From Pseudomonadota bacterium (lineage in GTDB: Bacteria; Pseudomonadota; Gammaproteobacteria; Burkholderiales; Usitatibacteraceae), in the NCBI GenBank assembly GCA_029781595.1, contig JAKOWJ010000021.1, positions 1 to 56,469 of the forward strand: 56,469 bases of DNA, given 5' to 3'. The number at the start of each line of letters is the position of its first letter. Position 1 is the stretch's first letter. The translations under genes and the position numbers were made by a program. The notes under the pieces were generated by a model. That model had not been told where the DNA came from, did not search any database, and was given only the letters and a program-made list of their open reading frames with translations. Positions 1 through 56,469 of this stretch are shown piece after piece.

Positions 1-1
1 C

Positions 2-700
2 GAGGCCACGACGTGGCTCGACGAGCCCCCGCCCCCCGCGCCCGAAAGTCCGCCGGCCGGCCCGCGACGCCGGGTGGCGGAGCCCGACGAGACCCTCGCG
101 ACGAGCCTGCCCGCCGACGACCCCGCCGCGCTGCGGCGCCGCTACATCGGCGAGCGGTTCCCCGAGATCGAGGCCGGCACCATCGCGCTCGGCGACCCGG
201 AGTCGATCGTCAAGGCCGCGCGCCTCTTCTACGAGGACGGCGCGATGGCCCGCGCCGTCGAGTTGCTGCAGTTCGCCGTGGAGGAAGACCCGGCGGCGTT
301 GAAGCCGTGGCTCGCGCTCTTCGAGATCTTCCGCCTCGAGTCGCTCGCCGGCGAGTTCGCGGCGCTCGCCGGCCGCTTCCGCGACCACCACGCGGCCTCC
401 GACTACTGGCGCAAGGTCCAGCACATCGGCCGCGAGATGGACCCGAACAACCCGCTGTACCTCGAAGCGCCGTTCGACAGCCTCGAGACCATCGGGCCGA
501 TGGGCGCGGCGCGCGCCCGCCCGGTCACCTTCGACCCGCTGGCCGAGAACTGGCTCAACGCGCCCATGGACTTCACCACGGACGCCCTGGCGGCCGGCCT
601 GCGTGCCGGCGTGCTCGCCGACGCGGGCGTCGCCGAGGCCGACCTCGCCGCGGATCCGATGCCCGCGCTCAAGAGCGTCGAGATGTTCACCGTCGCCTGA
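2..700 (+). CDS. C-terminal part of a TPR/FimV-like protein (5' truncated by window edge)
   Basis: The reading frame is open from base 2, so the gene begins outside the window; the GTG at 74 is internal to the frame and need not be a start. The visible part opens with a Pro-rich linker, followed by a helical, TPR-like stretch (about 60 residues with the pattern ARLFYEDGAMARAVELLQF) and a tail containing ENWLNAPMDFTTDAL. This resembles the C-terminal regions of FimV/TPR-type proteins that organise envelope or pilus machinery, but no catalytic motif is present. The stop is 7 bp before the next gene, so the two are probably co-transcribed. The FimV-like assignment is an inference from helical repeats and the Pro-rich linker only. 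Confidence 0.6.
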   Translation, partial: EATTWLDEPPPPAPESPPAGPRRRVAEPDETLATSLPADDPAALRRRYIGERFPEIEAGTIALGDPESIVKAARLFYEDGAMARAVELLQFAVEEDPAALKPWLALFEIFRLESLAGEFAALAGRFRDHHAASDYWRKVQHIGREMDPNNPLYLEAPFDSLETIGPMGAARARPVTFDPLAENWLNAPMDFTTDALAAGLRAGVLADAGVAEADLAADPMPALKSVEMFTVA

Positions 701-707
701 CCTCGCC

Positions 708-2315
708 GTGACCACGCCCGACGCCGCCCCCGCCCCGTCCGCCGACCTGTCGCGGGTGCTCGCCTCCCGGACGCTGCGCGAGACCGGCACCCGCGCCTTG
801 TTCCTCGCGTCCGTGCGGGAGCTCGGACGGGACGCGCCGCCCTTCTCCGCCGAGCGCCTCGAGCGCCTCATGCGCGTCGAGGAGCACTTCCAGTCGCTCA
901 TCCTCTACGACCAGCTCGAGTACCTGCGCGCGCCGGCCGACGCCGACGGCGAGCGCGACTTCGCCCACGCCGTGCAGCGCACGTGCCTGGAGATCGCCAA
1001 CGGCTTCCAGCGGTTCCTGCGCCACCGCGACGAGTGGGCCTCGCGACCGGAAACGGCCGACCTGCGCTTCCGCGTGACGGGCCTCGCCATCAACGCGATC
1101 CACAGCTTCGTGAAGTGGGGCTGCTTCCTCGCCGAGCCGGGGCGCACGGTGCCCTGGAAGCAGCTGCACGCCCTGTACTCCCTGGCGGAAGCCGAAGGAT
1201 ACGCGCAGGTGCCCTTCGTGCTGCACCCGACGCTGCCGACCTTCCGGCCGTCGGTGCAGTCGCTGTACCTGCGCGCGCTGGTGCTCGACCTCGTGAACGC
1301 GGGCCAGCTCACGCGCCCGCAGGTGGAGATCGCCGACGGCTGGTTCTCGTCCTGGTGCGGCGACTACTCGCTGGACACGGACTTCTCCTCCCGGACGCAC
1401 CTCTTCTACGTGGATCTCGCGACGGACCGGGGCCTGCACCTCCTGCGCAAGGACAGTCACGGGCCGACCGTGCGCTACGTGCGGGCCGACTCCCTCAAGG
1501 CGCAGATCGAGGAAGTGCAGGCGGGCCTTCGCCACGGCCGCCTGTACGCGGGCCACGGCGCGGGCGCGATGTTCCCCGTCGAGGAGCACGTGGCCCTGCT
1601 CGGGATCGTGGAGAAGCTCTACCAGTCCATGGTCGCCGGTGCCGAGAACCGGCTCGAGGAGCGCACGCGGTTCGAGGACCGCGAGATCGAGGTCGTCGTG
1701 GGCATCGAGCGCATCCTCGAGCACATCCGGCGCGGCCCGGAGCCGGCCCCGGCAGCGCCCGTCGCGGCCGCGCCCGCCGCCCAGATGGTCGAGATCAGCC
1801 CTTCGGGACTCACGCTGGCGGCGATCGAGGCCGAGCCGCCCGCCGCGGTTCCGGGCGATCCGGACGTGCAGACCTGGCGCGTGCGCGACCTGAGCTCGCG
1901 AGGCTTCGGCCTGCTGGTGGATCGCGCGGCAGCCGACGAGGTGCTGCTCCACGGACTCATCGGACTGCGCAACCAGCAGACGGGGCACTGGATCCTCGGC
2001 AGCGTCGTGCGCAAGGTGGCCAACCGCATGCGCGGCGAGACGCTCGCGGGCGTGGAGGTGCTGAGCTTCCGGCCGCTGCGGATCGAGCTCGCGCCCGCGG
2101 CGGGCGGCGGGCCCGCCGTCGAGGCGCTGTACCTGCCCGGCAGCGACCCCGAAGGCAAGCTCGACTCGATCCTCACGCGCGCGGAGGACTTCTCCGCGGC
2201 CACGCCCTTCCGCCTGCCGGCCGGCGGGACGACCTATCGAGTGCGCCTGAACCGCATCGCGAAGAAGGGCGCCGACTGGGTCAGGGCGCGCTTCGAGATC
2301 GAGTCGAACGCCTGA
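708..2315 (+). CDS. Conserved hypothetical protein with C-terminal PilZ-like domain
   Basis: A protein of 535 residues starting at GTG 708, 7 bp after the previous stop, with no strong ribosome binding site. The first ~340 residues are soluble, mostly helical and unlike any family I can name. After an Ala/Pro linker (about 345-365) the C-terminal part holds DLSSRGFG near residue 394, matching the D/N-x-S-x-x-G half of the PilZ cyclic-di-GMP signature. The upstream RxxxR half is not evident, so nucleotide binding is doubtful. Linkage to a FimV/TPR-like gene would fit a role in surface motility or c-di-GMP signalling, but this is inference. The 3' end overlaps the convergent rnfH by 35 bp. Confidence 0.65.
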   Translation: MTTPDAAPAPSADLSRVLASRTLRETGTRALFLASVRELGRDAPPFSAERLERLMRVEEHFQSLILYDQLEYLRAPADADGERDFAHAVQRTCLEIANGFQRFLRHRDEWASRPETADLRFRVTGLAINAIHSFVKWGCFLAEPGRTVPWKQLHALYSLAEAEGYAQVPFVLHPTLPTFRPSVQSLYLRALVLDLVNAGQLTRPQVEIADGWFSSWCGDYSLDTDFSSRTHLFYVDLATDRGLHLLRKDSHGPTVRYVRADSLKAQIEEVQAGLRHGRLYAGHGAGAMFPVEEHVALLGIVEKLYQSMVAGAENRLEERTRFEDREIEVVVGIERILEHIRRGPEPAPAAPVAAAPAAQMVEISPSGLTLAAIEAEPPAAVPGDPDVQTWRVRDLSSRGFGLLVDRAAADEVLLHGLIGLRNQQTGHWILGSVVRKVANRMRGETLAGVEVLSFRPLRIELAPAAGGGPAVEALYLPGSDPEGKLDSILTRAEDFSAATPFRLPAGGTTYRVRLNRIAKKGADWVRARFEIESNA

Positions 2316-2571
2316 GCCCGGCGCGCGCGCGCCGCAGCGCCTTGGCATCCGCCCGCAGCGCCCGGTAGATCTCCACGCGGTCGCCCTCGCGCAGCATTTC
2401 CCCCGGGCCCCGCACGCGACCCCAGACGCCCACGCAGTCGAGCGACAGGCCGGGCGCCCGCTCGGCCACGCGCGCGGCCGCGATGGCCTCGGCGAGGGTG
2501 GCCCCCTCGGGCAGGTCGAGCGCCACGACCTCCTGGCGATCCGGCAGGGCGATGGCGACGCTCACCCGCAC
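2281..2571 (-). CDS. rnfH: RnfH-family ubiquitin-like protein
   Basis: A small protein of 96 residues with the beta-grasp pattern of the RnfH family: an early strand (VSVAIALPDRQEVVALDLPEG), a helix, and the family's late segment GDRVEIYRAL followed by a basic tail. Function is unknown in most bacteria; the family is named after a gene beside the Rnf complex and travels with ratA. The GTG at 2571 is chosen because it lies 1 bp after the ratA stop, with a GGGG run just upstream; an in-frame GTG at 2565 is an alternative, and longer reading would overlap ratA. The 3' end overlaps the convergent PilZ-like gene by 35 bp. Confidence 0.85.
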   Translation of the reverse strand: MRVSVAIALPDRQEVVALDLPEGATLAEAIAAARVAERAPGLSLDCVGVWGRVRGPGEMLREGDRVEIYRALRADAKALRRARAGLRRSTRSRSAP

Positions 2572-2572
2572 G

Positions 2573-3037
2573 CTATCCCCCCGCCGGCACGGGCTGCGGG
2601 GCCCCCGCACGGCGAAGGGCCTGCGCACGCTCGATGAACCGCTCGACGATGGTCTCCATGATCTGGCCGAACACGGGCCCCATCACGGCCTCGAGGGCAC
2701 GGCTGGTGAAGGCGTAGTCGATGGAGAACTCGATGGCGCAGCCCTCGGCGCCCAGCGGGCGGAAGTGCCAGTGGCCGGCCAGGCGCTCGAAAGGCCCGTC
2801 GTCGAGGGCCAGGTGGATCCATTCCGGGGGCTCGTTGCGGTTTCGCGTGGCCACGTGGCTCTTCAGGCCGTGGAAGTCGATGTCGATGCGGGCGTGCGTC
2901 TCGGCGGGCGTGCGCCCGAAGACCTGCACGCGGGCGCACCACGGCAGGAACTCGGGGTAGGCCTCCACGCCGTCGACGAGCGCGTACATCGACTCGGCGG
3001 CGTGGTCGACGATGACCTTGCGGGTGATGGTCGGCAT
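2573..3037 (-). CDS. ratA: RatA / COQ10-START family protein
   Basis: A protein of 154 residues of the START/Coq10 lipid-binding fold (polyketide cyclase family). It has the family's opening (residues about 10-40: VDHAAESMYALVDGVEAYPE then FLPWCARVQV) and a closing amphipathic helix rich in V/F/I. Members bind ubiquinone or other hydrophobic ligands; E. coli RatA has also been reported to block 70S assembly. Gene order ratA-rnfH, divergent from smpB, is the standard proteobacterial arrangement. The ATG at 3037 gives the family's usual length. Confidence 0.9.
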   Translation of the reverse strand: MPTITRKVIVDHAAESMYALVDGVEAYPEFLPWCARVQVFGRTPAETHARIDIDFHGLKSHVATRNRNEPPEWIHLALDDGPFERLAGHWHFRPLGAEGCAIEFSIDYAFTSRALEAVMGPVFGQIMETIVERFIERAQALRRAGAPQPVPAGG

Positions 3038-3066
3038 GCGAGCGGCATTTTACGGCCCGCTGCCGG

Positions 3067-3072
3067 TAGAAT
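3067..3072 (+). promoter_or_regulatory. Candidate -10 element for smpB
   Basis: TAGAAT lies 49 bp upstream of the smpB start in the ratA/smpB divergent gap. No convincing -35 sits 16-18 bp upstream, so this is a weak prediction. Confidence 0.35.
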
Positions 3073-3120
3073 GCGAACCTCCCGCGGGGCCCCTTCCCGC
3101 GCCCGCCGCCGCCTCCCCCC

Positions 3121-3567
3121 ATGAGCATCGTCGAGAACCGCAAGGCCTTCCACGACTACTTCGTGGAGGAGCGCTTCGAGGCCGGGCTCGCGCTCGAGGG
3201 CTGGGAGGTGAAGGCGATCCGCGCCGGGCGCGCGCAGCTCAAGGAGGCCTACGTGTTCCTGCGCGGCGCGGAGGCCTTCATCATCGGCATGCACGTGAGC
3301 GCGCTGCCCACGGCCTCGACGCACGTGCATCCCGACCCGACCCGCACCCGCAAGCTCCTGCTGCACCGCGCCGAGCTGTCGCGGCTCATCGGCAAGGTCG
3401 AGCAGCGCGGCTACACGCTGGTGCCGCTCAACCTGCACTTCGCCAAGGGCCGCATCAAGGCCGAGATCGGGCTCGCGAAGGGCAAGAAGCAGCACGACAA
3501 GCGCCAGTCCGAGAAGGAACGCGACTGGCAGCGCGAGAAGCAGCGCCTCATGCGCCATCCCGGCTGA
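3121..3567 (+). CDS. smpB: SsrA-binding protein SmpB
   Basis: Partner of tmRNA in rescuing stalled ribosomes: it binds the tRNA-like domain and delivers it to the A site. The 148-residue length is normal. Visible signatures include the N-terminal [20 protein letters not shown] followed by [10 protein letters not shown], the central [15 protein letters not shown] segment and the basic C-terminal tail ([10 protein letters not shown]...[12 protein letters not shown]) that probes the mRNA channel. The start at ATG 3121 matches the family. The gene is divergent from ratA. The tmRNA gene (ssrA) was not found in this window. Confidence 0.97.
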
Positions 3568-3732
3568 GGCCGGCCATCCCTTCGGCGGGGTAACAGGCGT
3601 TTCGTCTCCGGTGTCGCCACCGGGTACCCCCATCGGTCCTAACATGTCGTCACCACAAGTCGGGCGGCCGCCCCGGCACGCGGTCCACGAGGCCGCGTCC
3701 GCGAGCCGCCCACCATCCGCGAAGGAGGAGTC

Positions 3733-4797
3733 ATGGCTGTCCGCAGAATCCTGGTGCTCGGCGCGTCCTACGGCTCGCTGCTGGGCGTGAAGCTCGCCGC
3801 GGCGGGCCACGAGGTGAGGCTCGTGTGCCTGCCGGCCGAGGTGGCGCTCATCAACGCGAAGGGCGCGATCGTGCGCATGCCCGTCAAGGGGCGCGAGGGG
3901 CTGGTGACGGTGAACTCCCGCGACCTGCCGGGGCGACTGGACGCCTGCGGCCCCGCCGAGGCGAAGCCGGGCGACTACGACCTGGTGGCGCTCGCGATGC
4001 AGGAGCCGCAGTACCGCTCCGACGGCGTCCGGCAGCTGCTGGCCGCCGTGGCCGCCGCGCGCGTCCCGTGCCTGTCGATCATGAACATGCCGCCGATGCC
4101 CTACCTGCGGCGCGTCCCCGGCGTCGACGCGGACAAGTGCGTCGAGTGCTTCACCGACGCCGGCGTCTGGAGCGCCTTCGACCCGAAGCTCGTCACGCTC
4201 TGCAGCCCGGACCCGCAGGCCTTCCGCCCGCCCGAGGAGGAGGTGAACGTCCTGCAGGTGCGGCTGCCGACCAACTTCAAGGCGGCGCGCTTCGAGGACG
4301 AGGCCCACACCGCGATGCTTCGCGGCCTGGCGGCGGACATCGAGGCTGCCCGGTTCGACGTGGGCGGCGAGCGCCTCGAGCTGCCCGTCAAGCTCAAGGT
4401 GCACGACTCGGTCTTCGTGCCGCTCGCCAAGTGGGCCATGCTCCTGGCCGGCAACTACCGCTGCGTGCGCGCCGACACGGTCATCCCGATCAAGGAAGCG
4501 GTGCACGGCGACCTGGCCGCCTCCCGCGCGGTCTACGACTGGGTGGTGAAGCTGTGCGTCTCGCTGGGCGCGGACGCGGGCGACCTCGTGCCGTTCGACA
4601 AGTACGCCAACGCCGCGCTGTCGCTGGGGAGCCCCTCCTCGGCCGCGCGCGCGCTGGCTGGCGGCGCGCAGCACATCGAGCGCGTGGACCGGCTGGTGCA
4701 GGCGGTGGCCGCGCAGCACGGCCAGCGCAACGAGGCCGTCGACGAGACCGTGCGCCTCGTCGACGACTGGCTCGTGCGCAACCGCCGCAAGGGCTAG
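3733..4797 (+). CDS. Ketopantoate reductase (ApbA/PanE)-family dehydrogenase-like protein
   Basis: A protein of 354 residues with an N-terminal Rossmann segment (ILVLGASYGSLLGVKLAAAG, residues about 6-25) and a long helical C-terminal half, the architecture of ApbA/PanE-type 2-dehydropantoate reductases. The nucleotide loop reads GASYGSLLG rather than the classical GxGxxG, so the cofactor and substrate may differ, and I do not assign pantothenate synthesis. A strong ribosome binding site (GAAGGAGGAG) supports ATG 3733. The gene stands alone between smpB and a convergent exported protein, so context gives no clue to substrate. Confidence 0.7.
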   Translation: MAVRRILVLGASYGSLLGVKLAAAGHEVRLVCLPAEVALINAKGAIVRMPVKGREGLVTVNSRDLPGRLDACGPAEAKPGDYDLVALAMQEPQYRSDGVRQLLAAVAAARVPCLSIMNMPPMPYLRRVPGVDADKCVECFTDAGVWSAFDPKLVTLCSPDPQAFRPPEEEVNVLQVRLPTNFKAARFEDEAHTAMLRGLAADIEAARFDVGGERLELPVKLKVHDSVFVPLAKWAMLLAGNYRCVRADTVIPIKEAVHGDLAASRAVYDWVVKLCVSLGADAGDLVPFDKYANAALSLGSPSSAARALAGGAQHIERVDRLVQAVAAQHGQRNEAVDETVRLVDDWLVRNRRKG

Positions 4798-4819
4798 GCG
4801 CGAGCCCCGGGGCGCGGGG

Positions 4820-5494
4820 TCAGCCCGCGCCCGGCGCGGAATGCAGGCGCGGCAGGTCCTTCGCGGCCGCGCGCGCCCACGTGGCGAAGAGCTGCGCGAA
4901 GTCGTCGCGGCTCTGCGCCGTGGTCGCGAGCTGCGGCATGGCGTGCCGCAGCGTCGAGCGCCGGTCCGCCAGGCGCGCGAGCAGCGTGCCGTCCCCGGCG
5001 TCGCTCGCCTCGATCACGAGTTTCGCGGTTCCCGCCTCGTAGACGTAGGTCCGGAGCGTGCCGGGCGCCATCGCGTCGGCGGCGTTCACATAGAGATCCT
5101 CGAGGTGCGGCGCGATCGCCAGCACGCCGGGACCCGGAGCCGCCACCACCTCGTAGCCCCGCGCGCGGAAAGCGGCCGCGAGGCCATCGCGCAGGTCCTC
5201 GGCCGCCGCCTGCCGGACCTGCTCCGCCTGCGCCGGCCCCACGCGATCGGACAGGCCGAGCCGCCGGTCGTTGACGCCTCGCAGCCAGCCGGGAGCGAAG
5301 GCCACCTGCGGCGGGGCGACGAAGACCTTGCGGTAGGCCCCCAGCGATGCGCCAGGGCGCACCCAGGCCTCGTCGACACCGGCAGTGGCCACGCGAACCA
5401 GCGGCGGCGGGGATGCGCCGGCCACGGGCCAGGAGGCCGCGAGGGCGAGCGGGAGAATCGCGAAGATTGCCGGAAACGGGGAAGTCGCTTTCAT
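4820..5494 (-). CDS. Exported DUF3313-like protein
   Basis: A protein of 224 residues starting at ATG 5494, where it opens with a basic n-region and hydrophobic core (FPAIFAILPLALAASWP) typical of a Sec signal peptide. There is no lipobox cysteine, unlike many relatives. The body contains WVRPGASLGAYRKVFVAPPQV, then a helix with repeated DLRDGLAAAFRARGYEVV and an acidic TLLARLADRR segment, resembling the DUF3313 family of periplasmic or outer-membrane proteins of unknown role. An upstream in-frame extension to 5611 exists but runs through the spacer to the tRNA-His gene and is rejected. Confidence 0.65.
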   Translation of the reverse strand: MKATSPFPAIFAILPLALAASWPVAGASPPPLVRVATAGVDEAWVRPGASLGAYRKVFVAPPQVAFAPGWLRGVNDRRLGLSDRVGPAQAEQVRQAAAEDLRDGLAAAFRARGYEVVAAPGPGVLAIAPHLEDLYVNAADAMAPGTLRTYVYEAGTAKLVIEASDAGDGTLLARLADRRSTLRHAMPQLATTAQSRDDFAQLFATWARAAAKDLPRLHSAPGAG

Positions 5495-5568
5495 GGGCGC
5501 CTCCAGAGTTGGACCGGCCCGGCTTCGGCCGGTTCGCCGTCCCGGACGGGTGCCGGGCGGGGCATCGA

Positions 5569-5644
5569 TGGGGTGGCTGATGGGATTCGAACCCACGACA
5601 ACCGGAATCACAATCCGGGACTCTACCGCTGAGCTACAGCCACC
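5569..5644 (-). tRNA. tRNA-His (GTG)
   Basis: The minus strand folds into a full cloverleaf: acceptor GTGGCTG/CAGCCAC, anticodon stem CCGGA/TCCGG with loop TTGTGAT (anticodon GTG), and T-loop TTCGAAT. The extra G at -1 faces discriminator C73, the hallmark of tRNA-His. CCA is encoded (5571-5569). It is last of three tRNAs reading Pro-Arg-His. Confidence 0.96.
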
Positions 5645-5681
5645 GCTGCCGGACGCGAAAGGCTCGCGTACCGGGTGAAAC

Positions 5682-5758
5682 TGGCACGCCCGACAGGATT
5701 CGAACCTGTTACCCCCGGCTTAGAAGGCCGGTGCTCTATCCGGATGAGCTACGGGCGC
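5682..5758 (-). tRNA. tRNA-Arg (TCT)
   Basis: The cloverleaf has acceptor GCGCCCG/CGGGCGT (first pair G-U), anticodon stem CCGGC/GCCGG around loop CTTCTAA (anticodon TCT), and T-loop TTCGAAT. CCA is encoded at 5684-5682. It reads AGA (and AGG by wobble), rare codons in this high-GC sequence. Confidence 0.96.
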
Positions 5759-5788
5759 AATCCGATCCGAGACGGGCGGGAGGAAGGG

Positions 5789-5862
5789 TCGGGGTGGAGG
5801 GATTCGAACCCCCGACAACTTGCTCCCAAAGCAAGTGCGCTACCAGGCTGCGCTACACCCCG
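5789..5862 (-). tRNA. tRNA-Pro (TGG)
   Basis: The cloverleaf has acceptor CGGGGTG/CACCCCG, anticodon stem CTTGC/GCAAG around loop TTTGGGA (anticodon TGG), T-loop TTCGAAT and discriminator A. The next three bases read CCC, so CCA must be added post-transcriptionally, unlike in its two neighbours. It is first in the Pro-Arg-His array. Confidence 0.96.
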
Positions 5863-5887
5863 TCGGGTACTGCCAAGGCGAGGGCGG

Positions 5888-5893
5888 ATTATA
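5888..5893 (-). promoter_or_regulatory. Perfect -10 box of the tRNA-Pro-Arg-His operon
   Basis: TATAAT on the minus strand would place transcription start near 5881, about 19 nt before tRNA-Pro. The sequence just after it (CCGCCCTCGCC) is a GC-rich discriminator as in stable-RNA promoters under stringent control. No good -35 is seen. Confidence 0.6.
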
Positions 5894-5939
5894 CGCCGCC
5901 CGCGCCCGGCAGACACCTCCGGCCGGCGTGAGCCGCCCC

Positions 5940-8087
5940 CTAGGCCGAGGGCGTGCCCGGGTCGCCGGCGGGGGCGGACACCGGCTCCTCGCGGCGCGAG
6001 GGCGGGTCGAGCAGCGCCTTGCGCGACAGGCGCACGCGGCCCTTGTCGTCGGCCTCGAGCACCTTCACCTTCACGATCTGGCCTTCCTTCAGGTAGTCCG
6101 ACACCGCGTTCACGCGCTCGTGCGCGATCTGCGAGATGTGGAGCAGGCCGTCCTTGCCCGGCAGCAGCTGCACGATCGCGCCGAAGTCGAGCAGGCGGAT
6201 CACCGGGCCCTCGTAGACGCGGCCGACCTCGACGTCCGCGGTGATGAGCTCGATGCGCTTCTTCGCGGCCTCGCCCGCCTCCTGCGACAGGCAGGCGATG
6301 GAGACGGTGCCGTCGTCCTCGATGTCGATCGTCGTGCCCGTCTCGCGCGTGAGCGCCTGGATGACGCTGCCGCCCTTGCCGATGACGTCGCGGATCTTGT
6401 CGGGGTTGATCTTGATCTTGATGACGCGCGGCGCGTAGGTGGAGAGCTCGTGGCGCGGCCCCGGCACGGCGGCCTTCATGAGGCCCAGGATGTGCATCCG
6501 GCCCTCCTTCGCCTGGTCGAGCGCGACCTTCATGATCTCCTTGGTGATGCCGTTGATCTTGATGTCCATCTGCAGGGCCGTGACGCCCTTTTCCGAGCCG
6601 GCCACCTTGAAGTCCATGTCGCCGAGGTGGTCCTCGTCGCCCAGGATGTCGGTGAGCACGGCGAAGCGCCCGCCGTCCTTGATGAGGCCCATGGCGATGC
6701 CCGCCACGTGCGCCCGGAGCGGCACGCCGGCGTCCATGAGCGCCAGGCACCCGCCGCACACGGAGGCCATCGACGAGGAGCCGTTGGACTCGGTGATCTC
6801 GGAGACGACGCGCAGCGTGTAGCTGAACTCCTCGCGCGTGGGCAGCACGGCGAGCAGCGCCCGCTTGGCGAGGCGGCCGTGGCCGATCTCGCGGCGCTTC
6901 GGGACGCCCACGCGGCCGGTCTCGCCCGTCGAGTACGGCGGGAAGTTGTAGTGCAGCATGAAGCGCTCGGTGTACTCGCCCTGCAGCGCGTCGATGATCT
7001 GCTCGTCCTGCCCGGTGCCGAGCGTGGCGGTGACGATTGCCTGCGTCTCGCCGCGGGTGAAGAGCACCGAGCCGTGCACGCGCGGCAGCAGCGTCGGGCG
7101 GATGGAGATGGGGCGCACGGTGCGGGTGTCGCGCCCGTCGATGCGCGGCTCGCCGTTGAGGATCTGGCCGCGGACGATCTTCGACTCGATGTCCTTGAGG
7201 ATGCCGCGCACGACGTTGGAGTCGGCGGGGGGGTCTGCGTTCACGACGCACGCGTCGAGCACGCGCTTCTTGATGTCGTCGAGCTTCTCGGAGCGCACCG
7301 CCTTCGACTTGACCCGGTAGGCCTCGTTGAAGTCGTTCTCGGCGAGCGCGCGGATCTTCGCGACCAGCGACTCGTCGACCGCGGGCGGGGCCCAGTCCCA
7401 GTCGTCCTTGCCGCCCTCGTCGGCCAGCTCGTTGATGGCGCGGATCGCGGCCTGCATCTGGTCGTGGCCGTAGACGACCGCGCCGAGCATGACCTCCTCC
7501 GACAGCTCGTTGGCCTCGGACTCCACCATCAGCACGGCCTGCTCGGTGCCGGCCACCACGAGGTTGAGCTGCGAGCTCTCGAGCTCGGTCTTGGTCGGGT
7601 TGAGGATGTACTCGCCGTCCAGGTAGCCCACGCGCGCCGCGCCGATGGGGCCGTCGAACGGGATGCCGGCCAGCGTGACCGCCGCCGAGGCGCCGATCAT
7701 CGCCGGGATGTCGGAGTCGACTTCCGGGTTGATCGACAGGACCGTCGCGACGACCTGCACCTCGTTGTAGAAGCCGTCCGGGAAGAGCGGGCGCAGCGGC
7801 CGGTCGATGAGCCGGCAGGTGAGGATCTCCTTCTCCGAGGGCCGGCCCTCGCGCTTGAAGAAGCCCCCGGGGATGCGGCCGGCGGCGTAGGTCTTCTCCT
7901 GGTAGTCCACCGTGAGGGGGAAGAAATCCTGGCCGGGCTTGACGTCCTTGCGGGCGGTCACGGCCACGAGCACCACGGTGTCGTCCATCGTCACGAGCAC
8001 GGCGCCGTCGGCCTGGCGGGCGATCTCGCCCGTCTCCAGGGTGACCTGGTGGCGGCCGAACGCGAAGGTCTTCTTGATCGGTTTCAC
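5940..8087 (-). CDS. pnp: Polyribonucleotide nucleotidyltransferase (PNPase)
   Basis: Phosphorolytic 3'-to-5' exoribonuclease, trimeric, part of the RNA degradosome. At 715 residues it has the full architecture: two RNase PH domains with the linking all-alpha domain, then KH ([20 protein letters not shown]) and S1 ([20 protein letters not shown]) near the C-terminus. The RNase PH signature [15 protein letters not shown] is intact. GTG 8087 is preferred: it is preceded by AGAGGA at good spacing and matches the family opening ([10 protein letters not shown]), whereas ATG 8120 has no ribosome binding site. It is last of the rimP-pnp cluster, directly after rpsO and its terminator, so its level probably depends on readthrough and RNase processing. 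Confidence 0.97.
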
Positions 8088-8151
8088 TGTCGGATCCTCT
8101 TCGAATGGGAAGGCCGGCATCCCGGGGCGTGCGCGCCCGGGGAACCCGGCG

Positions 8152-8192
8152 AAAAAAAACCCCGCGTGCGCCCTGTTGGGATCGACGCGGGG
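8152..8192 (-). terminator. Intrinsic terminator between rpsO and pnp
   Basis: On the minus strand CCCCGCGT (8192-8185) pairs with ACGCGGGG (8167-8160), followed at once by eight T. The 17-nt loop is large but the stem is perfect. As pnp lies only ~65 bp beyond, this is probably a partial terminator and/or processing site setting pnp readthrough. Confidence 0.85.
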
Positions 8193-8211
8193 TGTCTGTG
8201 CCGGCGGGAGC

Positions 8212-8481
8212 CTACTTGCGCAGGCCGAGGCGCTCGATCGTCGAACGGTAGCGGTCGACGTCGGTGCGCTTGAGGTAGTCCAGGAGGCTGCGGCGCTGGC
8301 TCACCATGCGCAGGAGCCCCCGGCGCGAGTGGTGGTCCTTCACGTTGACCTTGAAATGCTCGGTGAGGCTGTTGATGTTCTGCGTGAGGAGGGCGATCTG
8401 CACTTCCGGCGAACCGGTGTCGCCCTTCCCGCGCTGGTATTCGGAAACGATGCGCGCCTTCTCGGCGGTGGATACGGCCAT
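8212..8481 (-). CDS. rpsO: 30S ribosomal protein S15
   Basis: Binds 16S rRNA early in 30S assembly and contributes to the intersubunit bridge. It has 89 residues, the normal length, with family motifs [36 protein letters not shown] and [13 protein letters not shown]. The ATG at 8481 is preceded by GGGAGAGCAAGAA; the frame upstream to 8550 lacks similarity. It is followed by a strong terminator. Confidence 0.98.
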
Positions 8482-8584
8482 TTCTTGCTCTCCCGGGCGA
8501 TTCGCCCTCAGGTTTCGTTCTTCGGTCTCGGAAAGGCGCGATTTTAGCAAGTTCCGTGGCCCAAACTCAAGCCGAATCAGGGGC

Positions 8585-9472
8585 CTACCCTTGCGCCCCC
8601 GTGGCCAGCAGCCGGGCCACCGCCAGGCGCCCCGAGGTCACCCGGCCGACGCCGATGAACTCGCCTCCCGGCCCGAACAGGGCACGCTCGCCGTCGCTTC
8701 CCCCGGCATCCAGCTCGCGGCCGTTGCGAATGGCTCGCGCTTCCTCCGGCCCCAGGTCCGACCGCGGCAGGGATCGCACGAGGGTTTCCACCGGCAGGAG
8801 CCTTGCCCGCGCCGCCTGGACGCCCATCTCCGCCAGGGCTTCCGGGGTCGCGGCGTCGCTCACGTCGAATCCGGCCGTGCTCGTGCGCCGCAGCGCCGTC
8901 AGGTAGGCGCCGCAGCCGAGACGGTCCCCCAACGATTCGGCAAGAGTCCTGACGTAGGTTCCTTTTGAGCATTTGACCGAAATTACCAGGCATTCAATGT
9001 CAAATCGCAGAACTTCCAGCCTCTCCACCCGGATAGGCCGCGCCTCCCGCTCAACGGCGAGTCCCTGGCGCGCCAGGTCGTAGAGACGACGGCCCTGGAT
9101 GCGCACGGCCGAGTGCATGGGGGGAATCTGCATCGAATCGCCCGTCAAATCCCTGCAAACTGCATTGATCTCCTCCGAACTCGCGAAGCACGGGGATCCC
9201 GCAACGATCTGTCCTTCCGTGTCGCCCGTGGTGGACCGTGCGCCGAGCCGAAGCGTGGCCTCGTAGGCCTTGTCGGCATCGATCAGGAAGCGGGAGAACT
9301 TGGTGGCCTCGCCGAATACCAGCGGAAGCAGGCCGGTGGCAAACGGGTCCAGCGTGCCCGTGTGGCCCGCCTTCCGGGCTCCGAGCGCCCGCTTGGCCAT
9401 GGCGAGCGCGCGCGTGGACGTGATTCCGGCCGGCTTGTCGACCAGCAGCAGCCCGTCGGGGCCCTCCGCCAC
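8585..9472 (-). CDS. truB: tRNA pseudouridine(55) synthase TruB
   Basis: Makes pseudouridine 55 in the T-loop of tRNAs. The catalytic loop [12 protein letters not shown] is present with the nucleophilic Asp at residue 42, preceded by [29 protein letters not shown] motif marks the second family signature, and a C-terminal PUA-like segment follows. Its 295 residues are normal. It starts 6 bp after rbfA in the same operon. Confidence 0.97.
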
Positions 9473-9478
9473 GGCGCC

Positions 9479-9856
9479 TCAGCGGCTCGTCCGGCGCCCG
9501 CGGGCCGGGGGCGGCGGGGCCACGGCCTCGTCGATGAGCCGGGAAAGACGCACGCCCCGCTCGATGGAGTCGTCGTACTCGAAGTGCAGGTCCGGCACGG
9601 ACCGCGTCGACAGGCGGTGGGCGAGGCCCGCCCGGAGAAACCCGGCGGCCCGCACGAGCCCCTCGGCGCAGGCCTGCGCCTCCTCGGCGGTGCCGAGCGC
9701 GGTGAAGAAGACCTTCGCGTGCGACTGGTCGCGCGAGAGCTCGACGCCGGTGATCGTCACCAGGCGCACGCGGGGATCGCGCAGCTCCAGCCGGATGAGC
9801 TCCGAGAGCTCGCGCTGGATCTGGTCCGCGATCCTCGCCAGGCGCGCGGTGCTCAT
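9479..9856 (-). CDS. rbfA: Ribosome-binding factor A
   Basis: Cold-shock 30S maturation factor with a KH-like fold acting near the 5' end of 16S rRNA. The 125-residue protein shows the family opening (RLARIADQIQRELSELI), RLVTITGVELSRDQSHAKVF and the VPDLHFEYDDSIERG motif. The basic tail (PPPPARGRRTSR) is slightly extended. It sits between infB and truB as in most proteobacteria. Confidence 0.97.
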   Translation of the reverse strand: MSTARLARIADQIQRELSELIRLELRDPRVRLVTITGVELSRDQSHAKVFFTALGTAEEAQACAEGLVRAAGFLRAGLAHRLSTRSVPDLHFEYDDSIERGVRLSRLIDEAVAPPPPARGRRTSR

Positions 9857-9881
9857 CGCGGCGCTCCGGGGCCCGCGGTCC

Positions 9882-12545
<2,664 letters not shown>

Positions 12546-12570
12546 ATTGCGTTCCTTCCCGGGCGGGCGA

Positions 12571-14058
12571 TCAGGCCTGCGCCGGCTCCTTGAACCACGG
12601 CGCTCGCGCCGTCATGATCAACTGGCTCGCCCGCTCCGACTCCATCCCGGTGAGCTCGGTGAGCTCGTCGGTGTCGAGGTCCGCAAGGGCGTCCATGGTG
12701 GTGATCCCCTTCGAGGCGAGCAGGCGCGCGGTCTGCCCGTCCATCCCCTCCATGCTCTCGAGGCTGCCGGCGGCGCTCTCGACGTTCTCCTCGTGCTGCA
12801 GCTCCTCGGTGAGAAGCGCGTCCCGGGCGCGGCGCCGCAGCTCGTTCACGGTGTCCTCGTCGAAGGCCTCGATCTCGAGCATCTCGTTGATGGGCACGTA
12901 CGCCACCTCGTCCAGCGAGGTGAAGCCCTCGCCGACCAGGATCTCGGCCACCTCCTCGTCCACGTCGAGGCGCTCCATGAAGAGCTCGCGCAGCTTCTCG
13001 GTCTCGGCGCCCGCCTTCTCCTGGCGCTGCTCGACCGTCATGATGTTGAGCTCCCAGCCGGTGAGCTGCGAGGCGAGCTTCACGTTCTGCCCGAGCTTGC
13101 CGATGGCGATCGCCTGCTGGTCCTCCTCGACGACGACGTCCATCGAGTGGCGCTCCTCGTCGACGATGATGGAGCTCACCTCGGCGGGCGCGAGCGCGTT
13201 GATGACGAACTGCGCCGGGTCCGCGGACCACAGGATGATGTCGACCCGCTCGCCGGCCAGCTCCTGGGTCACGGCCTGCACCCGGGAGCCGCGCATGCCC
13301 ACGCAGGTCCCCACCGGGTCGATGCGCGGGTCGTTGGACTTCACGGCGATCTTGGCCCGCAGGCCGGGGTCGCGGGCGGCCGCGCGGATCTCCAGCAGGC
13401 CCTCCTCGATCTCGGGCACCTCCAGCTCGAAGAGCTTCACGAGGAATTCCGGGGCGATGCGCGAAAGGATGAGCTGCGGTCCGCGCGCCTGGCGGTCGAT
13501 CTTGTCGATGTAGGCCCGCACGCGGTCGCCCACGCGCAGGTTCTCCTTGGGGATCAGGTGGTCGCGGGGCAGGAGCGCCTCCACGCGGCCGGACTCGACG
13601 ATGAGGTTGCCGCGCTCGGCGCGCTTGACCGTGCCGGTGACGAGCGACTCGCCCCGCTCGAGGAAGTCGTTGAGGATCTGCTCGCGCTCGGCGTCGCGGA
13701 TCTTCTGCAGGATCACCTGCTTGGCCGCCTGGGCGCCGATCCGGCCGAACGTCTCGGGCTCCAGGGGCTCCTCGAACACGTCGCCGAGCTTCGCCTCCGC
13801 GTTCTCCGCGAGCGCATCCGTGATGGCCACCTGGTGCGCGGGCTCCTCGTGCTCCTCGTCGGGCACGACCGTCCAGCGCCGGAACGCGCGGTACTCGCCG
13901 CTCTCGCGGTCGATCTCCACCCGCACGTCCACCTCGTCCTTGAAGCGCTTCTTCGTCGCCGAGGCGAGCGCCATCTCCAGGGCGAGGAACACCACGTCCC
14001 GGGGCACGTTCTTCTCGCGCGAGAGCGCGTCGACCAGCAAAAGGATTTCCTTCGTCAT
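12571..14058 (-). CDS. nusA: Transcription termination/antitermination factor NusA
   Basis: RNA polymerase-associated factor controlling pausing, termination and antitermination. Order of parts: N-terminal polymerase-binding domain ([18 protein letters not shown]), S1 ([19 protein letters not shown]), two KH domains ([37 protein letters not shown]) and two C-terminal acidic helical repeats. The start at 14058 is preferred: it matches the family N-terminus and has GGAGG about 8 nt upstream. An ATG at 14076 overlaps the rimP stop (TGATG) and would add six residues. Either way the gene is translationally close to rimP. Confidence 0.97.
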
Positions 14059-14075
14059 CTCCACAGCCTCCACCA

Positions 14076-14540
14076 TCAGACGTCCGGCACCAGCCGCGCC
14101 CGCTCGATCTCCGCCAGGGGGACCGTCCAGCGCCGGCCCTCGACGTCGAGCAGCACGGCCCCGCCTTCCACCCCCGCGATCCGCCCTTCCAGGCGCCGCC
14201 GGCCTTCCCGGGGGAGCTTGAGCCGCACCGTCGCGTCCCGGCCCGCGAACCGCCCGAAGTCCTCGAGGCGCTTGAGCGGCCGGTCCAGCCCCGGCGACGA
14301 GACCTCGAGCCGCTCGTAGTCGAACTCCTCGACCGCAAAGGTCCGCGTGAGGTGGTTGCTCACCTTCGCGCAGTCCTCGACCGTGATGCCGCCCGGCTTG
14401 TCGATGAAGACGCGCACCAGCCCGCTGCGCGACCTCTCCAGGTCGACCAACTCGTACCCCAAGGCCGCGAGTGTCCCTTCCAGCCAGCCGTCAGTGCCCG
14501 AATTCGGCTTCACAAACAAAAAATGGGCGCTGCCGCCCAT
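14076..14540 (-). CDS. rimP: Ribosome maturation factor RimP
   Basis: Assists 30S maturation. The core matches the family: [51 protein letters not shown] then [16 protein letters not shown], and a C-terminal SH3-like barrel. ATG 14540 gives 154 residues and is preceded by GGAAAACAG. However, that ATG is also the first base of a terminator-like hairpin, so the in-frame GTG at 14513, just after the T-run (145 residues), is a real alternative. First gene of the rimP-nusA-infB-rbfA-truB operon. The long open frame continuing upstream to 17300 is antisense to a receptor gene and is not coding. Confidence 0.93.
14518..14540 (-). terminator. Terminator-like hairpin overlapping the rimP start (possible attenuator)
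   Basis: On the minus strand ATGGGCG (14540-14534), loop GCAG, CGCCCAT (14529-14523), then five further T (14522-14518). A perfect 7-bp stem, a tetraloop and a T-run of six counting the last stem base form a classical intrinsic terminator. It begins at the A of the proposed rimP ATG and lies 10-40 nt after the predicted transcription start, where it could act as an attenuator of the nusA operon. Confidence 0.65.
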
Positions 14541-14560
14541 CTGTTTTCCGAAACCGCGAA

Positions 14561-14569
14561 AGTATAGCA
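14561..14569 (-). promoter_or_regulatory. Extended -10 promoter for rimP-nusA-infB operon
   Basis: Reading on the minus strand, TGCTATACT is an extended -10 (TGnTATAnT type). The -35 at 17-18 bp spacing is poor (TTCCGG/ATTCCG), as is usual for extended -10 promoters. Transcription start is expected near 14553, only ~13 nt before ATG 14540. Confidence 0.55.
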
Positions 14570-14602
14570 GCAATCGGGGGCGGCCGGAATGCCGACCTTC
14601 CG

Positions 14603-14651
14603 TTCCGGACGGGGACGAGGTGTGGCGCGCACGCCACGGGTCGTCCCGGAA
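14603..14651. repeat. Long imperfect inverted repeat in rimP/receptor divergent gap
   Basis: GGGACGA (14612-14618) pairs with TCGTCCC (14641-14647); inside it GTGGCG (14622-14627) pairs with CGCCAC (14632-14637) around CGCA; outside, TTCC pairs with GGAA across a 5-nt bulge. No T-run follows on either strand. It lies just upstream of the rimP promoter and in the probable 5' region of the receptor gene at 14790. Its role is unknown. Confidence 0.6.
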
Positions 14652-14789
14652 TGTTGCGATCCGGCCACATTCGCAATAAGCTTCGCCGGTTTGCGACAGG
14701 AGGCGCCTCCCCAAGAGGGCGTCGCGGCTCCCAGGCCCCGCCGAAGGCCGGCGCAATCCCACCCACCGATCAGTCCAACCGGAGAATCC

Positions 14790-17483
14790 ATGAAACAAAA
14801 CAGGAAGAAGCAGCTCGTGACCATCGTGGCGCAGGCCCTGGGCACCGGGGTCGCGGCGTCGATGATCGCGACCTCCGCCTTCGCCCAACAGGCACAGAAG
14901 GTCGAGAAGATCGAGGTCACCGGCTCCAACATCAAGCGGGTCGACACCGAGACGGTCGCGCCCGTCGAGATCATCACCCGGGAAGACATCGAGCGCACCG
15001 GCAAGTCCACGATCGCCGAGGTGCTGCGCAGCATTCCCTCGAACACGAGCGGCAGCTTCAACGAAAGCGCGACCAACAGCTTCGCGCCCGGCGCCTCCGG
15101 CCTGTCCCTGCGCGGCCTGGGCCAGAAGACGACCCTCGTCCTGATCAACGGCCGTCGCACGGCCGGATACGGCTTTGCGCAGAACCTGCAGGACAGCTTC
15201 GTCGACATCAATTCCATCCCGAGCGCGGCCGTCGAGCGCGTCGAGATCCTGAAGGACGGCGCCTCGGCCCTCTACGGCTCGGACGCGATCGCGGGCGTGG
15301 TGAACATCATCCTGCGCAAGGACTACAAGGGCGTCGAGGCGAGCATCCGCGGCGGCCGCTCCGAAGGCAAGAACGACTACCGCGCGTCGATCACGGGCGG
15401 CTTCGGCGACCTGGCCAAGGACCGCTACACGGTCTTCGCCACGCTCGACTACTACAAGCGCGACCTGCTCACCCGGGCGGACACGCAGTTCCTTCACACC
15501 AGCGACCTGCGCGGCTACGGCGGCGGACGCAACTTCCAGAGCCTCACCGGCGCGGGCACGTGGCGCCAGTACACGGCCACCGGTGGGGCGACCAACAACT
15601 ACCGCGCGATCTCCGACTGCCCGGGCACGGTCCTCACGGCGGCCCAGGCCGTGGCGCAGGGCCTGCTCGCCTCCACCAGCGGCGCGAACCTGCCGAACAA
15701 CACGTTCTGCTCGATCGACTTCAACGGCCAGTACACGATCCTGCCGAAGACCGAGCGCGTGGGCTTCCTGGGCCGCGCCACCCGCGAGTTCTCCGCGACG
15801 ACCACGGGCTACCTCGAGCTGGGCCTGAGCACGATCTCGACCTACCAGACGTTCCAGAACCCGTTCTTCGCGGGCACGACGGGCCTTCAGCAGACGCAGG
15901 CCGGACTCCGTCCCTTCCCGTACGACATCCTCTTCGCGCCGGGCTCGGCGGGCAACCCGTTCTCGACCAATGCCCGCTACACGGGCGTTCTCAACGGCCT
16001 GGGCACGCGTGACAACGACATCACGTCGGACACGTACCGCCTCCTGGGCGGCCTGACGTACACGCTCGGCTCCTGGGATCTCGACAGCGCCGTCGGCTTC
16101 TCGAAGAACAAGGTCGAGTCCAACAACCTCAACCGGATCTCCCTTTCCGGCACGAGCGCCGCCTTCGGCGTCCCGACCAGCCCGCAGCCGCCGGTGCCGA
16201 CGTCCACGAGCAGCAGCTTCAACCTCGACCGCTGGACGAGCAACTCGGCGGCGGTGTTCGACCAGATGCGCATCAACTTCCCGCGCACGGCCGAGTCCGA
16301 GCTGAGCTTCATCGACACGAAGGGCTCGACGGAAGTCGGCCGCCTGGCCGGTGGGCCCGTGGGCCTGGCCGTCGGGGCCGAGTTCCGCAACGAGAAGCTG
16401 AAGGACCGTCCCGACCCGCGCGCCACCGCCGGCGACATCCTGGGCCAGGGCGTCACCGCGACGGACGGCAAGCGCGACAGCTCGGCGGTCTACGCCGAGC
16501 TCGCTTTGCCCCTCACGCAGCAGATCGAGGCCCAGGTCGCCGGCCGCTTCGACCACTACAGCGACTACGGCAGCTCCACCACGCCCAAGGTCGGCATCAA
16601 GTTCCGCCCGACCAGCACGATCCTGCTGCGCGCCAACTGGGGCAAGGGCTTCCGCGCCCCGACGCTGCCGGAGATCTCGCCGTCGGTGGCGACGTTCTTC
16701 ACGTCGGTCATCGACCCGGTGGACGATTCCGTCGCGCGCATCTCCGGCGTCTTCGCCGGCAACCCGAACCTGAAGCCCGAGAAGAGCACCAGCACGACGG
16801 CGGGCATCGTGTTCGAGCCGACGCGCGACTTCAGCGTGGGCGTGGGCTACTACAAGATCGACTGGAAGGACATCATCGCCTCGCCCAGCTTCCAGTCCAT
16901 CGTCAACGGCGGCGGCCCCGGCGTGATCCGCGACCCGATCACCGGCGCGATCGTCACGGTGGAGAGCAACTACGTCAACCTCGCCTCGACGAAGACCTCG
17001 GGCGTGGACCTCGACATGCGCTACGCCCGCAGCACGGCGATGGGCAAGTTCACCGGCCGGGTCAACGCGTCCTACATCGACTCCTTCAAGGAGGAGGGGG
17101 TGGAGTACGCGGGCACGAACGGCGGGACGAACACCTACCCGCGCGTGAAGGCCACCTACGGCATCGACTGGGACTACCGCGGCCTGTCCCTCACGGCCAA
17201 CATGAACTACATCTCGGGCTACTACCAGCAGTTCCTGCCGGGCTCGTACTTCACGCCGTCGGCCACCCAGAACAGCGTGTACCCGGACCGCGTGGAGCAC
17301 TACCGCACGGTGGACCTGTTCGCCCGCTACCAGGTCAACAAGAACATCACCGTCTCGGCCTCGCTCATCAATGCCGAGAACGTGATGCCCCCGTACGACC
17401 CCGCCTGGAGCACCTTCTTCGACTACAGCCTGTACGACGTCCGCGGCCGCCAGGTGCGCCTGGGCCTGACGTTCAAGATGTAG
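14790..17483 (+). CDS. TonB-dependent outer-membrane receptor (first of two)
   Basis: A protein of 897 residues: a signal peptide ending AFAQQ near residue 32, then [13 protein letters not shown], a plug domain ([59 protein letters not shown]) and a beta-barrel ending in the aromatic-terminal strand (VRLGLTFKM). ATG 14790 has GGAGAATCC upstream. Receptors of this type take up large substrates (siderophores, oligosaccharides, peptides) using TonB-ExbBD energy; the substrate is not readable from sequence. A strong terminator follows, so it is probably monocistronic. A second receptor and the tonB-exbB-exbD operon lie just downstream. Confidence 0.95.
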
Positions 17484-17518
17484 TCGCCGATCCGGGGATC
17501 CCCCGGACCGAGTTCGAA

Positions 17519-17547
17519 AGCCCGCAGCTTGCTGCGGGCTTTTTTTT
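17519..17547 (+). terminator. Intrinsic terminator after first receptor
   Basis: AGCCCGCAGC (17519-17528), TT, GCTGCGGGCT (17531-17540), then seven T. The 10-bp perfect stem ends the transcript 35 bp after the receptor stop. Confidence 0.93.
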
Positions 17548-17863
17548 CACCCGGCGCGCGCATACCCCCGCCGCGCGCTCGCCCCATCCACGCCCCGTTG
17601 CGGAAATGCGACAAAAACCGAAAATTGTTGGATGTTTCACAAGACTGTGGCTATCATCCGGCGATCAATCGCGTCCGGACGGCCCTCTCGGCCAGTCGTT
17701 CAATACAAACCCTTGTTTCCCAAACAAAAACAATCCAAGCCGGGCAACGCGATGATTCCTGGATCGATGTCGGGAACCGTAACAATCCCCCCGTGGGCAT
17801 CGGCCGGATCAACCGAGTGAGATGGGACGTTTCGCACAAACCTTGTCAATTGAGGAGCCCTTG
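17548..17863 (+). other. Non-coding spacer between receptors, AT-richer than surroundings
   Basis: This ~316-bp gap carries no credible gene. It is markedly richer in A/T than the flanking genes, as expected for a regulated promoter region. A possible promoter is TTGGAT (from about 17630) with TATCAT 18 bp downstream, but it is weak. The ribosome binding site GAGGAG lies directly before ATG 17864. Confidence 0.5.
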
Positions 17864-20812
17864 ATGAGCAAAAACAAGCAGCCGGCCAAGTCCTTCAGGA
17901 GGAAGTCGTGCGTCATCGCGACTGAACTCGCGATCGCACTGATGGTGGCGCCCTTGGCGTTCGCGCAGCAGTCCACGGAGAAAGTCGAGAAGCTCGAGAT
18001 CACGGGCACCCGCATCAAGACGGTCGAGACCGAGGGCGCCAGCCCCGTCTCGGTCATCAACGCGGAGGACATCAAGTTCGAAGGCGTGAAGAACGTCGAG
18101 AACATGCTGAACAACCTGCCGCAGGTGTTCGCCGAGTACGGCGCCTCCGTGTCGAACGGCGCGACGGGCACCGCCACGGTGAACCTGCGCAACCTCGGTT
18201 CCGTGCGCACCCTCGTGCTGATGAACGGCAAGCGCCTGCCCCCGGGCAGCCCTGCCGGCGGCACGCTCGGCTGGTCCGCCGACCTGAACCAGATTCCCGC
18301 CTCGCTCATCCGCCGCGTCGACGTGCTGACGGGCGGCGCCTCCGCGGTGTACGGCTCCGACGCCGTCGCGGGCGTGGTGAACTTCATCATGAACGACCGC
18401 TTCGAGGGCGTGGAAGCCGAGGTGAACCACAGCTTCTACAACCACCAGCAGAACAACGAGAAGGGCGTCGGCGACATCGTGGCCGCCCGCGAGGCCCTTT
18501 CCCCGACCTTCTTCAAGCGTCCCGGCGACAAGTCGGCCGACGGCAAGAGCACCAGCGTGAGCCTCACGATGGGCAGCAACTTCGCCAACGGCAAGGGCAA
18601 CGCGGTGCTGTTCTTCGGCTACAAGAAGGACGACCCCCTGCTCCAGTCCGAGCGCGACTTCAGCGCGTGCGCTCTGAGCGCGGCCGGCAGCACGTACGCC
18701 TGCGGCGGCTCGTCGACGAGCTTCCCCGGCCGCTTCATCACCAACGCCGGCGACTCGTTCACCGTGGCCAACGCCCAAGGCGGCGTGCGCCCGTTCACCT
18801 CCGCCGACATCTACAACTTCGGCCCGCTGAACTACTTCCAGCGCCCGTCGGAGCGCTACTCGTTCAACGCCTTCGGCCACTACGACGTGCTGCCGAACGC
18901 GCGCGTCTACACCGAGTTCTCGTTCCACGACGACCACACGGTGGCGCAGATCGCCCCGTCGGGCCTGTTCGGCCTGGTGTACAACGCGAGCTTCGACAAC
19001 CCCCTGCTTTCGCAGGCGTGGCGTGACACGCTGGGCCTCACGGGCCCCGGCACCACGCACGACGGCATGCTGATCCTGCGCCGAAACGTGGAAGGCGGCG
19101 GCCGCCAGGACGACATCCGCCACACCTCGTACCGCGGCGTGATCGGCGTGAAGGGCGAGATCGGCAGCGCCTGGAACTACGACGTCTACGGCACCCTGGG
19201 CCGCGTGGTGTACCAGGAGACGTACAAGAACGACTTCTCGATTTCCCGCGCCACGCGCGCCATGGACGTGATCACCGATCCGTCCACGGGCGCGCCGGCC
19301 TGCCGCTCGTTCGTCGACGGCAGCGACCCGAACTGCGTCCCGTACAACATCTGGAGCCTGGGCGGCGTGACGCCCCAGGCGCTCGCCTACCTCCAGACCC
19401 CGGGCTTCAAGAAGGGCTTCACCTCCCAGTCGCTGCTGGGCGGCACGCTCGCGGCCGACCTCGGCGTCTACGGCATCAAGCTGCCCGCGGCGAATAACGG
19501 CATCGGCGTGGCGTTCGGCGTGGAAGGCCGCACGGACGAGCTGGACCTGTCCGTCGACTCCGCGTTCGAGTCCGGCGACCTGTTCGGCCAGGGCGGCCCG
19601 ACGCTGGGCGTGGCCGGCTCCACGAAGGTGAAGGACTTCTACACGGAAGCGCGCGTGCCGATCATGGAAGGCCAGCCGATGGCGGACCTCCTGAGCGTGA
19701 ACGGCAGCTACCGCTACTCCGACTACAACAGCGGCCGGACGACGGACTCCTACGGCCTGGGCATCGAGTGGGCGCCCGTGAAGATGGCGCGCTTCCGCGG
19801 TTCCTACCAGCAGGCGGTGCGCGCGGCCAACGTGATCGAGCTCTTCACGCCGCAGGGCCTCGGCCTCTACAACAACGACTCCGACCCGTGCGCCGGCACG
19901 GCCCCGACCCGCTCGCTGCAGGATTGCATGCGCACGGGCGTGACGGCCGCGCAGTACGGTCGGATCGTGGACAGCGCCGCGGGCCAGTACAACGCCCTGT
20001 TCGGCGGCAACCCGAACCTCAAGCCGGAGACCTCCAAGTCCAAGACGCTGGGCGTGGTGCTCGAGCCGACGCGCGACTTCGTGGCGTCCATCGACTACTT
20101 CAACATCAAGGTCGAGGACGTGGTGGGCAACGCGCCGCCGCAGATCATCCTGAACCAGTGCCTGGACACGGGCGACGCGACCTTCTGCGGCCTGATCCAG
20201 CGCGACCAGCTGGGCACCCTGTGGGCCACCCCGCAGGCGCAGATCGTGGCCACCAACGCCAACCTGTCGAAGCTCAAGACCTCCGGCTTCGACGTGACGG
20301 CGAGCTACAACATGCGCCTGCACAACCTGGGCAAGCTCAACTTCACCCTGGTCGGCACGTACCTCAAGGAGTTCATCACCGAGCCGATCCCGGGGCTGGG
20401 CGAGTACGACTGCGCGGGCCTCTTCGGCGCGACCTGCGGCACGCCGCTGCCCGAGTGGCGCCACAAGGTGCGGGCCACCTGGTCCACGCCGTGGAACGTC
20501 GACCTGGCGCTCTCCTGGCGCTACTTCAAGGAGGTCAAGAACGACGCCTCCAGCAACAACCCGCTGCTGAGCGGCCCGGTGCCGGCGATCGACGAGAAGA
20601 TGAAGGCGATGAACTACTTCGACGTCGCGGCTACCTGGAACGCGACGAAGAACATCATCCTCACCGGCGGCATCAACAACCTGTTCGACAAGGATCCCCC
20701 GATCGTCAACCAGACGCTCGCGGGCGCGCCCTTCGGCAACGGCAACACCTACCCGGTCGTCTACGACGCCCTGGGCCGCAAGGTGTTCGTGACGCTGACG
20801 GCGAAGTTCTGA
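17864..20812 (+). CDS. TonB-dependent outer-membrane receptor (second of two)
   Basis: A protein of 982 residues with a signal peptide (core ELAIALMVAPLAFAQQ), then VEKLEITGTRIKTVET, a plug domain (GASPVSVINAEDIKFEGVKN; NLRNLGSVRTLVLMNGKRLP; IRRVDVLTGGASAVYGSDAV) and a long barrel ending FVTLTAKF. The start ATG 17864 has GAGGAG upstream; the frame to 17822 adds no sensible sequence. It resembles the receptor at 14790 in plug organisation but is longer and clearly diverged, with Cys pairs in the extracellular loops (ACALSAAGSTYACGG; NQCLDTGDATFCGL). The substrate is unknown. It is followed by a terminator. Confidence 0.95.
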   Translation: MSKNKQPAKSFRRKSCVIATELAIALMVAPLAFAQQSTEKVEKLEITGTRIKTVETEGASPVSVINAEDIKFEGVKNVENMLNNLPQVFAEYGASVSNGATGTATVNLRNLGSVRTLVLMNGKRLPPGSPAGGTLGWSADLNQIPASLIRRVDVLTGGASAVYGSDAVAGVVNFIMNDRFEGVEAEVNHSFYNHQQNNEKGVGDIVAAREALSPTFFKRPGDKSADGKSTSVSLTMGSNFANGKGNAVLFFGYKKDDPLLQSERDFSACALSAAGSTYACGGSSTSFPGRFITNAGDSFTVANAQGGVRPFTSADIYNFGPLNYFQRPSERYSFNAFGHYDVLPNARVYTEFSFHDDHTVAQIAPSGLFGLVYNASFDNPLLSQAWRDTLGLTGPGTTHDGMLILRRNVEGGGRQDDIRHTSYRGVIGVKGEIGSAWNYDVYGTLGRVVYQETYKNDFSISRATRAMDVITDPSTGAPACRSFVDGSDPNCVPYNIWSLGGVTPQALAYLQTPGFKKGFTSQSLLGGTLAADLGVYGIKLPAANNGIGVAFGVEGRTDELDLSVDSAFESGDLFGQGGPTLGVAGSTKVKDFYTEARVPIMEGQPMADLLSVNGSYRYSDYNSGRTTDSYGLGIEWAPVKMARFRGSYQQAVRAANVIELFTPQGLGLYNNDSDPCAGTAPTRSLQDCMRTGVTAAQYGRIVDSAAGQYNALFGGNPNLKPETSKSKTLGVVLEPTRDFVASIDYFNIKVEDVVGNAPPQIILNQCLDTGDATFCGLIQRDQLGTLWATPQAQIVATNANLSKLKTSGFDVTASYNMRLHNLGKLNFTLVGTYLKEFITEPIPGLGEYDCAGLFGATCGTPLPEWRHKVRATWSTPWNVDLALSWRYFKEVKNDASSNNPLLSGPVPAIDEKMKAMNYFDVAATWNATKNIILTGGINNLFDKDPPIVNQTLAGAPFGNGNTYPVVYDALGRKVFVTLTAKF

Positions 20813-20832
20813 TCCCCTCGGGGATCGCGGGA

Positions 20833-20862
20833 AACGGCGAGCCTCGGCTCGCCGTTTTTTTT
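20833..20862 (+). terminator. Intrinsic terminator after second receptor
   Basis: AACGGCGAGCC (20833-20843), TC, GGCTCGCCGTT (20846-20856) followed by T to 20862. The strong stem lies 20 bp past the receptor stop and isolates it from tonB. Confidence 0.93.
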
Positions 20863-21098
20863 GGGAGGCGCACCCCCTTCCGGGCATTCGTTACAAAAGC
20901 CTGCACGCGGCTGGAAATCGGCGCCTCCGTGGGCTAGAATTCCGGGCTTTCGAGGCGAATCCCCGGGGCTTCGCGTCCGGTCAGGATCGGGGATATCCCG
21001 TGTGTCGGCTTCGGCACTCGGCCTGCAAAACCGGCGGCCGCGGTGCCGCTGCGACCAGAAGGCGCTGACGGGCGCCATAGGGGGTGGAGGGTGGCTGC

Positions 21099-21746
21099 AT
21101 GAGGAACTACAGGGAGACCCAGCGCAATCCGGCGAAGCACCTGCCGAGCATCGTCATGGTCGGCCTTCTTCACCTGCTCGTGGGCTACGCCCTCGTCACG
21201 GGTCTCGCCAGGAAGGTGGTCGAGGTCATCAAGGCGCCGATCGAGACCAAGATCATCGAAGAGATCAAGAAGCCGATCGAGGACACCCCTCCCCCGCCCC
21301 CCCCGAAGCTCGCCGCGCCGCCCCCGCCGTTCATTCCCCCGCCCGAGGTGAACATCCAGGTGCCCGTGCAGGCCCAGCAGGCGCCGACCATCACCACGGT
21401 CACCACCCAGAAGCCGCCGCCCGGCCCGCCGCCCAAGGCCGCGCCCAGGCCCGCTCCGCCCGCGCCCCCCGGCCCGGTCGTCCGCAAGAACGTCAAGCCG
21501 ATCGGCGACATCGTCCGCCCGGTCTTCCCGCGCCAGGCGATCCGGGACGGCATCCAGACGGGCAACGTCGTCGCCCACCTCGTGATCCGCCCGGACGGGT
21601 CTGTAGCCGAGGTCCGCATCATCCGGGCGACGCCTCCGCGGATCTTCGACCGCGAGGTCATCCGGGCGCTTTCCCAATGGCACTTCGCCCCCGAGCCCGT
21701 CGGCTTCATCGGCGAAGTGGACATCGATTTCAAGCTGACGGACTGA
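21099..21746 (+). CDS. tonB: Energy transducer TonB
   Basis: Transmits proton-motive force from ExbBD to outer-membrane receptors. The 215-residue protein has a single N-terminal membrane anchor (about residues 20-40, IVMVGLLHLLVGYALVTGL), a very Pro-rich periplasmic spacer (about 65-145, including PPPPPPKLAAPPPPFIPPP) and a TonB C-terminal domain (VFPRQAIRDGIQTGNVVAHL then VIRPDGSVAEVRIIRATPPR). ATG 21099 follows GGAGGG; a GTG at 21084 overlaps that site and is rejected. First gene of tonB-exbB-exbD-exbD. Confidence 0.95.
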   Translation: MRNYRETQRNPAKHLPSIVMVGLLHLLVGYALVTGLARKVVEVIKAPIETKIIEEIKKPIEDTPPPPPPKLAAPPPPFIPPPEVNIQVPVQAQQAPTITTVTTQKPPPGPPPKAAPRPAPPAPPGPVVRKNVKPIGDIVRPVFPRQAIRDGIQTGNVVAHLVIRPDGSVAEVRIIRATPPRIFDREVIRALSQWHFAPEPVGFIGEVDIDFKLTD

Positions 21747-21804
21747 TGTCCCGACGGCCCCCATCAACCACTGCACAGCCACAAGGAAACCTGGAGGTAA
21801 CAAC

Positions 21805-22692
21805 ATGCACCTGATCCGCCGACTGCCCGCGCTGCTCGCGGCCATCCTCTTCGCCTGCGCGCCCGTCGCGCCGCTGGTGTTCTCCGCGGCCGTGCACGCC
21901 CAGGCGCCGGCCGCGGATGCCGCGAAGCCGGCGGATGCCGCCGCCCCGGCCGCCCCCGCGGCGGCTACCGAGGCCCCCGCGCCGGTACCCCCGCCGCCGG
22001 CCGCCAAGGAAAAGGAATCCGTCGAGAACCCCTACGGTCTCGAGGCCCTCTGGAAGGGCGGCGACTTCGTCACCAAGGGCACGCTGTTCATCCTCGTGAT
22101 CATGTCGATGGGTTCCTGGTACATCATGTTCGTGAAGGTGTACGAGCAATTCAAGCTGTTCCGCGAGGCGGCCGTCGTGAAGAAGACCTTCTGGGCCACC
22201 GGGTCCGTGGCCGAGGGCATCTCCGCCATGAAGGAGACCAGCCCCTTCCGCTTCATCGCCGAGTCCGGCGTGGAGGCCACCAAGCACCACGAGGGCAAGC
22301 TCCTCGAGACGATCGACCTGAACGAGTGGGTGACGATGTCCATCCAGCGCGGCGTCGAGAACGTCGGCAGCCGCCTGCAGGACGGGCTCGCGTTCCTCGC
22401 CACCGTGGGCTCCACCGCCCCGTTCGTCGGCCTGTTCGGCACGGTGTGGGGCATCTACCACGCGCTCACCGCGATCGGCATCGCCGGCCAGGCCTCCATC
22501 GACAAGGTGGCGGGTCCCGTGGGCGAGGCGCTCATCATGACGGCGTTCGGCCTCGCGGTCGCCGTGCCGGCGGTGCTGGGCTACAACTGGCTCGTGCGCC
22601 GCAACAAGGTGGCGATGGAGCACCTGCGCGCCTTCAGCGCCGACCTGCACCTGGTGCTCATGAGCGGCGGCGTGAAGAAGGCCAAGGGGTAG
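21805..22692 (+). CDS. exbB: ExbB/TolQ-family proton channel with N-terminal signal peptide
   Basis: Inner-membrane proton channel subunit of the TonB motor. Unlike E. coli ExbB, this 295-residue protein starts with a cleavable-looking signal peptide (LLAAILFACAPVAPLVFSAA, ending near VHAQA) and an Ala/Pro-rich periplasmic segment (about 30-70) before the first core membrane helix (TLFILVIMSMGSWYIMFVK). The MotA/TolQ/ExbB core is intact, with LATVGSTAPFVGLFGTVWGI and ALIMTAFGLAVAVPAVLGYN. A strong ribosome binding site (CTGGAGGTAACAAC) precedes it. The preprotein form occurs in several proteobacterial lineages. Confidence 0.95.
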   Translation: MHLIRRLPALLAAILFACAPVAPLVFSAAVHAQAPAADAAKPADAAAPAAPAAATEAPAPVPPPPAAKEKESVENPYGLEALWKGGDFVTKGTLFILVIMSMGSWYIMFVKVYEQFKLFREAAVVKKTFWATGSVAEGISAMKETSPFRFIAESGVEATKHHEGKLLETIDLNEWVTMSIQRGVENVGSRLQDGLAFLATVGSTAPFVGLFGTVWGIYHALTAIGIAGQASIDKVAGPVGEALIMTAFGLAVAVPAVLGYNWLVRRNKVAMEHLRAFSADLHLVLMSGGVKKAKG

Positions 22693-22696
22693 TCTC

Positions 22697-23128
22697 ATGG
22701 CCATGACCGTCGGCCAGGGCGCCGAGGAGGAGCAGGACGTGATGGCGGCCATCAACACCACGCCGCTCGTCGACGTGATGCTGGTGCTCCTCATCATCTT
22801 CCTGATCACCATCCCGGTCGTGATCCAGCAGGTCCCGATGGAGCTGCCGAAGGAGCGCAACGTCCCCACGCAGACCAAGCCGGAGAACGTCACCATCTCG
22901 GTCAACAAGGACGGCGACATCTTCTGGGGCATGGAGCACGTGAAGGACACGAAGGCGCTCTTCGAGAAGCTCAAGGTCGTCGCCGTCCTGCAGCCGCAGC
23001 CCGAGATCCACGTGCGCGCCGACGAGAACGCGCGCTACGAGTTCGTGGGCCGCGTGGTGGCGACCTGCCAGCGCGCGTCGATCCTCAAGATCGGCTTCAT
23101 CACCGAGCCGCCCGCCCGCGGCGGCTGA
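22697..23128 (+). CDS. exbD: ExbD biopolymer transport protein (first copy)
   Basis: A protein of 143 residues with a short cytoplasmic N-terminus, one membrane helix carrying the proton-conducting Asp (NTTPLVDVMLVLLIIFLITI) and a periplasmic domain. It partners ExbB in the TonB motor. It begins 4 bp after exbB. Paired with a second, diverged ExbD immediately downstream. Confidence 0.95.
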   Translation: MAMTVGQGAEEEQDVMAAINTTPLVDVMLVLLIIFLITIPVVIQQVPMELPKERNVPTQTKPENVTISVNKDGDIFWGMEHVKDTKALFEKLKVVAVLQPQPEIHVRADENARYEFVGRVVATCQRASILKIGFITEPPARGG

Positions 23129-23153
23129 GCCCCCACCCGAAAGGAAACGCGCA

Positions 23154-23582
23154 ATGGGCATGCAAGTCGGATCCGGCGGCTCGAGCGATCCGGAAGTGAT
23201 GGTCGACATCAACACCACGCCGCTCATCGACGTGATGCTGGTGCTGCTGATCATGCTGATCATCACGATCCCGATCCAGACGCACGCCGTGAAGCTCAAC
23301 ATGCCGGTCGGCAATCCCCCGCCCCCGGCCGTCCCGCCCGAGGTCGTGCTGGTCGAGGTCGACTTCGACGGCACCGTGCTCTGGAACGGGGACGTCGTGC
23401 CGGACAGGCCGACCCTCGACGCCAAGTTCACGAACGCCGCGCACCAGTCCGTGCAGCCGGAGTTCCACCTCCGGCCGAACAAGATCGTGGCCTACAAGTA
23501 CGTGGCCGGCGTCATGGCCTCGGCGCAGAGCCACGGGATCACCAAGATCGGCCTCATCGGGGCCGAGCAGTTCATAGACTGA
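23154..23582 (+). CDS. exbD: ExbD biopolymer transport protein (second copy)
   Basis: A protein of 142 residues with the same layout as the preceding copy (NTTPLIDVMLVLLIMLIITI with the conserved Asp) but a clearly different periplasmic domain (EFHLRPNKIVAYKYVAGVMA). Tandem exbD genes behind one exbB are known in Xanthomonas-like systems, where the second copy serves particular substrates. A good ribosome binding site (AAAGGAAAC) lies upstream. A terminator-like hairpin follows. Confidence 0.95.
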   Translation: MGMQVGSGGSSDPEVMVDINTTPLIDVMLVLLIMLIITIPIQTHAVKLNMPVGNPPPPAVPPEVVLVEVDFDGTVLWNGDVVPDRPTLDAKFTNAAHQSVQPEFHLRPNKIVAYKYVAGVMASAQSHGITKIGLIGAEQFID

Positions 23583-23594
23583 CGCACCCTCCCC

Positions 23595-23629
23595 GGGGCC
23601 GCGCCATCCTGCGCGGCCCCGCCCGTTTT
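23595..23629 (+). terminator. Probable terminator after the exbD genes
   Basis: GGGGCCGCGC (23595-23604) pairs with GCGCGGCCCC (23611-23620) around CATCCT; a T4 tract follows after GCCCG. The stem is strong but the T-tract short and offset, so readthrough into the TPR gene is likely. Confidence 0.5.
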
Positions 23630-23649
23630 CGCAGACCGGAGATCGACCG

Positions 23650-24855
23650 ATGATCGGCCTGAATTCGCTACGCGCCATGGCGCTCGCCGCCGCGCTCGCC
23701 GTGGCCTCCTCCCCCGCCTGGGCGGCGGACACCGTCCGCCCCGAAGTCGGCAAGCCCCTCAAGGCGGCCGAGTCGCTCTACAAGGCGCACAAGTACCAGG
23801 AAGCCCTGGCGAAGGTCTCGGAGGCGGACGCGGTCTCCGGCAAGACCGCCTACGAGTCGTACATCATCCAGCGCACGCGAGGCAGCATCGCCGCGGCGGC
23901 CGGCGACCGCGAGACCGCGGCCAAGGCCTTCGAGGCGGTGATCGCCTCGGGCCGGGCGAGCGGCGGCGAGCAGCTCAAGCTCATCCAGGCCGTCGCGGGC
24001 CTGCACTACCAGGCCAAGGACTACGCCAAGGCGGCCCAGTGGGCGGCGAGGTACCAGAAGGAAGGCGGGAACGATCCCGCGATGCGCACCGTGCTCGTGC
24101 AGTCGTACTTCCTCCTGAACGACTGCGGCAACGTCTCGAAGCTCGTGGGCGAGAACGGCGGCTCGCGCCGTCCCACGGAACAGGAGCTGCAGATCCTCGC
24201 CAACTGCTACCTCAAGCAGAAGGATTCGGGCGGCTACGTCTCGGCCATCGAGCGGCTCGTCACCTACTACCCGAAGCGCGAGTACTGGACGGACCTGCTC
24301 AACCGCGTCCAGAAGAAGAGCGGCTTCTCCGACCGGCTGGCGCTCGACGTCTACCGCCTCAAGCTCGCCACCGGCAACCTCACCTCCGCCAGCGACTACC
24401 TCGAGATGGCGCAGCTCGCCATCCAGGCCGGCTTCCCGGCCGAAGCCAAGGCGATCGTCGACAAGGGGTACTCGGCCAACGTGCTCGGGACCGGCAAGGA
24501 CGCGGAGCGGCACAAGCGCCTGCGCGACCTGGTCGCCAAGACGGTCGCGGAGTACCGGGCCGGCCAGGAGAAGGCGGAGAACGAGGCGCTCGCCGCCAAG
24601 TCGGGCGACGCCCTGGTCGCCGTGGGGTACAACTACGTGGCCGAGGGCGCCCCCCAGAAGGGCCTCGCCTTCATGGAGCGCGGGATCAAGAAGGGCGGCC
24701 TCAAGCGACCGGAGGACGCGAAGCTCCTGCTCGGCGTCGCGCAGGTCCAGGCCGGTGCCCGCTCCCGGGCGCTTCAGACCCTCAAGGGCATCCACGGCAA
24801 CGACGGCACCGCGGATCTCGCCCGGCTGTGGACCCTCGTGGCGAGCCGCGGGTAG
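23650..24855 (+). CDS. Exported tetratricopeptide-repeat protein of the TonB cluster
   Basis: A protein of 401 residues with a signal peptide ([18 protein letters not shown]) followed by helical repeats throughout (for example [20 protein letters not shown] and [20 protein letters not shown]). It is probably periplasmic and a scaffold or assembly factor; secreted TPR proteins of this kind often follow tonB-exbBD in related bacteria. No enzymatic motif is seen. ATG 23650 has GGAGATC upstream. Its end overlaps the following GNAT gene by about 28 bp if the latter starts at GTG 24828. Confidence 0.8.
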
Positions 24856-25352
24856 CCCCCGCCATCCGGCTCGCGACGGCGGCCGACCTGCCGGCCATCG
24901 TCGCGATCTACAACGCCTCGATCCCCGGTCGCCTCGCGACGGCCGACACCGCCGCGGTGACGGTTCCGGAGCGCCGGGACTGGTTCGACGGCTTCGACCC
25001 GGTCCGCCGGCCGCTGTGGGTGGCCGAGGCCGGAGGCGCAATCGCCGGCTGGCTGGGGCTGCGAAACTTCTACGGCCGTCCGGCTTATCATCGAACCGTG
25101 GAACTCGCCGTCTACGTCTCTCCTGGCCAGCAGCGGCGCGGCATCGCCCGCGCCCTCCTGGATCGCGCCCTCGCCGCGGCGCCCGGGGCCGGCATCGCGA
25201 CGCTGCTCGCCTTCGTCTTCGGCCACAACGAGCCCAGCCTCGCCCTCTTCCGGGCCGCGGGATTCTCGCAATGGGGCCTGCTGCCCCGCGTGGCCGAGCT
25301 GGACGGCGTCGAGCGCGACCTCGCCATCCTCGGCCGGCGAATCGCCCCGTGA
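24828..25352 (+). CDS. GNAT acetyltransferase, phosphinothricin-acetyltransferase-like
   Basis: An acetyl-CoA-dependent N-acetyltransferase of about 174 residues. It matches the PAT/Bar branch: [20 protein letters not shown] at the start, [18 protein letters not shown], then the acetyl-CoA loop [20 protein letters not shown] and ending [18 protein letters not shown]. The substrate is probably a small amine or amino acid and cannot be fixed. Start is uncertain: GTG 24828 (inside the upstream TPR gene) is the only good start before the domain. Its stop overlaps the thyA start (GTGA), so the two are translationally coupled. Confidence 0.8.
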
Positions 25353-26143
25353 AGGCCTACCTCGACCTGATGCGCCACGTGCTCGAGCACGGGGCCCGCA
25401 AGACGGACCGCACGGGGACCGGGACCCTCTCCGTGTTCGGGCACCAGATGCGCTTCGACCTCTCGCAGCGCTTCCCGCTCGTGACCACGAAACGGGTCCA
25501 CCTCAAGAGCGTCATCCACGAGCTCCTCTGGTTCCTCCAGGGCTCGACCAACGTCGCGTACCTGCACGAGCACGGCGTCTCCATCTGGGACGAGTGGGCG
25601 GACGCCCAGGGCGAGCTGGGGCCCGTGTACGGCCACCAGTGGCGATCCTGGCCCACGCCGGGCGGCGGCCACGTGGACCAGATCGCCGAGGTGGTGGCGC
25701 AGATCCGCGCCAACCCGGACTCGCGGCGCCTGGTCGTGTCGGCCTGGAACGTGGCGGACATCCCGCGCATGGCCCTCGCGCCGTGCCACGCACTGTTCCA
25801 GTTCTACGTCGCCGAGGGCCGCCTGTCCTGCCAGCTGTACCAGCGCAGCGCCGACATCTTCCTGGGCGTGCCGTTCAACATCGCCTCCTACGCGCTGCTC
25901 ACGATGATGGTGGCGCAGGCGACGGGCCTGGCGCCCGGCGAATTCGTGCACACCTTCGGCGACGCGCACCTGTACCTCAACCACCTCGACCAGGCCCGCG
26001 AGCAGCTCTCGCGCGAGCCGCGGCCGCTGCCGGTGATGCGGATCGACCCGGGCGTGACGGAGCTCACGGATTTCCGCTACGAGCACTTCTCGCTCGAGGG
26101 CTACGACCCCCACCCGGCCATCAGGGCGCCGATCGCCGTCTGA
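25349..26143 (+). CDS. thyA: Thymidylate synthase ThyA
   Basis: Converts dUMP to dTMP using methylene-tetrahydrofolate. At 264 residues it equals the E. coli enzyme; the nucleophile is Cys146 in [12 protein letters not shown], and [38 protein letters not shown] and the closing [15 protein letters not shown] are all present. The GTG start overlaps the GNAT stop. folA follows after 1 bp; coupling thyA to folA is functional because ThyA makes the dihydrofolate that FolA reduces. Confidence 0.97.
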
Positions 26144-26144
26144 C

Positions 26145-26648
26145 GTGCTGCGCTCGCTCATCGTGGCCCGCGCGGCCAACGGCGTGATCGGACGCGACAA
26201 CGGCATGCCGTGGCACCTGCCTGCCGATCTCGCGCACTTCAAGCGCGTGACGCTCGGCTGCCCGGTCATCATGGGCCGGCGGACCTGGGAGTCGATCGGG
26301 CGCGCGCTGCCCGGCCGCCGCAACGTGGTGGTGAGCCGGACCCCCGGCTTTCGCCCGGAGGGCGCCGAGGTGGTCGACTCCCTGGACGCCGCCTGGCGCG
26401 CGGTCGACGGCGCCCCGGAGGCCTTTGTCATCGGCGGCGGCCAGCTCTACGCCGAGGCGCTGCCTTCGGCCGACCGGATCTACCTCACCGAGATCCTCGG
26501 GGAGGTGGAAGGGGACGTCCGCTTCCCGGGTCCCGGCGAGGGGCCCTGGCGCACCACCGTCCTGGGCGAGCACGCGGCGGACGACCGCAACCGGTTCGCG
26601 CTGCGCTTCCTCCTGCTCGAGCGCGAACCGGCCCCCGGGGGGCGTTGA
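26145..26648 (+). CDS. folA: Dihydrofolate reductase FolA
   Basis: NADPH-dependent reduction of dihydrofolate to tetrahydrofolate. The 167-residue protein shows VARAANGVIGRDNGMPWHLP then DLAHFKRVT, the IMGRRTWESIGRALPGRRNV signature and VIGGGQLYAEALPSADRIYL then TEI. A GTG start lies one base after the thyA stop. Ala/Gly/Pro-rich tail after the last strand. Confidence 0.97.
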   Translation: MLRSLIVARAANGVIGRDNGMPWHLPADLAHFKRVTLGCPVIMGRRTWESIGRALPGRRNVVVSRTPGFRPEGAEVVDSLDAAWRAVDGAPEAFVIGGGQLYAEALPSADRIYLTEILGEVEGDVRFPGPGEGPWRTTVLGEHAADDRNRFALRFLLLEREPAPGGR

Positions 26649-26660
26649 CGAGGCGCAAGG

Positions 26661-26676
26661 GGGCGCCGTGGCGCCC
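26661..26676 (+). other. GC hairpin after folA
   Basis: GGGCGCC (26661-26667), GT, GGCGCCC (26670-26676), with no T-run. It may mark the 3' end of the GNAT-thyA-folA transcript, but termination by this element alone is not supported. Confidence 0.35.
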
Positions 26677-26691
26677 GCCTAGACTGTAACG

Positions 26692-29073
26692 GTGCCGGTG
26701 ACCTCCCTCCCAGCCGAGCGCCGCTGCGCCCACTGCGGCGAGCCCGCGCCGGACCCTGTCCTTCGCCGCGACGCGACTGGCGCCGAGGTGGCCTATTGCT
26801 GCGCGGGCTGCGCGGCCGTCCGGGACCTCGCCGCCGGAATCCCCCCGCCCCCGGCCCCCGCTCCCGCACCGGAACCGGCATCCGCCCCGACCGAGACCGT
26901 GTACGACGTCGAGGGGGTGAGTTGCGCGGCCTGCGTCACGCGGGTGGAGTCGGCCCTGGGCCGGCTGCCGGGGGTGGTCGAGTCGAGCCTGAACCTCGCC
27001 ACTCGCCGCGTCACGATCCGCCATTCGCCGGAAACGACCCGCGAACAGCTGGCGGCCGTGATCGCACGGGCAGGCTACCGGGCCCGCGTCCCCGGCCGCG
27101 ATCCGCGCGCGCTGCGCCAGGCGGAGGCGCGCCGCGCGCTGTGGCGCCTCTCGGTGGCCGGCTTCGCGATGATGCAGATCATGATGCTCGCCTTCCCCGC
27201 CTACCTGGCGTCCGACGGCACCATGGCGTGGGACATCGAGCGGCTGCTGAACATCGCGAGCCTGGTGATCACGGTCCCGGTCCTGCTGTTTTCCTCCGGG
27301 CCCATCTTCCGCGCGGCGTGGCACGGCCTCGCCACCCGCAATCCCGGGATGGACCTGCCGGTCGCGCTGGGCATCGTGGTGAGCTTCATCGCGAGCCTGT
27401 ACGGCACCTGGGAGGGCGGCGCCGTCTACTACGACTCGATCACGATGTTCGTGTTCTTCCTGCTCACCGGGCGCTATTTCGAGGCGCGGGCGCTGGCCGG
27501 GACGGTGGACGCCGCCGACTCGCTCGCCCAGCTCCTGCCGCGCCGCGCGTGGAAGCTCGGCGGTGGCGACCGGGTCGAGACCGATCCCTCCGTCCTGGTG
27601 CCCGGCGACCACGTCGCCGTCCCCGCGGGCGAGGCCGCGCCGGCGGACTCGGTGGTGGTCTCGGGCGCGACCGAGTTCGACGAATCCCTGCTCACCGGCG
27701 AGACGTACCCGGTTCCCAAGGCCCCCGGCGACCGCATCCTCGCGGGGAGCGTGAACCTCGCTTCGCCCGTCACGGCGCGGGTCGAGCGCGCCCCCGGCGA
27801 GGCGACGCTGGAGGTGATCCGACGACAGATGGAACGGGCGGCCTCGCAGAAGCCGCGCTGGGCCCTGGTGGCGGACCGAATCGCGAGCCACTTCGTGGTC
27901 GCCGTGGTCGCCCTGGCCGCCCTGGGCACCCTGGCATGGGCCTGGATCGACCCCAGCCGCGCGCTCTGGGTCGGCGTCTCCACGCTGGTGGTGACCTGCC
28001 CCTGCGCCCTGTCCCTCGCCACGCCCGTGGCGCTCACCGCCTGCGTCAACGCCCTGTCCCGGCTGGGCATCATGGTGACGAGCGGGCGGGCCATCGAGGC
28101 CCTGGCCTCGGCCACGCACCTCGTGTTCGACAAGACCGGCACGCTCACCACCGGCCGGATGCACCTGCGCACGGTGGAACTGCTCGGCGAGACCGGGCGC
28201 GACGAATGCCTGCGCACCGCCGCGGCGCTCGAGTCCGCGCTCTCCCATCCGATCGCCCACGCGCTCGTGAAGGCTCGTCCGGCCGAGGGCGGCATTCCGG
28301 AAGCCACCGCGATCCGGGCCATCGCCGGCGCCGGGGTCGAGGCGGTCGTCGGCGGCCGCACGGTCCGCGTGGGCTCGCCAGGCTTCTGCGCCGAGCTGGC
28401 CGGCAAGGCGTTTCCCGGCCCGACGGACAGCCCGGACCCGGTGGCGGCCATGGCGGCTTCCGGAACCTGGCTCGCCGCGTTCCATTTCGAGGACGCCCTG
28501 CGCCCCGAGTCCCGGGATCTGGTGGCGCGCGTCCGGGCCGCCGGCTGCGAGGTCGTCCTCCTGTCCGGCGACCGCGAGTCGGTCGTGGACCGCGTGGCCG
28601 AGGAACTGGGGATCGACCAGCGCATCGCCGGCGCCGACCCGCAGGAGAAGGCGAGACGGGTCGAGGCCATGGCCGCCGGCGGCGCGATCGTGGCGATGAT
28701 CGGCGACGGCATCAACGACGCGCCCGTGCTCGCCCGGGCGCAGGTCTCCATCGCGCTTGCCAGCGGCGCCGCGCTGGCGCAGTCCCAGGCCGACCTGGTG
28801 GTGGCCAACCCCTCCCTGCTCGCGATCGCCCAGGCCATCGACCTCGCCCGCCGGACGCGCCGGATCATCCGCCAGAACATCGCCTGGGCGATCGCCTACA
28901 ACGCCCTCACGCTGCCGCTGGCCCTGGCCGGGTTGCTCACCCCGTGGGTCGCGAGCCTGGGCATGTCGCTCTCGTCCGTCCTGGTGGTCGCCAACGCCCT
29001 GCGGCTCGTGCGCCGGCCCCTCGGCAACGCCGACCCGTCCCAGGCCGCCGTGACGGCCCCGGCAGCCACCTGA
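26692..29073 (+). CDS. ccoI: Copper-translocating P-type ATPase CcoI (FixI)
   Basis: Inner-membrane Cu(I) ATPase that supports copper supply for cbb3 oxidase assembly. The 793-residue protein opens with a Cys-rich metal-binding module (CAHCG...CCAGC, residues about 11-42), then an HMA domain with C78-A-A-C81, transmembrane helices, the actuator TGE motif, the CPC translocation motif (CPCALSLATP, near 437), DKTGTLT (near 481), HP (near 519) and GDGINDAP (near 671). The N-terminal zinc-finger-like part is typical of FixI/CcoI rather than CopA. GTG 26692 is used; ribosome binding is weak. It heads the ccoI-ccoS pair upstream of ccoNOQP. Confidence 0.95.
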   Translation: MPVTSLPAERRCAHCGEPAPDPVLRRDATGAEVAYCCAGCAAVRDLAAGIPPPPAPAPAPEPASAPTETVYDVEGVSCAACVTRVESALGRLPGVVESSLNLATRRVTIRHSPETTREQLAAVIARAGYRARVPGRDPRALRQAEARRALWRLSVAGFAMMQIMMLAFPAYLASDGTMAWDIERLLNIASLVITVPVLLFSSGPIFRAAWHGLATRNPGMDLPVALGIVVSFIASLYGTWEGGAVYYDSITMFVFFLLTGRYFEARALAGTVDAADSLAQLLPRRAWKLGGGDRVETDPSVLVPGDHVAVPAGEAAPADSVVVSGATEFDESLLTGETYPVPKAPGDRILAGSVNLASPVTARVERAPGEATLEVIRRQMERAASQKPRWALVADRIASHFVVAVVALAALGTLAWAWIDPSRALWVGVSTLVVTCPCALSLATPVALTACVNALSRLGIMVTSGRAIEALASATHLVFDKTGTLTTGRMHLRTVELLGETGRDECLRTAAALESALSHPIAHALVKARPAEGGIPEATAIRAIAGAGVEAVVGGRTVRVGSPGFCAELAGKAFPGPTDSPDPVAAMAASGTWLAAFHFEDALRPESRDLVARVRAAGCEVVLLSGDRESVVDRVAEELGIDQRIAGADPQEKARRVEAMAAGGAIVAMIGDGINDAPVLARAQVSIALASGAALAQSQADLVVANPSLLAIAQAIDLARRTRRIIRQNIAWAIAYNALTLPLALAGLLTPWVASLGMSLSSVLVVANALRLVRRPLGNADPSQAAVTAPAAT

Positions 29074-29083
29074 GGCCCCGCCC

Positions 29084-29236
29084 ATGGACATCCTGTACCT
29101 GCTCATCCCCGTCAGCGTGGTGGTCGTCTTCGCGATCGGGGTCGTGTTCTGGTGGGCCCTCGCCAGCGGCCAGTTCGACGAACTCGACCGGGAAGGGAAG
29201 GCCGTCGTCGAGGACGACGACCGGAAGGGAACTTAA
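29084..29236 (+). CDS. ccoS: Cbb3 oxidase assembly protein CcoS
   Basis: A 50-residue protein with one membrane helix (LLIPVSVVVVFAIGVVFWWA) followed by SGQFDELDREGKAV and an acidic tail. This is the standard CcoS pattern; CcoS is needed for haem insertion into cbb3 oxidase. It starts 10 bp after ccoI and ends with TAA at 29234-29236. Confidence 0.93.
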   Translation: MDILYLLIPVSVVVVFAIGVVFWWALASGQFDELDREGKAVVEDDDRKGT

Positions 29237-29252
29237 TATAAGTAGCTTCTTA

Positions 29253-29293
29253 TTGACCAGGATCAACTGCCGGAAAACCCGGATCTCTATAGT
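29253..29293 (+). promoter_or_regulatory. Class II Fnr-dependent promoter of ccoNOQP
   Basis: The Fnr box TTGAC-CAGG-ATCAA is at 29253-29266 and the -10 TATAGT at 29288-29293, with 21 nt between them. This predicts transcription start near 29300, with the box centred at about -41.5, as in Fnr-activated promoters. No -35 is needed. The gene for Fnr itself is in this window (38592-39332). Confidence 0.9.
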
Positions 29294-29356
29294 CCGCGCA
29301 GGAAGCGCAACCGCGAGTCCGGGTGATCGTTTACGCCAGCTCCAGGGGGGGTATCC

Positions 29357-30802
29357 ATGAACGAATCGCAGTACAACTACAAGGTGGTCCGGCAGTTCGC
29401 GGTCATGACCGTGATCTGGGGGATCGTCGGCATGCTGGTGGGGGTGCTCATCGCCGCCCAGCTGGCGTTCCCGGCGCTCAACTTCGACATCCCGTGGCTC
29501 ACGTACGGTCGCCTGCGCCCGCTGCACACCAACGCGGTGATCTTCGCGTTCGGCGGCTCCGCGCTCTTCGCCACCTCGTACTACGCGGTCCAGCGCACCT
29601 GCCACGCGCGGCTCTTCGGCGGCCCGCTGGCGGCGTTCACGTTCTGGGGCTGGCAGGTCATCATCCTGCTCGCCGCGATCACCCTCCCCCTGGGCATCAC
29701 CACCGGCAAGGAGTACGCCGAGCTCGAGTGGCCCATCGACATCCTCATCGCCGTCGTGTGGGTCGCCTACGCAGTGGTGTTCTTCGGCACCGTCGCCACG
29801 CGCAAGGTGAAGCACATCTACGTGGCCAACTGGTTCTTCGGCGCCTTCATCCTCACGGTGGCGGTGCTGCACATCGTGAACAGCGCGGAGATGCCCGCGG
29901 GCCTCTTCAAGTCCTACTCGGCCTACGCGGGCGTGCAGGACGCGATGGTCCAGTGGTGGTACGGCCACAACGCGGTGGGCTTCTTCCTCACCGCCGGCTT
30001 CCTCGGGATGATGTACTACTTCGTGCCCAAGCAGGCCGGCCGCCCGGTGTACTCCTACCGGCTGTCGAGCGTGCACTTCTGGGCGCTCATCTTCACGTAC
30101 ATGTGGGCGGGCCCGCACCACCTGCACTACACGGCGCTGCCGGACTGGGCGCAGTCCATCGGCATGATCTTCTCCCTGATCCTGCTGGCGCCCTCCTGGG
30201 GCGGCATGATCAACGGCATCATGACCCTGTCGGGCGCCTGGCATAAGCTGCGCACCGATCCCATCCTCAAGTTCCTCATCGTCTCGCTCTCGTTCTACGG
30301 CATGTCGACGTTCGAGGGCCCGATGATGTCCATCAAGACGGTGAACGCCCTGTCGCACTACACCGACTGGACCGTCGGCCACGTGCACTCCGGCGCGCTG
30401 GGCTGGGTGGCCATGATCTCCGTGGGCAGCCTCTACTACCTGATCCCGCGCCTGTTCAACCGCACGGAGATGTACTCGGTGAAGGCGATCACGCTGCACT
30501 TCTGGGTCACGACCATCGGCATCGTGCTCTACATCGCCTCGATGTGGATCGCGGGCGTGATGCAGGGCCTCATGTGGCGCGCGGTGAACGAGGACGGCAC
30601 GCTCACCTACACGTTCGTCGAGAGCGTGAAGGCCACGTTCCCGTACTACGTGATCCGCCTGACCGGCGGCGCCCTGGTGTTCAGCGGCATGCTCATCATG
30701 CTGTGGAACGTGATCAAGACCATCACCGTCGGCAAGGCGGTCGAGGCGACGATCCCGCCCGTTGCGGCCGGGTCCGAGCTCGGCGCGCCCGCGCACGCCT
30801 AG
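29357..30802 (+). CDS. ccoN: Cytochrome c oxidase cbb3 subunit I
   Basis: Catalytic subunit of the high-affinity cbb3 oxidase, an integral membrane haem-copper protein of 481 residues with about 12 helices. The haem and copper histidines are all visible: His57 in [12 protein letters not shown], His204 in [11 protein letters not shown], His254/His255 in [13 protein letters not shown], and His342/His344 in [12 protein letters not shown]. The start ATG 29357 follows an AGGGGGG stretch. First gene of ccoNOQPGH behind an Fnr-activated promoter. Confidence 0.98.
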
Positions 30803-30817
30803 CCCGGGGGACTGACC

Positions 30818-31432
30818 ATGAAACTCACCCACGACATCATCGAGCAGAAGACCGGCCTCATGGCCGTGCTGATCGTGCTCCTCGTGAGCATCGGCGGCCT
30901 GGTGGAAATCGTGCCGCTGTACTTCCAGCGCTCGACCACCGAGCCGGTCTCGGGCCTCAAGCCCTATGACGCGCTGCGCCTGGCGGGCCGCGACATCTAC
31001 GTCCGCGAGGGCTGCTACAACTGCCACTCGCAGATGGTCCGGCCGTTCCGCGCCGAGGTGGAGCGCTACGGCCACTACTCGGTGGCCGGCGAGTTCGTCT
31101 ACGACCACCCGTTCCAGTGGGGCAGCAAGCGCACGGGGCCGGACCTCGCGCGAGTCGGCGGCCGCTACAGCGACACGTGGCACCGCACGCACCTGCGCAA
31201 TCCGCGCGACGTGGTGCCCGAGTCCAACATGCCGGGCTACCCGTGGCTTCACCGCACCCCGGTCGCCGGCGAGAGCCTGCCGGCGCACATGAAGGCGCTG
31301 CGGGCCGTCGGCGTCCCGTACTCCGACGCGGAGATCGCCTCCTCCACCAAGGACGTCGCGGGCAAGACCGAGGAGGACGCGCTCATCGCGTACCTCCAGG
31401 GCCTGGGCACCGCCGTCAAGTCGCGCAGGTGA
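30818..31432 (+). CDS. ccoO: Cytochrome c oxidase cbb3 subunit II
   Basis: Membrane-anchored mono-haem cytochrome c of 204 residues. One N-terminal helix ([20 protein letters not shown]) precedes the haem site C66-Y-N-C69-H70 and the family block [20 protein letters not shown] then [20 protein letters not shown]. It passes electrons from CcoP to CcoN. It begins 15 bp after ccoN. Confidence 0.97.
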
Positions 31433-31436
31433 GGCC

Positions 31437-31604
31437 ATGGACCTGAACACGATCCGTTCCGCCATCACGGTCGTCGCGATGATCACCTTCCTGGGCATCG
31501 TCGCCTGGGCGTGGTCCTCCCGCCGACACGCCGACTTCGAAGCCGCGTCGCGCCTGCCCCTCGAGGAGGACGACGCCCCCACTGTCCGGGAGAAACAGCA
31601 ATGA
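31437..31604 (+). CDS. ccoQ: Cbb3 oxidase subunit CcoQ
   Basis: A 55-residue protein with one membrane helix (ITVVAMITFLGIVAWAWSS) and a polar acidic C-terminus, the usual form of CcoQ (stabiliser of the CcoNO-CcoP assembly). It lies 4 bp after ccoO, and its stop overlaps the ccoP start (ATGA). Confidence 0.93.
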   Translation: MDLNTIRSAITVVAMITFLGIVAWAWSSRRHADFEAASRLPLEEDDAPTVREKQQ

Positions 31605-32515
31605 GCGATTTCGTCGACGGCTTCTGGAGCCTCTACATCGCCGGCATCACCGTGGTCTCCGTCATCGGCTGCGCGGTGTTCCTCACCTCGCAGCACAAGA
31701 AGCGCATGCCGGGGCAGGCCGTGGGCACCACGGGCCACCAGTGGGACGAGGACCTCGCCGAGTACAACAACCCGCTGCCCAAGTGGTGGATGTGGCTGTT
31801 CTGGATCACGATCTTCTTCGCCCTTCTCTACCTCGCCCTCTACCCGGGCCTGGGCAGCTACAAGGGCATGCTGGGCTGGTCCTCGACCGGCCAGTACGAC
31901 GTCGAGCAGAAGAACGCCGAGGCGACCTACGGGCCCATCTTCAAGAAGTACGCGGCCATGGAGATCCCGGCGATCGCGAAGGATCCCCAGGCGCACATCA
32001 TGGGCGAGCGCATGTTCCTCACGTACTGCGCGCAGTGCCACGGCTCGGACGCGCGCGGCAACAAGGGCTTTCCCAACCTCGCCGACAACGACTGGCTGTG
32101 GGGGGGCGAGCCGCAGGCGATCCTCACCACCATCATGGAGGGGCGCACCGGCGTGATGCCTCCCATGGGCGCCGCGGTGGGCGGCCCGGAGGGCGTGAAG
32201 GAGGTCGCCAACTACGTGCTGTCGCTCTCGGGCTCGCCGCATGACGCGAAGCTCGCGGAGGCCGGCAAGGCGAAGTTCGCGGTGTGCGCGGCGTGCCACG
32301 GCCCCGAGGCCAAGGGCAACCCGGCCCTGGGCGCGCCGAACCTCACCGACAAGGTGTGGCTGCACGGCGGCTCGCTCCAGGCGATCATGTACCAGATCGA
32401 GAACGGGCGGACCAACGTGATGCCGGCGCACAAGGACTTCCTCGGTCCCGAGCGCTCGCGCATCCTCGCCGCCTACGTGTGGAGCCTGTCGGCCTCCACC
32501 ACGGCCGCGAAGTGA
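31601..32515 (+). CDS. ccoP: Cytochrome c oxidase cbb3 subunit III
   Basis: Di-haem cytochrome c of 304 residues with two N-terminal membrane helices (about 10-30 and 63-82) and haem sites C143-A-Q-C146-H147 and C229-A-A-C232-H233. The motif KWWMWLFWITIFFALLYLAL is characteristic. It accepts electrons from soluble cytochromes. Start ATG 31601 overlaps ccoQ; its stop overlaps the ccoG GTG start. Confidence 0.97.
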   Translation: MSDFVDGFWSLYIAGITVVSVIGCAVFLTSQHKKRMPGQAVGTTGHQWDEDLAEYNNPLPKWWMWLFWITIFFALLYLALYPGLGSYKGMLGWSSTGQYDVEQKNAEATYGPIFKKYAAMEIPAIAKDPQAHIMGERMFLTYCAQCHGSDARGNKGFPNLADNDWLWGGEPQAILTTIMEGRTGVMPPMGAAVGGPEGVKEVANYVLSLSGSPHDAKLAEAGKAKFAVCAACHGPEAKGNPALGAPNLTDKVWLHGGSLQAIMYQIENGRTNVMPAHKDFLGPERSRILAAYVWSLSASTTAAK

Positions 32516-33993
32516 CGCACGCCGCCGGCGAACCCCGACCGGAAGCGGCCCCCGCCGCTTCCGGCGCCCCGCTGAAGGTCGTGGCGGCGGGCGCCGGCGA
32601 CGAGGTCGACCGCGGGCTGTTCGAGGTCCGCAAGAAGATCTACCCCCGCGCCGTCCACGGCTGGTTCGCCCGGCTGCGCTGGTCGGCCGTCTGGTTCACG
32701 CAGGTCCTCTTCTACGGCCTGCCCTGGATCACCTGGAACGACCGCCAGGCCGTGCTCTTCGACCTGGCGGCCCGCAAGTTCTACATCTTCGGCGCCGTCC
32801 TCTGGCCGCAGGACTTCATCTACCTCACGCTGCTCCTGGTCACCGCGGCCGTCTCGCTCTTCCTCTTCACCGCGGTCGCCGGACGGCTGTGGTGCGGCTA
32901 CGCGTGCCCGCAGACGGTCTACACGGAGATCTTCCTGTGGATCGAGCGGATGATCGAGGGCGACCGGGGGGCCCGCACCAAGCTCGACGCCGGGCCGCTC
33001 ACGGCGCGCAAGTTCGGCCTCAAGGCCGCCAAGCACGCCGTCTGGGCGGCGGCCGCCTTCTGGACGGGATTCACCTTCGTGGGCTACTTCACGCCCATCA
33101 AGGTCCTCGGCGGCGAGTTCCTCTCGCTCTCGCTGGGGCCCTGGGAGACCTTCTGGGTCTGCTTCTACGGGTTCGCCACCTACGGCAACGCGGGCTGGAT
33201 GCGCGAGCAGGTGTGCAAGTACATGTGCCCGTACGCGCGCTTCCAGGGCGCGATGTTCGACCAGGACACGCTCATCATCGCCTACGACCGCGAGCGCGGC
33301 GAGCCGCGTGGCTCCCGCGGCCGCAAGGCGGACCCGAAGGCCCTGGGCCTGGGCAGCTGCGTCGACTGCGACATATGCGTGCAGGTCTGCCCGACGGGCA
33401 TCGACATCCGCGCCGGCCTCCAGTACGAGTGCATCGGCTGCGCGGCGTGCATCGACGGCTGCGACCAGGTCATGGAGAAGATGGGCTACCCGAAGGGCCT
33501 CATCCGCTACTCCACGGAGCACGCCATGCAGGAGCACAGCGGGCTCCAGGGGATCGTGCGGCGCGTCGTCCGGCCGCGCACGATGATCTACGCCGGCCTG
33601 CTCGCCACGGTGGTCACGGCCCTCGTGACGGCCCTGTACCTGCGCGTGCCGCTCAAGGTGGACGTGATCCGCGACCGCGGCGCGCTCGTGCGCGAGGTCG
33701 AGGACGGCGAGCTCGAGAACGTGTACCGGCTGCAGGTCATGAACGCCACCGAGTCCGCGCACCGCTACCGCATCGCCGTCGAGGGCCTGCCGGGGCTGCG
33801 CGTGGCCTCCCAGCCAGTCGTCGAGATGGCGGCCGCCTCCACCCGCGCCTTCCCGCTGCGCATCCGCCTTCCCGGCGCCGAGGCCAAGGGCGGCTCGCAG
33901 CGGATCGTCATCACCGTGACCGCCGAGGACGGCGACCACCTGCAGGTGCGGGAGAAGGCCGTGTTCATTTCCCCCAGGAAGGACGAGAATTGA
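32512..33993 (+). CDS. ccoG: Cbb3 assembly iron-sulfur protein CcoG (FixG/RdxA)
   Basis: A 493-residue polytopic membrane protein with two cytoplasmic 4Fe-4S sites (CVDCDICVQVCPTG and CIGCAACIDGC) plus the membrane-side CGYACPQ and CKYMCPYARFQ motifs of NapH/CcoG proteins. CcoG has been implicated as a Cu(II) reductase in cbb3 assembly. The C-terminal third is an Ig-like periplasmic domain. The GTG at 32512 overlaps the ccoP stop; earlier in-frame codons lie inside ccoP. Confidence 0.96.
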   Translation: MTHAAGEPRPEAAPAASGAPLKVVAAGAGDEVDRGLFEVRKKIYPRAVHGWFARLRWSAVWFTQVLFYGLPWITWNDRQAVLFDLAARKFYIFGAVLWPQDFIYLTLLLVTAAVSLFLFTAVAGRLWCGYACPQTVYTEIFLWIERMIEGDRGARTKLDAGPLTARKFGLKAAKHAVWAAAAFWTGFTFVGYFTPIKVLGGEFLSLSLGPWETFWVCFYGFATYGNAGWMREQVCKYMCPYARFQGAMFDQDTLIIAYDRERGEPRGSRGRKADPKALGLGSCVDCDICVQVCPTGIDIRAGLQYECIGCAACIDGCDQVMEKMGYPKGLIRYSTEHAMQEHSGLQGIVRRVVRPRTMIYAGLLATVVTALVTALYLRVPLKVDVIRDRGALVREVEDGELENVYRLQVMNATESAHRYRIAVEGLPGLRVASQPVVEMAAASTRAFPLRIRLPGAEAKGGSQRIVITVTAEDGDHLQVREKAVFISPRKDEN

Positions 33994-34508
33994 GCGCCGT
34001 GACCGCTGAAGCCGATCCGAAGGCCCCCTCCCGCAAGCCCTGGTACCGGGAGCCGTGGCCGTGGCTCCTCGCCTCCGGCCCCGCCATCGTGGTGGTGGCC
34101 GGCCTCACCACGGCCGTCATCGCCTTCCGCGGCGCGGACGGGCTCGTGGCCGACGACTATTACAAGCAGGGGCTCGCCATCAACCGCGAGATCGCCCGCG
34201 ACGAAGCGGCGCGCGCGCTGGGCATCACCGGCGAGCTCACCCTGGAGCCCGGGCGCATCCGAGTGACCCTGCGGGCGTCCGCGACGCTGCCGGACCGGCT
34301 CACGATCCGCCTGGCCCACCCCTCGCGCGCCTCGGAGGACCGCGTCGCGCACCTCGCCCGCACGGGCGAAGGCATCTGGGAGGCGCCGCTCGCCCCCCTG
34401 TCGGCCGCCCACTGGACGGCCATCGTCGAGACGCCGCAGTGGCGCATCTCGGCCCTGGTGGATTCGCGCAAGCCCGGGCCCGCCCCGCTCGCCCCCGGCG
34501 TGCGCTGA
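33990..34508 (+). CDS. ccoH: Cbb3 assembly protein CcoH (FixH)
   Basis: A protein of about 172 residues with one membrane helix (LLASGPAIVVVAGLTTAVIA) then the family motif DDYYKQGLAINREIARD and a periplasmic beta domain. It is required for cbb3 maturation. TTG 33990 is preferred: it overlaps the ccoG stop (TTGA), as other genes in this operon overlap, and AGGAAGGA lies 6 nt upstream. GTG 33999 is the alternative. Confidence 0.93.
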   Translation: MSAVTAEADPKAPSRKPWYREPWPWLLASGPAIVVVAGLTTAVIAFRGADGLVADDYYKQGLAINREIARDEAARALGITGELTLEPGRIRVTLRASATLPDRLTIRLAHPSRASEDRVAHLARTGEGIWEAPLAPLSAAHWTAIVETPQWRISALVDSRKPGPAPLAPGVR

Positions 34509-34538
34509 GACGCCGGCCACGACAAGACGGAGGAACCC

Positions 34539-34838
34539 ATGCTGACGCAGCGAATCGCCTGGATCCTGTGGCCCGCCTTCCTCGTGGCCTGCGGCATGGA
34601 GGTCGTGTTCTTCACGCTCTTCGACCCGGCCGACCTCAATTTCTTCGGCCAGCCGCTCGAGGCGAGCCGGATGACGATCTACTCCGTGGGATTCTTCGCC
34701 TTCTGGGCCCTGGGCGCCGCCTCGAGCTTCCTCACGTGCTTCCTGCAGCGCTCGCCGTGGGAGGTGAACCGCTGCCCGCTGCCCGCCAGCGGCCGCCCGG
34801 AAGGCTGCCCGAAGCGCGAAGGGCCGCCCTGCTGCTGA
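34539..34838 (+). CDS. Small membrane protein with Cys-rich tail, cco locus
   Basis: A 99-residue protein with two membrane helices (about 6-27, IAWILWPAFLVACGMEVVFF; and about 48-69, SVGFFAFWALGAASSFLTCF). After the second helix comes a Cys-rich tail, CPLPASGRPEGCPK...PPCC, resembling a metal or redox site. Similar small proteins accompany cco genes in Betaproteobacteria and are unassigned. A GGAGGAA site precedes ATG 34539. Its position 30 bp after ccoH suggests co-transcription and a role in oxidase biogenesis, which is inference. Confidence 0.75.
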   Translation: MLTQRIAWILWPAFLVACGMEVVFFTLFDPADLNFFGQPLEASRMTIYSVGFFAFWALGAASSFLTCFLQRSPWEVNRCPLPASGRPEGCPKREGPPCC

Positions 34839-34860
34839 GCGGCCGGGCGCGTCCCCGCGC

Positions 34861-37629
34861 CTAGAGCACCTTCACCACGTCGACCAGGCTCGGGGCGTCG
34901 GGCCCCGGGAAGGGCTCGAAGCCCAGCCGGTCCAGGAGCTCGCGCATCGAGTCGTTGGAGGCGAGTATCAGCCCGCGCAGCCGCTCGATGCCGGCGAAGC
35001 GCGCGTGCGTCATGAGCCGGCCTATCAGCTTCGAGGCGAGGCCCTTGCGCTGCGCGCGGTCGGCGATGACGATCGCGAACTCCGCGCTCACCGGGTTGGG
35101 GTCGCGCACGTAGCGCGCCACGCTGATGATCGACTCGCCGTCGGGCTCCTTGCGCGTGGCGATGAGCGCCATCTCCCGGTCGTAGTCGATCTGCGTGAAG
35201 CGCGCCACCATCTCCGGCGTCACGTGACGCACGATCGAGAGGAACCGCAGGTACCTCGACTCGTCGGAGAGCTCGGTGATGAACTCCGTCTCCATGGCCG
35301 CGTCCTCGGGGCGGATGGGCCGGATGGTGACCTCGGAGCCGTCGCGCAGGCGCTCCAGCGCCTCGAGCGCCTCCGGGTAGGGGTGGATCGCCAGGTGCGA
35401 GTAGCGGCTGTCCAGGTGGTGCCGCGCGGGGTCGATCACCACGCGCGCGTCCAGCGCCACCGCGCCCGTCGGGTCGAGGAGCAGGGGATTGATGTCCATC
35501 TCCGCCACCCACGGCAGCGCGCACACGATGTCGGAGACCCGCAGGAGCACGTCGATGAGCGCGTCGCGGTTGGCCGCGGGCACGTTGCGGTAGGCCCCCA
35601 GCAGGCGCGCGGCACGCGTGCGGTCCACGAGGTCGCCCGCCAGGCGCACGTTGAGCGGCGGCAGGCCCACGGCGTTGTCGCGCAGGAGCTCGACCGCCAC
35701 CCCGCCGGAGCCGAAGCTGATGGCCGGCCCGAAGGCCGGGTCGGTCATCACGCCGAGCATGAGCTCGCGGCCATCGCGGCGCGAGACCATCGACTGCACG
35801 AGCACGCCCGCGATCTTCGCGTCGGGCCGCAGGCGGCCCACGGTGGCGACGATGTCGTCGAACTGCTGGCCCACGGCCTCGGCGTCGCGCACGTCCAGGC
35901 GCACGCCGTGCACGTCGGACTTGTGCGAGATGTCCGGCGAGAGGATCTTCATCACGACGGGGTAGCCGATCGTCTCGGCCGCCCGGACGGCCTCCTCGCG
36001 CGTGGTGGCCACGGTGAAGGGCGGAACGGGCACGCCGAAGGCGGCGAGCAGCGACTTGGCCTCCACCTCGTTGAGCAGGGAGCGCCCCTCCTCCACCGCG
36101 ACGCGGAAGATCTCCTCAGCGCGCGCGATGTCGTGCTCCGTGGGCGTCGACCGCGGGGGCGGCGACTCGAGCAGCAGCTTCTGGTTCTTCACGTGGGTGG
36201 CCAGGGCCGCGAAGGCCTGCACCGCGACCTCCCCCGACCGGTACGCCGGGATGCCGGCGCCCTCGACGCGGCGGCGCGTGGCCACCACGCCGCTCTCGCC
36301 CAGCCAGGCCGTGAGGAAGGGCTTCGAGCACTCCTTGGCGATGGGGATGACGCCGTCCGCGACCGACTCGGCGCTGGCGATGCCGGTCGGGCAGAAGACG
36401 GAGAGCACCGCGTCCACGTTGGGGTCCTCGGCCACGATCCGGGCGGCGCCCCCGAACCGCTCGCCATCCGCATCCCCGATCACGTCTACCGGATTGCCGT
36501 GCGACCAGTGCCTGGGCAGGATGCCGTCCAGCTTCTCGAGCGTCTGGGGCGAGAGCGTGGCGAGGCGAAGGTCCTCGGAGCTCACCGCGTCCGCGGCCAG
36601 CACGCCGGGGCCGCCGCCGTTGGTCACGATGGCGAGGCGGTCGCCGTGCGGCTTGCGGCGCGAGGACAGCGCGCGCGCCGCCGCGAAGAGATCCTGGGCG
36701 CTGTGCACGCGCACGACGCCGCAGCGGGCCAGCACGGCGTCGAAGACGGCGTCGTTGCCCACCAGCGCGCCGGTGTGCGAGCGCGCCGCCTGCGACCCGG
36801 AGGCGTAGCGGCCCACCTTGAGCACGATGACGGGCTTGGCGCGGGCGATGGCGCGAAGGCTGCTGATGAACGTGCGGCCGTGGTGCACGCCCTCGACGTA
36901 GAGCAGCACGCTCTCCGTCTTGGGGTCGAACAGCAGGTAGTCCAGCACGTCGCCGAAATCCACGTCGGCGGCCGCGCCCAGCGAGACCACGCTCGACAGG
37001 CCCACCTTCGTGCTGGCCGCCCAGTCGACGAGCGCCGTGCAGATGGCGCCGGACTGCGAGACCAGGGCGATGCTCCCCGCCTCGCACGCCGTGCGGGCGA
37101 ACGAGGCGTTCAGGCCGATCGACGGGCGCAGCATCCCCACGCAGTTGGGGCCGAGGATGCGCACGTCCGCTTCCCGCGCGATGGCGAGCACGCGGGCCTC
37201 GAGCGCCTTGCCCGCCTCGCCGGTCTCGCCGAACCCGGCCGACAGCACGATGGCCGCCGGCACCCCGGCGCGCCCGGCCTGCTCGATGATCGCGGGAATC
37301 GCCGCGGCGGGCGCCGTGATGACCGCGAGGTCCACGGGCTCCGGCAGGGCCTCCAGCGACGGGTAGCACGGCGAGCCCGCGAGCTCCGCGTGCTTCGGGT
37401 TGACGAGGTGGATCGGCCCGAGGAACCCGCCCTCGCGCAGGTTCGCCAGGACCACCTGCCCGAGCGATCCCGGGCGCTCGCTCGCGCCCACCACCGCGAC
37501 GGAGGCCGGCGAGAGCAGCGGGTGCAGCGGATGGATCAGCTTGGAGATGCCGGGCGCGGACGGCACGGCGGCCGCGTCGGGGACGCGGAATCGGTTGGCG
37601 GCAAGTCGGTTTCGCGTCTTCGTGCCCAT
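34861..37629 (-). CDS. Acyl-CoA synthetase (NDP-forming)/GNAT fusion, PatZ-like
   Basis: A 922-residue protein joining a CoA-binding domain (LLSPASVAVVGASERPGSLG), a succinyl-CoA-ligase-like part (VALVSQ-SGAI; SHTGALVGNDAVFDAVL), an ATP-grasp segment (about 540-760) and a C-terminal GNAT acetyltransferase (from about residue 770: VTIRPIRPEDAAM; AIVIADRAQRKGLASKLIGR). This is the layout of E. coli PatZ/YfiQ, a protein lysine acetyltransferase that can silence acetyl-CoA synthetase. In PatZ the synthetase part is inactive; whether it is here is unclear. Start ATG 37629 is 8 bp from the traR end. Third gene of the Fnr-box-driven uspA-traR operon. Confidence 0.92.
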   Translation of the reverse strand: MGTKTRNRLAANRFRVPDAAAVPSAPGISKLIHPLHPLLSPASVAVVGASERPGSLGQVVLANLREGGFLGPIHLVNPKHAELAGSPCYPSLEALPEPVDLAVITAPAAAIPAIIEQAGRAGVPAAIVLSAGFGETGEAGKALEARVLAIAREADVRILGPNCVGMLRPSIGLNASFARTACEAGSIALVSQSGAICTALVDWAASTKVGLSSVVSLGAAADVDFGDVLDYLLFDPKTESVLLYVEGVHHGRTFISSLRAIARAKPVIVLKVGRYASGSQAARSHTGALVGNDAVFDAVLARCGVVRVHSAQDLFAAARALSSRRKPHGDRLAIVTNGGGPGVLAADAVSSEDLRLATLSPQTLEKLDGILPRHWSHGNPVDVIGDADGERFGGAARIVAEDPNVDAVLSVFCPTGIASAESVADGVIPIAKECSKPFLTAWLGESGVVATRRRVEGAGIPAYRSGEVAVQAFAALATHVKNQKLLLESPPPRSTPTEHDIARAEEIFRVAVEEGRSLLNEVEAKSLLAAFGVPVPPFTVATTREEAVRAAETIGYPVVMKILSPDISHKSDVHGVRLDVRDAEAVGQQFDDIVATVGRLRPDAKIAGVLVQSMVSRRDGRELMLGVMTDPAFGPAISFGSGGVAVELLRDNAVGLPPLNVRLAGDLVDRTRAARLLGAYRNVPAANRDALIDVLLRVSDIVCALPWVAEMDINPLLLDPTGAVALDARVVIDPARHHLDSRYSHLAIHPYPEALEALERLRDGSEVTIRPIRPEDAAMETEFITELSDESRYLRFLSIVRHVTPEMVARFTQIDYDREMALIATRKEPDGESIISVARYVRDPNPVSAEFAIVIADRAQRKGLASKLIGRLMTHARFAGIERLRGLILASNDSMRELLDRLGFEPFPGPDAPSLVDVVKVL

Positions 37630-37636
37630 GGCGATG

Positions 37637-38038
37637 TCATCCGGAAAAGTGGAAGGGACCCCCGCGCCGCTCCGCAGCCTCCTGGCAGCGGACGCAACGA
37701 GAGGCCGCGGGCTGCGCCAGCAGCCGCGCGAATCCGATCTCCTCACCGCAATCCTCGCACAGGCCGTATTCGCCCTTCTCCAGGCGGCGTTCGGCTCCGA
37801 CGATGGCAATGAGCGCGGCGCGGACCTGGCCGGCGCCGGCCACGTCGCGCTCGAATTCGGCCTCCGCGAGCGCACCGTCGCCCGTGAGACCCAGGTCGCG
37901 GAAGAGCTCGGCGTCCTCGCCGCTCAGCTCCCCGCTGGAACGCCGCACGCCGGCCATCGCCTCGCGCTTGAGAGCGGCCAGCGATTCGCGAAGGCGCGCG
38001 AGCTGGCTGTCGTCGAGGCCATGGCGGGCGGCTCCCAT
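37637..38038 (-). CDS. TraR/DksA-type zinc-finger protein
   Basis: A 133-residue protein with a helical coiled-coil N-terminus and the C4 zinc finger C-E-D-C then C-V-R-C (LCEDCGEEIGFARLLAQPAA then SRCVRCQEAAE). DksA/TraR proteins insert into the RNA polymerase secondary channel and work with ppGpp. The N-terminal tip lacks a clear DxxDxA motif, so DksA-like activity is uncertain. The ATG overlaps the uspA stop (TGATG), showing coupling. Confidence 0.88.
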   Translation of the reverse strand: MGAARHGLDDSQLARLRESLAALKREAMAGVRRSSGELSGEDAELFRDLGLTGDGALAEAEFERDVAGAGQVRAALIAIVGAERRLEKGEYGLCEDCGEEIGFARLLAQPAASRCVRCQEAAERRGGPFHFSG

Positions 38039-38481
38039 CAACGCACCACCAGCACCGGCACGGTGGTGCGCGCGAGCACCTTCTGGGTCTCGCTGCCCAG
38101 CAGGAGGGCCTCGAAGCCCTTGCGGCCGTGCGAGGCCATCACGATGAGGTCGGCCTTGAGCTTCTTGGCGGCCCCGAGGATCTCGTCGGCCGGCGAGTCG
38201 CCGAACAGGTGCATCGTCTCGGCCTGCGCGCCCTCCTTCTGGACGGTGGCCGCGTCCTTGGCGAAGACCTTGTCGGCGGCGGCCTTGCAGTCGCGCTTGT
38301 AGTCCTTCTCGGAGGGCCAGTCGATCATCACGCCGTCCGGGTAGTACGGCGTGCGGTAGTCGGGCGTCACGTGCACGAGCGTCAGGAGCGCGTCGGAGCC
38401 GCGGGCGAGCGCCGCGGCGGTCTTCACCGCGTGCGTGGAGCGCTTGGAGCCGTCGGTGGCGCAGAGGATGCGTCTGAACAT
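38038..38481 (-). CDS. Universal stress protein UspA family
   Basis: A 147-residue protein opening with the Usp strand MFRRILCATDGSKRSTHAV and ending with ADLIVMASHGRKGFEALLLG, SETQKVL and TVPVLVV. The G-2x-G-9x-G(S/T) ATP-binding pattern near HGRKGFEALLLGSET is only partly matched. A good ribosome binding site (GAGGAGACC) precedes ATG 38481. First gene of a three-gene operon behind an Fnr-dependent promoter; likely induced under oxygen limitation. Confidence 0.92.
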   Translation of the reverse strand: MFRRILCATDGSKRSTHAVKTAAALARGSDALLTLVHVTPDYRTPYYPDGVMIDWPSEKDYKRDCKAAADKVFAKDAATVQKEGAQAETMHLFGDSPADEILGAAKKLKADLIVMASHGRKGFEALLLGSETQKVLARTTVPVLVVR

Positions 38482-38523
38482 GGCAGGTCTCCTCTGGAAA
38501 TTGGGGGGTACGTCGTGAAATCC

Positions 38524-38564
38524 ATGCTACCCCGCGTCCCCCCCCCACCCTTGACCGGGATCAA
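38524..38564 (-). promoter_or_regulatory. Class II Fnr-dependent promoter of uspA-traR-acs/GNAT
   Basis: On the minus strand the -10 TAGCAT is at 38529-38524 and the Fnr box at 38564-38551 (plus strand TTGAC-CGGG-ATCAA), with 21 nt between, identical to the ccoN promoter. Transcription start is expected near 38517, about 36 nt before ATG 38481. Confidence 0.85.
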
Positions 38565-38591
38565 CCGCGAAATGCCCCCCGGCGGAGGCGT

Positions 38592-39332
38592 TCAGGAGGC
38601 GCTCTGCGCCTGCGCCATCACGCGCTTCAGGCCGGCGATGTCGAGGATGCGCACGTGCTTCTGGTGCACCTCGATGAGGCCGTCCTCCTGGAAGCGGGAG
38701 AACAGGCGGCTCACCGTCTCGAGCTTCATCCCGAGGTAGCTGCCGATCTCGTCGCGGGTCATGCGCAGGACGAATTCCGAGGCGGAGAAGCCGCGCGCCG
38801 TGAGGCGCTGCGAGAGGTTCACCAGGAAGGCCGCCAGCCGCTCCTCGGCGCGCATCGAGCCCAGGAGCATCATGACGCCCTGGTCGCGCACGATCTCGCG
38901 GGACAGCACCTTGTGGAAGTGGCGCTGCAGCGGCTCGAAGTGCCGCGACAGGTCCTCGACGCGCGCGAAGGGCATCACGCACACCTCGCTGTCCTCCAGC
39001 GCCGTGAGCGTGCAGGTGTGGCGGTCGGCCCCGATGCCGTCCATGCCCAGGAGCTCGCCGGCCATGTAGAAGCCCGTGACCTGCTCGCGGCCGTCGCCGC
39101 TCGTGAGCGTGCTCTTGAAGAAGCCATAGCGCACGGCGTAGAGCGCGGAGAACGGCTCGCCGCCGTAGAACAGGCTGTCGCCGCGACGGACCTTCCGGCG
39201 CGTGGACACGAGGTTGTCCAGGCTCTGCAGCTCGTCGACGCTGAGACCGACGGGCAGGCACAGTTCCCGCAGGTTGCACTGCGAGCACGCGGTGCGCAGG
39301 CGCGTGAGCGTGGCGAGGGCTGGTTCGTTCAT
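38592..39332 (-). CDS. fnr: Fnr/Anr oxygen-responsive transcription regulator
   Basis: A Crp/Fnr family regulator of 246 residues. The N-terminal cysteines C16-X2-C19-X5-C25 and a fourth cysteine in RHTCTLTALEDSEV would bind the oxygen-labile 4Fe-4S cluster. The HTH ends EIGSYLGMKLETVSRLFSRF, with the E-x-x-S-R recognition residues for TTGAT half-sites. Start ATG 39332 has no ribosome binding site; the -10 TACAAT at 39346-39341 would place transcription start only ~2-6 nt upstream (possibly leaderless mRNA). Likely regulates ccoNOQP, the uspA operon and itself. Confidence 0.95.
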   Translation of the reverse strand: MNEPALATLTRLRTACSQCNLRELCLPVGLSVDELQSLDNLVSTRRKVRRGDSLFYGGEPFSALYAVRYGFFKSTLTSGDGREQVTGFYMAGELLGMDGIGADRHTCTLTALEDSEVCVMPFARVEDLSRHFEPLQRHFHKVLSREIVRDQGVMMLLGSMRAEERLAAFLVNLSQRLTARGFSASEFVLRMTRDEIGSYLGMKLETVSRLFSRFQEDGLIEVHQKHVRILDIAGLKRVMAQAQSAS

Positions 39333-39340
39333 GGTGCGGT

Positions 39341-39346
39341 ATTGTA
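39341..39346 (-). promoter_or_regulatory. Candidate -10 element of fnr
   Basis: TACAAT on the minus strand ends 8 bp before the fnr start codon. It is 26 nt from the Fnr box at 39373, 5 nt more than in the two class II promoters, so the box is on the wrong helical face for activation here and may mediate autorepression. Confidence 0.5.
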
Positions 39347-39372
39347 GACGGCAGAACAGCGCCCGGCGACCC

Positions 39373-39386
39373 TTGATCCTCGTCAA
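39373..39386. promoter_or_regulatory. Fnr box in the fnr/hemN divergent gap
   Basis: TTGAT-CCTC-GTCAA matches the Fnr/Anr palindrome. For hemN, 21 nt downstream is GAAGAT (39408-39413), a weak -10, with start near 39420. For fnr the spacing to its -10 is 26 nt. The box could activate hemN, repress fnr, or both. Confidence 0.75.
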
Positions 39387-39420
39387 GGGGCCAGCGCGTC
39401 GTTGACGGAAGATGCGCCCC

Positions 39421-40857
39421 ATGCTCTCAGCCGCCGACCAGGATACCCCCCCCACCACCGCCCCGCGGCCCGTCTCGCTGCCCGCGCAGATCGACCTGGA
39501 CCTCGTCCAGCGCTTCGACAAGCTCGGGCCGCGGTACACCAGCTACCCGACCGCGGACCGCTTCGTGGAAGCCTACGACGCGCGCTCCTTCGAGCAGGCC
39601 ATGCGCTCGCGCCAGATCGGCGCCGTGCGCCAGCCGCTCTCGCTCTACGTGCACCTGCCGTTCTGCAACACGATCTGCTTCTACTGCGGCTGCAACAAGG
39701 TGGTCACGCGCGACAAGTCCCGCGCCGCCCGCTACCTGCACTACCTGCGCCGCGAGATCGAGATGCAGGCCGCGCTCGCCGGCGACGACCGCAGCGTGCG
39801 CCAGATGCACTGGGGCGGCGGCACGCCCACGTTCCTCTCGGACCACGAGCTGCGCGTCGTCTGGGAGATGCTGCGCGAGAACTTCGAGTTCCGCCCCGAC
39901 GGCGAGTACGCCATCGAGATCGACCCGCGCTCGTGCTCGCCCGAGGCGATCGGGCTGCTGGCCGAGCTGGGCATGAACCGGGCGAGCTTCGGGGTGCAGG
40001 ACTTCGACCCGGCCGTGCAGCGGGCCGTCAACCGCATCCAGCCCTACGAGATGACGCGCGACGTGATCCGGGCGGCGCGCGCGCACGGCTTCAAGTCGCT
40101 CAACGTCGACCTCATCTACGGCCTGCCCAAGCAGAGCGTGTCGAGCTTCACCGACACGGTCGAGCGCGTCCTGGAGCTGCGGCCGGACCGCATCGCGCTG
40201 TACAGCTACGCGCACCTGCCGCAGCGCTTCAAGCCGCAGCGCCGCATCCTCGACGTGGACCTGCCGAGCGCGGCCGAGAAGCTGGGCATCCTCGCGCGCG
40301 CCATCGAGCTCTTCAACCGCGCCGGCTACATCTACATCGGCATGGACCACTTCGCGCTGCCCGACGACGAGCTCGCCCGGGCGCAGCGCTCCGGCACGCT
40401 CACGCGCAACTTCCAGGGCTACACGGTCGGGCCGGACGGCGACATGCTCTCCTTCGGCGTGTCGGCCATCGGCAAGGTCGGCCCCACCTACAGCCAGAAC
40501 GCCCGCGACCTGCCCGCGTACTACGACTCGCTGGACCAGGGCCGCCTGCCGGTGATCCGCGGCATCGAGCTCACCGCCGACGACCTGCTGCGCCGCGCGA
40601 TCATCGTCGCGCTCATGTGCCAGTTCTGCGTCTCGACGGAGTCGATCGGCAGCGCCCACCTCGTCGACTTCGACGAGTACTTCGCCCCCGAGATCGAGGC
40701 GCTGCGCGAGTTCGAGGCGCTCGGCCTCGTCGAGCGCGAGCCGGGCTGGATCGCCGTCACGCCCAAGGGCCGCTTCTTCGTCCGGGCGATCTCGGCGGTG
40801 TTCGACAAGTACCTGCGCGCGGACAAGGCCCGGGTCGCCTACTCGCGCATCATCTAG
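39421..40857 (+). CDS. hemN: Oxygen-independent coproporphyrinogen III dehydrogenase HemN
   Basis: Radical-SAM enzyme that decarboxylates coproporphyrinogen III without oxygen. The cluster motif has C82, C86, C89 and C91 (LPFCNTICFYCGCNK), as in E. coli HemN; HWGGGTPTFL and GVQDFDPAVQRAVNR are also present, and the C-terminal HemN domain is complete. ATG 39421 (478 residues) is preferred to ATG 39412, because the GGAAG site abuts 39412 but lies 9 nt from 39421. It supports haem synthesis for the cbb3 oxidase under low oxygen. Confidence 0.95.
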   Translation: MLSAADQDTPPTTAPRPVSLPAQIDLDLVQRFDKLGPRYTSYPTADRFVEAYDARSFEQAMRSRQIGAVRQPLSLYVHLPFCNTICFYCGCNKVVTRDKSRAARYLHYLRREIEMQAALAGDDRSVRQMHWGGGTPTFLSDHELRVVWEMLRENFEFRPDGEYAIEIDPRSCSPEAIGLLAELGMNRASFGVQDFDPAVQRAVNRIQPYEMTRDVIRAARAHGFKSLNVDLIYGLPKQSVSSFTDTVERVLELRPDRIALYSYAHLPQRFKPQRRILDVDLPSAAEKLGILARAIELFNRAGYIYIGMDHFALPDDELARAQRSGTLTRNFQGYTVGPDGDMLSFGVSAIGKVGPTYSQNARDLPAYYDSLDQGRLPVIRGIELTADDLLRRAIIVALMCQFCVSTESIGSAHLVDFDEYFAPEIEALREFEALGLVEREPGWIAVTPKGRFFVRAISAVFDKYLRADKARVAYSRII

Positions 40858-40881
40858 GCGCCCGGCGTCGGGCGCGCACCC

Positions 40882-41592
40882 GTGACCGGCCCCCTCGCCC
40901 TGAGCGCGGCGCTCCTCGCCCTGTACGGCACGGCGCACTGCGCCGCCATGTGCGGCGGCTTCGTGGCCGCCACCTTCGTGCCGCGCGGTGGCGCGGCCGG
41001 CCGGGGATTCGCGGCGCTGCCCATGCACGCCGGCCGCCTCGCGTCCTACGCGACCGCTGGCGCCGTCGCCGGGGCGCTGGGCGCCACGCCCGCCATGCTG
41101 CTGGGCTCGGCGCGGGTCCAGGCCGTGCTCTTCTCGCTGGGCGCGCTGGTGCTCGTGCTCACCGGCCGTCGCATCGCGGGCATCCGGCTGCCCCGGCCAC
41201 CCCGCTTCGCCGCCCTCGACGCCCTGTGGCTGCGGGCGACGGCCTTCGCGAGGCGCCTGGGCCCGCCCGACAGCTTCCCGAAGCGGCTGGGCCTGGGTGC
41301 CCTGTGGGGCTGGGCGCCCTGCGCACTGGTCTACTCCGCCCTGCCGATCGCGCTGGTGAGCGGCTCCCCCGCCGCCGGCGCCGCGGTCATGCTCGCCTTC
41401 GGGGCGGGCACCCTGCCGGCCCTGCTGGGCGCGGGCTGGCTGATCGGCCGCGGCGAGGCCCTGCTGCCCGGGCCGCTCTCGCGGCGCGTGGCCGGCTACG
41501 GCATCGTCCTGCTCGCGTGCGCGGGCATCGCCCAGGCGATGGGCGTGGCGGACACGCCACTGGGCGCCTTCTGCATCGCGCCGCCCCCCTGA
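40882..41592 (+). CDS. SafE/DsbD-like membrane protein (sulfite exporter TauE/SafE family annotation)
   Basis: A 236-residue polytopic protein with about six helices and the typical motif YGTAHCAAMCGGFVAATF, plus LGALWGWAPCALVYSALPIA. Such proteins commonly follow cco or hemN genes and have been proposed to act in copper or redox supply for oxidase assembly; the SafE name does not prove sulfite export. GTG 40882 is 24 bp after hemN. The C-terminus ends 1 bp from the convergent lipoprotein gene. Confidence 0.85.
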   Translation: MTGPLALSAALLALYGTAHCAAMCGGFVAATFVPRGGAAGRGFAALPMHAGRLASYATAGAVAGALGATPAMLLGSARVQAVLFSLGALVLVLTGRRIAGIRLPRPPRFAALDALWLRATAFARRLGPPDSFPKRLGLGALWGWAPCALVYSALPIALVSGSPAAGAAVMLAFGAGTLPALLGAGWLIGRGEALLPGPLSRRVAGYGIVLLACAGIAQAMGVADTPLGAFCIAPPP

Positions 41593-41593
41593 C

Positions 41594-42091
41594 CTAGGGA
41601 TCGGAGCGGTCCCGCTCCCGGCGCACGGCGATCACGCCGGCGACCACGCCCCGCTCGTCGACCATCACGGACAGGTCGCTGTCGTAGCCCCACGCGTCCT
41701 CGAAGTGGTAGTCCCACGCCACCTGCCGCAGGTTCGGGAAGGCGATCCGGCGCCAGGGCGGGCCGATCAGCCGCTCCAGTTCGCCGGTCGTCGTGCGCCC
41801 GGACTCGATGCGCCGGAAGTGCTCCTCGTCCAGCACCTGGTCCAGGCGGGCGAGGCGTCCATCCGCCCCGACCCGGGCCATGAAGGTCTGCGAGCCCATC
41901 GGACCCTGGGGAAAGACCAGCTGCCGGCCGCCGTCGGGCGTCGGGAAGGTCATCGCCGGCTCGCCGAGCGAGCGCAGGACGTCGGCCTCCGAAGAGCGGC
42001 CGGGTTCGAGCCCGCAGGGCCCCAGCGCGGTGCAGCCCGCCACGAGCAGCGTCGCGGCGATCGAGGCGGGGAGGAGAACCGACTTTTCCAT
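41594..42091 (-). CDS. Small outer-membrane-assembly-like lipoprotein
   Basis: A 165-residue protein with a lipoprotein signal ending LLVAGC (lipid-modified Cys near residue 18). The body has two alternating segments, LGPCGLEPGRSSEADVLRSL then GEPAM and RTTTGELERLIGPPWRRIAF, reminiscent of SmpA/BamE (two GxP helix-strand units), so it may be a BamE-like lipoprotein, which is inference. ATG 42091 is chosen because the upstream part of the frame has no signal features. Confidence 0.75.
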   Translation of the reverse strand: MEKSVLLPASIAATLLVAGCTALGPCGLEPGRSSEADVLRSLGEPAMTFPTPDGGRQLVFPQGPMGSQTFMARVGADGRLARLDQVLDEEHFRRIESGRTTTGELERLIGPPWRRIAFPNLRQVAWDYHFEDAWGYDSDLSVMVDERGVVAGVIAVRRERDRSDP

Positions 42092-42179
42092 GGCATTCCT
42101 TTCACGGCGTGCCTGCCCCCCATTATCATGCCGGGACAGCCCGCGCGCGCGGGCCCTCCGCCACCCGGAACATCCCCCC

Positions 42180-42812
42180 ATGAGCGACGCACTCACCTAC
42201 CTCGTCAAGGCCCGCCCCGAGGCGATCGGCCCCTACCTCGCCTTCCTCAAGGAAGCCGGCCGCCACCTCGACCCGAAGACCCGCAACCTCATCTCCGTCA
42301 TCACCAAGGTGCACTCCCAGACGCGAAACGGGCTGAAGCAGTACCTCGGCCGCGCGCTGCGCGAGGGGGCCACGCCCGACGAGGTCCTGGACGCGCTGCT
42401 CATGGCCTTCCCCGCCCTGGGCCTCGCCAAGATCGTGTGGGCCGTGGACGTGATCCTCGAGATGGACATCCCGGGCTTCGACCCGGCGAGGCTCGGCGGC
42501 AAGGCGGTGCCGGCGTGGCACGACGTCGCCGCGCTCGCGGACCTGCCCGCGGACGGCGTGAAGCGCCTGGAGATCGGCGACCGGGGCCTCTTCGTCCTGC
42601 GCACGCCCTCGGAGATCCGCGTCTACGACAGCCGCTGCCCGCACCAGGTGACCAACATCCCCGAGCTCGCGCTCAAGGGGCGCACGCTCACCTGCCCCAA
42701 GCACGAGTGGGCCTTCGACCTCGCCACGGGGAACTGCATCGCCAAGGGCGACAGCCCGCTCAACCGCCTCGAGCACCGGGTGACCGGCGAGCGCCTCGAA
42801 GTGCTCTGGTAG
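42180..42812 (+). CDS. CMD/AhpD-like domain fused to a Rieske 2Fe-2S domain
   Basis: A 210-residue protein. Residues about 1-100 resemble carboxymuconolactone decarboxylase/AhpD helical proteins, but the usual CxxC is absent (the region reads KVHSQTRNGLKQYL). Residues about 108-210 form a Rieske ferredoxin, with C153-P-H155 and C172-P-K-H175 ligating a 2Fe-2S cluster. The fusion is unusual and no partner oxygenase is encoded nearby, so an electron-transfer role is possible but unknown. Confidence 0.8.
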   Translation: MSDALTYLVKARPEAIGPYLAFLKEAGRHLDPKTRNLISVITKVHSQTRNGLKQYLGRALREGATPDEVLDALLMAFPALGLAKIVWAVDVILEMDIPGFDPARLGGKAVPAWHDVAALADLPADGVKRLEIGDRGLFVLRTPSEIRVYDSRCPHQVTNIPELALKGRTLTCPKHEWAFDLATGNCIAKGDSPLNRLEHRVTGERLEVLW

Positions 42813-42837
42813 CCGGGCCGGGGCCCCGCAGCCGGCG

Positions 42838-43347
42838 ATGAAGATCTGCATCGTTTCCGACAGCCACGACCGCGCGGACCCCCTTGCCCGCGCGGTGCAC
42901 GCGGCGAAGGCGCTGGGCGCCGAGGCGGTCGTCCACTGCGGCGACGTGATCGGCGCCCAGACGCTGAAGCCGGCGCTCGTGGCGGGCCTGCCGGTGCATG
43001 CCATCCACGGCAACAACCTGGGCGACGCGCAGGCGATGCACTACCAGTCGCGCGTGAGCGGCGGGCAGCTCCAGTACCATGGCGCGGAGGCCCGCCTGGA
43101 GCTGGGCGGCCGGCGCATCATCGTGACGCACTACGACCACCTGGGCTACGCGCTCGCGTGCACCGGGGAGTGGGATCTCGTCTGCTGCGGCCACTCGCAC
43201 GTCGCCGAGACGCGGCCCGTGGCCAACGTGAAGGGCGGCTCGTCGTGGCTGGTCAATCCGGGCACGGTGGCGGGCCTTTCCAGCGCGGCCACCTGGGTCC
43301 TGGCCGACCTCGCGGCGATGCGGTTCGAGATCCATACGGTTCCCTGA
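42838..43347 (+). CDS. YfcE/MJ0936-type metallophosphoesterase
   Basis: A 169-residue calcineurin-like phosphodiesterase of the short YfcE class: KICIVSDSHDR, VVHCGDVIG, HAIHGNN, IIVTHYDHLG, and CCGHSHV with NPGTVAG supply the metal-binding Asp, His and Asn residues. Substrate unknown. It starts 25 bp after the Rieske fusion gene and ends before a hairpin upstream of aprM. Confidence 0.9.
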   Translation: MKICIVSDSHDRADPLARAVHAAKALGAEAVVHCGDVIGAQTLKPALVAGLPVHAIHGNNLGDAQAMHYQSRVSGGQLQYHGAEARLELGGRRIIVTHYDHLGYALACTGEWDLVCCGHSHVAETRPVANVKGGSSWLVNPGTVAGLSSAATWVLADLAAMRFEIHTVP

Positions 43348-43359
43348 GGCAGGCCATAC

Positions 43360-43376
43360 GCCCCCTTTATGGGGGC
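43360..43376. repeat. Palindrome GCCCCC-TTTAT-GGGGGC upstream of aprM
   Basis: GCCCCC (43360-43365) pairs with GGGGGC (43371-43376) around TTTAT. Flanks GGCCATAC and ATTGCCC extend the dyad imperfectly. It could be an operator about 58 bp upstream of the predicted apr start, or a terminator lacking a T-run for the preceding gene. Confidence 0.6.
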
Positions 43377-43389
43377 ATTGCCCGATTCT

Positions 43390-43419
43390 TTGCACTCGAT
43401 TTGGGCGCCGATCCATAAT
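43390..43419 (+). promoter_or_regulatory. Candidate promoter of aprMBA
   Basis: -35 TTGCAC (43390-43395), 18 bp, then -10 CATAAT (43414-43419). Start is expected near 43426, with ATG 43472 preceded by a strong GGGAGGAGAAG site. The spacing and elements are reasonable. Confidence 0.45.
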
Positions 43420-43471
43420 TGACCATTTTTCCGGCGACAACTCGGATCGCCGGGCAGGGAGGAGAAGAAAG

Positions 43472-44299
43472 ATGTTCACCAGCAATGCCTTCGCGGCGGT
43501 TTCGGCGAGCCTGCCGGCCGGCTTCATGCAGTGGTTCGTGGGGTTGATGGTCCTGGCGGTCATCCTCGGCACGCTCCTGGACATCATCCACAAGGGGAGC
43601 GCGAAGTACTTCTTCGCCAACATGGACAGGACCAAGGGCCAGGGCGCCCCGGTCGATGCCGCCTCGATCGCGGTCAAGACGGTCGTGGTGGACGTCCTCG
43701 CCTCGGGCGAGTTCTGCAACCCGCGCCGGCGCCTGGCGCACCTGCTGACCATGTACGGGTTCATCCTGTACCTCGTCACGACCGCGCTGATGGTCTACGT
43801 CTACCCCACGCCCGCCACGCCGACGCCGGCGCTGGTGGCGCAGGCCTGGTGGGCGGGCGCCCTGATGGTCCTGGCCGGCGGCTACTGGTTCTGGTTCTTC
43901 ATCCGCGTCGACGTCGCGGCCGAGGGCGGCACGCCGCTGCGGCTGATGCGCGCCGACCTGTTCATCCTCTCGCTGCTCGCCAGCGTGACCCTGGCCGTGA
44001 TCTGGGCCTGGCTGCAGGCGAGCGCCAGCGCGGCCTCGGGCGTCTTCTTCGGCCTGTACCTCTTCGCCACCGCGGTGCTCTTCGGCGGGGTGTACTGGTC
44101 CAAGTTCGCCCACATGTTCTTCAAGCCCGCGGCGGCCTTCGAGAAGCGGATGGCCAAGGCCAACGGCACGAACCTCAACCTGCCCACGCAGACCCGGGAC
44201 GACCCCGCACAACGGGAGCGCCACTCGATGGAGCTGCTGAAGGACGCCCCCATGGACATGGGGCTCGGCATCAAGCGCGAAGCGCCGCGCCACTACTAG
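43472..44299 (+). CDS. aprM: APS reductase membrane anchor AprM
   Basis: A 275-residue membrane protein found beside aprBA in many sulfur oxidisers and proposed to link AprAB electrons to the membrane. Hydrophobic helices are visible at about 18-38, 90-110, 130-150, 170-190 and 195-215, with a cytoplasmic C-terminal tail. No haem or Fe-S motif is obvious. The gene directly precedes aprB and has a strong ribosome binding site. It is placed here by context and by its size and hydrophobicity pattern, not by a diagnostic motif. Confidence 0.8.
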   Translation: MFTSNAFAAVSASLPAGFMQWFVGLMVLAVILGTLLDIIHKGSAKYFFANMDRTKGQGAPVDAASIAVKTVVVDVLASGEFCNPRRRLAHLLTMYGFILYLVTTALMVYVYPTPATPTPALVAQAWWAGALMVLAGGYWFWFFIRVDVAAEGGTPLRLMRADLFILSLLASVTLAVIWAWLQASASAASGVFFGLYLFATAVLFGGVYWSKFAHMFFKPAAAFEKRMAKANGTNLNLPTQTRDDPAQRERHSMELLKDAPMDMGLGIKREAPRHY

Positions 44300-44347
44300 A
44301 AGCCACCCGCGCGGACCCGAAGCGCAACGGAACCAAGGAGCCAGTCA

Positions 44348-44827
44348 ATGCCTACCTTCGTGTACATGACGAGGTGCGACGGATGCGGACACTGCGTCGA
44401 CATCTGTCCCTCGGACATCATGCACATCGACAAGACGTACCGACGTGCCTACAACATCGAGCCGAACATGTGCTGGGAGTGCTACTCCTGCGTGAAGGCC
44501 TGCCCGCAGCACGCGATCGCCGTGCGCGGCTATGCCGACTTCGCGCCCCTGGGGCACAGCGTGCGCGTCGACCGTGACGAGCAGAAGGGCACGATCGCGT
44601 GGCGGATCAAGTTCCGCAACGGCACCGAGAAGAACTTCCTCTCGCCCATCACCACGAAGCCCTGGGGGCAGGCGATCCCGAAGCTTTCCGAAGTGCCCGC
44701 GCCGAGCAAGGAGATGCGCGACGGCGAACTCCTGTACAACGAGCCGAAGTACATCCGCCTGGACGAAGGCGGTCTGCGCTCGCTCAAGGAAGCGGGTCTC
44801 AAGCTGAAGAAAGGCGTGTACTACTAA
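44348..44827 (+). CDS. aprB: Adenylylsulfate reductase beta subunit AprB
   Basis: Iron-sulfur subunit of dissimilatory APS reductase, 159 residues. Eight cysteines form two 4Fe-4S sites: C10, C13, C16, C20 (CDGCGHCVDIC) and C42, C45, C48, C52 (CWECYSCVKAC). It carries electrons between the flavin of AprA and AprM. Its stop overlaps the aprA start (TAATG). Confidence 0.97.
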   Translation: MPTFVYMTRCDGCGHCVDICPSDIMHIDKTYRRAYNIEPNMCWECYSCVKACPQHAIAVRGYADFAPLGHSVRVDRDEQKGTIAWRIKFRNGTEKNFLSPITTKPWGQAIPKLSEVPAPSKEMRDGELLYNEPKYIRLDEGGLRSLKEAGLKLKKGVYY

Positions 44828-46695
44828 TGGCCTACGACACCATCATCGAAGACGGCATCGACATCCTTGTCGTCGGGGCGGGACTGGGCGGCACCGGCGC
44901 CGCCTGGGAGGCGAGATTCTGGGGCCAGGACAAGAAGATCGTCATCGCCGAGAAGGCCAACATCGACCGCTCCGGCGCCGTCGCGCAGGGCCTGTACGCG
45001 ATCAACTGCTACATGGGCACGCGCTGGGGCGAGAACAACCCGGAGGACCACGTCCGCTACGCCCGCATCGACCTCATGGGCATGGTGCGCGAGGACCTGC
45101 TGTTCGACATGGCCCGCCACGTCGACTCCACCGTGCACCAGTTCGAGGAGTGGGGCCTTCCCATCATGAAGGACCCGAAGACCGGCAAGTACCTGCGCGA
45201 GGGCCGGTGGCAGATCATGATCCACGGCGAATCCTACAAGCCCATCGTGGCCGAGGCCGCCAAGAAGTCGGCGGACAAGGTCTTCAACCGCATCTGCGTC
45301 ACGCACCTGCTGATGGACGAGAGCAAGGAGAACCGGGTCGCCGGGGCCGTGGGATTCAACGTGCGCACCGGCAACTACCACGTCTTCAAGTCCAAGACGG
45401 TGATCTGCGGCGCGGGCGGCGCCTCCAACATCTTCAAGCCGCGATCCGTGGGCGAAGGCTCCGGCCGGACGTGGTACGCGCCCTGGTCGTCGGCCTCCGC
45501 CTACGGCCTCATGATCAACGCCGGCGCCAAGATGACGCAGATGGAGAACCGCATCGTGCTGGCGCGGTTCAAGGACGGCTACGGCCCGGTCGGCGCCTAC
45601 TTCCTGCACCTGAAGACCTACACGCAGAACTGCCTGGGCGAGGAGTACGAGTCGAAGTGGTTCCCCGCGCTGCAGCAGATGGTCGGCAAGGAGTACCTCG
45701 ACCCGGAGGCCTCCCACCTCACGCACCGGCCGATCCCGACCTGCCTGCGCAACCACTGCATCATCCAGGAAGTGAACGCGGGCCGCGGGCCCATCCACAT
45801 GGTGACCATGCGCGCCTTCCAGGATCCGCACCTCGAGGAGGTCGGCTGGGAGAACTTCCTCGGCATGACGGTCGGCCAGGCCGTGCTCTGGGCCGCCACG
45901 GACGTGGACCCGAAGAACGAGAATCCCGAGCTCACCACCTCCGAGCCCTACGTCATGGGCTCGCACGCGACCGGCTCCGGCGCGTGGTGCTCCGGCCCCG
46001 AGGACATCTCCCCGCCGGAGTACTTCTGGGGCTACAACCGCATGACGACCGTCGAGGGCCTGTTCGGCGCCGGCGACGCGGTCGGCGGCACGCCGCACGC
46101 CTTCTCCTCGGGTTCGTTCACGGAGGGGCGCCTGGCCGCGAAAGCCGCCTGCAAGTACATCGACGACGGCAAGGCCGAGGGCATCGTCGTCTCGGAGGCG
46201 CAGATCAGCCGCCGCCGGGAGGAGATCTACAAGCCCCTGGAGCACTACCGGATCTACCGCAACGCGATCGTCGCGGGCGACGTGAACCCGCACTACATCA
46301 ACCCGAAGCAGGGCCTGGACCGCCTGCAGAAGCTGATGGACGAGTACTGCGCCGGGGTGACGGTCAACTACATGACCAACGAGAAGCTCCTGCACATCGG
46401 CCTGAAGAAGCTGCGGATCATGGAGGGGGATCTCGAGAGCCTCGCCGCCAAGGACATCCACGAGCTGCTCCGGGCCTGGGAGCTCAAGCACCGCCACCGC
46501 GCCGCCGAGTGCGTCACGCACCACACGCTGTTCCGCAAGGAGACGCGCTGGCCGGGCTACTACTACCGGGGCGACGCCATGAAGGTCGACGACGCGAACT
46601 GGCACGTGCTGACCGTCTCGCGCCGCGACCCGAAGACGGGCGAGTACACCATGGAGAAGGCGCCCTGCTACCACCTCGTCGCGGACGAGGCGTAG
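44827..46695 (+). CDS. aprA: Adenylylsulfate reductase alpha subunit AprA
   Basis: FAD-containing catalytic subunit, 622 residues. In sulfur oxidisers it runs in reverse, joining sulfite and AMP to form APS. The FAD-binding GxGxxG is at residues 17-22 (VVGAGLGGTGAAWEARFWG), followed by EKANIDRSGAVAQGLYAINC; C-terminal helical regions with HLTHRPIPTCLRNH and FSSGSFTEGRLAAKAACKYI are intact. With AprB, AprM and the sat gene at 50828 it gives the complete indirect sulfite-oxidation route. Confidence 0.97.
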   Translation: MAYDTIIEDGIDILVVGAGLGGTGAAWEARFWGQDKKIVIAEKANIDRSGAVAQGLYAINCYMGTRWGENNPEDHVRYARIDLMGMVREDLLFDMARHVDSTVHQFEEWGLPIMKDPKTGKYLREGRWQIMIHGESYKPIVAEAAKKSADKVFNRICVTHLLMDESKENRVAGAVGFNVRTGNYHVFKSKTVICGAGGASNIFKPRSVGEGSGRTWYAPWSSASAYGLMINAGAKMTQMENRIVLARFKDGYGPVGAYFLHLKTYTQNCLGEEYESKWFPALQQMVGKEYLDPEASHLTHRPIPTCLRNHCIIQEVNAGRGPIHMVTMRAFQDPHLEEVGWENFLGMTVGQAVLWAATDVDPKNENPELTTSEPYVMGSHATGSGAWCSGPEDISPPEYFWGYNRMTTVEGLFGAGDAVGGTPHAFSSGSFTEGRLAAKAACKYIDDGKAEGIVVSEAQISRRREEIYKPLEHYRIYRNAIVAGDVNPHYINPKQGLDRLQKLMDEYCAGVTVNYMTNEKLLHIGLKKLRIMEGDLESLAAKDIHELLRAWELKHRHRAAECVTHHTLFRKETRWPGYYYRGDAMKVDDANWHVLTVSRRDPKTGEYTMEKAPCYHLVADEA

Positions 46696-46708
46696 CGCGG
46701 GTCCCGGC

Positions 46709-47146
46709 ATGCAAGCTCGCATCGACACCGTGCGCGGCACCGAGTCCGGTGCCCCGCCCGCCGCGGCGGTCCCTTCCGCGGGCGCGGACGCGCCCGCGAA
46801 CATCACGGAGAAGACCGACGAGGAGCTCTTCGCGCTGGCCCGGCCCCTGTGGCGCGACCTCGTGAAGTACTCGAACGAGGGCAAGTACGGCGAGTTCACG
46901 AGAAATTTCTCGAGCACCCTGGCGCGCGCCATGGACCAGGTCGCCGTGGGCCACCAGTTCGCCAACAGCGAGCTGGCGAGGAACCTCGCCGACGATGCCG
47001 AAGCGCTCGGCACCATCCGCCGCGGAGAGCACGTCACGGTGCTCTTCCGGCAGCGCAGCACCCGGAAGCCCGGGGAATGGCTGGGCCGGCTCGTCCTTGG
47101 CTACGAAGGCGGCCAGGTCCGCATCTTCGGCGCCTCCATCTTCTGA
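46709..47146 (+). CDS. Hypothetical protein downstream of aprA
   Basis: A 145-residue soluble protein I do not recognise. The first ~35 residues are Ala/Pro-rich; the rest alternates helix and strand with KYSNEGKYGEFTRNFS and GRLVLGYEGGQVRIFGASIF, a pattern like small NTF2/SnoaL-type alpha+beta folds. No cofactor motif. It starts 14 bp after aprA and so is probably in the apr operon. Confidence 0.7.
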   Translation: MQARIDTVRGTESGAPPAAAVPSAGADAPANITEKTDEELFALARPLWRDLVKYSNEGKYGEFTRNFSSTLARAMDQVAVGHQFANSELARNLADDAEALGTIRRGEHVTVLFRQRSTRKPGEWLGRLVLGYEGGQVRIFGASIF

Positions 47147-47165
47147 CCCCCGCCCGGTGCCAGTC

Positions 47166-47675
47166 GTGAGCGAATCCATCCGGGCCGGCAAGTTCGTCGA
47201 GCTGACCTACCAGGTGACCGACCGGAAGACCGGGCACGTCCTCACCCGGGTCGAGTTCCCGCTGGGCTACGTCCACGGGCACAACGAGATCCTGGCCCCG
47301 TCGGTCCACCAGCAGCTCGAGGGAAAGGCCGCCGGCGACGTCATCGAGGTGGCGATCGACGGCAACCAGATCTTCGGCCCCCGGGACGAGTCGCTGGTCT
47401 TCACCGACGCCATCGAGAACGTTCCCGAGGAATACCGCCAGGTCGGCACGTCCATCCTGATGGAGAACGACCGCGGCCAGACCCGAAGCTTCCTCGTCAC
47501 CCAGGTGGACGACGAGAAGCTCACGGTCGACGGCAACAACCCGCTCTGCGGCCGCGCGGTCGTCTTCCGGCTCGAGATCCTCACCGTGCGCGAGGCGACC
47601 GAGGAGGAGGCGAGGACGGGCGGGGCGGTCCCGGCGGGCGCGGACGTCGACCCCTCGCTCCTGCGGCCCGTCTGA
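47166..47675 (+). CDS. SlyD-like FKBP-type peptidyl-prolyl isomerase
   Basis: A 169-residue protein of the SlyD/FKBP type: KFVELTYQVTDRKTGHVL, then FPLGYVHGHNEILAPSVHQQ and LEGKAAGDVIEVAIDGNQIF, and the closing VVFRLEILTVREATEEEA. The His-rich metal tail of E. coli SlyD is absent. It could help fold or insert metal into Apr or its partners. GTG 47166 is chosen because it begins the domain; the frame upstream has no similarity. Confidence 0.8.
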   Translation: MSESIRAGKFVELTYQVTDRKTGHVLTRVEFPLGYVHGHNEILAPSVHQQLEGKAAGDVIEVAIDGNQIFGPRDESLVFTDAIENVPEEYRQVGTSILMENDRGQTRSFLVTQVDDEKLTVDGNNPLCGRAVVFRLEILTVREATEEEARTGGAVPAGADVDPSLLRPV

Positions 47676-47744
47676 GCGGCAGGCGGCCTTCCGGAACAGT
47701 CGATTCAGTCGCACTTCCCCCAATCACGTCGAGAAAGTCGAACC

Positions 47745-47906
47745 ATGAGCGATCACAAGCCTCCCCCGGCCAAGGTGCCCGACGGCCACACGCGCTACCT
47801 CACGACGCGGCAGATGCCCCCGAACGAGAAGGGATTCGTCGGCTACGAGACCATCTGGGAGCCCTTCCAGAAGGAAGCCGAGTACGTGACGCCGAAGAAG
47901 CCCTAG
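47745..47906 (+). CDS. Small conserved-looking 53-aa protein of apr island
   Basis: A 53-residue polar protein (MSDHKPPPAKVPDGHTRYLT then TRQMPPNEKGFVGYETIWEP), without membrane segment or Cys. It lies 69 bp after the SlyD-like gene and 70 bp before the CBS gene. Coding is supported by in-frame start and stop and codon usage like the neighbours, but there is no similarity I recognise. It is too short for routine gene finding. Confidence 0.5.
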   Translation: MSDHKPPPAKVPDGHTRYLTTRQMPPNEKGFVGYETIWEPFQKEAEYVTPKKP

Positions 47907-47976
47907 CGGGCGGCCACGCGGCGGCCGGCGCCCTCCCCGGTCGCCTTTCGATGATCGAAACGGTCCGAGGATCGAG

Positions 47977-48513
47977 ATGAAAGTAAGCCAGTACATGACG
48001 CGGCGCGTCGTGACCGTCGGGCCGGACACCGAGTTCCACCGGGCCTTCGACCTCATGCGCGGCCGTCGCATCCACCACCTGCCGGTGGTCGAGGGCGATC
48101 GCGTGGTCGGCATCGTCGCCGAGCGCGACGTGCTGCTCGCGGCCGCGAACTTCGGCTCGGCCCAGGTGCCCGTGGGCGAGATCATGCACGGCCCGCCCGT
48201 GTGCGTCTCGGAGGACGTCCAGCTGAAGGAGGCCGCCCGGCTGCTGGTGACCCACCACATCGGGAGCCTGCCCGTGCTGGACGCCGGCGGTCTCCTGGTC
48301 GGGATCATCACCGAGACCGACATCTTCAAGATCGCCGCCGGGATGCTCAACGCCCGGCCGGTGGCCAAGCGGACGGCGACGAAGGCTTCCGCCGGGGCAC
48401 CGGGGCGCAGCCGCCGCACCGCGTCCAAGGCGACGGCCGTGCGCAAGCGCGGCGCGGCGCTCGGGAAGCCGGCCGCGGGGAAGGTCCCGAAGAAGGTCTC
48501 GAAGGGCCGGTAG
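47977..48513 (+). CDS. CBS-domain protein with histone-H1-like basic tail
   Basis: A 178-residue protein. Two CBS repeats (MTRRVVTVGPDTEFHRAFDL then HHLPVVEGDRVVGIVAERDV; HGPPVCVSEDVQLKEAARLL then PVLDAGGLLVGIITETDIFK) form a typical adenosine-nucleotide-sensing module. From about residue 130 the protein becomes a Lys/Arg/Ala/Thr tail (KRTATKASAG...RRTASKATAVRKRGA), like bacterial histone H1-like proteins, suggesting nucleic-acid contact. APS pathway intermediates (AMP, ATP, APS) are plausible CBS ligands, which is inference. Confidence 0.85.
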   Translation: MKVSQYMTRRVVTVGPDTEFHRAFDLMRGRRIHHLPVVEGDRVVGIVAERDVLLAAANFGSAQVPVGEIMHGPPVCVSEDVQLKEAARLLVTHHIGSLPVLDAGGLLVGIITETDIFKIAAGMLNARPVAKRTATKASAGAPGRSRRTASKATAVRKRGAALGKPAAGKVPKKVSKGR

Positions 48514-48609
48514 CGGCGCCGATCCGGCCGGGCGCCACGGCGCCACGCGCCTGCAGCGGGCAGGGCGGACCGCCCGCGGGGCGGCCGGGAACTCGGGGAG
48601 GAGTCGACT

Positions 48610-49776
48610 GTGGGCACGCTGACACCGAAATTGCGCGCCATCGGCGTGCCGGTGAACGACTATTACGTCGACGAGTTCGTCGACATCCCGAAGTTCCGGT
48701 ACAACAAGATCCCGCTCCAGACCGTCACCAAGGACAAGGACGGCTACCGCCTGCGGCTGGACGAGAAGGATCACCCGGAGTACTTCATCCCGAGGAAGAA
48801 CGTCTCCGCCCCGAACTCGGGCGGCAACACGACGAACGTCTTCCTGAGCCTGGTGGCGCTCTATTCCGCCATGCAGGTGGACATCCAGTTCAAGATCATC
48901 CTGCCCGACGACCGCTCGTCGATCGCCCAGCAGGAGATCGACAACCACGTCTACTACGACGTGAACATCGTCCAGGTGCACACGCCCATCTGGGGCCCGC
49001 GCGAGTGCTACAACGGCAACGCGCACGGCCGCACCTACCTGCTCGTCTCGCCCCACCCGCCCATCGACACCCTGGACGCCGAGATCAAGACGCGGTTCCG
49101 GCGGGCCGACAACATCCCGATCATCACGCCGGGATACCTGAACAGCTACCTGGGCCCGCAGGTCATCGTGCCCACCGGCATCGGCTTCGAGACCATCAAG
49201 CCCCGCGTCGGCAACAACGACGTCATCGTCTGCCTGAACGACGACGAGCTGATCGAGAAGTTCGGCACGCAGATCTTCCCCGACGAGATGTCGAACGAGG
49301 TGCTGCTGAACATCACGGAGCGGTTCACCAAGAACCACAACCCGCACATGGACCCCAGCATGACCTTCGCGCTGGGCTTCTCCAACGGCGGCTCGCTCAC
49401 GTGCTACCAGTACCAGAACCGGCAGTACCTGGTGCACCTGCCGCTCGACGCGCAGGAATCCACCAGGATCGCCGGATCGTTCGACGACCCGCTCGTCGAC
49501 GCCGCCTTCAACGGCCTGTACCAGGTGGGGCGCGGGGATGCGCGCATCGCCGGGCACCTCTTCTACCCCTATTTCGTGGACGTCCTGGGCGACGGCCTCC
49601 TGGCGGCGTTCGCCGCCTCCGAGCTGGGGGCGGCCCTGTCGGCGCTGATGCACCACTCGAAGAAGTCGAACATCACGACCTTCAACCCGGATGCGCTGAA
49701 CAAGCTGGTCGTGAGGTGCATCGACAAGGTCGAGCGCGGGGAATTCAAGGGCGTGAACCTGACCGCCGCGGGATAG
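48610..49776 (+). CDS. Unknown 388-aa protein of apr/sat island
   Basis: A 388-residue soluble protein that I do not recognise. There is no signal peptide or membrane helix. Conserved-looking segments include MGTLTPKLRAIGVPVNDYYV, NSGGNTTNVFLSLVALYSAM, YNGNAHGRTYLLVSPHPPID and NHNPHMDPSMTFALGFSNGG. Asp/Asn/His-rich loops would suit a nucleotide- or metal-binding role but no known motif is matched. GTG 48610 has a strong GGGAGGAG site 7-8 nt upstream. It sits between the CBS gene and the LysR gene, probably in the apr transcription unit; a hairpin follows. Confidence 0.7.
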   Translation: MGTLTPKLRAIGVPVNDYYVDEFVDIPKFRYNKIPLQTVTKDKDGYRLRLDEKDHPEYFIPRKNVSAPNSGGNTTNVFLSLVALYSAMQVDIQFKIILPDDRSSIAQQEIDNHVYYDVNIVQVHTPIWGPRECYNGNAHGRTYLLVSPHPPIDTLDAEIKTRFRRADNIPIITPGYLNSYLGPQVIVPTGIGFETIKPRVGNNDVIVCLNDDELIEKFGTQIFPDEMSNEVLLNITERFTKNHNPHMDPSMTFALGFSNGGSLTCYQYQNRQYLVHLPLDAQESTRIAGSFDDPLVDAAFNGLYQVGRGDARIAGHLFYPYFVDVLGDGLLAAFAASELGAALSALMHHSKKSNITTFNPDALNKLVVRCIDKVERGEFKGVNLTAAG

Positions 49777-49780
49777 CCGG

Positions 49781-49809
49781 CGCCATCCCCCGCTCGCGGG
49801 CGGATGGCG
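49781..49809 (+). terminator. Hairpin ending the apr-side gene cluster
   Basis: CGCCATCC-CCCGC (49781-49793), TC, GCGGG (49796-49800), one bulged C, GGATGGCG (49802-49809). The 13-bp stem is strong, but no T-run follows, so it is a probable 3'-end structure rather than a proven terminator. Confidence 0.5.
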
Positions 49810-49887
49810 GGAAGCCGGGCCGCGCGCGCGCCCTCGCCCTCCGCTCTTTTATGCTTGAATAGGTCCCTTGAATCCGGGGATAGGGCC

Positions 49888-50850
49888 ATGGCCGATCGGC
49901 GGCTCCAGGTGTTCCACGCGGTCGCGAAGCACCTTTCGTTCACCAAGGCGGGAGAAGCGCTCTGCATGACGCAGCCCGCGGTCACCTTCCAGGTCCGCCA
50001 GCTGGAGGAGCACTTCAATACCCGGCTCTTCGACCGCACCCACGGCCGCATCAGCCTCACGCCCGCCGGCGCCGTGGCGTTCGCGCACGCCGAGCGGATC
50101 CTCGCGCTCTCGGCGGAACTCGATTCGGCGCTCCGGGACCTGGGCGGCCAGGTCGCGGGCCCCCTGCTCATCGGCGCGAGCACCACGATCGCCGACTACC
50201 TCCTGCCGCAGATCCTCGGCGAATTCCGGGCGGCCCACCCGGGCGTCGCGCCGAGCCTGTTCGTGGGCAATTCCGAGACGGTCCAGGACCGCCTGCGCGA
50301 CCGCGCCCTGGACATCGGCTTCATCGAGGGCGACACGTACTTGCCGGCGCTGGCGGGCGAGCGGCTGTGCAGCGACGAGCTGCAGGTCGCCTGCGCGCCG
50401 GGCCACCCGCTCGCGGGGCGCACGGCGGTGGCCGCCGGCGACCTCGTCGAGCACGCCTACCTCTCGCGCGAGCAGGGCTCCGGCACGCGCGAGGTGATCG
50501 ACCGCTACCTGGAGCGGGCGGGGATCGAGCCCGGGGCGCTGCAGGTGGTGATGGAAGCGAGCAGCCCCGAGGCGCTCAAGGGGCTCGTGGCCGCGGGCAT
50601 GGGCTTCGCGATCATGTCGCGGGTCACCGTGGAGAAGGAAGTGCGGCTGGGCCTGCTCGTGCGCATCCCGCTGCAGCCGCCGCTCACGCGGCAGCTGACG
50701 GCGGTCTACCCGCGCGAGCGCATCCAGTCGGGCCTCGTGGGGGCCTTCGTGCAGTTCGCCAGGCGGCGGCTCGAGCCCCCCGCGCCAGCGCAGGCGAAAG
50801 CCGGGGCGAAGGCGAAGGCCCCCGCGCTCAGCGCGCGGAGTGCCCCGTGA
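49888..50850 (+). CDS. LysR-family regulator, CysL-like
   Basis: A 320-residue regulator. The N-terminal HTH is [20 protein letters not shown] then [14 protein letters not shown], followed by the effector-binding domain ([31 protein letters not shown]). The C-terminal tail is Ala/Lys-rich. Its position facing sat and next to apr suggests it senses a sulfur intermediate (as CysL/CysB do) and controls this island; this is inference. ATG 49888 is the start of the HTH. The 3' end overlaps the convergent sat by about 23 bp. Confidence 0.9.
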
Positions 50851-52042
50851 GCTTGACTTCCACCTTGTCCTTCGCGTCGATCGTCGCGTAGTACTGGCGC
50901 AGGATCTCGAGGACCTCGGGCCGGCTGAATTCCGCGGGGACCTCGGCGCCCTCGGAGAGCCACTTGCGCAGCTTCGTGCCGGACACCAGCAGCCGGTCGC
51001 CCTCGCCGTGCGGGCAGGTGCGGGCCGAGGCCATGCCGCCGCAGCGGTAGCACCAGAACGTCCAGTCGATCTTGAGGGGCTGCGTCTCCAGCGCGTCGCG
51101 CGGGATCTCGTCGAAGATGTGGTGCGCGTCGAACGGGCCGTAGTAGCTGCCCACGCCCGCGTGGTCACGCCCGACGATCTGGTGCGAGCAGCCGTAGTTC
51201 TGGCGGAAGAGCGCGTGCAGCAGGGCCTCGCGCGGCCCGGCGTATCGCATGTCCAGCGGGTAGCCGGCCTGCACGACGGTCTTGCCGACGAAGTACTGCT
51301 CGGAAAGTGCGGCGATCGCGCGCGTGCGCACGTCGGCCGGGATGTCGCCGGGCTTGAGGTTGCCCAGCAGGGAGTGGATCAGCACGCCGTCGCACACCTC
51401 GATCGCCACCTTGGCGAGGTACTCGTGCGAGCGGTGCATGGGGTTGCGCGTCTGGAAGGCGGCCACCCGGGACCAGCCCAGGCGCTCGAATTCCGCGCGC
51501 GTCTCCGCCGGGGTCATGAAGAGCGAGCCGTAGCGCGCCTTGAAGCCCCCGTCCGAGAGCACCTTCACCGGGCCGGCGAGGTTCACCTCGCCCTGCGCCA
51601 TCACCATCTGCACGCCGGGGTGCTCGGACTCGGTGGTCCGGAAGACCGAGGCGCACTCGTGCGCCTTGTCGATGGCGTACTTCTCCGTGACGCGCATCGT
51701 CGCCAGGAAGGAACCGTCGTCCGGGTCCGCGAGGGCGATCTCGCCGCCCACCGCGAACGCGGCCGCCTGCCCGGCCGTGGCCGACAGGGTGATCGGGATG
51801 GGCCAGAAGAGCCCCGAGGTCGTGCGCATGCCGTCGCACACGCCTTCCCAGTCCGCCCGCGTCATGAAGCCGTCGAGCGGCGTGAAGCCGCCGATGCCCA
51901 GCATGATGAGGTCGCCCTTCTCGCGCGAGCTCACCACGAGCTTCGGCAGCGACGCCGCGCGCGCGAGTTCCTTCGACAGGGCATCGCCCTGGAGCGCGAG
52001 CGGCCGGAGATCCCCTCCGCCGTGCGGTCTGACCAGCGCCAT
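50828..52042 (-). CDS. sat: ATP sulfurylase, dissimilatory Sat type
   Basis: Converts APS plus pyrophosphate to ATP and sulfate in sulfur oxidisers. The 404-residue monofunctional enzyme has [13 protein letters not shown] (197-209, with His203 and His206) and GRDHAG (291-296); Cys331, Cys334 and Cys343 suggest a zinc site, known in some Sat enzymes. It is not the CysND type used for assimilation. A GGGAGGAGG site precedes ATG 52042. Third gene of soeB-soeC-sat. Confidence 0.96.
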
Positions 52043-52055
52043 CGTTCCTCCTCCC

Positions 52056-52080
52056 GTCCTTGGTCCTTGTCCTTGTCCTT
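52056..52080. repeat. Four-copy GTCCTT hexamer in soeC-sat gap
   Basis: GTCCTT occurs at 52056, 52063, 52069 and 52075, with one extra G after the first copy. On the coding (minus) strand it reads AAGGAC repeated, resembling ribosome binding sites, just upstream of the true GGAGG of sat. Confidence 0.7.
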
Positions 52081-52092
52081 CGCCCGGCGGCT

Positions 52093-53073
52093 TCAGGCCA
52101 CCGCCTGGTAGTACAGGTTCTGCGGGTGGTTGGCCTCCGCGAAGAAGAACCACCGTTCCGCCATCAGCCCGGCCATCTGCACGAGGATCGCCATGGTAAG
52201 GGCCGCCGAGGAGCCTGTCGCCAGGTGCGCCGCGACCAGCAGGACGGGCACGGCGAACGCGAGGACGAGGAACAGCCACTTCACCGAGCGGACGAGCGAC
52301 ATCGCCTGCCCGTGGAAGAACTCCCGCGTGTTGAACGAGCCCGCGGTGAAGCCGCGCGAGATCTGCCGGATGACCGGATGGCGCACGCCCAGGGCCGTCT
52401 GCAGCGTGCTCACGGGACGCAGCCGCGCATTGCGCACCAGGGAGGCGCCGCGCGAGGCCGCACCCAGGAGGGTGAGTGCGATGGCCCAGCCGGCGAAGAA
52501 GCCGGCCTCCGGCGGGGCGAGCTGCGCCGCCAGGGCCGCCGCCAGCGTGAAGCCCGAGGCGACGCCGAGCAGGATGTAGTTGGCCACGGTGAGCGGGCTG
52601 TGCCACTCGCGCAGGAACTTCAGGCACGCGTAGATCATGCCGGTGCACACGAAGAGCGTGAACGCGAGCACCGTCCCGGCCACCCCGAGCACGGCGGAGG
52701 CGTCCACCGCCATGCCGCCGGGCAGGCGGGCGAGCACCGGGTTCACGCCGGTGAGGTGGGCCATCCCGTACAGGAACACCGTGCCCATGAAGGCGGGCAG
52801 CGCGATCACTTCGCGCGAGAGCCACGAGGTGCGCCACTTGGCGGCCGAGCGCCAGGCGCGCTCCGGCCGGCCGAGGTGGAAGAACGAGGCCACCAGCCCC
52901 GCGCCCAGGAGCGCGACCGAGACGGCGGCCGCCGCGCCGTAGAAGCCGCGCGAGGACGCCGGCGGGAGCACGCCCAGCAGCGCATAGGCCTGGTGCGTGA
53001 ACGTCGCGAGGAACAGGCCCTGGCCCGCGCCGAGCAGCGTCGTGAGCAGGATCACCGAGAAGGCGGGGCGCAT
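52093..53073 (-). CDS. soeC: DmsC/SoeC-like membrane anchor subunit
   Basis: A 326-residue polytopic protein with about eight helices, beginning [20 protein letters not shown], matching the DmsC family that anchors molybdopterin enzymes and exchanges electrons with quinone. Family blocks include [20 protein letters not shown] then LSREV and [20 protein letters not shown]. Placement beside sat and soeB suggests the sulfite-oxidising SoeABC complex. It starts 7 bp after soeB. The symbol is by context; DMSO, tetrathionate or polysulfide reductase anchors cannot be excluded by sequence. Confidence 0.8.
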
Positions 53074-53080
53074 GGCGGGC

Positions 53081-53812
53081 CTACCAGGTGACGGCGTCGT
53101 CGAGCGTGGGCTCGCTCTTCGCGGGCCGCGGCTGCTGGCGGTCGACCTTCAGCGGGTTGTCCGCCCGCTCCAGCTCGTCGTCGTGGATGCTCACGCGCGT
53201 CTTGCGGCGCGGCAGGTAGTGGTTGGCGGGGTGCGTGCCCCACTCCGGCATCAGCGGGTAGCCCCCCTCCTCGCGGATGGCGCGCGAGACCTCGCTCGCC
53301 GGGTCGTGGATGTCGCCGAACAGGCGCGCGGAGGTGGGACAGGCCATCACGCAGGCGGGCTTGCGCTCCGCCGGGGGCAGCGCGGAGTCGTGGATGCGGT
53401 CCACGCAAAGCGTGCACTTCTTCATGATGCGGCCCTGGTCGTCCAGCTCGCGCGCCCCGTAAGGGCAGGCCCAGGAGCAGTACTTGCACCCGATGCACTT
53501 GTCGTAGTCCACCAGGACGATGCCGTCCTCCTTGCGCTTGTAGGAGGCCCCGGTGGGGCACACCGGGACGCAGGGCGGGTCCTCGCAGTGCAGGCACGAC
53601 TTCGGGAAGTGCAGGGTCTCGGTCTCGGGAAAGCACCCCACCTCGTACGTCTGCACCCGGTTGAAGAAGGTGCCCGCGTACTGCTCGGCGTAGGCGCGCG
53701 TGTCCGGCAGGGGCCCCGCCGCGCCGGAGGTGTTCCACTCCTTGCAGCTCGTGACGCAGGCCTGGCAGCCCACGCACACGTTGAGATCGATGACCAGCGC
53801 GAGTTGTGTCAT
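53081..53812 (-). CDS. soeB: SoeB/DmsB-like 4Fe-4S electron-transfer subunit
   Basis: A 243-residue protein with four 4Fe-4S motifs: C13-C16-C19-C23 (CVGCQACVTSC), CLHCEDPPCVPVC, CIGCKYCSWAC and CTLC...CVMAC. It carries electrons between a molybdopterin subunit and SoeC. The catalytic A subunit should lie upstream, but instead a non-coding gap and a divergent kinase gene are found, so the partner is encoded elsewhere or lost. First gene of the three-gene operon. Confidence 0.8.
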   Translation of the reverse strand: MTQLALVIDLNVCVGCQACVTSCKEWNTSGAAGPLPDTRAYAEQYAGTFFNRVQTYEVGCFPETETLHFPKSCLHCEDPPCVPVCPTGASYKRKEDGIVLVDYDKCIGCKYCSWACPYGARELDDQGRIMKKCTLCVDRIHDSALPPAERKPACVMACPTSARLFGDIHDPASEVSRAIREEGGYPLMPEWGTHPANHYLPRRKTRVSIHDDELERADNPLKVDRQQPRPAKSEPTLDDAVTW

Positions 53813-53874
53813 GGCTTGCGGCTCGCGCGGGCGGGCATGGGTCGCGAACCTCGGGAAGACCCCGTGTCTTGGCC

Positions 53875-53914
53875 GTCTATTACCGCAGCTTGGGGCGCGG
53901 ACTGTCTATTACCG
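53875..53914. promoter_or_regulatory. Two 11-bp direct repeats in soeB/kinase gap
   Basis: GTCTATTACCG occurs at 53875-53885 and 53904-53914, 29 bp apart start to start. Read toward soeB it is CGGTAATAGAC. A tandem operator for the adjacent NarL-like regulator or the LysR protein is plausible. Confidence 0.55.
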
Positions 53915-53977
53915 AAAGGGGGGGGTGAACCTACCCGTTTGGGGGAGGCCGGAGCGGCGGCAAGTCCCGATTTCCTC

Positions 53978-53983
53978 TAGAAT
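53978..53983 (+). promoter_or_regulatory. Candidate -10 element of kinase gene
   Basis: TAGAAT lies about 72 bp upstream of GTG 54055. No -35 is seen, consistent with an activator-dependent promoter. Confidence 0.35.
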
Positions 53984-54054
53984 TGATTCCTGATGTTCGA
54001 CGGGCGCCCCACGCATGGTCGCCCGCGCTACAGACCTTGGAGGGGAAGCAGGGC

Positions 54055-55236
54055 GTGACCACGAAGAGGAACGGCCCCCATACTGCCGGCTGTACCCCGG
54101 GCCCCGCGAGGGACCTCCCGGGCGATCCTTGCGGCGTCGCCGCGAGCGAGGATCTCCACGCCCTCCTGGACAGGGGCCTGAAGGCCATCGTGGCCCTCAC
54201 CGGCGCCCGAGGCGGCGCCATCCGCATGGTCCCCGTGGCGGGCGGCGCCATGCGCCTGGTCTGCGCCACGGGCCTGCCCGCCGACAGCCTGGCGAGCGAG
54301 AGCCTGGTGGACGCCGGCTGCGGCATGTGCGGCGCCGCGCTGCGCACGGACGACGTGCAGGTCGAGGAGTCCTCGCCGCCCTGCGCCCGGCGCATGGGCG
54401 TGTTCGCCACCGGGCCCGAGACCGGCCCCATGCTCGCCGTGCCCCTGCACTGCCGCGGCACCACCATCGGCGTGTTCAACCTCTTCTTCGGAAAGGGCGC
54501 CCGCCTGCCGTCGGACGTGATGGGGCTCATCGGGCCGGTGTCGGAGATGCTGGACCTGGTGCTGGACAAGGCCCTTTCCGAGCAGGAGCGCCTCCAGTCC
54601 ACGCTGTCGGCCGAGCGCCAGATGTTCGCGAGCGAGATCCACGACTCCCTCGCGCAGGGCCTCGCCTTCATGCGCATGCGCATGAGCCTGCTGCAGGACG
54701 CGATCCGTGCCGGCAACGGCGCCGCCTCGCTCAAGTACTTCCGGGACATCCAGTCCTCGCTGGGCGAGGCCCATGCGGGGCTGCGCCAGCTCATCACCCA
54801 CTTCCGCCAGCCGCTGGACCGGCACGGCCTCCTGCACGCCCTCGAGACCACCGCGCGCACGTTCCACGACCGCACGGGCGTGTCGCTGCGCATCGAGAAC
54901 CGGGTCCGGGACCTGAAGCTGCCCCCGGAGCAGGAGGCGCAGGTCTACCAGATCGTCCGCGAGGCCCTGGCCAACGTGATCAAGCACGCCGGCGCCAGCA
55001 GCGCGCGGGTGGTGCTGGACCGCTCCGCGGGCTCCCTGCGCGTGAGCGTCGAGGACGACGGGACCGGCGCGCGCCTCGTCCGGGGCCGGCGCGGCGCGGT
55101 GGCCGGCGAGCACTACGGCCTGGAGATCATGCGGGAGCGGGCCCGGCGCATCGGCGGGCGGCTGCGCATCGTGAGCGCGCCCGGCAAGGGCACGCAGGTG
55201 CGCCTGTCGATCCCGCAGGCGAGTGCGGCGGAGTGA
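54055..55236 (+). CDS. Cytoplasmic GAF-domain histidine kinase, NarX-like
   Basis: A 393-residue soluble kinase lacking transmembrane helices. Order: GAF domain (about 25-175, with Cys in AGCGMCGAALR and PPCARRMG), HisKA_3 with phospho-acceptor His196 (EIHDSLAQGLAFM), then HATPase (REALANVIKHAGA; SVEDDGTGARLV; GKGTQVRLSI). Cysteines in the GAF may bind a redox cofactor, which is inference. GTG 54055 (after GGAGGGGAAG) is preferred to a TTG at 53983. It pairs with the regulator 7 bp downstream. Confidence 0.9.
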   Translation: MTTKRNGPHTAGCTPGPARDLPGDPCGVAASEDLHALLDRGLKAIVALTGARGGAIRMVPVAGGAMRLVCATGLPADSLASESLVDAGCGMCGAALRTDDVQVEESSPPCARRMGVFATGPETGPMLAVPLHCRGTTIGVFNLFFGKGARLPSDVMGLIGPVSEMLDLVLDKALSEQERLQSTLSAERQMFASEIHDSLAQGLAFMRMRMSLLQDAIRAGNGAASLKYFRDIQSSLGEAHAGLRQLITHFRQPLDRHGLLHALETTARTFHDRTGVSLRIENRVRDLKLPPEQEAQVYQIVREALANVIKHAGASSARVVLDRSAGSLRVSVEDDGTGARLVRGRRGAVAGEHYGLEIMRERARRIGGRLRIVSAPGKGTQVRLSIPQASAAE

Positions 55237-55243
55237 GCCGGCG

Positions 55244-55897
55244 ATGAGCGAGAACCCCATCCGCGTCGTCCTCATCGACGACCACGGCCTGTGCCGGCGC
55301 GGGCTCGCGGAGCTGCTGGAGCACCGGGCGGGCATCCGGGTCGTGGGGGCCACGGGCGAGCCGGACGCGGCCCTGCGGCTGCTGCGCGAACTCAAGCCGG
55401 ACCTGCTCATCATGGACCTGCGCATGCCCGCCATGCACGGCTTCTCGCTGCTCAAGAAGATCCGCGAGGAGGGCATGGAGACCCCGGTCGTCATCCTCAC
55501 GATGTGCGACTCGCACGACGACCTGGCCAACGCGCTTCGCGCGGGGGTGCGCGGCTACCTGCTCAAGGACATGGACCCGGACGACGTCGTCGACTCGATC
55601 CGCCGGGCCCTGAAGGGCGAGCTGGTCGTGGCGCCCGCGATGTCGACCAAGCTCACGCACCTGCTGGGCGCGCCGTCGGGCCGCGAGGAGGGCCGCGCGC
55701 TCACCGAGCGCGAGCTCGAGATCCTGGGCTACATCGCCCAGGGCATGAGCAACAAGGGCATCGCCAAGGCGCTCGACATCAGCCACGACACCGTGAAGCT
55801 GCACGTGCGCCACATCCTGTCGAAGCTGAACCTCAGCTCCCGCGTCGAGGCCGCGGTGTACGCCGTCGGCCGCAAGTTCTCCGGCTCGGCCCACTAG
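55244..55897 (+). CDS. NarL/FixJ-family response regulator
   Basis: A 217-residue regulator with receiver domain (acidic IDDH at about 11-14, phospho-acceptor Asp58 in MDLRMP, GYLLKD) and a C-terminal LuxR-type HTH (LTERELEILGYIAQGMSNKG then VKLHVRHILSKLNL). It is the partner of the adjacent kinase. The paired direct repeats near 53875-53914 are candidate sites. Confidence 0.94.
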   Translation: MSENPIRVVLIDDHGLCRRGLAELLEHRAGIRVVGATGEPDAALRLLRELKPDLLIMDLRMPAMHGFSLLKKIREEGMETPVVILTMCDSHDDLANALRAGVRGYLLKDMDPDDVVDSIRRALKGELVVAPAMSTKLTHLLGAPSGREEGRALTERELEILGYIAQGMSNKGIAKALDISHDTVKLHVRHILSKLNLSSRVEAAVYAVGRKFSGSAH

Positions 55898-55904
55898 GCG
55901 CCGG

Positions 55905-56469
55905 TCAGCCGGCCGCCGCCTCCCGGCGGTGGGCCTCGAACCACTCCAGCCGGTCGCGCAGCCGCACGACCTCGCCCACGATGATGAGCGTCGGGGGCTT
56001 CAGTCCCGCCGCGTGCGCCTTGTCGGCGAGCGTGGCGAGATCCGCCGTGACCACGCGCTGGGCCTCGGTGGTCGCCTGCTGCACCATCGCCGCGGGCGTG
56101 GTCGGGGCGAGACCGTGGGCGACCAGCTCGCGGCACAGCTCGTCGAGGTTCTGGAACCCCATGTAGATCACCACCGTCTGGCGGGGCCGGACGATGGCCG
56201 CCCAGTCGACGTTGAGCTCGCCCTCGTAGATGCCCACCTCGGGCATGCCGATGTGGGCCTTGTCGGCAAAGCCGCGCACCGTCTCCACCAGCCAGGCTTC
56301 GTCGACATTGCGCGGCGTCTCGATGACCTGCACGCCCATGCTCCATTTGGCCGCGGTCTTGCTCATCAGCAGCGACACGATGGCGCCCGAGAAGCCGACG
56401 ACCAGCGAGAAGATCATCAGCTGCACGGTGTTGGTGCCGGTGTAGCGGCCCACGCCCAGCAGGCTGGTG
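55905..56469 (-). CDS. In-frame HtpX N-terminus / SUMT (CobA/CysG) C-terminus chimera, partial
   Basis: The frame is open to the window end, so the gene begins outside; the GTG at 56453 is internal. The N-terminal part, IFSLVVGFSGAIVSLLMSKT then KWSMGVQVIETPRN and HIGMPEVGIYEGE, matches the membrane and early cytoplasmic part of HtpX protease, but the HEXXH active site never appears. From VDWAAIVRPRQTVVIYMG to TLIIVGEVVRLRDRLEWF it matches the C-terminus of uroporphyrinogen-III C-methyltransferase (as in CysG). The switch lies at about 56211-56226. Neither half can be a normal enzyme: either a deletion-born fusion or a misassembly. Confidence 0.85.
   Translation of the reverse strand, partial: TSLLGVGRYTGTNTVQLMIFSLVVGFSGAIVSLLMSKTAAKWSMGVQVIETPRNVDEAWLVETVRGFADKAHIGMPEVGIYEGELNVDWAAIVRPRQTVVIYMGFQNLDELCRELVAHGLAPTTPAAMVQQATTEAQRVVTADLATLADKAHAAGLKPPTLIIVGEVVRLRDRLEWFEAHRREAAAG

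Follow-up and report, generated by a model that had tools for sequence, protein, structure and literature searches.

Why should a hairpin followed by a run of T's stand between the promoter of an operon and the first codon of its first gene? The question is raised by a locus in a 56,469-nt contig from a member of the Usitatibacteraceae (order Burkholderiales), the whole of which is here called the window. 3' of the hairpin lie rimP, nusA, infB, rbfA, truB, and rpsO, all assigned with NCBIfam models, followed by a pnp-like gene with polynucleotide phosphorylase (pnp) domains (Pfam). On the other side of the promoter, the divergent neighbour is a TonB-dependent receptor gene. A preliminary description of this DNA proposed that the hairpin attenuates rimP-nusA-infB, that NusA might in this way govern its own synthesis, and that rimP starts either at an ATG within the stem or at a GTG beyond it. 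The features of the locus are collected in Table 1. They suggest that this element, the rimP-leader, is probably a promoter-proximal intrinsic terminator of rimP-nusA-infB, whose share of read-through is set mainly by NusA.

Table 1. Features of the rimP locus, with positions numbered along the window.
Feature	Position	Strand	Evidence or remark
Extended -10 promoter element TGCTATACT	14569..14561	minus	sequence; TG 14569-14568, TATACT 14566..14561
rimP-leader stem-loop ATGGGCG-GCAG-CGCCCAT	14540..14523	minus	sequence, fold, conservation, covariation
U-tract TTTTTTGTTT, one interruption	14523..14514	minus	first T doubles as last paired base
GTG, likely rimP start codon	14513..14511	minus	RimP frame in 13/13 loci
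rimP	14513..14076	minus	NCBIfam NF000929, 174.6 bits (cut-off 147)
nusA, proposed regulator	14076..12571	minus	TIGR01953, 419 bits (cut-off 253.4)
infB	12545..9882	minus	TIGR00487, 840.2 bits (cut-off 424.4)

Promoter, terminator hairpin, and rimP start codon together occupy 59 bp (14569..14511). The hairpin and T-run just past the extended -10 are real and lie on the minus strand. Read from the extended -10, the RNA is predicted to start near 14554 (14553 in the preliminary description), and the stem begins about 14 nt past that point. Its arms, ATGGGCG (14540..14534) and CGCCCAT (14529..14523), enclose the loop GCAG (14533..14530); the tail consists of six T's (14523..14518), a G (14517), and TTT (14516..14514), after which comes the GTG (14513..14511). 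Short stretches of the RNA fold at -18 kcal/mol (z -3.71) and -14.2 (z -2.97). The hairpin persists in the fold of a 114-nt stretch, which as a whole is less exceptional (z -1.47).

Loose criteria of a hairpin plus T's prove nothing here, since a loose terminator scan finds terminator-like sites at chance level (7 in 15.5 kb, with 7.0 expected). A strict rule, chosen post hoc when the hairpin was already known, demands a perfect 7-bp stem with at least 4 G or C, a loop of 3 to 8, and at least 6 T's in 9 with at least 4 in the first 5. It selects three places in the window: the rimP hairpin, and the spots just past two TonB-dependent receptor genes, where a terminator is to be expected. The same rule yields a mean of 0.03 matches in 200 dinucleotide shuffles of the window, and of 2000 shuffles of the 501 nt around the hairpin, 3 contain a match. 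The strong terminator-like hairpins at 17518-17540 and 20833-20855 on the plus strand each lie just 3' of a TonB-dependent receptor gene.

Conservation is stronger evidence for the hairpin than these chance statistics. RimP was matched in 54 of 61 genomes, that of the window included, and one locus was read per genome; a weak second RimP match in one genome (G016) was excluded. GGGC..GCCC and a T-rich tail are found at all 54 of these order-level rimP loci, with variable loops. Thus the stem is kept throughout the relatives; its loss in close relatives is one of the two outcomes that the preliminary description named as refuting. A motif search requiring both GGGC and GCCC passes 53 loci; the sole failure, L026, reads GGGCTGCGGCCC then ACTTTTCATTT. 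Among the 53, T occupies tail positions 2-6, 9, and 10 without exception, and position 8 is G in 29, A in 16, and T in 8. In the alignment of the 54 loci (A1; 52 distinct rows, with L022 partly misaligned), the fifth stem pair carries compensating changes (GC 14, UA 10, UG 8, AU 4, CG 4, other 12). Paired cells amount to 95.1% versus 89.6% in shuffles, and the covariation score is 0.186 versus 0.095, with 0 of 500 shuffles as high in either case. Two of the five structure measures do not stand out from the shuffles (139 and 343 of 500), because GGGC/GCCC hardly varies. The -10-like promoter, the hairpin, and the interrupted U-tract are there to be read in the DNA, as are their order and their conservation.

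The same variation bears on whether the palindrome might instead act as DNA, that is, as an operator for a repressor beside the promoter. A perfect dyad just downstream of a promoter, with a divergent gene adjoining, would suit such a role. However, the distance from GGGC to GCCC ranges from 4 to 12 among the 53 order-level loci, G-U replaces Watson-Crick pairs (UG 8 and GU 12 cells), and the T-run is one-sided; each of these counts against an operator and leaves it next to no probability.

A model built from the 54 loci, the window's own among them (R1), gives a single match at E<=1 in the window's own genome, the rimP hairpin, with 35 of 1785 first-look candidates scored. At the class level, under strict filters and with 35 first-look candidates scored per genome, matches occur in 162 of 185 genomes. 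Among the best 30 matches, all 29 outside the window's own genome lie directly upstream of rimP on the same strand, and these 29 loci invariably have T at tail positions 3-6, 9, and 10. At L069 and L079, a CCCC..GGGG hairpin with a T-run directly precedes the GGGC..GCCC hairpin. Such tandem hairpins resemble the tandem gammaproteobacterial form of the rimP-leader, as that form is presented in the relevant part of PMC2965389.

Of seven weaker matches to the model that were inspected, five (L091-L094, L097) directly follow the end of pnp; the other two, L095 and L096, do not. All five are ordinary terminators with a stem like that of the rimP-leader, and since two of them (L091 and L092) have a like tail too, the tail was rejected as an element confined to rimP. 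At least six A's stand in front of four of the five, whereas the window's hairpin lacks them. Some genomes of the class have look-alikes at the two ends of this gene cluster, in the terminator past pnp and the leader before rimP; the rimP-leader may be a weaker relative of a full terminator.

The start of rimP was compared in 13 loci, 8 of this genus and 5 of a sister genus (g4). In every one of the 13, the GTG that follows the U-tract shares the reading frame of RimP. The same holds for the ATG within the stem in 10 loci but not in three of the sister genus (L009, L010, L013), where that ATG is out of frame and the stem-loop measures 16 or 17 nt versus 18. The ATG at 14540, one of the two starts first considered, was therefore rejected, and 14513, 9 nt past the stem, is the likely start of translation. 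A conserved Shine-Dalgarno sequence was not seen ahead of ATG 14540, nor was a Shine-Dalgarno sequence seen ahead of GTG 14513. In the RimP profile NF000929, residue 11 aligns at profile position 7, the start of the match. Near this start lies codon 4 (14504-14502, minus strand), which is ATT in 10 of the 13 loci and AAT in the window. ATT is the start codon of infC; with AAT in the window, an infC-like start at codon 4 was rejected, and codon 4 is possibly the place of an older rimP start codon. RNA release is placed 7-9 nt past the stem in the pertinent section of PMC8060035. For this locus, release would be predicted at about 14516..14512, on or beside GTG 14513.

Attenuation of this operon in conjunction with NusA is the best reading of the locus, as the preliminary description had it, with termination predicted from the sequence. 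It is not a new one, having been in print since 2010, when Naville & Gautheret described the rimP-leader and proposed NusA as its regulator (PMC2965389, in the part devoted to this element). The window shares what that account lists: a position upstream of rimP-nusA-infB, a GGGc..gCCC stem, and a U-stretch after the stem. The distance there given from terminator to gene, 4-130 nt, accommodates the 9 nt to GTG 14513 and excludes ATG 14540 (PMC2965389). In that part of the paper, as in the window, no antiterminator is visible and NusA is the proposed factor. What sets the window apart from the general rimP-leader is its promoter about 14 nt before the stem and its GTG 9 nt after (PMC2965389); this compressed layout is a local variant of the published element.

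Mechanism tests on rimP or nusA leaders were found in the open-licence literature only for Bacillus subtilis and Escherichia coli. In B. subtilis, termination likewise precedes the same operon, and the model proposed has no antiterminator (PMC12288461, a review, in its section on nusA). According to that section, NusA stimulates termination in the leader of its own gene and so autoregulates nusA, a precedent that makes the autoregulatory loop suggested for the window a sound idea. There, control of termination has been proven experimentally (PMC12288461), whereas the window's element is known from its sequence. The B. subtilis leader is cited as 180 nt (PMC2965389, in passing), in contrast to the roughly 14 nt before the stem in the window. 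In E. coli, two terminators, t1 and t2, precede rimP; an effect of NusA is reported, and transcripts of the operon rise when NusA-dependent termination is lowered (PMC6511841, in the results bearing on this operon). The sequence upstream of E. coli rimP contains GGGCTTTAGGCCC + T7, a second hairpin of the same kind as the window's; a tandem CCCG..CGGG hairpin stands in front of it, whereas the window has a single hairpin. Another E. coli example, GraL, is reportedly a set of short transcripts from the greA leader, made by early termination before the gene for a polymerase factor. GraL and the window's putative product would both be early-terminated short RNAs before such a gene, and the gene differs. 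The rimP leader itself is named among attenuator-derived, ProQ-associated sRNAs (PMC5391140, in the pertinent passage). One observation counts against the attenuation model, which leaves it unexplained: a fusion of the E. coli rimP 5'UTR plus ORF fell in a Rho mutant (PMC7815308, in the data on this fusion).

Two Rfam families were compared with the window. The covariance model RF01770 rimP (cut-off 47 bits) has no match in the window, with none at E<=10 in 14300..14800, and none in the window's own genome; the E. coli control was matched. Membership in RF01770 was rejected, the sole sub-cut-off match in 41 genomes (G042) lying away from the rimP of that genome. RF02420 Bp1_162 (cut-off 50 bits) reaches 19.0 and 18.6 bits on the two strands of the window. 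That family derives from a Burkholderia sRNA candidate that RT-PCR detected and that was reported as specific to Burkholderia (PMC3521395, in the entry on this candidate). Among 300 genomes of the order, 6 have an RF02420 match at E<=0.001, and 3 of these exceed the cut-off. All three of these (L099-L101), plus a weaker one (L102), fall on the opposite strand of a rimP leader, at about 1501-1600; the remaining two (L055 and L103) lie elsewhere than at rimP. Because its above-cut-off matches are the other strand of rimP leaders, RF02420 was rejected as a relative in its own right. In the open-licence literature the names of the family occur only in PMC3521395, the available text of which does not mention rimP. 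Read in the rimP direction, RF02420 would describe some 100 nt of leader, ending in the rimP terminator, much like an attenuated transcript. The family may be a terminated rimP leader assigned to the wrong strand, or else an antisense RNA. The overlap suggests that one listed "sRNA" needs a check of its strand and identity.

How, then, would read-through be controlled? With about 14 nt ahead of the stem, the leader is too short for a leader peptide, an aptamer, or an antiterminator stem, so a factor bound to the polymerase would be the natural regulator. RNA polymerase is predicted to terminate at the rimP hairpin, with the terminating share set mainly by NusA. Part of the rimP-nusA-infB transcripts would end at a length of about 39-43 nt, at the rimP start codon or right next to it. 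More NusA would bring more termination and less nusA, and the RNA that reads through would be translated from GTG 14513.

Factors other than NusA could set the balance at a real terminator: cold-shock proteins or initiation at the GTG might open the hairpin, or the hairpin might simply damp the operon constitutively. We regard this as unlikely. Antitermination by CspA, CspC, and CspE is reported for the E. coli metY-rpsO operon (PMC11648934, in the passage on it), but the data given for this operon in PMC6511841 are not consistent with cold-shock antitermination, and autoregulation by NusA is directly supported in B. subtilis in the review section cited above (PMC12288461). With the GTG 9 nt beyond the stem, an initiating ribosome would reach the stem; yet it could bind only once the U-tract is made, which is late for opening the hairpin. 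A further candidate is NusG, acting through a TTNTTT pause motif in the tail. The tail, TTTTTTRTTT, fits the motif, and the NusG-dependent terminators of B. subtilis have distal interruptions of the U-tract and weak A-U pairs at the stem base (PMC8060035, in its description of these sites). However, NusG of the five genus mates in which it was found (of 8 genomes) reads WHLVKSTP, with H and S as in E. coli and T as in B. subtilis, and so has one of the three pro-pausing residues, the B. subtilis residues being taken from the literature. The window's own assembly (G000), listed as 88% complete, yielded no nusG. Control by NusG is quite improbable, and control by NusA remains the preferred reading.

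Close spacing of promoter and stem is common near the window and not general. An extended -10 of the form TGNTANNNT ends 19-22 nt before the stem in all 13 loci of this genus and g4. At the order level, the best -10 stands out against shuffles (p<=0.05) in 29 of 54 loci, 28 of them within 35 nt; at the class level, this holds for 5 of 29 loci, 4 of them within 35 nt. In four loci (L027, L046, L047, L049) a mere 6-7 nt separate the end of the -10 from the stem, which predicts an RNA whose first bases are already those of the hairpin. RNAs of this kind would be expected if the hairpin were a non-terminating structure, either a 5' stabiliser or a device of translation control. Neither of these needs a T-run, though, and the T-run is conserved as strongly as the stem, which makes a non-terminating role very improbable and favours termination.

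A terminator so near its promoter may be met while sigma is still bound and NusA perhaps not yet present, and control by NusA could be weakened as a result. The same circumstance allows a bold reading of the window. With promoter, terminator, and start codon within 59 bp, the terminator would act near +40, where sigma leaves and NusA binds. The compressed leader might then gauge how fast NusA replaces sigma on newly formed elongation complexes, as a factor-only device with no RNA sensor, in which release of the RNA competes with the start of translation for one and the same stretch of bases; we put this forward as a speculation that is doubtful on present evidence. The 59-bp version offers a very simple construct for asking whether NusA alone sets read-through.

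Follow-up and report, generated by a model that had tools for sequence, protein, structure and literature searches.

The right end of this stretch of DNA carries a reading frame that begins as the protease HtpX and ends as SUMT, which a preliminary description had taken for HtpX running into the C-terminus of uroporphyrinogen-III methyltransferase. The question is whether this frame is a gene fusion, the trace of a deletion or a product of assembly. The window (the whole stretch analyzed, 56,469 bases) is the entire contig C150 of a draft genome (G000:C150:1-56469), and its edge is the contig end. The genome assembly comprises 3.79 Mb in 374 contigs and is 88% complete. The evidence points to a misassembled, chimeric contig end and to neither a gene fusion nor a deletion, a reading to which we assign a probability of roughly 95%.

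The frame lies on the minus strand from 56468 to 55905, encodes 187 amino acids and is open at its 5' end at the right edge of the window. NCBIfam profiles matched both families in this one frame, which bears out the order HtpX, then SUMT, read from the letters. Residues 2-104 align with positions 23-124 of the HtpX profile NF003965 (E = 2.3e-28), and this part continues in frame into a C-terminal SUMT part, residues 84-171, that aligns with positions 150-237 of TIGR01469 (cobA_cysG_Cterm, E = 1.4e-22). A Pfam search returned TP_methylase (148-211, 3e-10). The HEXXH zinc site of HtpX is absent from the frame, and the frame alone, which reaches only profile positions 150-237, lacks the N-terminal half of SUMT and so a full TP_methylase domain; both absences had been noted beforehand. 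The join was found at ~56210-56225, in agreement with the place first proposed (~56211-56226), and the HtpX part accounts for merely the terminal 244 bases of the contig. The features are as follows.

55223..55897, plus strand: response regulator with a LuxR-type C-terminus, the convergent neighbor of SUMT (by eye from the translation)
55905..56225, minus strand: genuine C-terminal part of the genome's SUMT (cobA), with its stop codon (profile and congener matches)
56210..56225, minus strand: join zone, a short string fitting both genes (matches to htpX extend through 56210, those to SUMT begin at 56225)
56226..56469, minus strand: foreign htpX tail, HtpX profile from ~23, truncated at its 5' end by the edge of the contig (NCBIfam match)
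C282 13743-14175, 3' end of contig C282: first 433 bases of SUMT (congener comparison)

Comparison with seven congeners separates the two parts of the frame. The window is collinear with six of them from ~55002 to 56225 at a DNA identity of 83-85%. The congener match begins at 56225 in six of the seven and 16 bases further in in the remaining one (G006), in all cases without the htpX part, and no match to the htpX part beside SUMT was obtained in any of the seven. The SUMT part resembles SUMT/CobA (TIGR01469) both in its profile match and in its identity to six congeners from 56225 down. It differs in that its N-terminal part is located on another contig, C282, and in its odd start, which is the misjoined htpX piece.

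The genome contains exactly two SUMT matches. One is the window part and the other is C282:13755-14174 (profile positions 1-140), which reaches the end of that contig (14175 bp). A search of the genome's contigs found no second SUMT copy. The preliminary description had suggested looking for intact htpX and SUMT elsewhere in the genome; an intact htpX is present on contig C72 (416.9 bits), but for SUMT the second match is only the N-terminal part on C282. The last base of C282 and window base 56225 belong to one continuous gene in six congeners, with a gap of exactly 17 bp in each. These 17 bp, which in the congeners code for a portion of the SUMT sequence VTGNTQ, are missing from both contigs. 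Joining the C282 end, 17 unknown bases and the window part gives an in-frame, full-length SUMT that matches the congener proteins and has the full SUMT domain. The same order extends over the whole contigs. A single congener contig (G002:C67, 2283-72844) spans C282 (3-14175) and the window from 56225 down to 73, collinear, adjacent and 17 bp apart, with a few indels and with only the terminal 244 bases left out on the right. The join lies 244 bases from the contig end, and the true continuation of the SUMT part is the end of C282. By comparison with the six congeners, C150 and C282 would be genome neighbors in head-to-head orientation, separated by 17 bp that neither contig contains. The result allows C150 to be placed next to C282 and indicates that the organism probably has an intact SUMT gene.

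The main reading offered earlier was a chromosomal deletion between neighboring htpX and SUMT genes that would leave a membrane-tethered SUMT C-domain. An in-frame sequence of HtpX followed by SUMT is what such an event would produce, but the genome's own htpX is intact and did not give rise to the tail, and the N-terminal half of SUMT sits on C282, 17 bp short of the join. Each of the seven congeners carries a single intact SUMT gene and, on a different contig, an intact htpX, so that the two genes are not neighbors in the congeners examined. The comparison of this locus in close relatives, also suggested at the outset, turned up an intact SUMT with a separate htpX in 7/7 and the HtpX-SUMT join in none. 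No continuation into SUMT was found among 93 htpX loci read through, and the sole locus of the 93 that lacks HEXXH is truncated close to the end of its contig. Four pattern hits for HtpX-SUMT fusions arose among the 93 htpX frames, and the two inspected were chance strings unrelated to SUMT. The HtpX piece also groups with another family. The deletion is not supported, and its probability is close to nil.

The origin of the htpX tail was examined by sequence identity and a tree. The tail shares 72% DNA and 56% amino acid identity with the genome's own htpX, which rules out that gene as its source. Identity rises to 90% (DNA) and 85% (amino acid) with htpX of Burkholderiales bacterium SCN18_13_7_16_R1_B_69_20 (L040); DNA identity is 88% to two further loci (L041 and L042) and 85-86% to those of Rubrivivax sp. 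SJ498 and Ottowia beijingensis (L043 and L044). In the htpX tree the tail groups with L040 in an Ottowia-like group, and the own htpX groups with those of the congeners; the tree rests on ~89 columns, and support at the fork of the tail and L040 is modest (92/87). The two parts of the frame would therefore not come from the same genome, as the htpX part groups with neither the own nor the congener htpX. The tail resembles HtpX (NF003965) from residue 2, at profile position 23, and its amino acid identity to the HtpX proteins of Ottowia-like Burkholderiales reaches 85%. Unlike a normal HtpX, it is truncated on both sides, by the contig edge and by the join, lacks HEXXH and is not the genome's own. 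The remainder of the tail's htpX was not found in the genome. Besides the intact gene on C72, the other matches to the family there comprise a distant paralogue of full length on C316 and some weak, partial hits. Its affinity to Ottowia-like htpX suggests that the tail probably derived from another community member.

A foreign tail could also have entered through a real rearrangement in the strain or a subpopulation, in which a horizontally acquired htpX piece inserted into or recombined with SUMT and split it. In favor of this, the join keeps the reading frame, the consensus would look the same if the contig really carried a foreign htpX piece, and mixed populations can cause contig breaks. 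Against it, C282 halts exactly 17 bp before the join, with no sequence from the far side of a rearrangement; the contig edge cuts the tail off after 244 bases; and the genome contains no other part of its htpX. A rearrangement would also mean that SUMT, with no second copy, was wholly lost, yet an apparent cobalamin gene is kept directly upstream of it on C282. Judged by eye from its translation, this upstream gene looks like a cobyrinate diamide synthase. A real rearrangement is very unlikely on these grounds. The specific version in which a minority of cells carries an htpX fragment of another genus, recombined into cobA at the short shared string and disrupting SUMT, is highly improbable.

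The chimeric contig end accounts for the split gene, the synteny and the foreign affinity of the tail, and the alternative of an assembly error, raised in the preliminary description, is supported by the split SUMT, the 17-bp congener spacing and the foreign tail. One ordinary SUMT gene (cobA) would have been broken by the assembly, with its first 433 bases ending C282 and the rest ending C150. The last 244 bases of C150 would come from the htpX of a different, Ottowia-like burkholderial bacterium, and the fusion protein would not be made.

The sequence at the join is consistent with this course. In the zone 56210-56225 the window reads GAGGGCGAGCTCAACG, htpX relatives read GAGGGCGAGCCCAACG and congener SUMT genes read GACGGCGAGTTGAACG or similar. 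Compared across the join, htpX relatives have GAGGGCGAGCCCAACGCC, the congener SUMT (L033) has GACGGCGAGTTGAACGTC or variants and the window has GAGGGCGAGCTCAACGTC. A short shared string had been claimed here; one of ~10-16 bases resembles both genes, and this fit makes a chimeric read or a false overlap at the join plausible. The string is shorter than the k-mers usual in assemblers. A graph error alone is therefore not the obvious route, and a chimeric read or library artefact must be invoked. Most likely, either a chimeric read or a short false overlap at this string joined the foreign tail to the contig. A join stays in frame with a chance of 1 in 3, which was counted against the chimera. 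Chimeric contig ends occur in draft and metagenome-assembled genomes. The present case is like them in having a short foreign tail at the terminus and a gene split over two contigs of the same genome; nothing is notably unlike them, and the join here happens to stay in frame. Its significance is that of a quality warning only: the last few hundred bases of draft contigs can hold foreign DNA that mimics a convincing in-frame fusion.

Three other differences from the congeners were recorded in the window. At its left end (1-83), congener matches start only at 73-93, and the same frame runs on to base 1 with poor conservation. A second chimera is not evident there, and the segment looks like a variable linker. 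At 20862-20991, congener G002 has ~2.1 kb extra (C67 23073-25351). A stretch of ~1.9 kb (47907-49813) is absent from G002:C67 and from G001, G004, G006 and G007. It is present in G003 and G005 (86%) and holds a CBS-domain-like frame (47977-48513) and a 388-aa frame (48610-49776).
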